Below are positions 1 through 64,000 of a DNA stretch of 64,000 bases, in pieces. A program made the translations under genes and the position numbers. Within the stretch, counting starts at the first letter, position 1; each line of letters opens with the position of its first letter. Below the pieces are notes generated by a model. It had not been told where the DNA came from and ran no database searches. It saw nothing but the letters and a program-made list of their open reading frames with translations. The DNA is from Fennellomyces sp. T-0311 (lineage: Eukaryota; Mucoromycota; Mucoromycetes; Mucorales; Lichtheimiaceae), in the NCBI GenBank assembly GCA_025266875.1, contig JALLLT010000034.1, forward strand, positions 310,001 to 374,000. The letters run 5' to 3'.

Positions 1-2949
1 TTACGCTCAATCTGTCAAAATCTGGATTAGGAAATAAATCGGGGAGATCCACATGTGATCTGGTTCAATAATACTGGAGTTCCGTGACCATCCATATATA
101 AGCATAAAAAAGTCGAGCTGCTATTCGATTTTTTTTACACAGAAGACTTTTATGCCTCCTAAAAGGTACTCAACAATTACAACATAAACTTGTTACCAAG
201 CTATCGAAAAAAGGTACAATTTTCTTGTTATTACGCTCATTTGAACAATACGCCTCTTATGTTTATGACCTATTGGGCGTTCGCTGAATTCTCTTACTGT
301 GTTGCAGTTAAGAGAAGACAGTCATTAATTCCTCCAATTCAACTTGTCATGTTCGTTACAGCTGCTCGTAACAGAACGTTAAGGTGATTCCTATCAGTCT
401 CCAAGGTTACCAGAGTTGTTGCCAATCAATTAACTAGTCTATATATGGCATGGACAAAAAATGGACGCTAAATAATGTTATACATACGAATTTCTATAAC
501 TACCAACGAAGTGACATGTCTAAAGCATATGTTACTGTCAAAACATATGGCCCTTAGTCTATTTCTAGATATTTTTCGGTAATCATATGCTTAGCCATGG
601 CACTGCAGCCTACCGAAACGAGCCAAACATCTCATAAATAAATGATGTTTTGCCATGTCATGCGTAACCTAATTTCAAATAGGCTGCTCTGGTAAGCTAG
701 ATGAAGCGTATCTAGCGGATTCACAGACAACAGAAACTACAGCTATCGAGTGTTTCTCGATCATTACAGGCCTTCAATACGTGATTGAAGCAATAGAGGT
801 CCTTAATCCGTATAAATGGATAGTACAGATACAGCTGATTGTGCATACTAGGCGCGGAAAGCAGATACGCTATGTTGGTTACGTAACAAAAAAAGATAAT
901 TGCAAACTGGCGTGACACACTAGCATAGGTTCCACTTTCCCACCGTACACTGTTTTCGTATACGATGGGTATTCTTCTGAGAGTAGGGACCGTTGCTTTA
1001 TCGTCTCGGAACTGGAACGATATTTGTCGGTAAGAACAACAGGAATTTTCTTCATGTCGACAAGCCCGCTGTGCTACGTTTTGATCAACTCCCTTCATCA
1101 TTTGATACTGGGCATTAACCAATATACAAGAATATATTTTCTCAGCCTACACACTTCTCAATTATTATTTTATAACAAGTTCCATTGGTATAATCGGTCA
1201 ATAAACTCAAGTACTGAGTAGATTGATGTATGTCAAAGGGTGACTGTAAGGTAACACACTAAGCGGCGCCTGAATTAAGGCACTGGCGGGATAAAAGGAA
1301 CCCGTAGACGTCCTTGAAAAGGTTTCAGTGATGAATGTAAATGATAATTGCGTTTTATTTTTGACAAATGGATAGCACACCTGATATTATGGCACACAAA
1401 GGTACTCTACTGAGGTAGATTATGAACAAACGTCATGTGCGACAATCAAAGTACAGATAAACTTTATTTTACAGTAAACCTCGATATAGTCACTTTTCTG
1501 AATCGCAAATCGTATCGATGTTCGCCTTGTAGGTTGGTGTAATATACAAAAATGAACACTGTTGTGGTCGCCCGACTGGTCGGTCGTTGTAACATTGGAC
1601 GAAACTTACTATGCGTAGTCCCCCTGTACTTTTCACTCCTTTAACTATATCAATTCCCAAATACTTTCGATACGGAATGCTCTCTATCCATTTTACTCGA
1701 TTGAGGAGAGAAGAAGAAATTCCATTGTCTGTACTTGACAAAGTAACGACAGAATATACCGGCTGTCACTCGAGGCGCTGCGGTTAAATTTTGTTGTGCA
1801 GCTTATCAAGGTTTTTGCAGAATCTATTATGTTTATCTTGTCGCCCTTATTTATTTGGTAGTCTGTCATTAGCGATAGCTTTTAAAATTTAGTATATGTG
1901 TGGATTTTTGATCATAGCAAATGATTAGCCAACAAGTGAAACTACCTAATATTTTCTTCTCGGAAAAACATGATGTATGTCAAATGTTTTAAGGTTATAC
2001 AGTGGTAACTTACCCACGACGTATAAACTGGCAAGAAGTAACTGGCCAATGGCAAAAGAGCCTCCATCGACCTGTCTTACGTGATTCCAGTTCAATTCAT
2101 TCGACACATGACAATAATTACCTTCTCTAGACATCTCCCGATTCCAGGTTTCTCACGGGCATTTCTGCCATGATAGGACCTCTTGATGCATTGGACTTTG
2201 AGGAGCAGAGTGATTGCAATAATTTTCAACTACTTCAGTATATTATTACTTGAATAATATGGTTTAATATCGAAGCAGGGCATCTTCCGTAATACAGTCC
2301 TTAATAGTCTCAGCACTTGCATTATCTCTCTCAATTGGTGGAGAAGACCTCGCGGACTAGAAAACGCACTTTGAATCTCTTTGATAGATCTTGGGTACAC
2401 TACTTCTTTTAGATGGTTGAATCAGTTGTTGTGAATATTCAGGACCGTCTGTTAAAACAACATGCACTTCGGTTATAACTTCATAGAATGTGTGTGCGTA
2501 CAAAGCAGTGGCCATTCATACTAACTGTTATCAATACCGTATTTACATTAGCACACCAGTACACCAAACTTAGTTTTACAAATTTGGCATCTTTTTCTAA
2601 AGCAAAGATCATGTGCACATATTTTGAAACAGCTTATCCTGTTTTTGTAATGATACCCTTCTGCTGTGGAACATCCAAGAGCACTTTACAGAATGGTAAT
2701 AGAATCTTAGACTAACCGGTATCGACTTTTGGTACGACCCTCATATTTAGAAAAGCGATAAGCTTTTTGTTTGGTATCTTGTGCGAGATTGCAACTACTG
2801 ACTGATATCCAATCCAAATCTGGCGATTGACGCCGCTTCATTGGACGCTATTACTGATACAACGTATGTAAAGACATCTAACGGAAGATGATGTAAATTA
2901 GAGGTCGGAGAAAGGTTTTTTACGGTTCCCCACTTGTTTATCTGATAGG
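1..2949. other. Intergenic region, no gene recognised
   Basis: No open frame here has recognisable domains, and no tRNA or rRNA was seen. A block at about 1940-2250 shares several short blocks in the same order with about 13030-13320, upstream of the second AAAP transporter gene: for example TTACCCACG, CAATGGCAAAA, CGACACATGACA and GCATTGGA. It is probably a relic of sequence duplicated together with the transporter. Confidence 0.5.
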
Positions 2950-2957
2950 TATATATA
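2950..2957 (+). promoter_or_regulatory. Putative TATA box of the first AAAP transporter gene
   Basis: A TATATATA run lies about 93 bp before the ATG at 3050. A similar run lies at the matching place before the paralogous gene (14013-14022), and both are followed by a similar ATTGCTTYTGATC block. The position and conservation suggest a core promoter; no transcription start is known. Confidence 0.4.
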
Positions 2958-3049
2958 CAAGTCGTTGCTCGAGCGGGAATTGCTTTTGATCCGCTTTACT
3001 CCGTTACCTTTCTCTCCTCTGATCTGACCATCATTTACTTGCAATAACC

Positions 3050-4564
3050 ATGAGCGAGAAAAAGTCATACGTTAATGATACAAGCTCCATTGATGCTTCG
3101 TACACTACACCAACGGCAAAGCCAACAAAGCACTTTCGTGAGTTTGAGCGGCTCAGCGCTTGCTACATAGTAATTAACTTACATCTTATTTTCTTACTTA
3201 TCAGCTTATGACTGGAGAGATAAACTTTTTGATCCTAATTTTGACGTCGATCGGTCAAAGGGCGGCAGCTCCTTCACTGCATATTACAATCTTGTGTGCT
3301 GTGTATGCGGTACGGGTATGCTAAGTCTTCCGTCCGTGCTAGCAAACGGTGGCTGGGGAACACTCGCACTTCTCATCATTTGTTGGTGGATGACTATGGT
3401 ATTTTTTTCCTTGACATCAAGTGTGCAGAAGCTTAATACATAGCATATATAGTACTGTTCAGTCATCCTGATCAAGACTCTCTACTATGGTGGCGAGCGA
3501 CGGAGTTTCTCCATCAATGATGTGGCTGCGACTGCATTTGGACGATGGGGTGGCTATACTTCACTCTTCTTCAACGCATGGATTCTTTTGGGTACCCCGA
3601 TTCTGTATTTTGTGCTCTGTGGCCAAAATTTGAACCAGCTTTGTGCTGGCACGGCTGGTGAAATTGGTCAAGTCGAGTGGTCAATTATTTTCCTCTTCCT
3701 CGTTGCAATCCCATTCATCTTTATGAAAACAATGGACAACCTTAGTTGGACTTCCCTTCTTGGTGTAGTTGTCACCGTTGCAACAACTCTTCTTTGCGTG
3801 ATCGAATCTGGTCTCGATCGGCCGAACCAATCAAATGTTATCCATGAAAACGTTATCTGGGAAGGTTGGCCCGCCGCTATTGCTATCATCTCCTTCAGTT
3901 TGGGTGGCAATGTCGTATACCCCAATTGCGAAGCTTCCATGAAGAAACCTCAACAATGGCCCGCCGTTTGCATGAGCGGCTTGACAACCTGTGCACTCCT
4001 GTATATTATGATTGCAATTCCGGGCTACCTTGTCTATGGTGAAACTGCTGTCAACCCTATCTACAACAGTATTCCAGATGGTGTTGGTCGCATCATAGCC
4101 ATCGTCATGGTAACGGTTAATATTACTGTCTCTGCTCCTATTTTCCTCGGTTCATTCACGCTTGACTGTGAGCAAATGATGGGGATTACGGTCGAGAAAA
4201 TGGGCAAGAAAAAAGAATTCCTTTTCCGAGCTCTTTGGCGTATTGCGAGTGAGTACTACGCGTATTTTCGATAAGCAGCAATCTTCTAACTGATTTTTTT
4301 TTCGCTATAGTTATGGTTTTCTGTGGCATCATTGCCTGCACTGTTCCTCATTTTGGTCCTCTTATGACTCTTTTTGGTGCCTTTGGCTACAGCACAACTA
4401 TCTTTATTATTCCTGTTGTTTGTTATTGGAAGCTTACCGGTTTCAAGAACAAGCACCCCGCCGAAATTGCGTGGGGTTTTCTGACCCTGCTTATGGGCAT
4501 CGTTGGTCTGATTTTCGGCACTTGGGATGCTATTGAGGCTCTCATTGATGCATACCGATCTTAA
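3050..4564 (+). CDS. AAAP-family amino acid transporter (copy 1)
   Basis: Predicted multi-pass amino acid permease of the amino acid/auxin permease (AAAP, Aa_trans) family, the family of yeast Avt vacuolar transporters. Four exons, 3050-3137, 3205-3398, 3453-4248 and 4311-4564, join in frame into 443 residues. Seen in the protein: a short polar N-terminus, then a first membrane segment with the CVCGTGMLSLP signature, and about ten further hydrophobic segments (for example around FFNAWILLGTPILYFVLCG and the FGYSTTIFIIPVVCYW hairpin near the end). The ATG at 3050 is preferred because the paralog at 14097 has the same exon 1 length (88 nt) and the same MSEK start. Introns 67, 54 and 62 nt long occupy identical positions in both copies. 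Substrate and membrane (vacuole or plasma membrane) cannot be told from sequence. Confidence 0.9.
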
Positions 4565-4937
4565 CAGAAGATAATATATAACTCTATTCCTTATTTTGTA
4601 TATACATAGTAATTAATTCCATAAAGATTGGTCGGAAAAGTTGGATCCGAAGCTTTAGGTGAAAAAGTGCCTCTTTAAAGAACTACCTAGTGATGGCATT
4701 TTCACGCATTAAGATCTCAATTTTTGCGTCCATGACCTGTTTCGCTTTCGCTTAACCTACAGCTCCTCGCGTAAAATGACATTACCCAAATTAAAGCGCA
4801 CTCATAAACTCATTCGGCAAAGGAATGCGCTTCATATATTCTCGCACATCAATTTTAAGTGAGCGAGGAAGTCTGACCTATCCTCCCGCAAGCTACTGCA
4901 GCTATTTCTTGGTATTGGAGAGTCGACGGCAAAGAAG

Positions 4938-5390
4938 ATGCTTACGGCTGAGTATGTCAACGCAGTCCGAAATTTAACGGTGGAATCTGCACAAACCGGC
5001 CAACCAGTGACAGCGCTGCGTGTCTACAGTCAGATGTTCCGAAAAGGCCTTGATGCGCCACCGTTGACAGTGATAAAGGGCGATATGAAACTTGCTGGAC
5101 TTCGTTATGGGAAGGGTAAAAGGCAGAACATCCTTCATAAAAATGATGTAATCGTCAAATATGTAGAAAGACGTATGTGCAATCTCAACACAAATGGTCT
5201 GTCTGGAAAACCGGAAATCCTTCTTGGGGAGTCGTACAGCAACTTAGACCATCAAGCCGGACGCATGTGGGCACTGTTAACGCTGTCGAAGGCAAAAATT
5301 AATACAAAGAAAATTTGGGCTCAGTCTCTTGAAGAAAAATGGCTTTTCGGGATTCCACGCAATTTCAACAAGGTAGAGTGCTTTCAATAA
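4938..5390 (+). pseudogene. Relic of a DDE-type transposase/endonuclease
   Basis: A 150-codon open stretch resembles the middle of DDE-superfamily transposases found in Mucoromycota. It has an N-terminal helix-rich part (MFRKGLDAPPLTVIKGDMK), then YVERRMCNLNTNGLSG, then ILLGESYSNLDH. In related transposases the last motif usually reads LDESY with a catalytic Asp; here that residue is Gly. The frame has no clear N-terminal part and ends soon after the motif, so most of the catalytic domain is gone. No terminal repeats were found around it. Family assignment rests on motif likeness only. Confidence 0.45.
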
Positions 5391-5560
5391 TCACATACAA
5401 AGGTTATTTAGGTGCCTGGCTATTAGTTTTTTTTTTTTATCACGCGTGAATCGATTGCATTTTGATAGAGATATGAATGTTCAAACTTTGGTTGGATTTT
5501 TTTGCTGTAGCAAAGTGCAACTCCGAGAAGAAGCGCGTACCTCTCTTTTTGTCAAACACA

Positions 5561-7504
5561 ATGGACTTCACCGAAAAGCTTCCATTCGACATTTTGAGCA
5601 TGATTTTCTCTCACAGCATGATGTGGGATGATGATTCCATTGAATTTCGCAAAGTGTCCAAAAGATGGCGAGCTATGGTTCCCGAATGGTCCCAAGCGAG
5701 ATTCACCGGAATTCACTTTGACGGCGACGAACGCGCACCTTTTGACCAATTATACCCTTTCTTGGGCAGGCATACCCGAAACGTATCGTTCGCAACGCTC
5801 CCATGCGATACTTGGGATGACGATGAAGACATTCTCTTGGATATGTTCCAGGAATTGATCGACCATGGCTGCACGCAGATTGAAACGCTATGTAACGGAC
5901 TCATCACTGTGGAAATTTGCAGAGTCTAACAATGCTATATATCGACAGGGCTCAACTACTGCTCCTTTTCAGATCACAATCGGTTCATGACGCAACTCGC
6001 TATCCTGGGGACAAAAATCTATGATTTGTCTTTCACCAAGCATGGCACCAACCTACCGTTCTATCGCGTCATTTCACTATGCCCTGAACTCTCACATTTC
6101 TCCTTCTCGGCTAGCTCGCTTAATGAATTCAATTTAGGTGAGGCACTCGATGGTGGTCCAGGCTATACGGGCGACACCTTCCTGGACGATCTTGGCAGTG
6201 GGGAAGATGAAGATGAATATTACCCACGCAGCGTCGACGGCGATTATGATGACGATTACGGAGACGTTATGTTTCCGAATTTGCTCTGCCTCAGTATTGA
6301 CATTATAATGACGTTCAAAAGACGACTCGCACCAATCCTTAAACGAGCGCCAAATCTGCGGGTGTTTCGAACGGCCAACATTGATATCTACGAGTTCCGT
6401 TATGACATTGAGAGAACAAAAGGAACCACCAACACTAAGCGGCTGTTTGAATGGTGCCCGTTACTCATGTATGTCGAATATAACGATCTAAAACCTGATT
6501 ACTATACGGATGTGTTCGACAACAAATACTGGAGAATTGATTATACTCGGCTACCCTCGAAACCCGATACAGCCCAGAATGGATGCTTACGCCACCTCGT
6601 TTACTACGAGCCAGTCGACAACGTCAATGATGCGACAATCGAACAAGTCATACGAAATCAACAGTCCCTGGAGCTCCTAAAACTTGGTAGCAACAGTCAA
6701 ACCAATGTCCAATGGGATCGCTTAGGAACCGTTGCAAGGATGCCTTACCTGCGGAGGCTTGACATTGATGGAATCATATGTCGTGAACAATCGATAGCGT
6801 CGTTCATACGAGCTTGCCCTGCAATCGAGGCGCTATTGGTTAACATTGAAACCAATGGCCGCGGATACGAGCCTGTCTTTCCTGCGATAAACACACTTCA
6901 AAATCTACATGACCTAAAGATCAACTACAAGTCCAATCGCTTTCAAGAAGCCGAAGACGATCCTTACCCGCCAACCCATCAACAACTGGTTCCAGCGTGC
7001 AATTTCTTCAACTCTTTGACCATCCCACTCAAATCACTCATGGTGAGAGGTGGCTGGGAGCTTGTTCTGAATTATCCATTTTTGTCCGCAGTATCGTCGG
7101 TAACAACCCTGACAAATTTGGAACTGTATCCGGGAGGCGGAGCCATAGTGACCGATGAAGAAGTTGTTGGGTTTATGCGGCAGCTCAAGAGAACAAAAAT
7201 AGAAGGGCTCACTCTTTCTTGTTTTGGAAACTGGTCGCTCGAAGCATTTCTCGCATTGGGCGAGCTGAGCCATTTGCAGTCATTAAAAATGGATTTTTGT
7301 AGACCAGTATCAAGTCCGGACCTGATCAAGGCTATAGAAAAATCAAACACCCTGCACAATGTGCACATTAACGGATTTGCCAACCCAGATGGCCCAGACG
7401 AGATCGACTCGTATGTAAAAGAGCAATTCGGAGGCATGACTATTTCGAAAAGTCATGAAGAGATTATGGTGCTATGGGAACGAGAATATCGACTACAGAA
7501 GTAA
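5561..7504 (+). CDS. F-box/leucine-rich-repeat protein
   Basis: Probable substrate-binding subunit of an SCF ubiquitin ligase. The N-terminus is an F-box (EKLPFDILSMIFSH...IEFRKVSKRWRAMV, residues about 4-45). A long LRR-type array follows, with many LxxLxL strands, for example LRRLDIDG, LHDLKINY, LTNLELYP and LQSLKMDF. An acidic loop (DDLGSGEDEDEYY...) sits near residue 180. Two exons: 5561-5891 and 5949-7504. The 57-nt intron (GTAACG..ACAG) removes an in-frame TAA at 5927-5929 and keeps frame, giving 628 residues. The start at 5561 places the F-box at the very N-terminus, as usual. Target proteins unknown. Two decayed relatives lie elsewhere in the window (29055-31416 and 49791-51555). Confidence 0.8.
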
Positions 7505-8763
7505 TTTATCATCTCAGTAAGCCATTTCCTAGTTTTTTTTGGTATGGTTTGCTTAACGACAAGTATTGTATATGTGCACAATCTCATCCCTTTCTATGAC
7601 TTTACACACTGCTGCCTATTCAACGTGACATCTTGCGACAACAAACATGACGCCCTTCCTAATTGATATACTTCCCCATCTTGTATGCAATCTATCCCGC
7701 CAACATAACATATTATAATACATCCCAAACTAATTACATACTCGCACATAATATGATGAAGATAGTAATACAAATCTTGGCACTGTATTACTCTACCGGA
7801 CGATCGTATTATTTCGAATACATAGTTGGTGAGGGAGCGCACATGACACAACTAATCAGGGTGTCTAAAAATACTATTACATAAATATCACAGAGGTGGC
7901 TTGCTTGCAATATATGCAGGAATTCTAGTACACACAATCATCTCTAATATTAGTTAGTCTTTCTATTAAGTTGCGGCGGTGACAAAAGATCATAGCAAAG
8001 CTACGCCGAAGGAAAAAGCATTAAAAGAAGCAATGAAAACATTGTCTTATCGCTGTGGAAGACTTCTCTCATGAATCTCCTATATACACACTGGCTGAAC
8101 ATAAAGTTATTTAATTGCGTTACACCTTGATATCGTGTAAATGAGGTCTATGTGAGTATATGTGTTATGCACAATGGTTGAAAATAAGCAATCCTTTTCT
8201 TTAGAAAGAAAAAGAAGCTTCAACTATGGTACGCAATGTACTTTTTTCATGAGTCGCTATAAACCTTTTTGTCCCTCTTGACATGCATGTACAAAAGCTG
8301 TATAGTAGGCTACCAGGCCTTATCGCTCAATACCACTTTTGACTTCCCAAATAATATTGCCTCAGTGATCGTCACGTTATAAGACATGCATCCACCATCG
8401 CTTGTGGCAATAAGAAAAGATCCGCAACATACGTGCGGGTACACGAGATCCGCAGTGGCTAATGCAGTGGAACACCAAGCGCCTTTTCATGATTAGTTGC
8501 TTCGCTAATCCTAGTAAGTGCGCCAGCTACTTTTAGATTCATAAAAATGTGACTCATCAGCAGCGGATCTTACTATAGCTGCTGGAACATGCTTCTCTGT
8601 TTGCTGGTTTAGCGCTAGTTTACGGCTTGTACTACCCAAGCTGTCGTACAGTTACGCAAGCTCTAACTGAAATGCAAAAAGGAGGCTGAGTCAAAGATGT
8701 TAAAAAGAAAATAATACATGTTGGTGTCTTTTTCTTTCCGCTCCCTTAGAGATCATCGGCGGC
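7505..8763. other. Intergenic region
   Basis: AT-rich DNA of about 1.2 kb between the F-box gene and the kelch gene. No coding frame with recognisable features, no RNA gene and no clear repeat was seen. It should hold the 3' end of the F-box gene and the promoter of the kelch gene. Confidence 0.5.
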
Positions 8764-11700
8764 ATGGTCATTTTCTTTACTTTTCCATGGCTACTACAGT
8801 GGCCGCTTTATATAGCGATATTTTGTATAACGATAATTCGATATAACGATACAATTCTCGACGCACCAAAACGGTAATCACTGCCAAATCCCATTTTATA
8901 TAACGATATTTCGATATAACGATAAAGTTTGGGCTGCACCATCGTATCGTTATATAAAGCGACCACTGTATTATTGTTATTAATACAAAAAAGCGAATGC
9001 AAGTATAACGTCCCCGAACAATGGCAGAACCCAGAAGTCATAGAGTTTCGACGAAATGCAGCTATGTTTGTGCGGAACAACGTCCTCTACAGTGTGGGCG
9101 GTGATCCACGAGTTACAACACCGATACCGTCTACCGAAGGATACATCGATGTAGTTCGCAAATTCGATGCAATCGGAATAGACATAGAGACTGGCAACAT
9201 AACATATACCGATAATGGCGGATACGCTTGTGACTTGTGCAGAAATGGCGCAAAAGCCGTGTACCTTCCAAGAACCGATCGGGCGCTATTCTTTGGTGGA
9301 TTTTCGCAAAACGATAACTCATCTGATAGTACTACGTTATTCGTAGGCGAATACAGTTTTCAATCCAATGTTTGGAGGACACTGATGGAAAACGAACCTA
9401 TGTCTGCCTTGGAAGGCGACCAAAATAGCACCCTTCCACGCAACACAAACAATCTAACGGCCACTTTGGCCCCTAGCGGAAATATATATCTCCGGTTTCA
9501 AACGGTATTGGGCAACCCTATATCGATATGGTCATACAATACGGCCGCAAATACGCTCAACAGGGTGCAACTACAGCCAACCAATGACGAATTCCTGTCT
9601 TCCTCGGATTTTGTAGATGTTGCATTACCGTAAGCAACACACCACTATATTTTCACAAAAGCTCAGATTCTCTGCCAAATGGGACTATAGAGACGGGCGA
9701 ATTGTATATATCAGCTCAATTGGTTCTGCCGTCATTGTTGACACAAATACCAATCGATATACTGTTCAAAATTTAGATGGAGCAGACGACGGTGACCTCA
9801 TGACCCTTGAACTTGTGCGCTATTATGGATACCCTTTCTTAGGTATATGAATTACTATGTATCGAGCGAGTGAAAGTTTTCTAACTTCTCAGATACACAT
9901 AGTGTCAAACAATAGTAGATACATATATTACTATGGAGGTAAATAAACGAGGAAATGCAATTACGGAAACTTTTACGAACTAATACCTAATGTTCAAACT
10001 TTATCTGTAAAGGTTATGGCTATCCAACACATTACAGGAAAGTATATTCCAATGATCTTAGCGCATTGGATACCGAAACTTGGACTTGGACACAAGTACC
10101 AGTCAACAAAGACTTAACACCGAAGATGCGAGGTGGCACCACTGTAGGCTTATTATACGATCAATATCTTGTGGTTGCGCATGGTAGGTTACATAAGCAT
10201 TTGGAGCTCGAAGAATCAATTGCTAATGCTGGTTTTTAAAAGGTGCTTCGGCATTCTCTTGGTACAATGACTTTGACGTCCTGAAGCTTCCAGAAAGCAT
10301 TAGTCCAAATAACACCGGAGGTGCTGCTTGGGTGGCTAATATTACGGATCCTGGCAATGAGAAAATCTTTTCTTTAAATGACGATAACACCGTAAAGAAA
10401 GAGTTGACTAATGGTGCCATCGCCGGAATTGCAATTGGAGCTACCGCACTTTTTTGCATTGGAGGACTTGTGTGGTGGTTTTTCTGGAGAGATACTGCAA
10501 TGAACGCGTTTTACTACTTCGTCTGGGAGCCAAGGTATGATTTAGTGTCCTTAATAACTTATGAAAAAATGACACGTAATAATCAACCATGTAGGGCTGG
10601 TGAACCATTTTGGATCGAATTTTTGCATTTGGTCACAAAGACTGTTCTTACTGGGTTATTCTTGGCGTATGTAGTTTATAACATCATCCTTGTATTGAAC
10701 AGTCCTGTAACACAATGGACAATTACTGAACCTGTCGACTATGTTTCACTCCCAGGTAACCATAAAGAGAATAGAAGTATAACCCCAAGTAACCTTAACA
10801 CTGCTTATCATCCATAGACATACGTTTTTGCATCGAAGGTGCAAAGAGGAGTTCAATGGTTGATTGTGAAACAGAATCAATATCCGCGATCGATTGTAAT
10901 AATATGGGGGTAATCGACTTTTTAAACGCGACACTGCATAAGCCATACTCTACCAGCGATTACTACGACTCTCTTCAGTGCGTACTATTCTCTCCTGGAG
11001 ACAAGATGCGTCTCAGCAAAGTTCAATCACAGACCAGCAACAATGGTCGGGTGCGCTTTATATACAGAAGGCTAGACCTGGTACCTCCAACAGAAATCAA
11101 GCAGCGCGAGTTTCGAGTCCACGTAGAGCTGTATCCTCCAGGCAAAAATCCCAATCTTGTCGTTTACAATAACACAGACCAGCCGTATCTCACAGAAGAT
11201 GACCTCAACACTTGGAAATATTCCGACCAAAATGACTTGCAAAGACCCAACACATACACACTCGAGTTCGGCCAGTACGGTTCTATCAGCTACCAACTCC
11301 AAAATCACAGCTATCTTACAAGCTCTAGTTGGAACCACTTCGGTTTTGCTCAACATTATAACAACATTCCAGAAATCACCACTTCATTCGAATCAACAAA
11401 CGTATATAACGAAGGCAGATTCGATGTCTCGACTGTACATACGGTTGATGTTTATCCTGCCAGCTACGAGAGAGTTACTGTGCAGGACAGAAAAATCTAC
11501 ACATTTGTATCTGTGCTCGGTTCTGCTGGTGGTCTTCTCTCTCTACTGATTGTTATAAATGCATTCTTGTATGGATACCGCCCAAAGTCACCATGGGGCG
11601 TGGTACATCGGTTCTCAATGGGTCCAATGCGACGATCTCTGCTTCAAAGTCTCCACGGAACTTTTGGATTTATGGGCCGACCTATAACATTTGTTGATCC

Positions 11701-12211
11701 TGTGCATGACCATCTATATCGTGAAGGATCCGTCAACCGTGATTTTCGATCGACTCCTGAGGCTAGCGCATATCGTGGCGAAACAAACTGCAGCAACCAA
11801 GATCAATGGCCAGATATCGGACATAGTACTAGTGTAGCAACATCAAGTAATATTGAACAACGACTAGCACAAATGGAGCAACGGCTTCGACAAGCAGAAG
11901 AACTGGAGCGACGATTCAATCTAATGGAGCTTATGTTCAAGGAATACTATACCAATAACGAAGTATTTGAAAACCTATTACTGGCACACAACAATGCACT
12001 ACCGATAGAAAGAAGGAAAAATTATGGTGATGTCCAGCAATCGCAGGACGAATTTCTTGATAGCAAGGGCGAATGTCAGACATCAAGACTGCTCAACCTA
12101 ATTAGGAGGACGCGCAGCAAAAACAATGAAAAAGAACCAGTTGCTTCAGAGAATACAACGGCTTCGGATATCGAGACCGCAACATCTCGATCCATGCTTT
12201 TAAGAGAGTAG
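8764..12211 (+). CDS. Kelch-repeat membrane protein, signal-peptide codons split by a MITE
   Basis: Large extracellular beta-propeller protein of the kelch/galactose-oxidase fold, of a type common in Mucoromycota. Seven exons: about 8764-9629 (interrupted by the MITE at 8795-8970), 9691-9842, 9903-9938, 10013-10183, 10243-10534, 10595-10755 and 10818-12211. If the insert and one TA are ignored, all join in frame into 965 residues. Features in order: a signal peptide starting MVIFFTFPW with a Leu run and ending QKSEC; kelch blades with GRIVYIS, YIYYYGGYGY and LVVAHG strands; a membrane segment (IAGIAIGATALFCIGGLVWW); two more (LTGLFLAYVVYNIILVL and FVSVLGSAGGLLSLLIVINAF) flanking a PDIRFCIEG-containing loop; and a cytoplasmic coiled coil (IEQRLAQMEQRLRQAEELE). 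With the insert present, the reading frame from 8764 meets a TAA at 8875 unless a 54-nt cryptic intron (8874-8927) is spliced. Whether it is expressed as a secreted protein is uncertain. Confidence 0.75.
8795..8970. mobile_element. MITE with TA target duplication, pogo/Tc1-like ends
   Basis: A 172-bp element flanked by TA on both sides. Its ends are inverted repeats of about 26 bp (24 of 26 match), reading CAGTGGYCGCTTTATATA inward. The interior holds several copies of TATAACGATA in both orientations. It has no coding capacity. TA duplications and CAGTG ends are typical of Tc1/mariner-pogo elements; the family assignment is inference. It sits exactly inside the signal-peptide codons of the kelch gene: the sequence on either side rejoins in frame when the element and one TA are removed. 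Confidence 0.85.
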
Positions 12212-14012
12212 AATCTTTTTTTGTTAAAGTAATTGGAATGCATGTACATATCAGCTAGACCGTACGTAGTCTCAACTTTTGTTATACTGTACACTATATA
12301 AAACACGGGATTTTCGTATATTATGTGATGCTTGACCGTTGCCGACGCTCTACGTTTCTTTTATATCCTGTTATAAAGTACAAAGAGCGAGTGTATACAG
12401 GCATCTTTTGTACTGTGTCGGGACATTACAATGCTACGGAGTCAGAGCAATGATATAACTGTGTCTATCGGCTAGAATAGGAGGAATTTTCTGTTCGCTT
12501 AGGTCGGTTGTACTACTTGGTCTGCTACTTTTTTGCCGGGTCCGAATTTATTAATGCCACACACGGAAACAGAAAAGGCGGAAATAATTATCCCATGAGT
12601 GTTTATACGTATTCACCTTATTGTGAATTTAATCGTAGAAATCAAGCTACTTAAGTAGTAGCCTTTGTTTGATGACTCTACGAGGTACACCGTTGTACAA
12701 ATTAAAAAACTGCGCTAGTAACCAGCGTCTATCGTATTACGTCGGCTGGAAAATAGGAATGACGACGTATTCCCGAAGACATGCATAGGATGAACTCTTC
12801 TATTGCGTGCACAGAAAAAGTCCACACATCGATATGTGGCACCTGAACAAAGATAAACTCAACTTTACCCTGATTTGGACATTGTGTACGCCAACAGTGT
12901 AAGGTCTCGCATTTTGACGATAGTATATCTAAAGAGCTCGATATGTAGCAAAAATGCTGTATACATAGCGTTCACAATTATATTACGTACTATTTTTGAC
13001 ATAGCAAAAATCTAGATAAAGTATGTTCCAGATATAGGACATTACGTGGCACTTACAAAAATTCTGTCTTCTCAGAAAAAATGTTATTGATGTTTATTAC
13101 CATATGAGGCTACAACTTTCCATGCCCAGTTACCCACGGTTCTACATCGTTGAATGATCCACCAATGGCAAAACGAGCGCCATAAAATAGCTCCTTCCTT
13201 TTCTTATGTTTCTTGCGACACATGACACTTTATTACCTTTCATGTATATACCTGGTACGCTTACCATTCAATCTGATGGCGCATTGGATTTACCCAACGC
13301 CTCAGATCCTACTGAAATACCTGATGTCAATACACAAAAGTTTGGCTTAAAAGCCCAACGGTGTGATTGCAGATACTTTTATAAATTGAAGCCATTTGCG
13401 GATTGCTTTTTTTTTTTATTCGAATCAATTAAGAAAGGCGAGCTATAGAATTGCGGACCATTAACTTCTCTTATTCATCTTATGAAAAGATCTGACATAA
13501 TTTATTTGGAGAAAGTTAAATTCTGATAGTCACACATACGTATTATCCGACTACTCATATCGTTGTAGTTAATGATTCACTGACTAAAGAATATGCGACA
13601 TACACAGCGATGCTTTTTTAATTTCGAGATATGTTGCTTTACCGAACACCATCGTATCAGAAGAACTTTCACCGATTTGGTAAGTGTTCTGTTTCTAGAG
13701 CGATCATGTGCACAAAGTTCAGTGCGCGTATTTCTGCTTTTGTCACGAACTATTCTCCATTTCTGATGGACCTCAGCATGAAATTATATTGTCGCCTATC
13801 AGTCAATTCTTTTTATTTTAGACCGGATAATATGATCTCAATTAGGTATCGCTTTCAAAGACAATAGTGCTCAGCTGAAGTGCGCTTGAAGTTATACTAG
13901 TTCCGGCAATTGTTGCAAAGCCGACACTGGTCAATGCAGCACAAACAAAACCTTCTGAGTAATTGGAAATCGAGGAAAGGTTTACGGATGTATGCCATCG
14001 GGCATTTAGAAG
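12212..14012. other. Intergenic region with decayed copy of upstream AAAP flank
   Basis: No intact gene. The block at about 13030-13320, and shorter blocks up to the gene start, match the order of blocks upstream of the first AAAP gene (for example TCATGTGCACA at about 13705 and 2609). Some conserved words can be read as a protein fragment on the minus strand (RFAIGGSF near 13170), so a neighbouring gene may once have been duplicated with the transporter and then lost. I do not recognise it. Confidence 0.4.
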
Positions 14013-14022
14013 TATATATATA
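14013..14022 (+). promoter_or_regulatory. Putative TATA box of the second AAAP transporter gene
   Basis: A TATATATATA run about 80 bp before the ATG at 14097, in the same relative place as the run before the paralog at 3050. It is followed by an ATTGCTTCTGATC word, also shared with the paralog. Confidence 0.4.
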
Positions 14023-14096
14023 CGACCAATTATTAATATTGCTTCTGATCTACAAGATATCGTTCGGTTTTCTTGCTCTTGATCTGATATATCATC

Positions 14097-15587
14097 ATGA
14101 GCGAAAAAAGCTCGCACTTGGGTTACAGCAACTCCAGCGATAACTCCTATGTACCACCAGTACCTAGGCCAACAAAACGATTTCGTAAGGTCATGATCAT
14201 ATTGTTTCCTTTATGTAACTGAGCTGCTCATTGTACTAGCATACGACTGGAGAGATAAATTATACGACCCAAGTTTCGACGTTGATCGCTCAAATGCCGG
14301 TAAATCGTATACAGCATATTATAATCTCGTATGCTGCGTATGCGGTACTGGAATGTTATCCCTTTCATCGGTACTGGCAAGTGGTGGCTGGGGTTCATTA
14401 GCGCTTCTTCTTCTCTGTTGGTGGATGACGATGGTAAGGTTATACTCGCATGAAAGAAAAGTAGGCTGATAAGCGGTATAGTACTGCTCTGTTATCCTCA
14501 TCCAAACGCTGTATTATGGCAACGAGAGAAGAAGTCTCTCTATTAACGAGGTGGCATCTACCGCATTTGGAAGATTTGGTGGTTATGCATCATTCTTTTT
14601 CAATGCATGGATTCTCCTTGGAACGCCAATCCTTTACTTCGTGCTTTGCGGCCAAAATTTAAACCAGCTCTGTGCTGGCAGTGCTGGCGAGATTGGTCAA
14701 ATACCCTGGTCAATAATATTTCTGGTTCTGGTTGCGATCCCCTTTGTTTTTATGAAAACAATGGATAATCTTAGCTGGACATCAGCTCTGGGTGTAATTG
14801 TTACCGTTGGAACTACACTTATTTGCGTCATCGAAGCTGGTCTTGATCGCCCTAATCAGACCGATACAGTTCGTGAAAACGTCGTTTGGGAAGGCTGGCC
14901 CAGCGCCATTGCCATTATCTCTTTTAGCTTGGGTGGTAATGTCGTATATCCCAACTGCGAAGCTGCTATGAAGAAACCACAACAATGGCCCATCGTCTGT
15001 ACCAGTGGTTTGACAACCTGTGCACTATTGTACATTATGATTGCTATCCCAGGATATCTTGTATATGGTGAAGATGCCGAGAACCCGATTTATAACAGCA
15101 TTCCGGATGGAGTTGGTCGGATTATAGCCATTGTCATGGTAACGGTTAATATTACTGTCTCTGCGCCGATTTTTCTCGGTTCTTTCACACTTGACTGTGA
15201 ACAAATGATGGGAATTACGGTCGAGAAAATGGGCAAGAAAAAAGAATTTATCTTCCGCGCTCTTTGGCGCATAGCAAGTAAGTTTGTATATCGATAACTA
15301 AAAGCTGTTTGAAATAACTTGCCTCTATAGTTATGGTGTTCTGCGGTGTCATTGCATGTACTGTACCTCACTTTGGCCCTCTCATGACGCTCTTTGGTGC
15401 GTTTGGGTATAGCACGACTATCTTTATTATTCCCATTGTTTGTTATTGGAAACTCACCGGTTTCAAAAACAAGCATCCCGCAGAGATCGCCTGGGGTTTT
15501 CTGACGCTCCTTATGGGTATTGTTGGTTTGGTTTTTGGTACCTGGGATGCCATTGAATCACTTATCGTTGCGTTTCGCGGAGACTAG
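14097..15587 (+). CDS. AAAP-family amino acid transporter (copy 2)
   Basis: Paralog of the transporter at 3050, with close protein identity over most of its length. Exons 14097-14184, 14240-14433, 14482-15277 and 15331-15587 join in frame into 444 residues. The first three exon lengths equal those of copy 1, and all three introns are at identical positions, but the introns themselves have diverged (55, 48 and 53 nt). The hydrophobic segments and the CVCGTGMLSLS first-helix signature are kept; the short N-terminal tail (MSEKSSHLGYSNSS) differs most, as expected for a regulatory cytosolic tail. Predicted role: proton-coupled neutral or basic amino acid transport across vacuole or plasma membrane. 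Both copies appear intact, so the pair may differ in regulation or location. Confidence 0.9.
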
Positions 15588-16291
15588 TTGTAAAGCGTAT
15601 TTACTTAGCCATACTATATATTACCTACTGTATGTGTTGTATATAAATAACTTTCTGTAACAAATATAGTGTACACACTCAGTAGTGGTCGTTTCAAACT
15701 AGATATGTATGCTAATTGGGATTCCTATAAATGAAAATTGATAATATGATATCGATAACCCATTTCTCATATTCTTAATACGAACACCATCAGTACAAAT
15801 ATGTTGCGCCTTTAAAGGAAGATGCATCGAAGTAAATACAATTGCTCTCTATACATAACACGGGGATATACTAACCCGATAAATAAATCAAATGCTCCGA
15901 ACCCTTGGCGCGATGTAAGGGCTACTTATGTATACATGAGAACAGAAAGGACTACAATGCTGAATGGTGTTTGGCAGATTACACGTGCTACATTGTTCAT
16001 ACCCAACATAAATAAATCTATGCTTTAAACTTTCAATGTTACCGCCTCGCGATTCTACTATTTGTTTAAAAAGGCACCGGTGTTTTATTATGAGGATCTT
16101 TCGGTTATTAAATGCTTTCTGGAAGTCGGATTACTTTGCATCAAAAGCATTCCCGAGCCAATCAGAATCATCTGTTCTGCAAAAGGGTTGGTGTACCAGG
16201 GTTTTAGTACCAGATCTTCCCGTTATTCAAAATATTGCATTTCATTCTGCCAGCAAATTTTTTTGTTGATCCCTTGTTCATATTCTTAGTC
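15588..16291. other. Intergenic region
   Basis: About 700 bp between the second AAAP gene and the adenylation/reductase gene. Short open frames exist but show no domain, and no repeat was recognised. It presumably holds the 3' end of one gene and the promoter of the next. Confidence 0.5.
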
Positions 16292-19200
16292 ATGGCATCA
16301 TATGAAAAACTGGAATTCGATTATAACGACTACTATTCGTTTATTAATCTATTTGAAGAGCGGGCAAAGAGCAATGCCGATAGCCTCTTCATACGCTACC
16401 AGCTACCAAACTCACAAGAGTATAAAACCTTGACCTATGCCGAGACGGACCGTATCGCATCGAATCTGGCTTCCGATTGGGCTCCATTTCTAGAGAATGT
16501 CGATTCGATGGCGCTTCTTGCCGATCATTCCATTTACTATTTGGTATCTATGCTGGCGATTTTCAAGCACCAGACAGTGATGATGGCGTTATCACCACGG
16601 AACTCCGCTGCTGCTAACATCGATTTATTGACCAAGACTGAATCGCGATATTTGGTGGCGAGTGAAAAATACGAAAGAATGGCGCGTGAATGTGCATCAC
16701 AAGTACCTGGAGGATGTGGTGTCCATGTTGTTCCATCCCTCGATCTCGAACGGTTGGCCAGAAAGACCCCGATATTCAAACGTCGTCCATCTACTACCGA
16801 GGACATTGAAAAAATTGCCTTGATCATCCACAGCTCTGGATCGACCTCGTTTCCAAAGCCAATCCACCTTAGCAACCGGTATCTGTTTTGGTTGACTCAA
16901 GCACTCAGCCTCCAAATCCAGTACGACAAAAAGTTCTTGAACTCGTCTGACGTCATGCTCTCGACTTTCCCTCTATACCACGTTTTTGGTATATTCACAC
17001 TTTTCTCCCCAATGATTTTTGGCGCAAGCTCTTTGATCATGAGTCAGATGCCTCCATCTTCGAAAGACATCATTCATGCACACGACACGTATGATGTGAC
17101 CATGATGGCCATGGCCCCGGTGTTGCTGGGCCATATCGCGGATCATATCGAGGAGACTGAATGTGATACGCTTCGACACCTCAAATTTGTTTTATACGGT
17201 GGAGCCCCTCTACGAAAGCAGACGGGTGACTTTCTACAGGCAAAGGGTATAAATGTTCGTAGTGTATATGGAACAACAGGTAAGAGTAAGTTATTTTGCA
17301 TATCCTCTGATATTGACTTTTTCCATTAGAAATTAATGCAATGGCTATCTCCAATATCATGGATGAGCACAAGGAATGGGATGCCTTGAAAATCGCTATG
17401 CCTCTGGAACCTTATTATTTCTTTGAACCTTATATCGAAGAAAAAGGCATTTATCACCTCGTGTTGAAGGCGAATTACCCAGCGATGGCAACTGGTGTCG
17501 GTAATTTGCCCAATGGTGACTACGCTACCAAAGATCTTTTCAAGGAAACACCTCCAAACTCAGGCTACTGGAGCTACCTTGGCCGCAAAGACGATACTCT
17601 TGTAATGTAGGTCATATGGTTATGTAAAAGTACATTGGTATCCTAACACATGTGCCAGGGAAAACGGTGAAAAAACCAACCCAGTGCCAATGGAAGAAGA
17701 AATCGCTGGCATCAAAGTCGTCAAATGTTGTACTGTAATTGGTGAAAGCCGGCCATGTACCGCTGTTCTTGTCCAACTAGAAATGAAAGAAGCAATCAAG
17801 TGCCGACCGGAAGAAATGATCGACCAAGGTAAACTTTACTTTTTTTTTAATTTGAAAAGTTCTAAATGGGTCCATGGTAGTGCACAGGGCTGTTAAAAGT
17901 GCTAACAAGGTAGCACCATCATTTAGTCGGATCCTACCACAGATGGTGTATATACTGCCGCTCAACCAAGAACTTCCTACCACTGGAAAGGGCAACGTGG
18001 TTCGCAAGAAAGCAATAATGCAGTACGAAAAAGAAATCGATCAATTATACGAGGACTTTTTGCATGGCCCAGAAAAGAGTGACGATGATACGCAAGTGGA
18101 TCTCGGCCAGTTCCTTCAGAATGCAGCATCCAAAGTGTTGCAGCAGAACGATATAGATCCTGATGTTTCACTGTTTGATTATGGTCTCAACTCGCTACTC
18201 GCCATTCAGCTACGAAACCGAATTTCCAAACGATTCGAAAATGTTCCCAGTAACTTTTTGTTTGAACATCCAACATTGACATCGATGGCCAAATCACTTG
18301 AAGGTCAACCTGAAGACGAAGCTCAGGAACGTGAACAACGATACAAGGATACTGAAGAGATTCTTGATTCCTATTTGAAACGAGCCGAGAAAACCTTCCC
18401 AGTTGCAGTTCATACCGGTGAAAAGCCTGATAAGCATACCGTCTTGTTGACAGGCACAACAGGCTCACTTGGCGCTTTTATGCTGCGAGATTTGATTCTT
18501 TCCGATGAAGTGGAAGCAATTTACTGCCCTGTCCGTGGTGAAGGTGACTTGATGAAGCGCATCAGGGAATCGTTCAAAAAGCGCATGCTCGATGAAACCT
18601 TGTTGGAGTCCAAAGTCCAAGCTCTCCCATTGAAGCTTGATGCGCCCTACCTTGGCTGGCACGTAGCCACATACCAGAAACTCAAACAAGAAGTAACAAT
18701 TGTTCAGCATTGTGCGTGGATGTTGGATTTCAACCAACCTGTTCAATATTATGACCACGAATGCATCAAAGGTCTATACAACCTGCTCAAGTTTGCTTAT
18801 CGCAAGGTCAACCCTATGGAAGTCCATGTCGTGTCTAGTATCAGCGCTACAGCTAATTCAACGAAGCCCATCGTTCCCGAGTTACCGCCTCCAGATAACC
18901 CACACGTGGCCATGCCAATGGGCTATGCCGAATCGAAGTATATCGTCGAACACTTGTTTAACTTCCTTACCAAGAAAAAGAATTTCTTCTGCACTGTCGA
19001 GCGCATGGGCCAAGTATGCGGTGACACCAAGAATGGTGTTTGGAACACGAGTGAGCAGTACCCTTTGATGATGGTTGGTGGTACAGAAATGCAGTTGATG
19101 CCGAACCTAGAATCCGTCACGGTGGACTGGCTACCCGTCGATATTGCCGCTGCTAGTATTGCTGATATTATGCTCAAGAAGGCTGACAAGAACTTAGACC

Positions 19201-19535
19201 AGAGTTTCTTCCATATTGTGAACCCACATCGTATCAAATGGTCCGACGTGTTAAAGGCAATGCGAGCATGTGGCATGCAGTTCAGTGTGGTCGAACCAAA
19301 CCAGTGGGTCGATGCTTTGGCATTGAATCAGGACAACCCGGCATATAGACTCATGTCATTCTTTGAGGCTAATTTCAAATCTGATGAAATCATCAAAACT
19401 ATGCCGGTGTGGGATACTGCACATACCACAGAGGTAACACAGATACTTGCGAAGGCGCCATCTTTCGGTACAGAATTATTACAGAAGCATCTCCAGTATT
19501 GGCACCAAGTAGGCTTCTATTCTCCAACACAGTAA
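16292..19535 (+). CDS. NRPS-like adenylation-carrier-reductase enzyme
   Basis: Predicted carboxylic acid reductase: it would activate an acid with ATP, load it on a phosphopantetheine arm and release it as an aldehyde or alcohol with NADPH. Four exons, 16292-17279, 17330-17606, 17659-17828 and 17881-19535, join into 1029 residues. Seen: adenylation core motif IIHSSGSTSFPKPI (about residue 180), YGGAPL (about 303), VYGTTE (about 329), and YLGRKDDTLVMENGEKTNP as in Lys2-like reductases. A carrier domain has DYGLNSLLAIQLRN (about 580; Ser is the attachment site, with Asn where Asp is usual). A Rossmann reductase has TGTTGSLG (about 668) and the catalytic YAESK (about 826). There is no condensation domain, so it is not a peptide synthetase. 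The architecture resembles alpha-aminoadipate reductase, but the short N-terminus argues for an NRPS-like aryl or fatty acid reductase. Substrate unknown. Confidence 0.88.
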
Positions 19536-20076
19536 CAAGATAGAATTTTTGATGTAAAAATATCAAGTACATTTGAAATAAATTACATGAGCAATGGACA
19601 GGCATCGTCATCGTCTTTTACAAGGAGTGGCCACTTGACTTTCTTGTGGAACAGGTACCCATGACTCAGATTTGTGCGTCTCCAGTCGACAGTTGATTCC
19701 TTTTACTTTTACTGCCGACCAATCATCGGATCCTGTTCATTCGAACGGAAAGTCTCATGATTAGAAATTATACACCGCGCATGGACCTGTCTTGCACTGT
19801 TGATTGATGCCAATGAATGAAGCTTATCGAAGAGTTTACGAATCTCCAAATTAAAATTGACGCCTTTGGGCGATTGTGTTCCCTTTATGCTAGAAATTGC
19901 GCCTGGCAAGGGCACGTGAAATGGAAGCGTGAGGTGAAACCACCATGGGTTTTGACAAAGTCACACAAGCGCATACCAACAACCCGTCTCTGCACTGATC
20001 TTTCAGCCACTTTGTTCAGTCACCATTTATGAAACGAACAGCCAAGCGTAAAGGAGTAGAACTGAATGATCAAAAG
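19536..20076. other. Intergenic region
   Basis: About 540 bp with no recognisable gene or repeat. It ends at the AAAAG target duplication of the solo LTR that follows. Confidence 0.45.
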
Positions 20077-20381
20077 TGTGGTGTCCAAGGACTAAGTCCG
20101 ATAAAGAAGTCCAAATCGAGAATACGTCACCTACGTGTTACCAAATTTGTTAGCGTCGATCTGTCAATACTCCGTTACTTCGATCGTACTAAAAGACACT
20201 AAGAGAAAGACTAAGAGAATTTATGATGCAAATCTGTCATATGAATCGAAGGAAGCGATCGAGTATAAAAGAACCATCGTAATAATAGAAAGCAAGTTGT
20301 TCTGATTTTCAGAAATAAATCTGTGTCTCAAAGGATTCGTCTTTATTGCCTCACCTTACTATTTATCAACCCCACAACACA
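20077..20381 (+). repeat. Solo LTR, plus orientation
   Basis: A 305-bp repeat beginning TGTGGTG and ending CCACAACACA, flanked on both sides by the 5-bp duplication AAAAG (20072-20076 and 20382-20386). It contains a TATA box (GAGTATAAAAGAA near 20260) and an AATAAA polyadenylation word near 20313, as LTRs do. A second copy in reverse orientation lies at 22428-22762 with a different duplication, so the two are independent insertions and not the ends of one element. The internal retroelement part is missing; superfamily cannot be told. Confidence 0.85.
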
Positions 20382-21359
20382 AAAAGGTTGGATCCGCATG
20401 CGACTTGGTATCGCAGGTATACACAACTTGGAATTCTCATCATCCTAACTAAACTCAGACAAATGTTACCTGAATCTTTTGAGCACATGCAAGTGATATC
20501 TTTGAAGGTTGGACATTGAGAGAGTAAAATATTTTCTGGTTGCATTGCTTCTAACATGCTTTTCAAGTATGGATGTGATTGGCAAACTCCCATATATGCT
20601 GGATTGAGAAGATTCCATGCTCTAGTCATAAGCGCCTATGTCCGAAAACTTCGCTTAACTTGATGTGATTAAGTTGGGTGGCAGCCTATCCAGTGCCACA
20701 GTTATCGAATCCAATGTAGGGGTTCTCCTTGGCCAGGACTTATGTACGTGATGTCGATAGTGAAATACGTGGGTCGTTGTAAATGGACTTTCGTCTATAC
20801 TCGACTTGTCCGATAACTCACTTTACTGTAGGTTGACCAGCACCTCGGAGATTGTTTGTCATCAATACTCTCATCATCACAACCGTCAGAGCCACCTACA
20901 CGTGAAGAACTGACGTACAAATACTACGGTCAGGAGATGGCTGGCAAAAGCGGCGCAGCTGCATTTTGAATGGATATTAGGACGAGAGTACACGTAGCCA
21001 AAATTGTAATCTCTCTGTGCAGACTCTTAATAATAAATTCGTCAATATTCTCATGCGATAACCTTACGCACTATGGATATACAAAAGTGGAAGGTGAAAT
21101 GTAGGACAGGATAAGGTGATTATAGAGAATTTTGAAATTACAAGCATACCATAGCACTGTCGTCTCCAGAAAACTGTGCCTTTAATTCTAAATTAATATA
21201 CATATAGCGCCATCTTGTTGCCATGTAAAAACCCCCATCAATGACTACAACGGTTCTGGAGCACTCTCAGGATTCGCTGATCATGTGATGTAACCGACAT
21301 TTCCTAATATGTATAATAGCCTATGCAAGATATGTTGTTACGTATACTCTTTCACATTA
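20382..21359. other. Intergenic region
   Basis: No recognisable gene. A minus-strand open frame at 20366-20629 runs into the LTR and shows no domain. The stretch ends where similarity to the oxidoreductase gene at 25477 begins. Confidence 0.4.
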
Positions 21360-22427
21360 ATGGTCGCAACTGACAACAAGCAAATTAAATTCTCTAAAAT
21401 TCCATCCGGTGTTCTGGTTTCTTGAGCATCTTAAGGTGCGCGAAACTACCATTGATGTCAATGGTAAGTTAACTGAACGTCAGATTATCGTCAAGACTCT
21501 TACGCTCTCCATTCGTCCTTTTTCTGCGAACTCAAATGCGGGATAGTAAAACTGACCCGGGAGAATTTCTCAGTTTTGAACTTGGGGAGCCGATCAGTGC
21601 CTAGGAGTTAGTACTGTTGTGAACTCAACAACTCTAAAATTAAGGAAGGCAATGCCGTTTCAATCAACCTGTCAACTTTTCAAGAATATACTGTACTATC
21701 TCCTTAACCTTTACTCGATTTACCCCAAATACGTGATCAGCATAAAACCAGTGGTTTGTTGATCAGTTACTATCTCGATGTATTGGGCATTCCGGGTTGC
21801 CGGTGTATGCTAGGTAAGTTATCGCTATGATATATTACTGACGCAAGTATATACCGATGACAAACATTTCTTATATAAAGCTTATTAGAGATCGGTAAAC
21901 CACAGGCTGCAGAAACAATTTTCGTCTCAGGCACATCCGGCCAGTAGGACTTAGTTGGACAGATTAGCAAGCTACCTGGTTTGAGGGTCGTCGATTCGGC
22001 TGGATCAGATGAAGTTACATCCTCAAGACCCTAATTTCGTCGATGCCTTCAACTACAAGGGTAGAGCCATTCGTGGGAACTTGACAAAGCTCGCTCCTGA
22101 GGGTATTGATATCTACTTTGACAATGTTGGTTTCGAGCTCTCGAATCAGTAATTGATCATACCAAAAGATATGAAAGGTGTGTATCATGAGGCGGCTACA
22201 TCAAATTAACATTAACTGATAGGCATGAAATTTATAGATTCATTCTTTGCGATACGGTATCAGAATACAATAATTCTGGCGACCGTCATATTATTCATAG
22301 CTTCTTTTATGCCATCCCCAAGCATCTCAAGATTGAAGCTTCTGGTTTCACCAATTACTTGGATCTTCTTGCTCAATTTGTTAAGGGTGTAGCCCGATGG
22401 CTTTTGGAAGGCAAAATCAATCATCGT

Positions 22428-22762
22428 TGTGTTGTGGGGTTGATAAATAGTAAGGTGAGGCAATAAAGACGAATCCTTTGAGACACAGATTTATTTCTGA
22501 AAATCAGAACAACTTGCTTTCTATTATTACGATGGTTCTTTTATACTCGATCGCTTCCTTCGATTCATATGACAGATTTGCATCATAAATTCTCTTAGTC
22601 TTTCTCTTAGTACCTCTTAGTACTTCTTAGTGTCTCTTAGTGTCTTTTAGTACGATCGAAGTAACGGAGTATTGACAGATCGACGCTAACAAATTTGGTA
22701 ACACGTAGGTGACGTATTTTCGATTTGGACTTCTTTATCGGACTTAGTCCTTGGACACCACA
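22428..22762 (-). repeat. Solo LTR, minus orientation
   Basis: A reverse-oriented copy of the LTR at 20077-20381, 335 bp long and flanked by the 5-bp duplication ATCGT (22423-22427 and 22763-22767). It is 30 bp longer than the other copy, which equals three extra 10-bp units of a CTCTTAGTNY tandem repeat. It is inserted in the last exon of the oxidoreductase pseudogene. Confidence 0.87.
22591..22652. repeat. Short tandem repeat inside the LTR, 10-bp units
   Basis: About six imperfect units of the form CTCTTAGTNY. The other LTR copy (20077-20381) carries about three fewer units, which fully accounts for the length difference between the copies. Confidence 0.75.
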
Positions 22763-22869
22763 ATCGTGAAACAGTAGTAAACGTAACCAACCAAATACCA
22801 CAGGCTTTGACCGATGTTATGACAGGAAAAAATGTTGGAAAGCAGATAGTTCACTTGGCTGATTTGTGA

Positions 22870-23499
22870 TTGTATATAACCTCTGCCTTTTTTTTATATG
22901 AATATTAAATACTTAATAATAGCATTTCTATCAACACCGGATTTTATTGTTAAAGCGATACCCTTTCCCCGTATACAGCCATTACGGATCAGGCATTTAA
23001 TCCTCAGGTCGTGATTATCTTCCATTTTCCTTCACTATAATTTCTCTCAGTGTAATGTATCCCCATTAAATGTTTAGCAGCTGGTACAATAGTATCTATG
23101 TATAATAATTTGCTCACTCTTTAATAATCTTGTCAGGCTTGTCACTACTGTCAGTAAACGTATCGCTCAAGAGCTCATCAATAATTGTACGGGTTTGCTT
23201 GTACTGAAAGTGCTTCAATATAACTATACTAATAACTTTAAATGTTGAAGCAGAGGCGGATTTTTCTTAAGGACTGGTAAAAGATAATTGTGGTCATATT
23301 CAACGATTGCATTGTAATAGTCAACCTCGTCAGTTTCGTCATAAATTGGTATATGTAGCGCTGATAAATAGAAGTTTTAGAACAAGGTATTCATTACAAT
23401 ATTCAGTAAGCAATAATGGCAGGATAGAAGAGCATAACCCAAGTCGATCCGATTTTAAATAGTGGGTAGGGTAACAATATATCGCTCGTAACATGTACC
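22870..23499. other. Intergenic region
   Basis: AT-rich DNA after the oxidoreductase pseudogene. No gene or RNA was recognised. It ends at the palindromic element at 23500. Confidence 0.4.
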
Positions 23500-23670
23500 C
23501 ACTGCAAAAAAATTTTGGGTGAATTTTGGTGAATAATTTTTCGAAGTGGTTAAACATAAGCTTTTAACCACTTTTACTACCATTTTTAGTAACTCAAGTG
23601 GTTAAAAAGCTTATGTTTGACCACTTCGAAAAATTATTCACCAAAATTCACCCAAAAATTTTTTGCAGTG
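23500..23670. mobile_element. Palindromic MITE (CACTGC family, full copy)
   Basis: A 171-bp near-perfect palindrome. The ends read CACTGCAAAAAAATTTTGGG inward from both sides, the arms are about 75 bp, and the small centre contains ACTACCATTTTTAGTA. ACC occurs directly before and directly after, a possible 3-bp target duplication. A degenerate copy is at 39315-39470 and a half copy at 50071-50119. It has no coding capacity, and the superfamily is not clear to me. As RNA or single-stranded DNA it would fold into a long hairpin. Confidence 0.85.
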
Positions 23671-23682
23671 ACCATTGGCTCT

Positions 23683-24990
23683 AGCCTAAAGCCAAAACTT
23701 CATCATCATCAAAAGTATATATAGAGCTGATTCGCTCATAGTAGTTTTCATTTGCTTTCTGTTCTTTTTTAACCGCAGAAGAGAAAGTTGTTGTACTTGC
23801 CTGATCGTACGTAGTAGCGTTTACATTAGATTTGCAGACCCATATCGTCGTTAATATTGAAATTACCTTGGTTGTCCAAAACAATGTCGACCATTGGACG
23901 GCTAACATGCAAGTCTGCAATACCGGTCCATGAAGGGAGATCATGAGGGCCCATTACCGTTGTATGCTCCACTACTTCTTCCTATAAAATCGATCCAAAA
24001 CATATGACAGAGAGATATCACATTCAGTTAGGCTCCGATAAAAGATATTCATTGCTGTGGAAACGTCACTGTCGTAGTCAAGATTGATGGATAGGACGCC
24101 ATGAAAAACATTGGCTAAAGCAAGTATTTTGTCACGGTCCTTGGTATTTGTTTGGAAATGTGCATGACGGAGCGCCTCATTTGCGCTTTTCAGTTACTTG
24201 TCCTTGAATCCGAGTATAAGGTTCGACAAAAGATTATTTTCTCTAAACACTGTGCCTTGCTTATTCCGTGCAAGGAGCCACATGAACGTATCACACCGAC
24301 AATAAAAATTCGTGTTGACATCATCAGATCGTCGTAGTCCATGAGTGCTTCCACAATAGAGATTCACACATTTGCTCGATGGCCGTAATTTTAGCTTCAG
24401 TAAAAATATTAAGCTATACGATACGGTCAAATTAGCTGGGATTTTCGGGAACCAAGGCAACAATGTAGCGCGCATTAGTGCAGATAAGATGCTTTTGCTT
24501 GATTTCGCAATGCTTCTCCGCTTTGTCTAACTGGTTGATGCAGACCTTGGCGTACCACAAGTAGTCGATATCGAAGGCTCTGCATGCCTGCTGAAATACA
24601 CAGTCAAAAATCGCTTCACGCGTTCTTGACATGTCTTTTCTGGTTCGCAACAGGTTTGAAATGCGGTGCTGTCTCTTTCCAAGTTTTGTAACTCGATGGT
24701 AACCATTGTCAAGCAAATTAAATTCATCTCTAGCATCATTTTGAACCATCTCACCGGATTGTTTCCAGTAGCACGACAATGTGCAATAGCCGTGGTTGGT
24801 CTGATGACCAGGAACTTTCTTCCAATCGGAAGTACGAATAATCTAGGTTGGCCGATGTTCTCCACCTGTCGAGCTGCATTTGGTGATGGTTGGATCTGCG
24901 ATCTATTGCAGTGTGGTATATGTAACATACATCTGGGCAAAATGGGTGGTACTGCTGCCAGTTCTATCAACTGGAGGAAGAATTCTTTGT
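23683..24990 (-). pseudogene. HET-domain-like protein, decayed
   Basis: On the minus strand, collinear fragments in several frames resemble HET (heterokaryon incompatibility)-like proteins of Mucoromycota. From the 5' side: YWKQSGEMVQNDARDEFNLL, then the diagnostic core FDIDYLWYAKVCINQLDKAE followed by HLICTNARYIVALVPE. Further on come NEALRHAHFQTNTKDRDKI with a following LANVFHG helix, and lastly SRPMVDIVLDNQGNFN. Stops and frameshifts separate them, and no intact start is visible. In ascomycetes the HET domain triggers cell death after fusion of unlike hyphae; the role in this phylum is unknown. The 3' end abuts the palindromic MITE at 23500-23670. Family assignment is from motif likeness. 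Confidence 0.6.
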
Positions 24991-25476
24991 CAGGGTTACA
25001 ATTCGTTTCTTAACCACATATCACGGAATTTACTTGGGAATGGCGCTTTTTTTAAAAGTGAGGAATAGAGATAAAGAAGTGCATTCGCGTAACTACGGAA
25101 GCAGAGTCAAGGTCTTTAATAATGGAGCAAAGGCCAACAGTGAATTTTTTAAAATCATGCTTGCGATATATGGATTTTCAAGCGCCCTACTTTTGGAGCT
25201 TTTCGGAACGGAATAATATATGTCCTCTCCGGCGCGGATGCTTTATTCCTCCGTAACCCTAGACTTTTTTTAACCTTTGCTTATGGCAGGAACGGTCTAT
25301 ACGCCGAATTTCCATGTAAGGCACACTGTGACGAACCACTTTCCATAAAAGTACGGTGCTCCCAGAATCGAGCCTGTTCGTATCGCGAGACCATATGGCA
25401 CCATCACATTGATATATAAGGCTGTTCAAATTGTCACTGTTCTTTTGTCTACAAAGTACACGCGTGATTAGCATCA
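24991..25476. other. Intergenic region, promoter side of the oxidoreductase gene
   Basis: About 490 bp without a recognisable gene. It should include the promoter for the gene starting at 25477. Confidence 0.45.
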
Positions 25477-26654
25477 ATGGTCGCAACTGTCAACAAGCAG
25501 GTTATATTCTCCAAGGTTCCCACCGGTGTACCCGTCCCTGGCGAGCACGTTACAGTGGTTGAAACTACCATTGATCTAGACGCACCCTTGACTGACGGGC
25601 AAATCCTCCTCAAGTCCCTCAAGATTTCAGTTGATCCTATGATACGTGGTCAACTTCGTCTGCCCGGGACCGGAAAAGGCTTGCCTCCTATCCCGCTTGG
25701 AAGTCCCATCACCGGATTTGTGATTAGCAAGGTGATCAAATCAAACAACCCCAAGTTTAAAAGAGGCGATCTTGTTTCAAGCTTTCCAGCCGCATTTCAG
25801 GAGTACACTCTCCTCTCTCCAGGTCCATTGCTCGATGGTCTCAGAACAATTAACGAATCCAAAACCAACGGTTTACCAATCAGTTACTACCTCGGTGTAT
25901 TAGGTATGCCTGGTTTAACGGCATACGGTGGGTAAGTTTGTCACTTTTTGACGGGTCAACGGTACGGAGCTGACAATGAAAAAAAACCTATAGCCTACTC
26001 GAGATTGGTAAACCTAAGGCCGGAGAAACGCTTTTTGTCTCAGCTGCATCCGGCGCAGTGGGGCAATTGGTCGGACAGATCGGCAAGGTGCTTGGTCTCC
26101 ATGTTATTGGATCTGCCGGATCGGATGAAAAAGTTGCATTTCTCAAGGAAGAACTTAATTTCGACAGTGCTTTCAACTACAAAACTAGTAGCGTCGACGA
26201 GAGCTTGACAAAGCTCGCTCCTGAGGGTATTGATATCTACTTTGATAATGTTGGTGGTGAGACTCTCGAATCAGCAATTGGTCATGCCAAAAGTTATGGA
26301 AGGTGTGTATCGGGAGGCGGCTATATCAAATTAACATTAACTGACTGACATGGAATTTGTAGAATTGCTCTTTGCGGTATGGTGTCAGAATACAATAATT
26401 CTGGCGAACATTATGGTGTTCGGAATTTATTTGATGCCATCATCAGGCACCTCAAGATTGAAGGGTTTGCTGTCACCGATTATTACCACCTCTCCCCGAA
26501 ATTTGACAAGGAGGTGACTGAGTGGCTTCTGGAAGGGAAAATTAAGTACCGTGAATCAGTGGCAAACGGCATCGAGCAAACTCCACAGGCTTTGACCGAT
26601 GTTGTGACAGGCAAGAACTTCGGAAAACAAGTTGTCCATCTGGCAGAGCAGTAA
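25477..26654 (+). CDS. NADP-dependent alkenal/2-enal reductase-like oxidoreductase
   Basis: Zinc-independent medium-chain dehydrogenase/reductase of the leukotriene B4 dehydrogenase / alkenal double-bond reductase type. It would reduce the C=C bond of reactive alpha,beta-unsaturated aldehydes or ketones with NADPH in the cytosol. Exons 25477-25931, 25994-26302 and 26363-26654 join into 351 residues. Seen: MVATVNKQVIFSKVPTGVP start, the LLKSLKISVDPMIRGQL stretch typical of this family, GLTAYGG before the cofactor domain, the nucleotide-binding VSAASGAVGQLVGQIGK (about residue 165), and the PEGIDIYFDNVGGETL segment. The catalytic-zinc cysteine pattern of alcohol dehydrogenases is absent, as expected. 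A decayed duplicate lies 4 kb upstream (21360-22869), so the family has been duplicated locally. Physiological substrate unknown. Confidence 0.92.
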
Positions 26655-27274
26655 TTGAAAAGTGTATCTAGAATTTGTACAGCAGCTTGGAAATAATTTT
26701 ATTTCTACTATAATACTAAGTACACTGGCAAATCTCGTCATGATTTTTCAAAAAAGCGTCGTTTATGTTCAGTCACTGTACGCTCCAATGCATCGCTCTT
26801 CTTCTGTACCTTTTTGTTCAATCGTCATAACCACTAATTTTCCCGTCTTGCTCACCCGTACCATTGGCAGATACCTGACAAATAATGTATTGTACGCGCG
26901 TTCACATTGCTTTTTCGAGAACCAACGTTTACTGTCTTCTCGGCAAGTGGTCAGTTAAACTCAATATTGTGATGCACTTGATCCGAGGTCAAAGTGAAAA
27001 ATCGATCTTTACGGTGGGTGCAGTGCTGCTGATTTTCCTGAAAAATTTGCTTGATTAAAGCAAGGTGCGCTTTAAGTATTCAAACTTAATTTTATACCAA
27101 TTGCTGGCTGCTTGAAATGCGTTTTACACAAGATCTCTCTCCTCAGTATGCTATTCATTCTTGCCATGCTTGAGGTTTTCTAGTGGCGAAGAGAATCGAT
27201 GCCTCTCACAGGTTACAAATCCTTCAGTACGCCGATCATTATCTTTCCTGGTGCGTGATGACTTTAATGGCTCA
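26655..27274. other. Intergenic region
   Basis: About 620 bp without recognisable genes or repeats. Confidence 0.4.
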
Positions 27275-28595
27275 ATGCCAATTATAGATCGCTTCAGAGT
27301 CCCGCGATACCCAGAAAAAGAGCATACGTGTATGTTAGATGACCAAACAATCACTCGATAGCTGTATATGTATACAAATAATGGTTTCCAGAGTATCGTG
27401 TAACAATACACAAGGTTGCCGCAGTATATAGCGTATCAGGCATTTGCTGCGCCGCCAAAGAGAAATACCATAAAAAAGGTGTTTTGGGGTATTGTAAATG
27501 ATGACGGTTTCCACCCATCGTTACTTTTCACAGTAACAGTTATGTCATACCCTTTTATTGCTTTTGCCGAATCTGCATTCAAGGACAACTGCAGCTGGGA
27601 TCCTGTATCTATAATTCCTGAAGAATATGACCACCAGTTTCCACCCCTAACGATCAGTAAGAATCCGCTGACCGACGGATGGCAGGAAATCGGATATGAC
27701 GACGACACATTTTCATGCAACAGTACCGTGTGGATTGGAACTCCTTCATATGCAGAGATAGCTACAAATGCTGGTGTACAGCATAAACCAGTCTTCTTCA
27801 ACAGCAAATGCCACCCAAAGCCCTGGTTCCATTACACCGCGATTCCTCTATTCGTATCACAACGGCCAATATCTCAGGTTCGCCATAGCGACAAAGTCTA
27901 TGACGAAGTTAACGATGAACAGTTTGATCTGTGGTCCCAGTCCAAGTTCACCGGACACCGGAAGCGTGATATCCATCAGACCGTTACTATCCGTAAAAAG
28001 AAGACATATCAGATGGTGTACCGGCAGGTAGCGAAGCCGCATGTTATTGCATGGAAGCAAGAAATTTACCCCAAAGAGCAAGAGCTTATAAAAGCCCGCG
28101 ACTACATGAAGAACGTTAAATTAGTGATAAAAGATATGGACGGATTGGGGGGACCTAAAGTACCCAGTTTTGATCAAGGAAAAGGATCATGAGCGTGAAA
28201 TATACAAAACCGACGTAGGCGGTATACGATCATGGAAGCGACAACGCTTTGAAAATCTGTCCAAGAACCCGGACTTTAAACAGATTGTCAGTGATGCGTA
28301 CGAAAGAAATTTATGCAAGAACCTCAGAGTTCAAAGATTAGTTCCAAGGAACTACTTCACCTCGGAAACGAAATACCTCTACAGGCTATACTATTATTAC
28401 GGCCGCCCGTCTTCACTGTGTCTCATTCGTCTCAGCTACGAAAATGACATTATTCCCAAGCTTGAGGAGAGCTACCAGCAAGCAAAGAATCGGAACATTC
28501 GGGCGTTTATCAAGGCACTTCCTGTACCAAAGGATAAATCTCTATCCAGTATGAGTCGTATGAAGTATATCCGATACGCTTTAATACAAGAATAA
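27275..28595 (+). pseudogene. Unknown protein gene, frameshifted in a G run
   Basis: Not a family I recognise. A possible first exon (27275-27327, MPIIDRFRVPRYPEKEHT) joins in frame, through an 87-nt GT..AG intron, to a long open stretch beginning LPQYIAYQAFAAPPKR at 27415. The frame ends at 28192, but the +1-shifted frame from about 28150 continues smoothly to a TAA at 28595 (LKYPVLIKEKDHEREIYKTD onward). The switch lies at a run of six G (about 28147-28152), where five would keep one frame of about 440 residues. The C-terminal half is basic and tyrosine-rich (LYRLYYYYGRP). It could be a recent pseudogene, or a gene with a one-base sequence error. No membrane segments or catalytic motifs stand out. 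Confidence 0.5.
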
Positions 28596-29054
28596 AGTTA
28601 TCTTATTGCAATACACAAATAAGCAAGACAGTTTGATCAACCTTGCTTTGCATTTTGTATGCAGCTGCCCATGTACTAATATACCCAATAATAACTCTTT
28701 ATGTGTACTTCGCATAACATCCACTGTATTCACTATGGAATACCACTGCTGCGGATCAGTCATTTGATCTTTCAGTCCTTCGTGTTGTCGTCACATCAGG
28801 CTTATGTGTCTTAATGCATCCCCACGAGCCCTTGCACTGGATTTTGACGAAAGGCATATGTGGCTTATTTCACCTTTCGAGCAATCTGCACACATCATTT
28901 TCTTTGGAGCTCTGTTGATCGCCGTACACAATCAAGTGTGTCTAGAACTCCATCTTCACCGAGGCATCAATCTCTATACCAGAGGTATCAGATTCCAATG
29001 GAGATTTCATAGTTTGCATCCGCAATTCTTCAAGTTTTTCATAACGCCACGCAA
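28596..29054. other. Intergenic region between convergent relics
   Basis: About 460 bp with no recognisable gene. It separates the 3' end of the frameshifted unknown gene from the 3' end of the minus-strand F-box pseudogene. Confidence 0.4.
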
Positions 29055-31416
29055 TTATTCAGTTGTCAACTTGTGCTTTTGAACGTCCAAATATGGAATT
29101 GTAGACGAACCGATCGCTTGAGTTACATCGAATACAAGCTGGTTCGTAGGGGAGAAAGATGTAGCGCCGGAGGCGTTGAGAGAGAAACTGTGCAGGTGTG
29201 GTGAATGACTAAAAAGAGAGGTTACTTTTTCGATGGATATTTCTCCATTGTTACTTGTTGCTTTTGCAGACTGGCGGAAATTCATACTGAATTGTCGAAT
29301 AAAGTATAACTTGACCAGAGTATCGATGCAACTCATGGTTATTATAACCATCTTGATATTTGCCAGCGATGAACAGGCAGAAATCAATTCTGGGAGCGCA
29401 GTGATATCAAGGGAATCGCCCGGCGAATGAATGACAAGGGTTTGTATCATAGGAGAACCATGCTGCGCTAGCGTTGTAGTGGAGTTGTAACCAATACCAT
29501 CCAATTGAAGCAGATTCAGATCAAGCACTTGACGAGTTCCGCACCCTCGCTGAAGCAATGCGCAGAGCTGCGGATTGATATTTAACTTTTTCTTACCAGA
29601 GCAAATTGCAGTTTTCGGGTGAAACACGAGCGTCTTCAAGCCATTGTTGGTGGAAACTGACGACGTTGGAGTATATGTGGTACGAATTTTGTAGCCAACA
29701 GCAGTGCGCTTGTAACAGAGATTCTCCAGTACGGGGCAATGTTTGGTCACCGCGTCCAAAAGTGTCGGGTAGTTTGGCAAGTGCTATGGATTAACAGTAA
29801 GTGTCGTCAAAGCGGGAAGAGACGGAAAGATCTTTGGGACAGTGCTTGCTTTAAGGTGTCACGGGAGATTAAGATCTGAAAGACGAAACTTCGTCGTTTG
29901 GGTAGTTACACGAAGATACACACTTCAAAAAGTCAACGCCTCATTATCCACTTAAGGTATTTGACGTGATTTGAAGGTTTTGTAGGTTGCCTTCCAGCAA
30001 AGGCTCTAAACACGGGCGGGCAAGTGATGATCTTTTCGCCAAAGACGTCTGAGATAAGAGCGAAGTAGCGAGTATCGAAAAGGGACAATAGAAGTCAACG
30101 AGGCTCAGAAAACTGTAGTTTATTGATGAAGAGTTCGCTCTATTTATATTGAATGCTTATAATGGATGGGACTTCCTATTACCGATGTATCCAAGGTCAT
30201 ATCATGATTATACCTATATATCCATTACGTATGTCATGTTGGGGTGTTATTGAGAAACGAGTGATGTCTATCGTTATGGAGCCGGTCCATAACGGATAAT
30301 GATAAGCTAAGTGATAGCTGTTGACACGCGTTCATGATAAAGTCTATGACAATATGCCGGATATGGAAGATATGTCTGCATGAGTAAGTTTTACCAAAAA
30401 GGAAAGTGAGAGATAACCGTTCCGAGATACTGATCACTGGTTATGTTCATGTTGGATACAACAACGTCGTGGCCTTTGCTCCTATCCAAATGCAGTTCGA
30501 CCAAACTGCCGTTGACGGTCTTGTAGAGGTTCTCAAAATTCTTTATAGTATAGTCTGTGAGGGCTACATATATACTCATAGGTTAATTGGGGCAATACAA
30601 AGTGACGCCTTACTGAAAAAAACTACTTACATAAGGTTCTGATATTGTCCTACTGTTCGAACTCCTCACACATAGGTTTGAGTATAGTCTTTCCGGCAAC
30701 TTTTTTTTTATCATCTTCATCACCTTCTTTGTATCAATAAACTTCAGAATTAATAAACCTTATCGACAGATTTCTGACTCGGTCACCATGGATTGCCGGT
30801 ATAAATGTGTCCCATTCCTCTCGATAATTAGGCAACACCTTGGCGACATTGAATGCTTCCCACAGACTGTGCCATGCCTTGACAACAAAGATATTCCATG
30901 TGCGCGCCATTCCGCTATTCGCACTGTCCGTGATGGATAGGTTGGAAAGAATGCGAAAGTTGATGTCGAACAGGAACGACAGGGCCGAAAATTTCCGCCT
31001 TTCATTAAAACGTAGGGTCTTGCAATGCTTTCCGACAAGAATCTTATATTGGGGATGTATATTCAAAACAGTTTGAGTGCCACGTTTGGTTTGGGATTGG
31101 CTGCCCGACCATCCAATATAGCTTGATCCAACTTGTCCTGTATTTCATATGCAGCTGCTTGGTGCAAGTGTATCAAGGATGATAGGTCCGCTTGACGGGT
31201 TTCGAGTGCAAGTGTATATTGTTTGACTGCTTCGTCCCATTCGCTTGCAGCGTAAGCGCGTAGGCCCTGCTCGGAAGCTTCATTCGTAGCTGTGATGTCC
31301 AGTGTTGTTGTTGTCAACAGTCGAAAAACATCACCGAGTGACGGTGATGCAAAGTGGCAGATTGATCGCGCCACGGCAAAACTGTTGCTGAACAAACGGA
31401 ATTGGAATAGTGCCAA
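29055..31416 (-). pseudogene. TPR/F-box/LRR protein, decayed
   Basis: Minus-strand collinear fragments of one Mucoromycota-type F-box gene. 31416-31063 encodes a TPR-like hairpin (ASEQGLRAYAASEWDEAVKQ and then YTLALETRQADL). 31066-30734 encodes a degenerate F-box-like part (LSFLFDINFRILSNLSITDS, then WHSLWEAF). 30579-30391 and 29780-29055 encode leucine-rich-repeat-type segments (GSLVELHLDR, LVIHSPGDSLDITALPELI). The pieces are in different frames, the TPR part lacks an ATG, and a second TPR unit appears deleted. The intact relative in this window starts at 5561 but has no TPR head. Confidence 0.6.
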
Positions 31417-31758
31417 AGAAGAACACTTGAAGACTACCGTGGTGTAACTATCTAAGCTGATGAAAGTTTATACATCTGTGCTGGGCATCGGTCTATGTCA
31501 ACCCAACATCTTCGGATATTATCCTTGGACGCCTGCCATTCAAAGCTGACAGCATTAAGCCTGTTGCCCTGGCTACTTTTTGCATTATGAAAAATGCCTA
31601 AGTATATCTAAAGCTCGCATTCACCGTGTTGTATAGTAGTTCAAAAGTTGTTATTTATTTCTGATAGTTATAAGACCTGTTCCTATAGGTAGCAATGTGT
31701 TGAATAGTATTAAGAAATGCACAATGTAATATAGTCACTGTAATCTGTAATAGCGACA

Positions 31759-31903
31759 TAACTGCAATGAACCCCGATTTTCCTCTCCCTCGGTCTTTCC
31801 CTGGTTTGGCTATGCCATCCGCTCCACGTTACTGTTAACTTTCCCACCCTCGAAGTTTTCCTGTTTGTCCCCAGCTTACCCTGAGGAAAAAAGGGGGATG
31901 AAT
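31759..31903. mobile_element. Degenerate MITE relic (ACCCCCGC family)
   Basis: The ends ACTGCAATGAACCCCGATTT and, inverted, GAGGAAAAAAGGGGGATG resemble the terminal repeats of the elements at 32603-32691 and 38462-38533. It is strongly diverged, and the borders are approximate. Confidence 0.4.
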
Positions 31904-33917
31904 AAAACTATGTCTAAATGATCATAAGTATGCTTTGAAAGCGTGTATATCCCTTTATTTTCTAATAAAAAATGATGTATTGTACGACTGCGTCGTATGA
32001 GCGCGCCTGAGTAGATCATCACGAATGCTAAGCAAGGCATCTGCTGTTGGGGCTTGTTCTGGATGATCGAGAATTTCAATCACCGTTTCGATTAGGCTTA
32101 GTTATTTCACGTAAACTCTGTGGGGCGATTGATTCTTCAATCCTAACGGTGTATCTCAAAATATGATACCAGCCACCATTATGACAGCATCAGTAATTGG
32201 TCCATATATCGTGCCTCGATGCAAATGATCATTCGGGAGCAACTATGTTGTGAATTAGTTTAGCCGAGACAATGACTCGACCGTATTCTGTAGCTTATTA
32301 TTACTTGATTTTCACTGGTATTAAACGATCCCTGAAGCTAACAATGGCAACTCTACGTGGCATATTAAGCAGGGACCAAAAAAAGGCACAGTAACAGATC
32401 ACCATTGCTTGTGATATGCTACTGTGCTTCATATAGTGTAATATAATACAACATCATTGTTTCTGACCCAAAAAACGTACAGTACCTTATCCATATAGAT
32501 ACCCATCGATCTATAGCTATAGCTACAGACATGCAAATCAATACACACATATAAAGAAGTGAACGGTGCTTAGACGATTACTAATACCTAGCGCATACCA
32601 CCTTGTGTAACCCCCGTTATTTCCTCACCCCCGCTTTTTCCGCACTTCTGGGTGTTCCATCCGCGCAGGAAAAAAGCGGGGGTTTACTGTACCTACCTGT
32701 AAAGTGAGCAAAAGTAATAAATGGATGTAACTTTGTTAGTATACAATATGTTTCCGTTGCTACGTATGGATTTGTCCGCTAGTTCCTTCCGATCATATGT
32801 ATGTACACTATTTATGCGTACGTATCAAACAGAAGTGTGTTTACGTACATATAAGAAACTTTAGTGCACATCAGGCCAGCAGAGATCATATTCACGATCT
32901 AGGGGGCGACGAATGGGATTCATGGCACATACCTCGTTAAACTAAAAAAGCAATAAAAACTTCCAAGAAGGAAACTCATAATTTAGAACCACGTTCCCTT
33001 TATGGATCTGTCTGTTCTAAAAAAATGGTAATAAAAAGATCCATAAAAGCGCATCATAGTTTCTGCAATGACGTTCCTGTACATAGCCAATCTCAGATTG
33101 TTAATTCAAATATTTTTGTCGGGCATTTTACCCACGAGGCTTATAACTTGGTAGAAAATGCGGAATCAACACGTACATGCCTCTCTGACAAGACGATTGG
33201 GTTATCTATTCCAGTTATTTCGATATCGGCCACAGAAACATTTTTCTCGAAGGGTTATTGTGTCAATGAATCGGCTGGACGTGTACATTTCCGCGACTTT
33301 GTTTTTGGTAGTAACATTACCTTTGAGTCCAATGAACTTGCAACTATGGTGGTACACTGCAAACAGTGAAAGCGCCTTGAATTGGATATGTGCCACGGAA
33401 TATAGGATAATTTTAGATACGTAGGTATAGCAGGTGAGGAGATTGCAATTGTTGTCAGAGAGAGTGATTTCCAGAGTACCTATATTTAGAATATCAATTC
33501 GGGTGGCTGAAATAAGCTTACCAGTAGGCCTGACTGGATAACATTATGATGCCTTGTAGATTCAAACCGTCTGTGTGCAACCCGTCTAACGTCAATAAAG
33601 GGAAAAGGGAATCAATGAACCGATGCGCATGCAGGGGACTTTCGTTGGCTTTGTGCATAAACGCTAGTTATCGACACAGAATTTCAATTGCGCAGAATCT
33701 CATTCACCCATAATCATCGCGGTCAAAAGTAGAGGAAGCGTATTATACTTCTGTTTTATTCGAAAAAAAGTATATACATCGATACTTAGGGCATGAAGCG
33801 GGAATAATCACATGCATACCGTACAGGCATTATAGACAGGGTGCATATTCGTTTTACCGCGCGCAAGCATGACTTGCATGCCATGATAAAACAATCATTT
33901 ATGTACACATTACTGTG
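31904..33917. other. Gene-poor region with one MITE
   Basis: No convincing gene. A 114-codon ATG frame at 33025-33369 has no recognisable domain. The short element at 32603-32691 is the only feature recognised here. Confidence 0.4.
32603..32691. mobile_element. Short MITE (ACCCCCGC family)
   Basis: About 89 bp. The right end reads inward TACAGTAAACCCCCGCTTTT; the left end is degenerate (TTGTGTAACCCCCGTTAT) and inverted relative to it. It belongs with the element at 38462-38533. The left border is approximate. Confidence 0.55.
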
Positions 33918-34811
33918 TCATGATGAAGAGGCTAAGGTACGTGAAGGTATCAACCGGTCATTTACGGTATCTGTCTCAGACGAAAGGGATGCAGAGGACG
34001 TGGAAGTGGAAGGAGGAGGCAACGCATACAATGGCGGTGCAGTTGGAGTATAAGCTGGAGGAGGCATTTCCGGCGGTGATGAAGGTGTATGTTCCAGGCA
34101 ATGAGGGCATTCCTGACTTGAGGAAGCGCCTTGTTGATTTGTCATTGGGTATAAGACAGGCATATTTGTATACGCTGCATCAAGTTCCTTTGCAGTTGGT
34201 GCAGAGGGTGCAGGTTGTGGAGCATCGTCGACTGGAACAATGACCTGTGTTGCATTTTCATCTGAGGGAGGTGCAGAAGGCTCATTGTCATTGTTGCGAT
34301 TACTACAACTACTACTAGTACTACTTGATCGTCGTCGCAGAGAAGATATATGCGTGCTGGTGGCCTCGTCATCGTCTGGCTGCTGCTGCTGTTGATTCTT
34401 TTTTCGTTTCCGTATCCGCATCTTTGTAAAAATAACGACACTTGCAACGATGGCTATGCCGATCAATCCTCCTACCAAAGCCAGAATAAGTGCTGTTCGA
34501 TGCAATGCTTCTTGGTCATCTTCCAGCTGGTTCGCGAATGTTGTTTCTTCGTTCTCGTCTGCAACGGTGGCTTCACCCATGACTTGGTTGTTGGGGCTAC
34601 CGCCAGCGGCAACCACAACTACGGTTGTCACGTCGACTATCACCGTTTCGTCCTTGGTTGCTGTTTTTGTTTTGACGGCGGGTACGGTAGGAGTGGGTCG
34701 GTCTTGTTCATTGTTTTCGGCTTGTCGCTTAATGTGCGTTGGTGAAGGCGTGGCATGAGATGCGGTAAGAAAGGAAATCAACATGGATGCAATGATGAAC
34801 TTTGCTCGCAT
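33918..34811 (-). CDS. Single-pass membrane protein with PPxY tail
   Basis: Single exon, 297 residues, not assigned to a family. The start at 34811 is preferred because it gives a clean signal peptide (MRAKFIIASMLISFLTASHA). A dibasic KR follows within about ten residues, a possible Kex2 processing site. Then come a Thr/Val-rich outer region, one membrane segment (ALILALVGGLIGIAIVASVV and following residues), a basic stop-transfer stretch (RIRKRKK) and a Ser/Gln/Pro-rich cytosolic tail. Near the end the tail has MPPPAYTPTAPPLYALPPP, which holds PPAY: a PPxY site that in other proteins binds WW domains of Nedd4/Rsp5 ubiquitin ligases. The layout recalls wall-stress sensor or SKG6-like proteins, but sequence likeness is not evident. 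It is divergent from the APC2 gene. Confidence 0.75.
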   Translation of the reverse strand: MRAKFIIASMLISFLTASHATPSPTHIKRQAENNEQDRPTPTVPAVKTKTATKDETVIVDVTTVVVVAAGGSPNNQVMGEATVADENEETTFANQLEDDQEALHRTALILALVGGLIGIAIVASVVIFTKMRIRKRKKNQQQQQPDDDEATSTHISSLRRRSSSTSSSCSNRNNDNEPSAPPSDENATQVIVPVDDAPQPAPSAPTAKELDAAYTNMPVLYPMTNQQGASSSQECPHCLEHTPSSPPEMPPPAYTPTAPPLYALPPPSTSTSSASLSSETDTVNDRLIPSRTLASSS

Positions 34812-35295
34812 GAGTCCAAAGGCTTTGTTTTGTGTCAAATAAAGGAAGAGAAGCAGCGAGCGCTTGATCTGTTATTTATATAAATATATAATTGAAGCCT
34901 TTCGAAATATGCTACAGCTAGGTGCAAAGTCATCCCAATCTAATTATAAGGGGGAGATCTGCCCGCTGCGTCCTTATGATTATTTCACCACATGAAACTA
35001 GCCGAATATGCTGCCGACTCCATCACCTCCACTTGCCCTCCTCCTCTTTCGTAGCCTCTCCTATCACAACAGCCCGTCGAGTCCCCGTCTGTTTGCTGTT
35101 CCAAAAAAGCACCGCCAATCGAGAAACCCACGAGCGAGCCTTTTGATTGACTGATGTTGCGCTATATAGCATATGTTTCTTTTCAGGGAGCGTGACAAAC
35201 TGGTCTTAATTGTTCAAGGTTATAAGCGCGCATAGTGAAGCCCGTACGCCGAAGAGCTCCGATTACACCGCCCTCTTTTTCCCTTTCGAAACACA
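34812..35295. promoter_or_regulatory. Divergent intergenic region between membrane protein and APC2 genes
   Basis: A 484-bp gap between two divergently transcribed genes must hold both promoters. A TATAAATATATA run near 34877 lies about 65 bp upstream of the minus-strand gene. No further element was recognised. Confidence 0.4.
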
Positions 35296-38183
35296 ATGTT
35301 GTCTGCCCAAGATTTTAAACACCAGAATGCCATCAACGTCTTTACCGGTCATCATCGCAAAAACTATGGTCAAGAAACCGTAAGTCACTGTGTGATTCAT
35401 TGACAAGTTTTGATTGATCTTTATCATTTAGCAGGTAACCAACTCGATCGTTAAAAGACGCGTGCTCCCCCTCTTCTCTTTTTTTTTTTATCTAAATCAT
35501 GAATACAAAAGCCGCCCACAATGGACGATATATTGCAAGCGTGCGAAGGACCTCCACGATTATTTACGCGTATGAGCTTCGTCTGCGTTGAGAAAGACAT
35601 AAGTTTAAACTGTTCTTAGTACGCGATTCGCCTGTAAAATCACTCTTGGATACGCAGCTGCCCAAAGCATTGGCACAAGATTACTATATCGGTAATGTTA
35701 TTTGCGATGTCCTGACACTCTTACTGCTGGGTTACTCATATCATGTGTTTAAAAGCTGTTGCCGTAGCGTATCTTAAGGAAAAAGTTGAGCAACTCGACT
35801 GCGTAAATTTCATTGCTCACACGTATGTATTCTCGGTGATCAAACTGAACCTTTATCTTCAATTAGGAAGAATGGGTTCTGCTTGTAGAGCGACTTTTTG
35901 AAATCTACGACACCATCAGCAAACCGCTCGATATGACTCTTCTAATGTAACGTGTACTTTAAATCAAAAAAGAGACTTGTCGACATAACCACTACGAAAA
36001 AAAACAGGGACAGTCCTCTGTGGTCCCCCGAACTCAAATCACGTCTTCGTCAGGCATGCAGCCAATACCTATCCGAAACCCTCAGTCCCAAATTCAATCA
36101 AGCACGACGATCCTTTTACATAAACGCGTGTCGATGGTTTGAAATCGCTTACGCACACGATCAAACAATCCTACTGGCACCAGCATATGAAGCATACGAT
36201 CCAGCCATCCTGTGCGCCACCTTGGATCAAAATTTGCCTCCACTTGTCGACGCAGCCCACATGTCCGACGATCTTTTGCAAACACAGATTGATCAGTTGC
36301 TGCTGGAAGATCCACCCGAATCCATGGATTGGTTGTCGGAAGAATCCTCTCAAGATCCTCATCGAGCTATAGGTGAATTCACTCAAATCTGTCTTCAAGC
36401 AAACATGCTAGGATTGGCACCGCAGATTGATGAATTCGTGTACGATATGGCGAGCGAGCGGTTTCAGTTGAAGGAAGATAGTTGGGATCAGGCTATCACG
36501 CAGAGGATCTTGAGAGATCAGATGCAGTGGATGCGATTGATTGTGTTACCATGGTACTCGCATACATTGCAGGAGATTGATCCAAATGGATCTCAGGTCA
36601 GACTTGCTACTCGTGCCGATTGGTATGCCTTTTTACGCAGCAAGATTGTTCTTGAACATATATTCTACAAGGCATTCTATGATTCCCGGTAGGTTCTCTT
36701 TAAGCTGGTGGCATCTGGCCCTCAAGCTGACCTAAAATAGTGTTGAGCGAATATTTGACATTATTACGGAATACCCTGCATCCAACCCTGTTGTCGAAGA
36801 TCTCAAGGTATATGCGAATTTATAGATGGGAATAGCACGTACAAATGTATGTATTTGAGCAGATCATTGCAGACAAGAACTCTTCTGAAAAAGCAACACA
36901 ACGAGCAAGTATACCGAATCTGATCAAGGACGCTGTACTGAAAGAGTAGGCTGCAGTGTTTCATTAAAGCCAAGCAAAGCTAACAAAGGCATACAAAAGA
37001 TTCCGCACGCGGTTGCTACGAAACGGTACCTGGGCAGCCGATATTCTGCAGCAGTACATTCTATGCATTCAATGTTTGAAAGTGATCGATCCATCATGTG
37101 CCATTCTTGTTCCCATCATTCAAGTGGTACGAGACTATTGGAGGTAAAGAAACTTTCTGGAATGATCCAAATATTCCTAAAGAAGACACATAAACACTTT
37201 CTATTTGTAGCACAAAACGAGAAGATGTGGTGCCAGCTGTGGTGGATATGATTCGGGAAGGCGAAGAATATGGGTTGGACGATGATAACATTTACGAATT
37301 CAAAGAAGGTGAAATTGAGCAACAAGAGAAGGATGAGCGAGGTATATACGGTTTGAAATTAACCATAATAAGACTAATGTACCGGCTATTTACAGAACAG
37401 CTCAAGCGGTTACAACAGATGGCATTGGACCCAATTGCAATGCTGATCAGTATTTGCGGATCCACGACTGCATTCGTGGAAGAATATCAAGAAAAGCTGA
37501 GCAAAGCACTGCTGTTGACGGACAATTACGACACGGATGAAGAAGTAAAATGTTACTGCTCAGTTTCCTTACTATTAGCAATTGACGCTGGGCAATTTAG
37601 ATGATCAAATTGGAAATGCTGAAGCGAAGATTTCCAGAAAACACGATGACGAGCTGTGATATTATGATCAAGGACATTGCAGAAAGCCGACGATTGGACC
37701 GACAGATTCATGAGGATGCTCCCCACATCCAGCCGTCTTTCCACGGAATGATCCTATCACGACACTACTGGCCGGAGAAAGAGGTCAAGGAGCCCATGGC
37801 ATTATGGGATATGACCGATCAACAGCAGTATGAGGCTAAATTTAAGCATTACAAAGCGAACCGAAAGCTGCACTGGACACCTGCCCAAGGCGCAGTCAGT
37901 ATTGAGTTGGAGTTCCAATCACGGACTGTGGAAATGACCACGGATCCTATTTCCGCGCTTGTCATCTCGGTATTTCAGGGCAAAGGTAATCTTTTTCCTT
38001 TTATTACAGCATCATACGATTCATTGAAACTAATAGTAAGTAGACCAGCGGCATACGGACGAAGAAATAGCGAGCAAGATCAATGTAGATCTAGATAAGG
38101 TGATGAATAGTTTGGAGTACTGGGAAAAGGAAGGTATCATCGTACTGGCCAGTGATTGTAAATACCAACTCGTTGAAGAATAA
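35296..38183 (+). CDS. Anaphase-promoting complex subunit 2 (cullin-like APC2)
   Basis: Scaffold subunit of the APC/C ubiquitin ligase that drives mitotic exit; its C-terminal cullin part binds the RING subunit APC11. Thirteen exons: 35296-35379, 35512-35569, 35620-35691, 35756-35802, 35867-35946, 36008-36688, 36741-36807, 36863-36945, 37000-37143, 37211-37341, 37396-37544, 37601-37985 and 38044-38183. All phases agree, giving 706 residues. Diagnostic parts are SCDIMIKDIAESRRLDRQI (about residue 550), then SRHYWP and HYKANRKLHWTPAQGAVSIEL, and a C-terminal winged helix (TDEEIASKINVDLDKVMNSLEY). The first intron may hold an 18-nt micro-exon (35432-35449), and a second ATG at 35521 in frame would give a shorter protein. 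Length fits the family (human about 820; fungal often 650-850). Confidence 0.88.
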
Positions 38184-38461
38184 AGACTTGGTACGAGAGT
38201 AAATATCGTCAGAAATTGCTCAGGATATCTAATCTTTTCCTTTGTTCTTTTTCCATTCTGCTGCTTCGCATACCGCGCAAATATTAAAGAAAGCTGTTTT
38301 CTGAATCACTGGCTACTCGACACATCAAGAACAAAGGTATTCCTGTTGAGAAGCTAGTAATATTATCGCAAATGTTTAATCTGCAATTGCGTTGAATGCT
38401 TGCAGAATGTATTTCTTCAACATCCCCAGTTCTGGCTGGGTTGGCACCATCATCAATGATG

Positions 38462-38533
38462 TACAGTGGTCCCCTGATTTTTTCCTAAGCGTATGGAACG
38501 CCAAAACCGAGTAAAAAGCGGGGGTTCACTGTA
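38462..38533. mobile_element. 72-bp MITE (ACCCCCGC family) with TA ends
   Basis: TACAGTGGTCCCCTGATTTT at the left and, inverted, TACAGTGAACCCCCGCTTTT at the right, with TA at both ends as the expected target duplication. The interior is only about 25 bp. CAGTG-type ends and TA sites are shared with the MITE in the kelch gene, so both may be moved by related pogo/Tc1-like transposases. Confidence 0.7.
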
Positions 38534-39314
38534 AAAAGTTGTATTCACCGCAAACTTGCATAACGTTTGTACCAAGTCGAACTTTACCCCTGCTTCGCTG
38601 CCAAATGAAGCACTAAGCAAATGTTTCGCGCAAATACTACGTTGGATGCCCAAATTTTAGTCAAAAAAGTACTGGTAATCTCATTTTTTGAATAAGTACG
38701 AACTTTACGTCAAAAAAAGAATACAACGAAGCATTGGGAGTCGTCTGATTGATATCTCATGGAATAGAAAACACAGACGTGCTTTACAAATTTGACTTTA
38801 ATCGAACGTGTTGATCAAAGAAAGTGCACTGAAAGCAATTGTTGCTACGTTACGAGACCAAATTTGATAACTACGTAGTATGTTCCAGATACCATAATTA
38901 GTACTCAAGTTAGCCAAAATCATAGGAAATCATCAATCAACGCATTCCATTCAGCTTGCAACCAACAAATAGAAATTACCAAGGAGCTATCTGTTTGCGA
39001 ATGGATTATGGGATAAAAAAAGCAGTCGTAATAAGTGGAGAAATACAGCTTTTCCAGATCAAAGCCGTGTTCTGCTAGCAGTATCAAACATATTACGTAC
39101 AGTGGACGACAGAAATTACGCTCTGCTCGAGAATATCAAAAATATGTGTAGAACTGGATAAAGTTCATTAATAGAGAATGTAACGCCGTAAAAAGGTATA
39201 AACAAAAAACAATTGCAAATCAACTGTCAGCAGATGCGCTGTACATGGTTTCCTTTATTGCATAGATAAATAATGTGCATAGTGAGCAAAATTCAAACCA
39301 CAAGATACAATGGT

Positions 39315-39470
39315 CACTGCAAGTAATTTGATGGTTAAAAAGTGGTTACAGTGGTTAAACATAAGCTTTTTAACCAGTTGTACTACCATTTTTGGTAATT
39401 CAAGCGGTTAAAAAGCTTATGTTCAACCACTTCAAAAGATAAGTCACCAAAATTCACCAAAAATAAGTTG
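39315..39470. mobile_element. Degenerate copy of the palindromic CACTGC MITE
   Basis: It shares the start CACTGC, the arms AGTGGTTAAACATAAGCTTT and AAAAGCTTATGTT, the centre ACTACCATTTTTGGTAA and the CACCAAAATTCACC block with the element at 23500-23670. The outer parts of the left arm have diverged or been deleted, and the right border is approximate. Confidence 0.75.
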
Positions 39471-42400
39471 AATGGTATCTCGCGAACTATGACATACACA
39501 AAAGAGCTTATTATTGAACGTTCGCTCGATGCGACCAAAATCGCGGACGACATTATTGCTAAAAGTACTGTCGAAATAGCGGAAAGTATGGATGAAAGCG
39601 CACAGGCAAAGGGCAATCATATTCATAAAACTCCACACTATCAATGCTAGGAACAGCTATCTCCACATCGTGAAGCTTTACTTATAGATGCAGTGGCTTT
39701 GTATTTTTCCAACATTGCGTTCTATAGGTAACAGAAGCCGATTCTATTATGTTTAAAGATATGAGGCCTATTGATTGAAAGGAGTTGTTGCGACACGAGT
39801 AACAACTATCGAATTTCATTTGAAGAAACGGTATCATAAGTTATCATTAAAATTGGAGCAATTAGATAAGCTGAACTTACGTGTGATCTGCTACAAATAG
39901 AGAACGGCGGGATCAATGAAAGTGTTCTGTAAAAAGAAGCTGATTGTCTTTGATAAGACCCAATGTAACAAATACTTTACTTCATCGGTTCAAGTCCAAA
40001 CGATACCACCATGACACAAATGAGGAAGAAATTAGAGATTGAAAATCCACATCAGTGGCTCGTTATTTTATCCAGACTCATTTAGTTCGCTTGGTAGGAG
40101 GGAACGAAACCAATACGGTTAGTAGACACCTTCTAGTTGGTAATCACAAACCCAGATGACTGATCCGCCTTAAATTTTGGAGTAATGGGCAAACGGCGTT
40201 CAATGGCGTGATATTGAGACGAAGCAAATAGTTGGAAGGCGGGTGTGGTACTATTTACTGGGAGTCGAATAATTCTCAGCATATACACGGCGAGACAAGG
40301 AAACAGTGAACGCTTCACTTTTGTACGACATTCGCTCTGTATAAGCCAAAAAAGTAAAGTGGTTCTGGTTGCTCCAAGCCATGAACGCGCACGATATGAA
40401 GAGTAGGTGGGGATGGAAGTAACCAAAGTTAACCGCCCAGCAGGTTACAAATCCGCGTACGTTGCCTGCCAACATTATGACAGGCTTTGTTACGATAGCA
40501 ACACTGCCGGACTGAAGGGTTGGTCAGGGTTGCTTATGTAATTTATCGTGGGGGTCCACTGTCAACAAGAAGTGCAAGTCAATGGTCGGGCAGAACTGAC
40601 AAAAAAAGAGAGCCGAGGAACACGCAGCAGCTCCTCAGCACGATTTAAAAAAGATTTGGCTATAACGTCAGCACTCTCTGACCAAAAGTCTCTCGATGGC
40701 GAACATTGTTGTCGTAATGAATGTACGGCGATCGAGATCAAAAGTGTTTATTGGAAAAACAGTGTCGTAGAGGAAGTGCACTCCGCCCTCTTTTGGAATC
40801 AAATTCGTCCGTCGCCATGCACAGCAACAATGGCCCACCTGCCCAGGTAAAAGGCTATCTATGAAATAATCGATTTGCTTGCTCTTGAACTCATTCGATG
40901 CGGGAAAGACGGTTTTTCCGATAGTAAAGGCGTCCGTTTTGAAACCTGATCGGTAGGTTTTGCGTTATTCGTCGTTGCGCTTCTTGAAATGGGAGCAAAC
41001 CCACAAACCGCAGTTAATCCAGGGATAATCGGTTCAGCCGGCGTGGACACAGGGAGGTCTGTGCACTGTGCGTCGTCAAGCGGACTTGTCGGTATGACAG
41101 TAGTGTGGATCAGCAACGAAGACCAGCAAGAAAAAGCTACCTTTCAAGCCATACAATGCCTTTATTCCCCTTGCACACCGTTTGCTGTGGGTCATGGCCT
41201 GTTGCTGCGGCGTAAAACGTCATAGCCTGGGTGACTGTTGCTACATGTGAAAAAAAGAGGGACTGCTCGCTTTCAAAAAGGTATAAAAGGAGGTCAGAAT
41301 CGGCAGCTTTTTTCTTTCTTTTCTTAATAAACCTGACACCAGGGTCTCCAGTAAAAGGATGGCATAAACAGATGAAGAGATAGACTTCCCCTCAATGCTC
41401 TTTGTCTGGTTGTGGTTAATTACTGCTTGAGATTCAAAAATACCGAAGTTGCTTTGGTGGCTCCTGGTCTTCCTTTGGACGGCCTGTCCTCGCTGGAGAC
41501 TTGATCAACCTCCTTGGAGGCTTGCTGCTCTTCTGGGGACTGTAGCCTTCCTTGTGGAAGAAGCTGCTTCGGGGGATATGGGAATTGGTGGCCCATCTAC
41601 CCAATCAAACAAGAGAACGAAAAAAAAACTGGAATGGTTTTCTGGAAGCCTTTTAATTGGCTTGCTGTTCAAGTGACCCGTTCCTGTTGGTGACTGTCAG
41701 TCGGGGTCTCGATTCAATAAAGTCATTGCTTTTTTTTCCATGTGCTCTACGCGCTTACTACTTGATCGACGCGTTGTTTTTGCCACTTGCCGCTTGCATT
41801 GGTGCGGTTTTTCCCCTAATAAAGTACAATCCGTGTTCGTTCCGGCCCTGCCCAATCAAGTTGTTTTTTTTGTGTGTCGACTGTTTCTTTCACATGCGGT
41901 CACGACAAGCGAATCGTGGCGTTCGGTTTATGATGCTTTTCGAGTGAGATCTCGTGAACTATGTGAAGCTCGCTCGCAATGGGCACACTGGAAGACCTGG
42001 TTGAAGCGACCTTCTCTGGTGTTCCATGTTTGATCCTACCCGGTCTCTTCGCGCCTAGCCAAAAAAAGCGCCCGGTAACAAAATGTCAGCTACTCTGGCA
42101 AACCATATGACATGAATCTTTGTTTGTTTTAACTGACATGGACCGAAGCGAGTGGGTGATGGTTCGATTAAGACATGCATGATTGTTCGTTGGCACGCCG
42201 AATTTATATCCAGCATGAATACTGGAACAAGCATCGCCGTAACCTGTGCCAAGAATAACGTTAGAACAGGTTACGCGTAGCGCGGGTCACTGTCATCCCT
42301 CCTAAAAAAAAGAGTTCTGGACCAGACGACAAGACAATCGGCCACAAGCAAAACACCTAGTTTTGACTTGGCCTCGGCGCCGTTGCCACGCTAATCAATG

Positions 42401-42855
42401 TAGTAGAGCATGGCCGATACTTTTACTGGTGTTTGGATGTCTCCATGGAGACCACTGCATGCTTGAAGACTTCTTAGGATTTGCTGGTACCGTGTTATGT
42501 TTGGGTGACATGGATCGGCGTATTATTTGTTCTCTTTACGCGCTTAACATTTGGTAGAGTAATGAAACAACGTCAGAGAGCAAACGGATTATAAAATCAT
42601 ACCCGCAAATGTTGGGTTTGTCAACATAAAGCTTTCTTCTTATCCAATGGGAGGGACAGGCTAAAAATCCTGAGTCGAATATCCTTCCAAATGTACAGTT
42701 TTGTCCAGTGAATGTAAGTAATGTTTTTTAAGCAAAAGTTCATTTCCCCACCAGAACCATTTCTCTCAATAAAGCAAATATAGATACAAGGGCAAATACA
42801 TTTCAGAGAGGGATAAAAGTATATAAAATGTAAACGATAGAAAAAATAATGTTTT
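39471..42855. other. Gene-poor region, 3.4 kb
   Basis: No gene could be supported. Several open frames occur (for example 40133-40426 minus and 41449-42033 plus), but none has a recognisable domain or splice pattern. A TATAAAAGG word at about 41281 followed by a pyrimidine-rich tract looks promoter-like, so a non-coding transcript or unrecognised gene is possible around 41300-42000. GGGGGTCCACTGT near 40550 resembles one end of the ACCCCCGC MITE family. Confidence 0.35.
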
Positions 42856-45800
42856 TTAGGCAAAAGGATTGGCAGCCAACACACGGACGACTGGTGGTGG
42901 TTTGATGGTCTCGACAATCACGGCAACCTTAATCCGATCCAACGCCTTGATCGTTTGAGAAGCCTGATCTGTGCTATAGCCTGTGCTATCCGACAATCTG
43001 GCACGCAAAACCGAAGCACGTCGACCCATAGGACGCACCGCCTGTTGCACTGGTTCCTGCTTCGTTTCTTTTCGTGGTGTCACTACAGGGACGTCCGTAA
43101 TCTCCTGCTCCATCTCCTCAATCAATGCTTCTTCGTCCAACTCGTCCTCTTCATCGGATTCATACGTCTGGTGATGTCCTGTTGGTGTGGCCACGTTCTT
43201 TTTCCAGAATAAGGTTAACGCTGCAATGGGAGCGTCGTAGCTTGAGCGCCAAACGGGCAGATGAGCCAAATGGATACGTTTTTCGATTTGCAATTCGGGC
43301 AAGTACACGTCAAAGTATTGGTCAAAGACTGCAACCACAATGGCATCGCGGAATACAACAATGCTCTTGGTGGGCGGTTGTTGTTTCGCACACAAGTATC
43401 GTGATAAGAAAAGTAAGGACGTTTGTTCGCGCGCCGTACGTGCTGCTTCCTTTTTGACGTTGCAATGTTGTGCGAGTTTTTGTACGGTATCTCGATCGAG
43501 ATAGAATTGTTTATCTACGTAGCATGTGAGTTTTTGTGTGGCTGATAAAGCTAAGAAAAAAAAAGCTTACCATCACTGAGAACCGAGTGAAGTTGACGGT
43601 GAACAATAATGTCGCTGTAGCGACGGCTCGGTGCGGTGAAATGGGTAAAAAGTGGAACGTTGAGAGCGTAATGGGAATATTTGAGGATATCAAGTGTGCC
43701 AGTGCAGTAGTACTTTGGTGGATAAAATGTCTTTAACACAATCGACTTGACCATGGTGCGAACGTTGGCGTCTTGGATTGAATTGATGGAGTGCTCGATA
43801 GTGCTTGCGTTGGAAATGTCCATGCTGACACCCAAATGACGTTCGACGTATGTTTTCAATTCGCGCTATACACGCAATGTCAGTATCCAAGACAACCGAG
43901 TACCATAGCAACTTACAATCTTGCGCTCAATGGGCGGTCCTTGTCGACGACACAAGGCTTGCTCAGGCAGATGACTCGAGATCTTTTGTGCAACACTGAT
44001 GTTTGCCTGCAGTAAGAGTTCTTTGATATAGGTTGCGGCAGTTGGACGTGTGTAGGTGGATACACTGGTAGGCGCCATGGCATAGCCGTATTCAAAGGTA
44101 AAATCAAGTTCATCGCGCATCTGAGTCATGGCACCACCATCTTCAAGACGCATCTGGCGCATGGCAGATCCGATGTTTGCAAGGATACGGAGATCTTGTT
44201 CGATAGCGAGGCACAATTCATTGTCGGGTATACGGTCCTTGAGAGATTCGTTGTTCAGTGCCTTTTGTGCATCCTGGTACGACAATGCGGCACTCGATCT
44301 AGAATTAATTTCCAAAGTTAAAAGCACATGACAGTGTATTGCTTGCTAATAAATACCGCACAACCGTCTTGCCTATCCAAGTGTCCAGGATCTTTCCCTT
44401 TGAAGTAATTGTCCATACCACCGACATGGCCAGCCTAATTTTCACACTGAGTCTTGCCCCCTTTTTTGGCAAATAAGCAACTTTACCTCTTTTTTCCAGG
44501 ATCTAGATTGGTCATTTGCTCGGTCAGTTCGGCGGGCAGCATAGGAACATGCTTGTGGGTCAAATCCACACGAACACCTCGTGCACGCGCCTCCTTGTCC
44601 ATAGCCGAATGAGGCACAATGTAATGCGACACATCGCTCACATGGACCGCGACTTCGTACGATTCATTGGCCAACTGGCGAACGGACAGCGCATCGTCCA
44701 AGGCTGGATATGGATATGATTAGCCAATGGCGTCACACAAGGAAATATATATTTATACCAGTGGAACCAGAGGGATCGACAGTAAATATGCGGAGATCAG
44801 AGTAATCGCGGCGATTGTCCAGGGCGGGTTCTGACGGCGTGGGTAAACACGACATAACTGAATCTGAGAAGGCCGTTTCGGTGACATTGTTGTCGGCAAG
44901 AATGGCCATCACCTGCACGTCCAAATCAGTGACCTGGCCCAACTCGCGCTCCAGGTAACCAAATGGGTGCAACGATGTGATCGGCCAGCGCTTAATCGAG
45001 CCCTATTGAAAATTCCCTGTGAGTTTTTGCGAATGCCACTTTGGTGCAACGCCAAACCATACCACAAACAATTTTGAAGCATAATTCTCGCTGTTTTGGA
45101 CAAAATCAGCTGGAGCTTGCTCAATAGGGATGGCAATCAAGGGCACACGCTTATCCGTTGCCTTGAACCACACAATGCGCGGCGCCTCCCTCTTAGCCAC
45201 ATCGCCATCCGCCAAGCGAGCCTCTTCAGCTGCCTTTTCCTCCTGAGCACGTTTATTGTTGGGTCTCATCAAAGTCAATGTACTACACGGGATTATTAGT
45301 AGCTGCTTTCTGACCTTTCCCATATGACATACCCAGAAAAGTCCTGATTCTGCGCCCGTTCCAAGACCGCCACGACGACGCCACAGTACTTTGGCTTGAC
45401 AGTATCGATATCATCATCTCCACCAAATATGATCTCGTTCTCATCCTCTTCATCCGGCAAACGCGTGCGTGGTTGCCCACCATTCCGAGCCAGCTTGGCT
45501 TCTTCCTTTTCTTTCTTCTCACGCAGCACCTTGTCCACATCCGCTAACCGCACAGCAACCACATCGCCTTCCAACGCGCGGTTGCGATCACGCGAACCAC
45601 ACACATACACATCGGCATCCAGTTCCTCGCATGCCACATAGGCGTCGCTTCGGTTGCGCTTGTTGACTCGCAGAATGCCACGGACAAGTTGACGGGATCG
45701 AAACAGTGGCGGCAGAGCTGAGAATGGCAGGTGGGCGATGAACAGCGGACGTCGTTGGTGCGGATTGGCGTCGTCCTTGGCAAAGCTGACGCGTGTCGGG

Positions 45801-46876
45801 GTAAAGGGCACCAGATTGAAGGACTGGTGCGTGGCCGGTGGAGGCAGGATGGGGACGGTGCCTATATTTATATTAGAACCACATTGCCTCCTTAATTACT
45901 TTAAACATTTACTCGAACGCCAGTCATAATCCAGGTTTCGGGATGATCGACGGCTGTGGGAGATCTTTTTGTTGCTCTCCTCGAGCGTCAATGGCTTGTT
46001 GAACGTGAGCCGCCATCCCTTGCCATTGAACATCTCCTGGTTCTCGGACAACGTGGGCAGCTGCTGCAGCGACATGCGCTTGCCACCTGTCAACGACGAT
46101 GACGACAGTTCGAAACTGTTGCCAGACGATTCGGAGTAACGACGACGACCTGGTGCGCGTGGAGGCTGTTCTGTATCACTGGAGCTATGTCTGGAAGTAG
46201 AATGGCGTCTGGGCATACTCATCAACATTTGCTTGATAGGTGGCTCGTGGCCATCTTCGTCGTCGTCGTCGTCATCCTCGATTTTTGCAAAGGTACCCAT
46301 CAACTTGGCTTCAGCTTCGGCCAGGGCAACGTCGCGTAAGGCCACCGAAGCTTCCAAAGTGCTGGTCATGCTGTTTGCGCGTCTGCTTCGCCTTCTTGCA
46401 TGTTTATCCATGTTGCGCATCTCTTGGACCGTGTTCTGCACCATATTCTGCATTGTATCCGGGCCAACGCTCAGCGAAGGTCGACGTTGCTCCTTGAGTG
46501 TGACAGGCGGCAATGACTTGAGCGTGTTGATCATGTCCTGCAATGAATCCACGGTGACTTTCTTGTCCTCGCCTTCCTCGCTCAGAGGCTGCAATCCAAA
46601 GCTTTTGCGGGACGTATTGTTGGTGAGCATCACCGCCGAGCGGGACCGCTGGTGCCCACGTGCAAATGGTCGATCCTTGGACTTTTCAACCAGTGGAGCA
46701 TACCCGAGCGACCGCCGCTTGTCCCCCGACATGGGTGGCGAAGGCTAGCACATTGCATGTTTATATCACTGGGTCTTTGGGGGGCAGCAAACTATATCTA
46801 CCTTGGGAGGGTCGAACAATCCTCGGGTACTTTCAGGAGCAGTCTGGTGCTCCAGCTGAATAGGGTCGGACTCCAT
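42856..46876 (-). CDS. Ssd1-type RNB-domain RNA-binding protein
   Basis: Member of the Dis3L2/Ssd1 branch of RNase II-like proteins; fungal Ssd1 binds mRNAs for cell-wall proteins and acts in translation control. Ten exons on the minus strand: 46876-46802, 46744-45913, 45861-45333, 45282-45063, 45002-44759, 44703-44487, 44434-44357, 44298-43917, 43865-43571 and 43514-42856. Together they make 1176 residues with all phases consistent. Seen: a long low-complexity N-terminus rich in Arg/Ser (RRHSTSRHSSSD, possible kinase sites), a cold-shock-like part (SRQLVRGILRVNKRNRSDAY), VGSIKRWPITSLHPFG, the RNB start TVDPSGSTALDDALSV (about residue 630), EVAVHVSDVSHYI, TNLDPGKKRLAMSVVW, APSRRYSDIIVHRQLHSVL, and a C-terminal S1-like fold. 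In active RNB nucleases the motif has Asp where this protein has Ala before LDD, which fits the nuclease-dead Ssd1 group. Confidence 0.9.
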
Positions 46877-47113
46877 CAAGTTGAATGAATGAAACGATTA
46901 GGGTTAAAAGAGTGACCGAGATGTCGAAATGTTAGGAAGAGAAAGGGAAGGTCGGGAAGGAGAGGGGGTTGGAAGTTTACTGCTGTAACCAGAACTGCAA
47001 GCAATCATATTGCAATTCATTTTCGTTGAATCCCAGCGTCAGTGTTGTACAACGCCAAAGTGCGCGCAATAAGTTTATTATCATAGACACACACGACTCA
47101 GAAGCTAAACAAA
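46877..47113. promoter_or_regulatory. Compact bidirectional promoter region
   Basis: Only 237 bp separate the start codons of the Ssd1-type gene (minus) and the CCCH/RWD gene (plus). It contains a GA-rich tract (GAGAAAGGGAAGGTCGGGAA near 46941) and no obvious TATA box. Both genes have RNA-related roles, so shared control is plausible but unproven. Confidence 0.45.
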
Positions 47114-47822
47114 ATGTCGATCCATACAAATCCCCATTCAGCCAAACGTTTCCCCACCGCATGTCGCTTCTTTTCTCAGGGCAACTGTCGTGCCGGCGAC
47201 GAATGCATGTTTGCTCACATTCTGCCCATCAAGGGCAGCCCAAGCAATGCTGCTCATCAAGTGCGTTTTGGCGACGCGATCGATGACGAGCCGCTTCAGC
47301 AAAAGAGTCTCAGTACAAGCAGCGAAACGCCGTCCATACACAAAGTCATTCGAGACCACGAATTGGGGCAGCTCGAGAAAAACTATAAGCACTATTTTCG
47401 AGAACCGAGGTAATTAATGTATATCACCCGGCGGATCGACTGGAAAAAACTGATCAATTGCGACAGCAAGAACGTGAACGATGAGTTCACCGTCGTCAAT
47501 ATCGATCTCCCACTGCCCGACAATGGCGCTGTGCCCTCACAGCTGGAGCTGCAGATGCTCGTGCCTTGCGAATATCCACAGACACAGTGCACGATCCAGA
47601 TAAAGAATGCCAATATTGCGCCAGGGATAAAGGGGTTAGTGCGGTTCTGGGATGCACAGATTAGTACATGGTAACTAACGGGCAATGTGGTCTAGATATA
47701 TTGAGGACGCATTTGAAACATACGAGTGGCACCAGCGACGACATTTGACGCTATTGCAACATTTAGACTGGCTGAAATCCAACTTTGCAGGCCTGTACAG
47801 CCAGGCAATCGCAGATTCCTAG
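47114..47822 (+). CDS. CCCH zinc-finger protein with RWD-like domain
   Basis: Small predicted RNA-binding protein. Exons 47114-47409, 47467-47634 and 47696-47822 join into 196 residues. The first intron (57 nt) removes the in-frame TAA at 47411-47413. The N-terminus holds one CCCH finger, CRFFSQGNCRAGDECMFAH (C-x7-C-x5-C-x3-H). After a polar linker comes a stretch resembling an RWD or UBC-like fold (QLELQMLVPCEYPQTQCTIQ), and the C-terminus is a helix pair (TYEWHQRRHLTLLQHLDWL). It is convergent with the uS3m-like gene (127 bp apart) and divergent from the Ssd1-type gene. The exact orthology is unknown to me. Confidence 0.8.
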
Positions 47823-47948
47823 CCGCCATCCATACGCACGCACACATTACACGCCTATATCATATGCAAAAAACCCTCTTGTTTCCTTTTTATCCATTAT
47901 AGTTTTGTACAGAGCTCCTTTTATATGTAAATTTGTTTCTATATCATT

Positions 47949-48734
47949 TTACAACTTTGCCGATTTTGCAGCTGCCTCGACAGCCTTCTTGTTCGCCTGC
48001 TTGGCCAATGCATTGACACCAAACAACGCACTTGCGATCCAGACCTTGACTGTGATACTTCCGTTCTTGTTAGAGAAAGTGTGACGACCGACGTCCACCA
48101 GCGACTTGGTGCTCGTGAACTGGAACGTACCCAGGGACTTGCGGAAGATGGTAGACCGACCAGCGCCCTTGCGACGACCCAGACGACCCGAGACTTCATA
48201 CTTGACGCCCTGAATAGCGCTTGTGAGTTGACCATTCGCCACCTGAGGCAACAGACTATTCCACTGAACAGCAAATGGCATATTGTGAGGCAACGGAGGC
48301 TTCACCATGGGTACGCCTCGCATAAACGATCGGTTAAGTTGAGTCCAAGACTTGGTGTTGGCATTGACCGTCAAATATTTGGCCAGAATTTCGGCATTCA
48401 TGTATGGATAGTGTACTCGAATAAACCGCAGGTCGACGTATTTGTTGGGGTAAAGTCCACTGACAAGCTTTTCCAAAGGTTCCAATTTGAAGTGGGAAAG
48501 GTCTCCAAAGTTCGGATCGGCGTAGTAGTACATTTTGATGGTGACGCGCGAAGGCGAATGTTGAAAGTGTGGTGTCGAGGTCAATTGGTTTTGGAAATAT
48601 ACTTTGAGAGCTTCCTTGGCAGCGCCATCTTTTTCCCACAAGTAATTGTTGCGCGCATTACGTGAGAAACAGTATATAGACGTGTCCCAATTTTGTTTGC
48701 CCTTGAGGCTCAACGCCTTGATGCTTTTGGACAT
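47949..48734 (-). CDS. Mitochondrial small-subunit ribosomal protein uS3-like
   Basis: Single exon, 261 residues. The C-terminal third matches the uS3 fold: GVKYEVSGRLGRRKGAGRST, then a segment ending GRHTFSNKNGSITVKVWI, corresponding to the well-conserved GVKIxVSGRL...GVIGVKVWI pattern. The middle has LDLRFIRVHYPY-like and MNAEILAKYLTV segments. The N-terminus (MSKSIKALSLKGKQNWDTSI, then YCFSRNAR) is basic and lacks acids, fitting a mitochondrial presequence. The start at 48734 is the first ATG of the frame; codons upstream lack an ATG. In many fungi uS3m (rps3/Var1) is encoded in mtDNA, so a nuclear copy suggests gene transfer. It could also be an accessory copy. Confidence 0.7.
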   Translation of the reverse strand: MSKSIKALSLKGKQNWDTSIYCFSRNARNNYLWEKDGAAKEALKVYFQNQLTSTPHFQHSPSRVTIKMYYYADPNFGDLSHFKLEPLEKLVSGLYPNKYVDLRFIRVHYPYMNAEILAKYLTVNANTKSWTQLNRSFMRGVPMVKPPLPHNMPFAVQWNSLLPQVANGQLTSAIQGVKYEVSGRLGRRKGAGRSTIFRKSLGTFQFTSTKSLVDVGRHTFSNKNGSITVKVWIASALFGVNALAKQANKKAVEAAAKSAKL

Positions 48735-49789
48735 TTTCGTTTCGAGCAAACAAAAAAGCGCCGCTTCACTTTTTGTTTTTTGCAGGGCGTGACGACGAAA
48801 TTTTATTACCAAAGTGATAGACTGACAACACTTTGTTGACTGGTCACCTTCAATCTTTTTTGACGTTACTTTTCTTTTGTATATTGGGCTCCTTGTTAAT
48901 ACGATATTTGTTGTGAACTTTCTGTTGTTTAACTAAATCATATTTTTCGCACTGCCAAGTCTGTATCCACTGATCCGCAGCAGTTTCCATGGCAACGGAA
49001 ACATGGTAACACAAGGATTTGTCTAGAAGAGCCGCAAGGATAACCTTTTTCCTAAGATCCATTAATTTTCTGATGGGCCCTTATATTTTCTTAATTTCAA
49101 AACGTGAGTACCCGTGCATGTACTAGTACGATAATTGGGATTATACAGTCGACAGATATTTTCGGCATAAACATGTGAGCTGACATATTCATTGCCCCTA
49201 TTCATCCAAAAGCAAAAGTTATTTTCAGTAAATGTCGTCAAATTTAAGAATCTGGCTACATACGTACTAAACTGTGCTTTCAATCGCATTGTAATTGCAA
49301 TGCGCAGCGATCTTAAACCCTTACTATTTTTTTCGACAATTATATCAAAGTAAATAATTCAAAAAAATGGCATAAGCCGCAGACCCTTTTCGTGCAAGTT
49401 GATTGCTTCCTTTATCAAAGGATACACGCATGAACCTGCCCCGACATGAGCAATAACGTATCAATTTGGTAATCAATACTGCGATACTGTATTCGGTACT
49501 TGACAGTCGGATCACATACGAGGCTTGATCGCGGGAAAGACGTTATCACATATTTTAGTCATTGCTGTTTCATCCATAACTCTAGCACTTACTGTAGGAG
49601 TAAAGTAATAAGTGGATCATACCTCCTTTTAATGACAAAATGCTACTTTAAGAATACCGGTAACGTTGCACCGAACCGATTTTCTTTTGCGTCCATCTTC
49701 TGTGATACAAATAACATTAGTGTGTCATAAACAGTGTGTAGCATTCAACCATGGTATTTTCGACAGCCCTCTTCCCTCTTTTGCATCGT
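48735..49789. other. Intergenic region
   Basis: About 1 kb. Two short minus-strand ATG frames (49289-49062 and 49062-48850) lie end to end but show no domain. No repeats recognised. Confidence 0.4.
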
Positions 49790-49790
49790 C

Positions 49791-51555
49791 ATGACGAATC
49801 AATTGAGGACCGCCTCATCATTAAATCAGCAGCCTGCCAAACTTTATGATCCTCGCTATCGCGCGATTCAACCTGGCGCGATCGACTTTATTGCACTTGT
49901 TCCTTGCGACGTGCTTTCAAGACTTGCTTCCTTCCTGTGCAAGGACGTACTCAATGAATGTGTTCAGATTAGCACTGTATGGCGCGAGCGTATAGTGAAC
50001 TGTCCAGCCTTTTGAGAAAGCGTCGAACCGAAGTGCGATTACGAGACACCTGTGCTGCGGCTTTCGCCAACACTTCGAAAAATTATTCACCAAAATTCAC
50101 CCAAAATTTTTTTGCAGTGCAACGGTTGCCAATCATGTCCAACATCTTGAGATCTGTGCGCCAGCTAATTGCGCTTCAAAAATATTCCATGTCATTAAAT
50201 CTGGGGCCTTTACGGAGCTGCAGTCGTTAAATATTAATATGACTTGTAAGTAATTTATTCCCGCTTTGCTGTGTATACGTAAAGTTAACGTTGGCGTGAC
50301 ATAGCTTCTGAGTGGAGCAACCTCCTTAGGGGTTATAGGACCGAACGAGGAGTAAGAGTGTCTGACCCTGCTACACTACCTTCCCTCGTTGTCTATAGCT
50401 AGTTACCCTATGTTCTCCCATATATTGCGACGACACGTACCAAGCTCAAGTTAACACTGCGGGCGTATCATGAAGCTCCCTCTCTAACTGGAGTCTTATC
50501 CATATGTCGGAAATTCACATACATTGACTACCAGTGCAAATCATTTCAAAATTCCAAGGAGTTTTCCATGGAACACATTACGCTGCTGACACGCGTTTCT
50601 CTCAGTACAGACTCGGACAATGGCATTTCAGGGACTGTACTAGAAATGCTGTTAGAGAGCTCGCCGCATATTCGATCCCCGACTTTAAAGTCATGCGAAC
50701 ATCTTTTGCTATATCCATCATCGATCGTTACCCAAACAAGCTTACGTACCTTTCGATCAATGCCAGTATGCTCACGTGCCCCCTTCCCAGCCCTGACGAC
50801 TACGATTGTGATGGCGAATACCAAGGCCTATTATGTCTTATTATGATATACGGTAGAAGTCCATGTCCAAGCTCCTTGCTCAGATACCTTCAGAAAAACT
50901 GTCAGTCAGTCCAGACACTGTATCTCTCTTCCATTAACTGTTGAATATATGATCAATTTCAAGAAGATACCAACGGAATTCTTTCCTCTCCTTATGCGAA
51001 CGCTCCGGAGTACCCGATGATGAAGAGCCTGGCAACACTATACATTTCAAGTATGGGCGGCAGCGATCATTGGAATGCACTACCTAGCATCCTACGCTGC
51101 GCTCCGAACCTACACACCTTGGAAATGGAAGACAAGGCTATGTACGGGGAATTTCCAGAAGTTGTTGTAGATCAAGCAGTCGCCGAGATGAAGTCGATTT
51201 CCCTGCTGAAGTTACACGATGTTCGTCTCTGTGTATCGACGCAATTGCGACTATTATCGCGCCTTGCAACGCTTCCGTTGGCTGAATTCTACCTTCTATA
51301 ATGCGGAACTGGAGACCAAGAAGCTATATGACTCTGGCGGGTATTAAGAACTTGAAGAAACTTTGGCTTCGCTCGATATTGGAGCCCCAGCCACAAAGGA
51401 TCATGAAGCAATTTATATGGGAACTTGGAAAATTACCACATTTGGAGTATATATACATCGGCACATATACAGGTGATGTTTGGTCCAGAGTGCATATCGG
51501 CGACGAGGATTTGCGTTCGTTGTGCGTCTGTATGGGCTTGAAAACAATCATTTAG
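49791..51555 (+). pseudogene. F-box/LRR protein, decayed and hit by a MITE fragment
   Basis: Starts with an ATG and an intact F-box-like stretch (IDFIALVPCDVLSRLASFLC, then VLNECVQISTVWRERIV), but the frame stops at 50015. Collinear leucine-rich fragments continue in other frames: 50534-50944 (YPNKLTYLSINASML, VQTLYLSSI), 51017-51301 (MKSLATLYISSM, LHTLEMED) and 51301-51555 (IKNLKKLWLRSIL, LPHLEYIYIG). Many stops between the parts cannot be removed by introns of normal size. A 49-bp piece of the palindromic MITE lies at 50071-50119 within the coding relic. It is a third F-box/LRR member in the window and the second dead one. Confidence 0.7.
50071..50119. mobile_element. Half copy of the palindromic CACTGC MITE
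   Basis: 49 bp matching the right-hand arm end of the element at 23500-23670 almost perfectly (CACTTCGAAAAATTATTCAC at the inner side, TTTTGCAGTG at the outer side). The other arm is missing. It is embedded in the F-box/LRR pseudogene. Confidence 0.8.
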
Positions 51556-51695
51556 AGAACTTTAGAGGATATACCCAGGGAGGAATTATAATGGTTCGCA
51601 ATAGTAACCCTCCTATCCAACTGATTGCAATTAACCCGCCACCCTACCGTCGTGCTCGTTAATAGCACGGTTACTTGATGTACGTAATAAATGCC

Positions 51696-52082
51696 TTATC
51701 CTCTTATGTAACCATGCTTACTACAAAAAATGGGGTATCTTTTGAATGTCCCAATACAACTCCTTGTATTAGTAGTAACTGTTTCAGGTTCACGATAAGG
51801 AGCTGGGTGCCTTAAATAACCCCAAAGTCGTGACTTATGGACTTTATCCAACTCTTTAATGGCTGTAGTGAACGCACAAAGAAATTCACTTCGGATTACG
51901 TATCCGTGTACACGTTCTTTCAGGTATAATTTCTTATAGTACATCGCTTGTAGTTGATTCATCCTTTCATCGATATTTAAGAACAATTGAATCTTCCTCT
52001 TAATTACAACAGTCGGCGACGAACGGTGCGGTTTATTGGAGCATCTTCGATCATGGGGCGCTTGACGGCACTCATACTTCAT
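51696..52082 (-). CDS. Hypothetical 128-residue frame, doubtful
   Basis: ATG-initiated uninterrupted minus-strand frame, basic throughout (for example MKYECRQAPHDRRCSNKPHR at the start). No recognisable domain, signal or membrane segment. It may be a chance frame or a fragment of a larger decayed gene. Confidence 0.2.
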   Translation of the reverse strand: MKYECRQAPHDRRCSNKPHRSSPTVVIKRKIQLFLNIDERMNQLQAMYYKKLYLKERVHGYVIRSEFLCAFTTAIKELDKVHKSRLWGYLRHPAPYREPETVTTNTRSCIGTFKRYPIFCSKHGYIRG

Positions 52083-52766
52083 ACAGCTGATATGCTTACT
52101 TTTCGGTGGTTGAGGATGACTATGTGTGCTTTTTTTTGAGTACGTACATACGTCGTTTGAGACAAACAGAAGTCGCTTTTATGACTGCTGAAAATTGCGG
52201 TATACGTGGGAAACTGCTGATGTTGAGAGTAAAGATGTCAAACTACTTGCAAAACAAAGGCATCCGAACAATGCAGGAGGTGAGAGCACATATTCCAAGC
52301 TTGAGCTTTTTTCTTATAAATGAAGCTCAAATTGTACCGATTGACTTTATAAGAATTACAATTGTTGCTGGATATCACTTCATGCTGTGTCTGCTAGATT
52401 ACGAGTGGATGTACTTGAATTTTAATAGCCTGGTGCTTCTGGTAGATCAAGCTTGGTACTTCATTATGTTATTGCGCATGTGGTTTAGTAATCTGACATG
52501 CGATGAGTTACATTTGCGTGATAATTTTGATATTTACATTCATATCAGTTCTTGCAGCACACATTGTCGTAGGTCATGCTAAGCCAGACCGTTCAGCGCC
52601 AAATTTCAATGTTATTTGCTTTTGGATACTGAATGGTAATTAATTTGAGCGAACATCGTTCAAGAGATGTGAAATTGCACTTATCAGGACAAACCCTGAA
52701 CAGAATCGAGAAATCAGACGTTCTATACTACTTTAAATCCACCGTCACGGGGGAGACAAAAAGCAC
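52083..52766. other. Region downstream of the Fanzor gene
   Basis: About 680 bp. It includes a plus-strand frame without an ATG (52106-52582) and no recognised domain. Directly beside the Fanzor stop, at 52740-52780, are two short palindromes (CCGTCACGG-like and CACCTAGCGCTGGTG), which could be part of the element end or of a guide-RNA-like structure. Confidence 0.35.
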
Positions 52767-55700
52767 CTAGCGCTGGTGTTCCGTCAATCGCTCCATGGAG
52801 GCAGCGAGTTGGAAGGTTTGGTCGTGGGAGCGGGAGAAGGGTGGGATGGGTAAATTGTTGTGAGATACAGCTTTCGAAAGGCCACTGACAGCGATGTTGA
52901 ATGATGCTGCTGCATCACGGTTGAAAGTATTCGCATGGTGGAGAGGACAGTCCGGATTCGTGCACCTGATGGCACCATTAGCTGCCTTGAGCTTTCCATC
53001 CACTCGGTACTTCTGCAGTTTTGTCGGTGCATGGCATTCAGGGCATGTCTTAGATGATCGATATTCATTGGTGACGATAACGATATCTTGCTTGCATGAC
53101 TCGAGAGCCTGTCTCAGTTTTGCGTTCGCGCCTCTAGCATGCTTCTTGATGCGACTGTTGACTGCACGATATGCGCCATAGAAAGCCAGTGTTGCTATCG
53201 ATTGCTGAACGCGCCAAGATGTTGCAAGCTTTCGATGCAGGATAGAGTGACGGATCTCCCTCGTCCTTGCCTCTTTATTCCTCCTGTTGCCGTCGTCCTT
53301 TTCCTTGTCGCGTTCGCGTCGATTTGTATGCTTTGCTTCGAATGTCGCAGCTTTTTTTATTGACGATGTATATTTTTTCGCTTTGAATGGACGTGTTGTC
53401 TGTTGCGGCGGTTGCTGCTCAGGTGGTGGTGGTGTGGTGTACCTTCGCACAACGCTCATCACGGCGTCAAAGGTGGTGGTAACCGCGGTTGCCGCGACAA
53501 CTATCCCTGGATCGATCCCAATGACACCCAGCGGTTTCTGGCTGTTGAAGCTGTCAATGATCGTCTTCTGGATACGCTTCTATAAACACAGTGATAAGCA
53601 TACATATAACGCGCCTTTGATCCAAGCGCTCTACCTGTTCTATTGTTTCTTGAGGCCGAACTGTTTTGTTCGATTTTAACGCTTGCATTCGAAACAGCTC
53701 GGCACGCAAATCCGCCAGCTACCTTTGCTTCAATGAGATGTCTTTTTCAAATTCCTGGACAGTTCTTCGCACCGCCCATAGCTTCGCGTAAACACCACGA
53801 TCCCAATACTTCTTCCCCATGTTCTTTTTCCCGTCCCGGAATGTACGACCTAGGTCTGCACGCTCGATCTCGTACTTATTGCACCTCTTGCGTACCGATG
53901 TGAGCTCGGCCTGTAGCTCCTTGACCTGTTTTTCCTTCTCCTCCAGAAGCTGTTGGTTGAGATTTTGGTCGATGTTAGCCCTTTTCAACCCAGATTCCGC
54001 TGCTGAAGGGTGCGGCCTTTTCTGCCCGGCTGCCTTGATCGCCTTCTTCTTTTTTCGCTTTCGAGCCTTCCTGGCCTTTCCTTTGCCAGCCATTCCCTTA
54101 CCAGCCTTGTTCTTTGCTGTGGAGGGTAGCACAACAGCCCTACCCTTCCCTTTGCGAACAGGAAGCACTTCCTCCACACTGGAATCAGAGGAGCTAGATT
54201 CTTCATTTTGATCGGCAGACAGGACGCTGCTTGCTTCTTTCTTTGCTTGGCTGGTATCGTTCGGGTCAGCGGACTTGCGACCACGACCAAGCACCCGGAC
54301 CTGATACTTGTTAACATAGGTCAAACGGTGTTTGAAGACAAGGTTCTTGGTTTTGAGAGCTTGTGTTATCTTCGGTAAGCAGAAAAAGGCACCGAAAACG
54401 TCATCGCGCCTCTCTGGCAGGCCCGCCTCTCGTTTGCTGGTGACTTTCCCCTTGGCGCTGGTAGATGGGATCGTGTAAGTACCGGAGAATAATGTGTAAA
54501 GCACATCTGCTCCAATATGGATGGAGTGGTCTTTGTAGTCGACCTCCGGGACGATCGCCCAGATATTCTGTTGTGGGACCACCAATTTAACGACAGCGTT
54601 TGTGATATAAGCCAGAGGGACGCATTTATGCACTGACAGAACATCCGCTTCGTCGTCATCGTCGTCTTCCACGCTATTGTCTTGATCTGGTTCTGGGTGG
54701 TAGTATGGTCGAACTGCGTTGGCGATTTCGGCAGCAGCCTGGCACTGCTTATCTGTTAGGTCGCTCCCCTTGTAGGCTGCATCGCGAATTGCTCTGGCAG
54801 ACACCTGCTTGGAGGTTGTGGACAGGACTCGTTTGATAATGGCTACCAGTGCTCGAACTTGACGGGTGGTAACTTCTTTTTCTTGGGCATCTACGGCAGA
54901 CTCTTCCACTTCTTCCTCGTCGGCGTCGTTGGTCTTTGTACTAATCGGACTGTCCTTGTCAAGCTTCTTGGGAAGAGTGCGATCCTGTTTGTGCTTTTCT
55001 TCTTTCTCGGCTTCCTCTTTGCTACTAAGAGCTTTTGATGAATGGGACAGCTTGTCAAGCTTTTAGAGTAACTCTGTTAGTGCGAAAAGTAAGCACACAA
55101 AAATTCTGTCGATTTACCTTCGCGACCCAGTTGTTTAGCTTTTCGAATAACATTTCGATCACAGTATCATCTCTTCCGCGAATAATCGAATTCTCAAGCT
55201 CTTTCCGGTGATAATCCGCCTTACTCTTAGCATGTGCTATGCTAATACGCCGATCCACAGGATTGCCGGTTTCTGTCTCCCCCTTTTTTCTCTTCTCAGC
55301 TGCAATCCGTGCGAGATAACGACGGACGCGATATGGAGCGAGCCTCAGCCTAATGAGAGCAGTTGTTAGGACTCGGAGATCCCTGTCATGGCGCTTCTGC
55401 GACCAGAGGTTGTGTGCAGCTGTCTTGAATTCCCGCAGAGCATTGTTCATGGCACCGTTGAAGGCAAAGTCATCCTGCTTGGTGACAACACCAGTATCCC
55501 CGATCACCTTGCGCGATTCATGAAAAACAAATGATTCCATCTTTTCGTTCACGCTTGAACCGACGCACCCTAAGCATAAAACATAACACGTTGATTGATG
55601 GAAACGGAAAGTGTACACTGCGATGACGTACCTGACAGTATGTTCGAGAAATGTTCGAACTGATACACGCGGGCATCTTCCAACTTGTCCAGATCTGGTG

Positions 55701-57073
55701 GTATTGGTGACACATGGACAGCCGTTTTCGCCTCTGGTCCGAAATCAAAACCAGGTACCAGAGCTTGGATATCGAAAATTGTGTCGTCGACAACAGTGCG
55801 GCACAGTCGGGCCATTCTTCCGCTGGCGATCATATCAGTCAAAGCTGATACCCCGTTCGAAAGCTGTGCCATACATCGACCGACGCGCAATTTCTCGTTC
55901 TCCAATCCGTTCAAGAACCCGTCGTAGGCGATTTCCTCTCGTAAAATAGACCGCAATGAAAACGTCATAGTTTCTGTGAAAATTGCTGTTTCGCGTATTG
56001 AAGTGTCTTTGTTCTTGACCGCTTGGCTACCTTCGTCATCAGTTTCTTGGTCATCACTGTTATTGGCTTCTTGATCACTGTCCTGATAACCCATGACTTC
56101 GTCCCACGTGCATGATTCCAAGAAACCCTGTACTTCCTCATGCAGCCGATACCCTTCATTTTTGAAGTATTGAAATCGGTCGTAATCTTTATAACCTTTT
56201 ATCCGGTCAGCGAACCAGTTAGGAGCCACGTCCATGGGATGCCGTTTTAGGATGGATGCTTGGATCTCGTCATAGATGCGAGGAACGTTTTTTCTTTTGT
56301 CGTGCTTGTTGTGCAGCTTTTCTAGCATCTTGACAGCTTTTTGCTTGCTTTCCGCTCCTTTAAATGCCTCTTCAATCTCTTGACGATGGAACCGCCTGAC
56401 CCCGGCCTCAAACTCGCTGATGATCTGGTCTCGGGTAATACCTGTCCGAGACATTATTACCTCTTCGTTGTCCACGTCATCCTCATCATGGCCTGTAATC
56501 GTGGCTGCAGTAGACGATGGTGGAGCTGGTGCGGGCGTTGGCTGACACTTTACCGGCTTCGGAGGCTTCAAAAGAAGTCGATTTGAGTATATCATTACTC
56601 TAAATGGTTAGTCAAAAGCCAACCTTGTACTCGGGCAAGTCGCAAAGTTGGAACCATTTGGTCTTCTCGCCAAGGTATGAGTCAGTATGCTGCAGCACAC
56701 TAACAGTTGTCTTGCCAATTGGATTGATCACCTGCGCATGCTTTCTGGTGGAAAAGTAGAAAACACGCAGATCCTTTTTATGAGCAATGGCTATGAGCAA
56801 CATCAACCCTTTTGCTTTAGTTGGTGGTGCGGTTCGCAAGAAAATGGTATGACCAGAGTCGCCGGAAAGCAGCCGTGTCAATGCCGTGGATTGGAGAATA
56901 TCCATGCCGCTTCTTTTAAGGGCCTTGGTTGTTTTGCGCAGGTTCTCGGCACCGGGAACAAAGTTATGCAGACCACTGAAGGCGTTCTCGAGCCGGTTGG
57001 CTGAGATGGGTGGTGCTTCGATCTGTACTTCTTCCGAATGACCAAAGATCTTCTGTACAAGCGTAGGATTCAT
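52767..57073 (-). pseudogene. Fanzor (eukaryotic TnpB-like RNA-guided nuclease), one in-frame stop
   Basis: Member of the TnpB/Fanzor family; studied members are RNA-guided DNA nucleases acting in the nucleus. Five exons on the minus strand, 57073-56624, 56565-55632, 55569-55118, 55059-53635 and 53579-52767 (introns 58, 62, 58 and 55 nt), join in one frame of 1357 codons. Seen: an extra N-terminal part of about 150 residues in exon 1; helical acidic regions; WED/REC-like KNLVFKHRLTYVNKYQVRVL; a K-rich stretch AGKGKARKARKRKKKKAIKA (about 940-960, likely NLS); a coiled coil; RuvC-I VIGIDPGI (Asp1110); AFYGAYRAVNSRIKKHARG; TNEYRSSKTCPEC (Glu1259, the shifted catalytic Glu seen in Fanzors); zinc-ribbon Cys1266/1269/1293/1298; RuvC-III NRDAAAS (Asp1309). 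An in-frame TAG at 53721-53719 (codon 1059) precedes the RuvC half. A 42-nt intron (GTCCAG..GTAG) could remove it but would be unusually short. Marked pseudogene with caution. Confidence 0.85.
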
Positions 57074-58992
57074 AGTTGGAAAGAATGTGGTACAGCATGA
57101 AACGCGAAACGCGAAAAAAAGAGAGTCGATGGAAGCACGCAACTGGGCGTGTATTTTATTTGGTACTTCCTTATTAAGTTAGGCTAACGTTGACATCCAA
57201 GCATTGTTACTTTCATTCGTAGTATCTATCATAATGGTCAACCCTATTCGCCATCGCTATTGTTTCAGTATGCGAACGAGGCACACGCTTCATGTATGGT
57301 ATGCACGGATCAACTGTTTCTGCACACGAAATGCTATCGGCAACCAATGATATGCATAGACGGTGCAACCCACCAGCTTCCGTTTAAGTAGAATGTCTCG
57401 CAGTAAAAAGCGTGACAGACACCCAGCCAGCCGTATCGACCAATCCCTAAAGGCTGTTTCAAACGCCGTTAGAACGCCTAAAAAGGGAGAACCTACAAGC
57501 ATCTTTCCGAAATAGTCTAATTCAAGTGCCACTTAAACTGATTCAGGAGACCCCTTAAAACTGATGATATGATGACTTTTGACGTAAATCATGCTAATAA
57601 GTCCTAGTAGACCCCAAGTAAACTTTAACAGATAAAAATAGGCGGCATGATCCGGAGAGGTTGCGTGAAAGAACTTGCCAAATATGTAAACTAGGAACAG
57701 GTCTCACTTTGTGTCCCTCTTTTAAATTTGATCCACTGGTAGATGCACGGGGTAAAAATAAAGAAATTTTGTGCACTGGTCAATGTGACTGAATTAAAAA
57801 AAAAGTAACAACTTTATGCTATCACCGCGCCTGGTAGTTCAGTATACTCCGTTATGAAGGATCAGCGGCGCTGATTAAAAAAATGCAAAGTAGTATGTTT
57901 ACGCACGCATAATACTGCCATTACCGATATGTTCGCATAATGTGAGAGAATTTTTTTTTTGGATTGCGTGAAAAAATCGTACGGTTACTACCGGGAACTG
58001 GTGGCCATAATCTCGGTACACAGACGAAATCCCGAGCTGCATATATGTGTTAGAAAAAGAAAGTTTCATACCCGGGGGGGGGCGGATCGATGAGGGTCGG
58101 TAACACTGGATCGTTTCACAGGACATGAACCTTTGCCAAAAAAAAATGCAGTTGTTCAAGAAGATTCATCTTGGGAAAAAAAAAGAGTCTTTGATAAAAT
58201 TCGCTGATTCTGATTTAAAATGTCCATTTTGAAACGTTTAATGCCCATTTTCGTATGCTTTGCGACACCTTTCAAAATTTTCCATTTTGGGAGTGGTCTT
58301 GATGCAAACATCCACAACATGCAGGGCTAGACTGATGGTGCAACTATAATGTTACCGTCGTTGTAGCACATGGGATCCAAGCTTATTTGTTACATTTATC
58401 ATTGGTCGACAAGAACAGCTGATTGCAAGAGCAATGGGAGGACAAGCGTGCCAACTTTTTTTACAAAACAGAAAAAAAAAATATTTTTTTTAAAACAGAA
58501 TCTCAAGACCGGCAAAATCTTACGAAATGGAAAAAGCACGATGTTTGCTTCCTCCAAACACAAAAAAGTGCGGAACTCGCGTAATCATTTTTTCAGACTA
58601 GATTTTTTAGGTTAGTTATAGATTTTATACCTTTTTTCCCACAATGGTGAAATGCATCTATTTCAATGCAAATGCGAATTCCTTAAATATCATTTATGGG
58701 ACTAACAAAAAAAAATGCCTTGCATGCATAGTTATTACATGCAGCAATTGGATTGCTCCGCAACCTGTTGAAAGTGAAGCAAAAAGACGAAAATGCCCGA
58801 ATTGAAAGGCAGCGCATCGTGCTTCTTGTGTAACTGTATAATCCACTAACCACTACAAAAGAGAACGCTGTCTGAGATGAGGTTGGGCGTTCAGTAACCG
58901 CCTTCCTCCCCTTTTTTTCTTCTCGTTCCTCCTTTACTGTTGGCTTTATCAAAAGGCAATCCCTATTATATTATTCCTTTTGTAACTTCATC
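57074..58992. other. Intergenic region between Fanzor and MFS genes
   Basis: About 1.9 kb with A/T homopolymers and a run of eight G near 58073-58080. No gene was recognised. A 7-bp-stem inverted repeat ATCAGCG/CGCTGAT lies near 57870. No terminal repeat matching the other side of the Fanzor gene was seen. A pyrimidine-rich tract before 58950 is likely part of the MFS promoter. Confidence 0.4.
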
Positions 58993-60794
58993 ATGACCGA
59001 CTCGAAAACCGAGTACGATTCTGGCACAATGACCAAAGAGGAAATGGTTGACATTTCTTCTTTGAAGCACATGTCTGAAGAGGAAGAAAATGCTGTGGCA
59101 TATTCTGCCGAGGAACGTCGTCTTGTTCGCAAACTCGATTACATCTACGTTATGCCATTCGTTGCTGTCCTTAACTTTCTGCAGGTGAATAACGCATATA
59201 CTTTTTTCAGGAGAAACGAAAAAAGTGAATTAACTCGCCACCAATAAATTTTAGTTTTTTGACAAATCTGCGCTGAATTACTCCAGTGTACTCGGTATCA
59301 AAGAAGATACTGGCGTCACTGACTCGCAGTACAGCTGGCTTGGTTCCATCTTTTATTTGGGATATTTACTTTACCAGGTATAGTTAATCAAGATAAAAAG
59401 ATGAGATCGATATTTACTAACCTTTTTAAACCATCATTCAGGGTCCAAATGCCATTTTAATCCAACGTGTGCCACTGACAAAGTACATCTCTATCTTGAT
59501 TATCTTATGGGGTCTTGTACTTACTGTCACTTCCGAGGGCAAGAATTTCTCGCAATTGGTAAGAGAAACGAACCACTTAGCAATGGTTAAATTAGCGCAT
59601 CGACTGATGTACTTTTTGTGTAGGCTGCTCTTCGTTTCCTTTTGGGTTTCTTTGAGGCCGGTATCTACCCCTGCTGTATCATGCTAATTAGTACGCTGTA
59701 CCGTCGTCGTGAACAAGCAGGTCGTCTCGGTGTCGTGTACATTTGTAATGGCGTTGCCATGGCTGTCGGTGGTCTCATTGGCTATGGTATTGGTAACATG
59801 AACGACATTGGCAACAAGTCCCCTTGGCAATGGTTAGTTTTTGCCGAGTAAACAATAAGAACATGGACTAACTAAAAAAAATTAGGATCATGATCATTCT
59901 CGGCGCCATCACGGTATTTTTCGGCCTCATCTGCTTTTTCCTCATGGTGGATGATCCTCGTTCACGTTTTCTCCGGCTCACACCGGCGCAAAAGCAAATT
60001 GTTGAACTTCGTTTGCAAGATAATGCAGTTGTTCGAACCAAGCAGATCAAGATTGCACACATGTTTGAAGCACTCCGAGAGCCACGATTTTACTGTTTCT
60101 TTTTCACGTCGCTTCTGGTCAACTTTCAAAACGGTGCAATGAACACGTTCAGTTCCCTGATCACAAAAGGTTTCGGCTTTTCGGTAAGCTCCGCGATGAA
60201 TGTATATTCCTTAAAAGACAATTTTTGACTAAATATGTGCAAACGTTTCAGAGCTTGCATGCGATTTTACTCAGCATTCCATCTGGTGTGGCTGATTGTA
60301 TTTTTATTATTGTCGCGGTCTGGGCAAACCGCCGCTACGGTCATACGATTTACCTGTCCTGCGTTTTCCTGGTGATCGCCATCATCGGTCTTATTTTATT
60401 GGTGGCCATTCCCAAACCTCAAGTCAAGCTCGTGGGATTGTACTTGTCTTGGTCTTATTGTGCTTCCTATACCCTGCTTTTGGTATGCGTTGCCAACAAC
60501 GTCTCAGGTTATACCAAGAAAATTTTCTACAGTAGTGGAATTATTGTTGGTTATACCGTGGGTAACTTTGTCGGGCCTTTGCTTATGGTCTCATGGCAAG
60601 CCCCATTATACCTCGGTGGAATGATTGGCTGCATGGGCGCCAATCTCGTGTGCATATTTTTGTTGCTTATTGCTCGCTATACCATGGCCAAGGTCAACAA
60701 TGTACGTCTTCAAGCAGATAATAAGGATGCTCCGCCTCCAGGCACCGATGATCTGACGGATCAAGAAGATACCAGATTTATTTACCGCCTTTAA
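58993..60794 (+). CDS. MFS transporter, Dal5-like anion:cation symporter (copy 1)
   Basis: Plasma-membrane permease of the major facilitator superfamily, of the fungal Dal5/Tna1/Seo1-type group that takes up organic anions such as allantoate, nicotinate or pantothenate. Exons 58993-59184, 59255-59377, 59442-59558, 59624-59832, 59886-60183 and 60252-60794 join into 493 residues with about 12 membrane segments. Seen: an acidic cytosolic N-terminus followed by RRLVRKLDYIYVMPFVAVLNFLQ-type first helix with FFDKSALNYSS, the family hallmark; GFFEAGIYP; LYRRREQAGRLG (loop 2-3 motif); and SGYTKKIFYSSGII near the end. The C-terminal DDLTDQEDTRFIYRL matches that of copy 2. Substrate cannot be predicted. 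Confidence 0.92.
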
Positions 60795-61655
60795 TCCCTA
60801 CATTTCGTATTATACACAAAAATAAATAACTATGCTAATATCTTTTTACCATCTCCTCCTTCATTGTTGGAATCGAAAAAAAAAATAAAAATTGTCACAC
60901 AAAGGCAGGGGCCTTGCATATGTTTATTTTAGGACGTGGTGTGCTTTCTCGAAAATTTTTTGTATATTCCTGCATGTCGTACAATAGCAGACGGATAGAT
61001 CGTCATTGCATCACCGCCATGTTTCCCTCCCTCTTTCCAAGGTGTCCACGTTACTACACGAGCCCCTTGCAGGAACGTTTTCTTCCTTCCCAGTTGAAAC
61101 TCCTTAAATATGCATCCTGTTGTATAGTTTTTCATTTCCAGAATGCAAATCGGATGTTTGAAGGGCATACTGCGCTTGTGTAACCTATCTAACACACTTT
61201 TTGCCCGGAACGGAGTTTTGACTACATCTGCCCCTTGACATATTCGGTTAATATCCAATATACACCATTCCATGTTACGGTTCCATGGCACCATGTTGAA
61301 CTGGTTTCCAAGGAGATGTTGTTATTTCATTATAATGGATGAGGGGAAAAGGGTCCAGGTTGCAAAGAAAGGGGAATAGAAACAAAAGGGGAAAGAGTGG
61401 GGGAAAATCTACCCTTGGAGATGCAAAGGACACATGGCGAATGTTTTTCTTTGAAACGCCGGTAACCAAACGCATTAACTGTGTATATATCCAATGTGCT
61501 CCCAACGAACCATTCGGCTTTTTCTTTTGTTTCCTTTTCTCCCTTTCCTTCCCGCTTTCTCTTTTAGTGTGCGAGAAATTTCTCTTTTTCAAAAGCACTC
61601 TTTCCTCTTCTTATTCCCTTTAACTAAACGAAAGGGTTAAAAAGAAAAAAAAAGC
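60795..61655. other. Intergenic region between the tandem MFS genes
   Basis: 860 bp, with a TTTTCTTTTGTTTCC-type pyrimidine-rich tract at about 61515-61570 just upstream of the second MFS gene, typical of fungal promoters. Open frames here show no domain. Confidence 0.5.
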
Positions 61656-63558
61656 ATGTACAATCCGAGGATATCAACAGATGCGCCAAATAACGACATG
61701 GTCGAGAAGCAATCGAGTCAATCACTCTACGGCCGACACGACTATACCCATGATTATGCATCGTCTCATTACGAACATTCGTTAGGCTACAGTGAAGATG
61801 ACCAGCCCATGTCAACAGAAGAGCGTGCCCTAGTCCGAAAAATCGACTTTTTCGTTATGCCTATCATCTGCACCATTAACCTGTTACAGGTACAAAAAGA
61901 TCGATCAACCCGTACTACCGGTGCACGAAATCTGATTTCGTTTTTTTTCTACACTCTTTTTAGTTTATTGACAAATCCACAATCAACTATGCTGCGGTCA
62001 TGGGATTTAAAGAAGATCTTAATCTCGTAGGAAACCAGTACAGCTTACTCGGTTCAATCTTTTATTTGGGATATCTGTTATTTCAAGTAAGACATTTTTC
62101 GTTCTCGTGTTCAAATCTGCAGGTTTCGCTGACTCTCAATTATTTTAGTTTCCCAATAACTACTTTCTTCAACGCTTTCCTATCGGACGATACATTGGCA
62201 CCATTGTATTCATCTGGGGTGCCGTATTAGCATGCACTTCTACGGGCACCAACTTTTCGCAAATGGCAGCTTTGAGATTTTTGCTCGGCTTTTTTGAAGC
62301 GGGCATCTATCCGTACGTCATAATTTTTTTTGTAAAATTTGTGAGAAAATTTTCGCTGAAACATGAGAATTAGGTGCTTGACGCTTTTGGTAAGCACATT
62401 TTATCGTCGTCACGAACAAGCAGCGCGCCTCGGTACGTGTTTAGCAACCTTATACGTAAATTCCATTATATATGCTCATTGCGGCTTGTTTAGGTGCCTT
62501 TTGGCTTTGCAATGGTATCGCCTTGGTTGTCGGTGGCTTGATCAGCTATGGTATTGGCAGAATGACCAATACTCATGGTCTTGCCAATTGGCAATGGTAA
62601 CAAGCTATTATTTTCATAAAAAAATAATATCACCAAATTAACCACATTTTATTTTGATAGGATTATGATCATTCTTGGCGTCATCACTTCCGCCGTGGGT
62701 GTATTCAGCTTTTTCTTTTTGATCGACAATCCGAAATCCAAAGCACTCAACTTGAACGCCGAGCAAGAAATTCTAGTTGAAGAACGTACACGTGATAATG
62801 CTGTCGTCCGCACAACCACTATCAAACGCGATCAAATCATAGAAGCACTAAAGGAAGTCCGATTCTGGTGTTTCTGCATCGCATGTTTGTTGATCAATCT
62901 GCAAAACGGTGCCATGACAATCTACAACGCTCAGATCACCGAAGGTTTCGGATTTACAGTAAGTTTCTGATTACGTAAACAAGTGATCATACTATTGACC
63001 TATTTTCTTCCTTTGCAGGGTCTGGATTCGATTCTTTTAACGGTCGGTGCTGGCGGATCTACAGTATTGTTTATCGTCTTGGGTGTGTACTGTGTCAACA
63101 AGACGCATCAAACGCTTTATACGGCTTGCGGTCTGATGACCATCGACATTATCGGCTTAATCTTGTTGATCGTAATTCCCACACCCAAAGTCAAATTGAT
63201 CGGCTTTTATCTCGCTTGGTCATACTGCGCTGCCTACGTCTTGCTCGTCACCTCCATCTCCAACAATGTGTCTGGTTACACAAAGAAGATCTTTTACAAC
63301 GGCCTGCTCATGGTCTTTTACACGCTCGGCAACTTTTGCGGCCCCTTGATGATGGTCAGTACTCAAGCCCCGACTTACATTGGTGGTATGATTGGATATA
63401 TATGCGCCAACGTTGTTGTTGTTATCCTCTTGCTTGTTGCCCGCTGGCGAATGAGTGTTGTCAACACCAGGCGCATGGCGAAACCATCCTCAATACTCAC
63501 CAATGTAGAGGATGATCTCAGTGATGTTCAAGACACCAACTTTCTCTACAGATTATAA
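61656..63558 (+). CDS. MFS transporter, Dal5-like anion:cation symporter (copy 2)
   Basis: Tandem paralog of the MFS gene at 58993, about 0.86 kb downstream in the same direction. Exons 61656-61889, 61964-62086, 62149-62312, 62374-62432, 62494-62596, 62661-62958 and 63019-63558 join into 506 residues. It shares the FIDKSTINYAAVMG first-loop hallmark, GFFEAGIYP, FYRRHEQAARLG, SGYTKKIFYNG and the C-terminal DDLSDVQDTNFLYRL. The N-terminal tail is longer and His/Tyr-rich (DYTHDYASSHYEHS). Four introns match positions in copy 1; the intron after FSQ is absent, and two others (after IYP and after RLG) are present only here. Both copies look intact, so they may differ in substrate or expression. 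Confidence 0.92.
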
Positions 63559-63759
63559 ATCCACAATATTCCCCACCCTTCTCGACCCCCCACTCCTACC
63601 AGCTTTTTATTTCGCATGTACAACAATTTCTAGATAATCGCTTACTAAATAATCCCGAACTTCCCCATAGATTGTGTGTGTATTCCCGGTCCCATGTTTT
63701 ATATATGGAAAAAAATATATAAATATTTATTACGAAATAAAATAGCGAAATGCATTACG

Positions 63760-64000
63760 TTAAATTGAAAAGTTCAGCATGGGCTGGTAGATTTGTTGTC
63801 GAGGTGTACTAGGTCCGTCATCATCATACCCGTCTTCCAGTGCTGGAATCGTAATATTTTCAATCCGTGGTAAAGATGCTGTGGAAGATGTGGGTGAAGG
63901 CGGTCCCGATGTAGATGAAAAGTATACGGACGATTCGCTGTCGTCCACAGTGCTTGCGCGTGATTCTGGTCTGGATATATCGTATCTTGACTGCTCATCT
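63760..64000 (-). CDS. C-terminal end of an unknown Ser/Pro-rich protein (partial)
   Basis: A minus-strand frame runs from the window edge to a TAA at 63760, giving at least 79 residues. It is rich in Ser, Thr, Pro and Asp (SSTSGPPSPTSSTASLPRIE, then YDDDGPSTPRQQ) and ends MLNFSI. SP and TP sites suggest phosphorylation of a flexible tail. The rest of the gene lies beyond the window, so no family can be named. Confidence 0.5.
   Translation of the reverse strand, partial: DEQSRYDISRPESRASTVDDSESSVYFSSTSGPPSPTSSTASLPRIENITIPALEDGYDDDGPSTPRQQIYQPMLNFSI

Follow-up and report, generated by a model that had tools for sequence, protein, structure and literature searches.

In the 64,000-nucleotide stretch of the Fennellomyces sp. 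T-0311 genome analyzed here (contig JALLLT010000034.1, positions 310,001–374,000; hereafter, the window), a large Fanzor1-like gene is probably a copy, inactivated not long ago, of a non-autonomous Mucorales element that is present many times, that would be mobilized by a Helentron, and that the Fanzor protein would help to retain or copy. The parts of this reading that are visible in the genome itself are the ends of the element, its many copies, a nonsense change private to the window copy, sister copies with open frames, a signal of purifying selection in the variants that copies share, and a 5′ end held in common with RepHel elements.

Structure of the gene and identity of its product

The gene runs from 57073 to 52767 on the minus strand of the window and comprises five exons (exon 1, 56624–57073; exon 2, 55632–56565; exon 3, 55118–55569; exon 4, 53635–55059; exon 5, 52767–53579), separated by introns of 58, 62, 58, and 55 nt, all four with GT..AG borders. 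As the preliminary description had proposed, the joined exons keep one frame over 1,357 codons with a single internal stop, a TAG at 53719–53721 in exon 4. Support for joining these five exons comes from P0008 of Circinella umbellata, a full-length relative (1,415 aa; 39% identity across 97% of the protein of sister copy L014), because P0008 is collinear with the window protein in every exon (37–51% identity per exon). This collinearity also agrees with the earlier remark that coding-like sequence lies on both sides of the stop. The last intron (intron 4, 53580–53634, minus strand, 55 nt) is supported by the public model P0006, which has the identical junction. Since the same frame is open throughout in three of the 20 loci (L011, L014, and L015), its length is not a product of chance.

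Exon 5 carries the RuvC residues (D1110, E1259, and D1309), a zinc ribbon, and the stop codon. The profile search that had been suggested for this exon yielded a match to PF07282 (TNB) with an E-value of 5e-5 and 23.8 bits, below the curated cut-off of 26.3 bits. With a profile of seven sequences (the window exon 5 and six relatives), the top three matches in the PDB were all solved Fanzor1 proteins, namely SpuFz1 (E = 7e-4), PpFz1 (6e-3), and GtFz1 (0.04), followed by an unrelated protein at 0.24; the single-sequence search was weak, with SpuFz1 at rank two (E = 0.3). Matches in NCBIfam were only weak (guided_TnpB in one of seven rows, E = 0.009), and the AlphaFold2 model of exon 5, built from seven sequences, had a mean pLDDT of 39. 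E1259 and D1309 align opposite PDB chain residues 935 and 1000, whose spacing of 65 is that of E541 and D606 of SpuFz1, both of which appear in the catalytic residue list of PMC11423790, and D1110 is equated with SpuFz1 D383 through its motif alone. The window protein also displays the published Fanzor1 pattern, D-X(125,275)-[TS][TS]XX-C4 zinc finger-X(5,50)-RD (PMC3627910), in D1110, S1262-S1263, C1266/C1269/C1293/C1298, and R1308-D1309. The catalytic D, E, and D are present in 18 of the 18 copies read, which upholds the original assignment as a Fanzor with complete catalytic residues. Pfam scans that covered exons 1, 2, 4 (to the stop), and 5 and full-length P0008 revealed no serine recombinase, the mark of IS607-type Fanzor2. 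Judged by these sequence comparisons, the encoded protein is a putative nuclease of the Fanzor1 type with 1,357 aa, a large protein related to enzymes that cut DNA under RNA guidance. In P0008, the position of the catalytic E is occupied by K.

The internal TAG and decay of the window copy

The TAG at codon 1059 (53719–53721, minus strand) is private to the window copy. When the other copies in the same genome were compared, this codon was sense in 19 of 19, in support of the early suggestion of a very young pseudogene. The TAG is the only internal stop of the window copy, whose private changes number 23 and are of mixed kind. Among 18 copies (the more diverged L027 and L028 were omitted from the counts of catalytic residues, private changes, and N/S), the coding variants shared between copies had an N/S ratio of 0.56 of expectation (p = 7e-7), or 0.42 in exon 5 (p = 6e-4), and contained no stops against 10.9 expected, whereas private coding variants had a ratio of 0.82 (p = 0.015) and 20 stops against 22.0 expected. 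These values are corrected for the mutation spectrum, with the expectation drawn from variants of the same family, coding ones included, and they supersede an uncorrected N/S count. By this measure, variants common to copies are under purifying selection and private ones are nearer to neutral. Because private stops arise across the copies near the neutral rate, a true nonsense change is an ordinary event here, and the TAG is, from its distribution among the copies, a private nonsense change of ordinary transposon decay. As it lies upstream of the RuvC core, the predicted product of the window copy cannot cut.

The TAG may be a polymorphic allele. It is improbable that it is an assembly or sequencing error in an otherwise intact copy: the single internal stop would suit an error, as would the three sister copies that show no indel relative to the window copy (the reference for indels), but the mixed private changes and the near-neutral rate of private stops across copies speak against it. 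The preliminary description had also considered stop read-through and a 42-nt intron over the stop. Coding-like sequence on both sides of the TAG would be compatible with either, but both are unlikely, given that the codon is sense in all other copies, that the residues downstream of the stop are conserved in Circinella, and that the GT overlapping the TAG occurs in none of the 19 other copies, with no frame-keeping AG within 107 nt for introns beginning at that GT. Joining this GT to the normal acceptor would remove 88 extra nt and shift the frame. We therefore give very little credence to a full-length protein produced by read-through, recoding, or splicing.

Ends, copies, and junctions of the element

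The preliminary description missed that the gene belongs to a transposable element that has defined ends and is present in many copies. This element spans 52711–57479 (minus strand, approximately 4.77 kb), with its 5′ end at 57479 and its 3′ end at 52711, where homology among copies ends, and the Fanzor gene is the only gene recognized in it. Of 19 other loci read, 17 are 92–98% identical to the window element where aligned. In a comparison of 1.5-kb flanks among 15 loci (without L022 and L025–L028), a flank was shared only by L010 and L020. That the gene is a host gene, only segmentally duplicated, is barely conceivable; purifying selection on shared variants and the long upstream flank common to L010 and L020 could be cited in its favor, but the ends are sharp, this is the only flank-sharing pair, and the junctions already contradict it. 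Composite transposition of neighboring elements was also considered for L010 and L020 and rejected: their shared upstream flank of about 12 kb is 99.5–100% alike, and the bins of the element are 96.4–98.9% alike. The outermost kilobase of the shared flank, which reaches the end of contig C124, is 96.2% alike. Because the flank is more alike than the element, ectopic recombination at the element or an assembly effect would explain the pair.

The 5′ junction of the window copy is a T5 run (57480–57484, minus strand) preceded by CCC, which may be either a target motif or the edge of the element. All 21 distinct 5′ junctions that were read have CTTTTT (15 in this family, four in a second Fanzor family, and two in RepHel elements), many of them retrieved with a query starting with TCCCTTTTT, which favors CTTTTT junctions; C precedes 50% of the T5 runs in the window. 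L020, the same insertion as L010, was left out of the junction counts, and no 5′ junction could be used for L022, L025, L026, and L027. Duplications of 6–9 bp after T5 occurred at three of 16 loci, and none of 240 cross pairs shared more than 2 bp; a target duplication of constant length was not seen at these 16 loci, from which L023 was omitted because it has no standard 3′ end. Target duplication as the only cause of differing 5′ ends was rejected, as most copies keep one 5′ end and their flanks are unrelated.

By eye, the 5′ terminal inverted repeat AGGCGTTCTA (57470–57479, minus strand) is the inverse of TAGAACGTCT at 52725–52716 in 9/10 positions, which is too short to stand out alone. 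The 3′ terminal inverted repeat, GTATAGAACGTCT (52716–52728, minus strand, also by eye), has the counterpart GTATAGAACGCCT in the RepHel element L036, whose own terminal inverted repeats agree at 13/13 by eye. In the Fanzor element, GTATAGAACGTCT runs directly into GATTT(TT), and a 3′ hairpin between repeat and end was not seen by eye; the corresponding 3′ place of L036 reads TGTTTCGAGAAACA. At the 5′ end, an 8-bp stem is predicted in L036, and the predicted hairpin of the Fanzor element is weak and different.

Relationship to RepHel elements

The 82-nt 5′ terminal region (57406–57487, minus strand) is 92–98% identical in L029–L031, which belong to other Fanzor families, and 77.5% identical over 89 nt in L036 (genome-wide E = 4e-10). 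The genome holds 45 such 5′ ends, of which 39 precede a Fanzor, two precede a RepHel gene, and four precede neither (three matches were excluded from this tally because they do not reach the extreme 5′ end). One of the last four, C150:182902 (L042), matches the second Fanzor family over its first 1.7 kb and then diverges. When the 5′ end of L036 was used as the query, 15 other places were found, all 15 of them upstream of a Fanzor match. The 5′ end was detected at 39 of 72 merged Fanzor loci.

L036 encodes Helitron_like_N, PIF1, and Exo_endo_phos domains. Its RepHel reading frame is split over two open frames (632 and 1,147 codons), and stops lie within the Rep domain of L037 (at C172), so that the RepHel partner remains a candidate. 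No second place in the genome matched the 3′ end of L036 at E ≤ 0.001; the 3′ ends are therefore linked only via the 13-nt inverted repeat (12/13) and the T-run. A T-rich insertion motif and asymmetric inverted repeats, which characterize Helitron2/Helentron elements, were both seen. No RepHel was recognized within the Fanzor element, which is therefore at most a non-autonomous derivative.

A transposase other than the Helentron RepHel might move the Fanzor elements, the common 5′ end having merely been swapped by recombination. The unique 3′ end of L036, the missing 3′ hairpin, and the Fanzor1 elements of other Mucorales, with MuDR-like ends or with unclassified ends and Crypton/Harbinger genes (PMC3627910), would favor this explanation. 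We nevertheless regard it as unlikely, because none of the 25 longest among 45 inverted-repeat pairs joins both element ends, because constant-length duplication was not seen at the 16 loci, and because insertion at a T-run and the asymmetry of the repeats agree with Helitron2/Helentron.

Candidate omega-RNA and proposed mechanism

The 3′ UTR (52711–52766, minus strand) is the presumptive place of an omega-RNA scaffold. Among 14 copies (six loci were omitted), its pairwise divergence was 0.013 versus 0.033–0.039 in the exons, with intron 4 equally low (0.016); less variation than in the 3′ UTR was seen in 17 of 472 sixty-nt windows. The predicted RNA fold of the 3′ region was no better than that of shuffled sequences (z = 0.51). 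If an omega-RNA exists, the 3′ flank (52695–52710, minus strand) is the predicted guide region by analogy with the layout of SpuFz1 (PMC10432273).

In the mechanism that we propose, a Helentron-type RepHel would act in trans on the terminal sequences of the element and insert it behind a CTTTTT tract, and the Fanzor protein, with an RNA guided by the 3′ flank, would cut unoccupied targets beside the T-tract, which could help to retain or copy the element. An earlier proposal gives TnpB of IS200/IS605 a similar role in retention or copying. Although its predicted product would be unable to cut, the window copy might still be mobilized and produce guide RNA. A broader and distinctly more tentative model is that RepHel, a rolling-circle HUH transposase, and Fanzor are a eukaryotic counterpart of TnpA-TnpB of IS200/IS605, in which CTTTTT would be both the insertion site and the TAM, the 3′ flank guide would recut empty sites, and several Fanzor families, among them short derivatives that lack the nuclease core, would have a single type of 5′ end in common and use both enzymes in trans. 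Because many Fanzor elements whose ends are defined, a candidate RepHel partner, and copies with open frames occur together in one genome, and because the predictions are sharp (CTTTTT as the adjacent motif, the 3′ flank as the guide, and recognition of the ends by RepHel), such a TnpA-TnpB-like model is testable in a eukaryote.

Comparison with known Fanzor elements and Helentrons

The element is best read from its sequence as a non-autonomous, Helentron-mobilized Fanzor element. It resembles the Chlamydomonas Fanzor1-Helitron2 elements CRe-1, CRe-2, and CRe-3 (PMC3627910) in its multi-exon Fanzor1 gene, non-autonomy, internal-deletion derivatives, 5′ end common with RepHel elements, insertion after TTTT, exact 5′ ends without duplication, and shortened 5′ ends with short duplications after the T-run; the T-run, and duplications at shortened ends, were described in the Chlamydomonas Fanzor elements by Bao and Jurka (PMC3627910). 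Unlike in the CRe elements, the RepHel of the element with the similar end is of the Helentron type and bears an endonuclease at its C terminus, which the Helitron2 RepHel lacks in the description given in PMC4067079; moreover, the Fanzor element here has no hairpin from the 3′ inverted repeat to the end, and its host is a Mucorales fungus.

Spu-1/SpuFz1 of Spizellomyces punctatus (PMC3627910, PMC10432273) is likewise a Fanzor-only element, with an alignable catalytic E, D, and zinc ribbon and short derivatives missing most of the gene, but it has terminal inverted repeats of 30–33 nt, and its gene is a single ORF (633 aa). For SpuFz1, omega-RNA and cleavage have been demonstrated, whereas both are predictions for the Fanzor described here. 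The Fanzor1 elements MCi-2, MCi-4, MCi-5, ROr-4, and PBl-3 (PMC3627910) come from the same order, but have MuDR-like or unclassified ends. PpFz1 of Parasitella (PMC11423790) is also a Fanzor1 from Mucorales. With Helentrons/HINE, as outlined in PMC4067079, the element shares an endonuclease-bearing RepHel in its candidate partner, subterminal inverted repeats, T-rich sites, and a variable number of Ts; unlike those elements, it carries a non-RepHel gene and has no 3′ stem-loop. PMC5148889 likewise reports a group in Fusarium whose members have no 3′ hairpin.

Structure and identity of the Fanzor gene

The gene lies on the minus strand and comprises five exons at positions 57073–56624, 56565–55632, 55569–55118, 55059–53635, and 53579–52767, separated by introns of 58, 62, 58, and 55 nt that all have GT..AG borders. 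When joined, the exons form a single frame of 1357 codons with one internal stop, a TAG at positions 53719–53721 (codon 1059), as the preliminary description had proposed, and the last exon junction is identical to that in a public protein model (P0006). A search with a full-length sister protein found one relative among the 8000 best candidates scored. A protein from Circinella umbellata (P0008, 1415 aa) shared 39% identity with the protein of the sister copy L014 across 97% of the latter, and was collinear with the window protein across the five exons, upstream as well as downstream of the TAG. P0008 has K at the position of the catalytic E (TDKYGTSKTCP), and this Circinella copy may be nuclease-dead. 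No convincing Pfam match was obtained for residues 1–700 of the window protein (in exons 1 and 2) or in P0008.

The RuvC residues and the C4 zinc ribbon, which had been read in the preliminary description, are both located in exon 5. PF07282 matched exon 5 below its curated cut-off; in an alignment of the window exon 5 and six relatives, it was detected at E ≤ 0.1 in five of the seven rows, including the window row (best E-value, 9.6e−7). The three best PDB matches of the profile built from this alignment were the Fanzor1 proteins SpuFz1, PpFz1, and GtFz1. E1259 and D1309 aligned opposite chain residues spaced like E541 and D606 of SpuFz1, D1110 was assigned by motif, and the Bao-Jurka Fanzor motif was satisfied. 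The window protein is assigned to Fanzor1 from its sequence, because the AlphaFold2 model was uninformative.

The window gene is one copy of a transposon

Used as a query against the assembly, exon 5 produced 99 matches, and twenty 10-kb loci (L009–L028) were examined, including the window copy (L009). The window gene is one copy of a transposon: homology among the copies starts and stops at the same two points, 57479 (after a T-run) and 52711, and when the 1.5-kb flanks of 15 loci were compared, the only pair in common was the upstream flank of L010 and L020. In 17 of the 19 other loci, the aligned stretches shared 92–98% identity with the window copy, and in L027 and L028, 83–90%; several loci were truncated or internally deleted. 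No gene other than Fanzor was recognized in the element.

Origin of the internal stop codon

Codon 1059 is a sense codon in all 19 other copies. The whole frame is open at three of the 20 loci (L011, L014, and L015), with GT..AG at the four introns. L017 is free of indels and carries a single stop at another position, and the remaining loci contain frameshifts, deletions, truncations, or stops. Nonsynonymous and synonymous changes (N/S) in 18 copies were compared with the expectation from the mutation spectrum of the element family. Variants present in at least two copies had an N/S of 0.56 (p = 7e−7; exon 5, 0.42, p = 6e−4) and no stops against 10.9 expected, whereas private variants had an N/S of 0.82 (p = 0.015; exon 5, 0.92, p = 0.33) and included 20 stops, where 22.0 were expected. 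Therefore, a working frame has been kept in the source lineage while single copies decay after insertion, although some private changes may be older than this decay. The TAG of the window copy belongs to the private stops and represents the ordinary decay of a single transposon copy, which agrees with the young pseudogene suggested earlier. The short intron that had also been suggested at the stop was not upheld, because the GT overlapping the TAG is private to the window copy and no frame-keeping AG occurs within 107 nt. A base error or a polymorphism is a possible source of the TAG.

Target sites and a candidate RepHel partner

CTTTTT was present at all 21 distinct 5′ junctions, compared with a C before 50% of the T5 runs in the window, although the Fanzor-derived 5′-end query favors such junctions; the C and Ts may be either the target or the edge of the element. 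At three of 16 loci (L011, L013, and L014), the first nucleotides of the element are missing and the 6–9 bp that follow T5 instead duplicate the 3′ flank, whereas none of 240 cross pairings had more than 2 bp in common. These repeats resemble those of the Chlamydomonas Fanzor-Helitron2 elements, for which Bao and Jurka (PMC3627910) describe insertion after TTTT, with no duplication at exact 5′ ends and 7–19-bp duplications after T-rich tetranucleotides at shortened 5′ ends.

The 5′ 82 nt of the element are common (92–98%) to L029, L030, and L031, which belong to a second, clearly different Fanzor family. Among 44 Helitron_like_N matches in the genome, two (on contigs C120 and C172) are each preceded, approximately 2 kb upstream, by a copy of the 5′ end that has no Fanzor. 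The C120 element, L036, encodes Helitron_like_N in one frame and a PIF1 helicase with a C-terminal endonuclease in a second open frame, separated by either an intron or a frameshift; this is the RepHel domain make-up described for Helentrons (PMC4067079). The 5′ ends of L036 and the Fanzor element shared 77.5% identity over 89 nt (genome-wide E = 4e−10), and terminal inverted repeats were recognized by eye in both (AGGCGTTCTATAC / GTATAGAACGCCT in L036; AGGCGTTCTA / TAGAACGTCT in the Fanzor element). When the L036 5′ end was used as an independent query, it occurred at 15 other places, and a Fanzor match was next on the same strand in all 15. Among 45 such 5′ ends, Fanzor lay within 7 kb downstream of 39, a count inflated by its own family because the first query was drawn from the Fanzor element, RepHel followed two, and neither followed four; as a control, Fanzor lay within 7 kb upstream of two of the 45. 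The 5′ end was detected for 39 of 72 merged Fanzor loci.

The Fanzor element appears Helentron-like in its ends and target, rather than a full member, because the L036 3′ end has no second match in the genome, the hairpin between the 3′ repeat and the end that defines Helitron2/Helentron is absent from the Fanzor element, its 5′ hairpin is weak, and, of 45 inverted-repeat pairs detected in this region, none of the 25 longest links the two element ends. One Fusarium group is likewise described without a 3′ hairpin (PMC5148889). The Fanzor element is probably mobilized in trans. Overall, we consider it likely that the window contains a recently inactivated Fanzor1 copy of a non-autonomous transposon moved in trans by a Helentron-type RepHel; our confidence is slightly lowered by the lack of an end-joining pair among the longest inverted repeats and by the two frames of L036. 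Fanzor1 on Helitron2-type ends is a known arrangement, from which this family differs in its partner and 3′ end. In the openly accessible literature consulted, we found no description of Fanzors carried by endonuclease-bearing Helentrons in Mucorales, and the family offers a good system for testing a TnpA-TnpB-like model in a eukaryote.

We infer that the element may make an omega-RNA from its 3′ end. RNA folding of the 3′ region provided no support for such an RNA; divergence in the 3′ UTR was approximately threefold lower than in the exons, but intron 4 was equally low and variation was lower still in 17 of 472 windows.

Rearranged and divergent copies

L029 and L030 are ~2-kb derivatives of the second Fanzor family; both keep the 5′ region together with the zinc-ribbon/3′ end and lack ~3.7 kb that is present in L031, resembling ghost Spu-1 elements. 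Eighteen matches from the exon 5 search, with 41–53% identity, begin at exon 5 residues 169–174. Two deletions recur, at ~56526–56822 (L010, L020, L024, and L026) and ~55055–55416 (L021 and L024); in each case an entire intron is lost along with adjoining coding sequence, and the frame is preserved (246 and 312 coding nt, or 82 and 104 codons). L024 has both. L023 contains an inverted stretch within exon 5 (~53346–53487). Approximately 12 kb of upstream flank is 99.5–100% identical between L010/L038/L040 (contig C124) and L020/L039/L041 (contig C114), with 96.2% in the outermost kb; the Fanzor elements of L010 and L020 are 96.4–98.9% alike, and their 3′ flanks diverge from the element end onward. 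This common flank may reflect either ectopic recombination mediated by the element or an effect of assembly.
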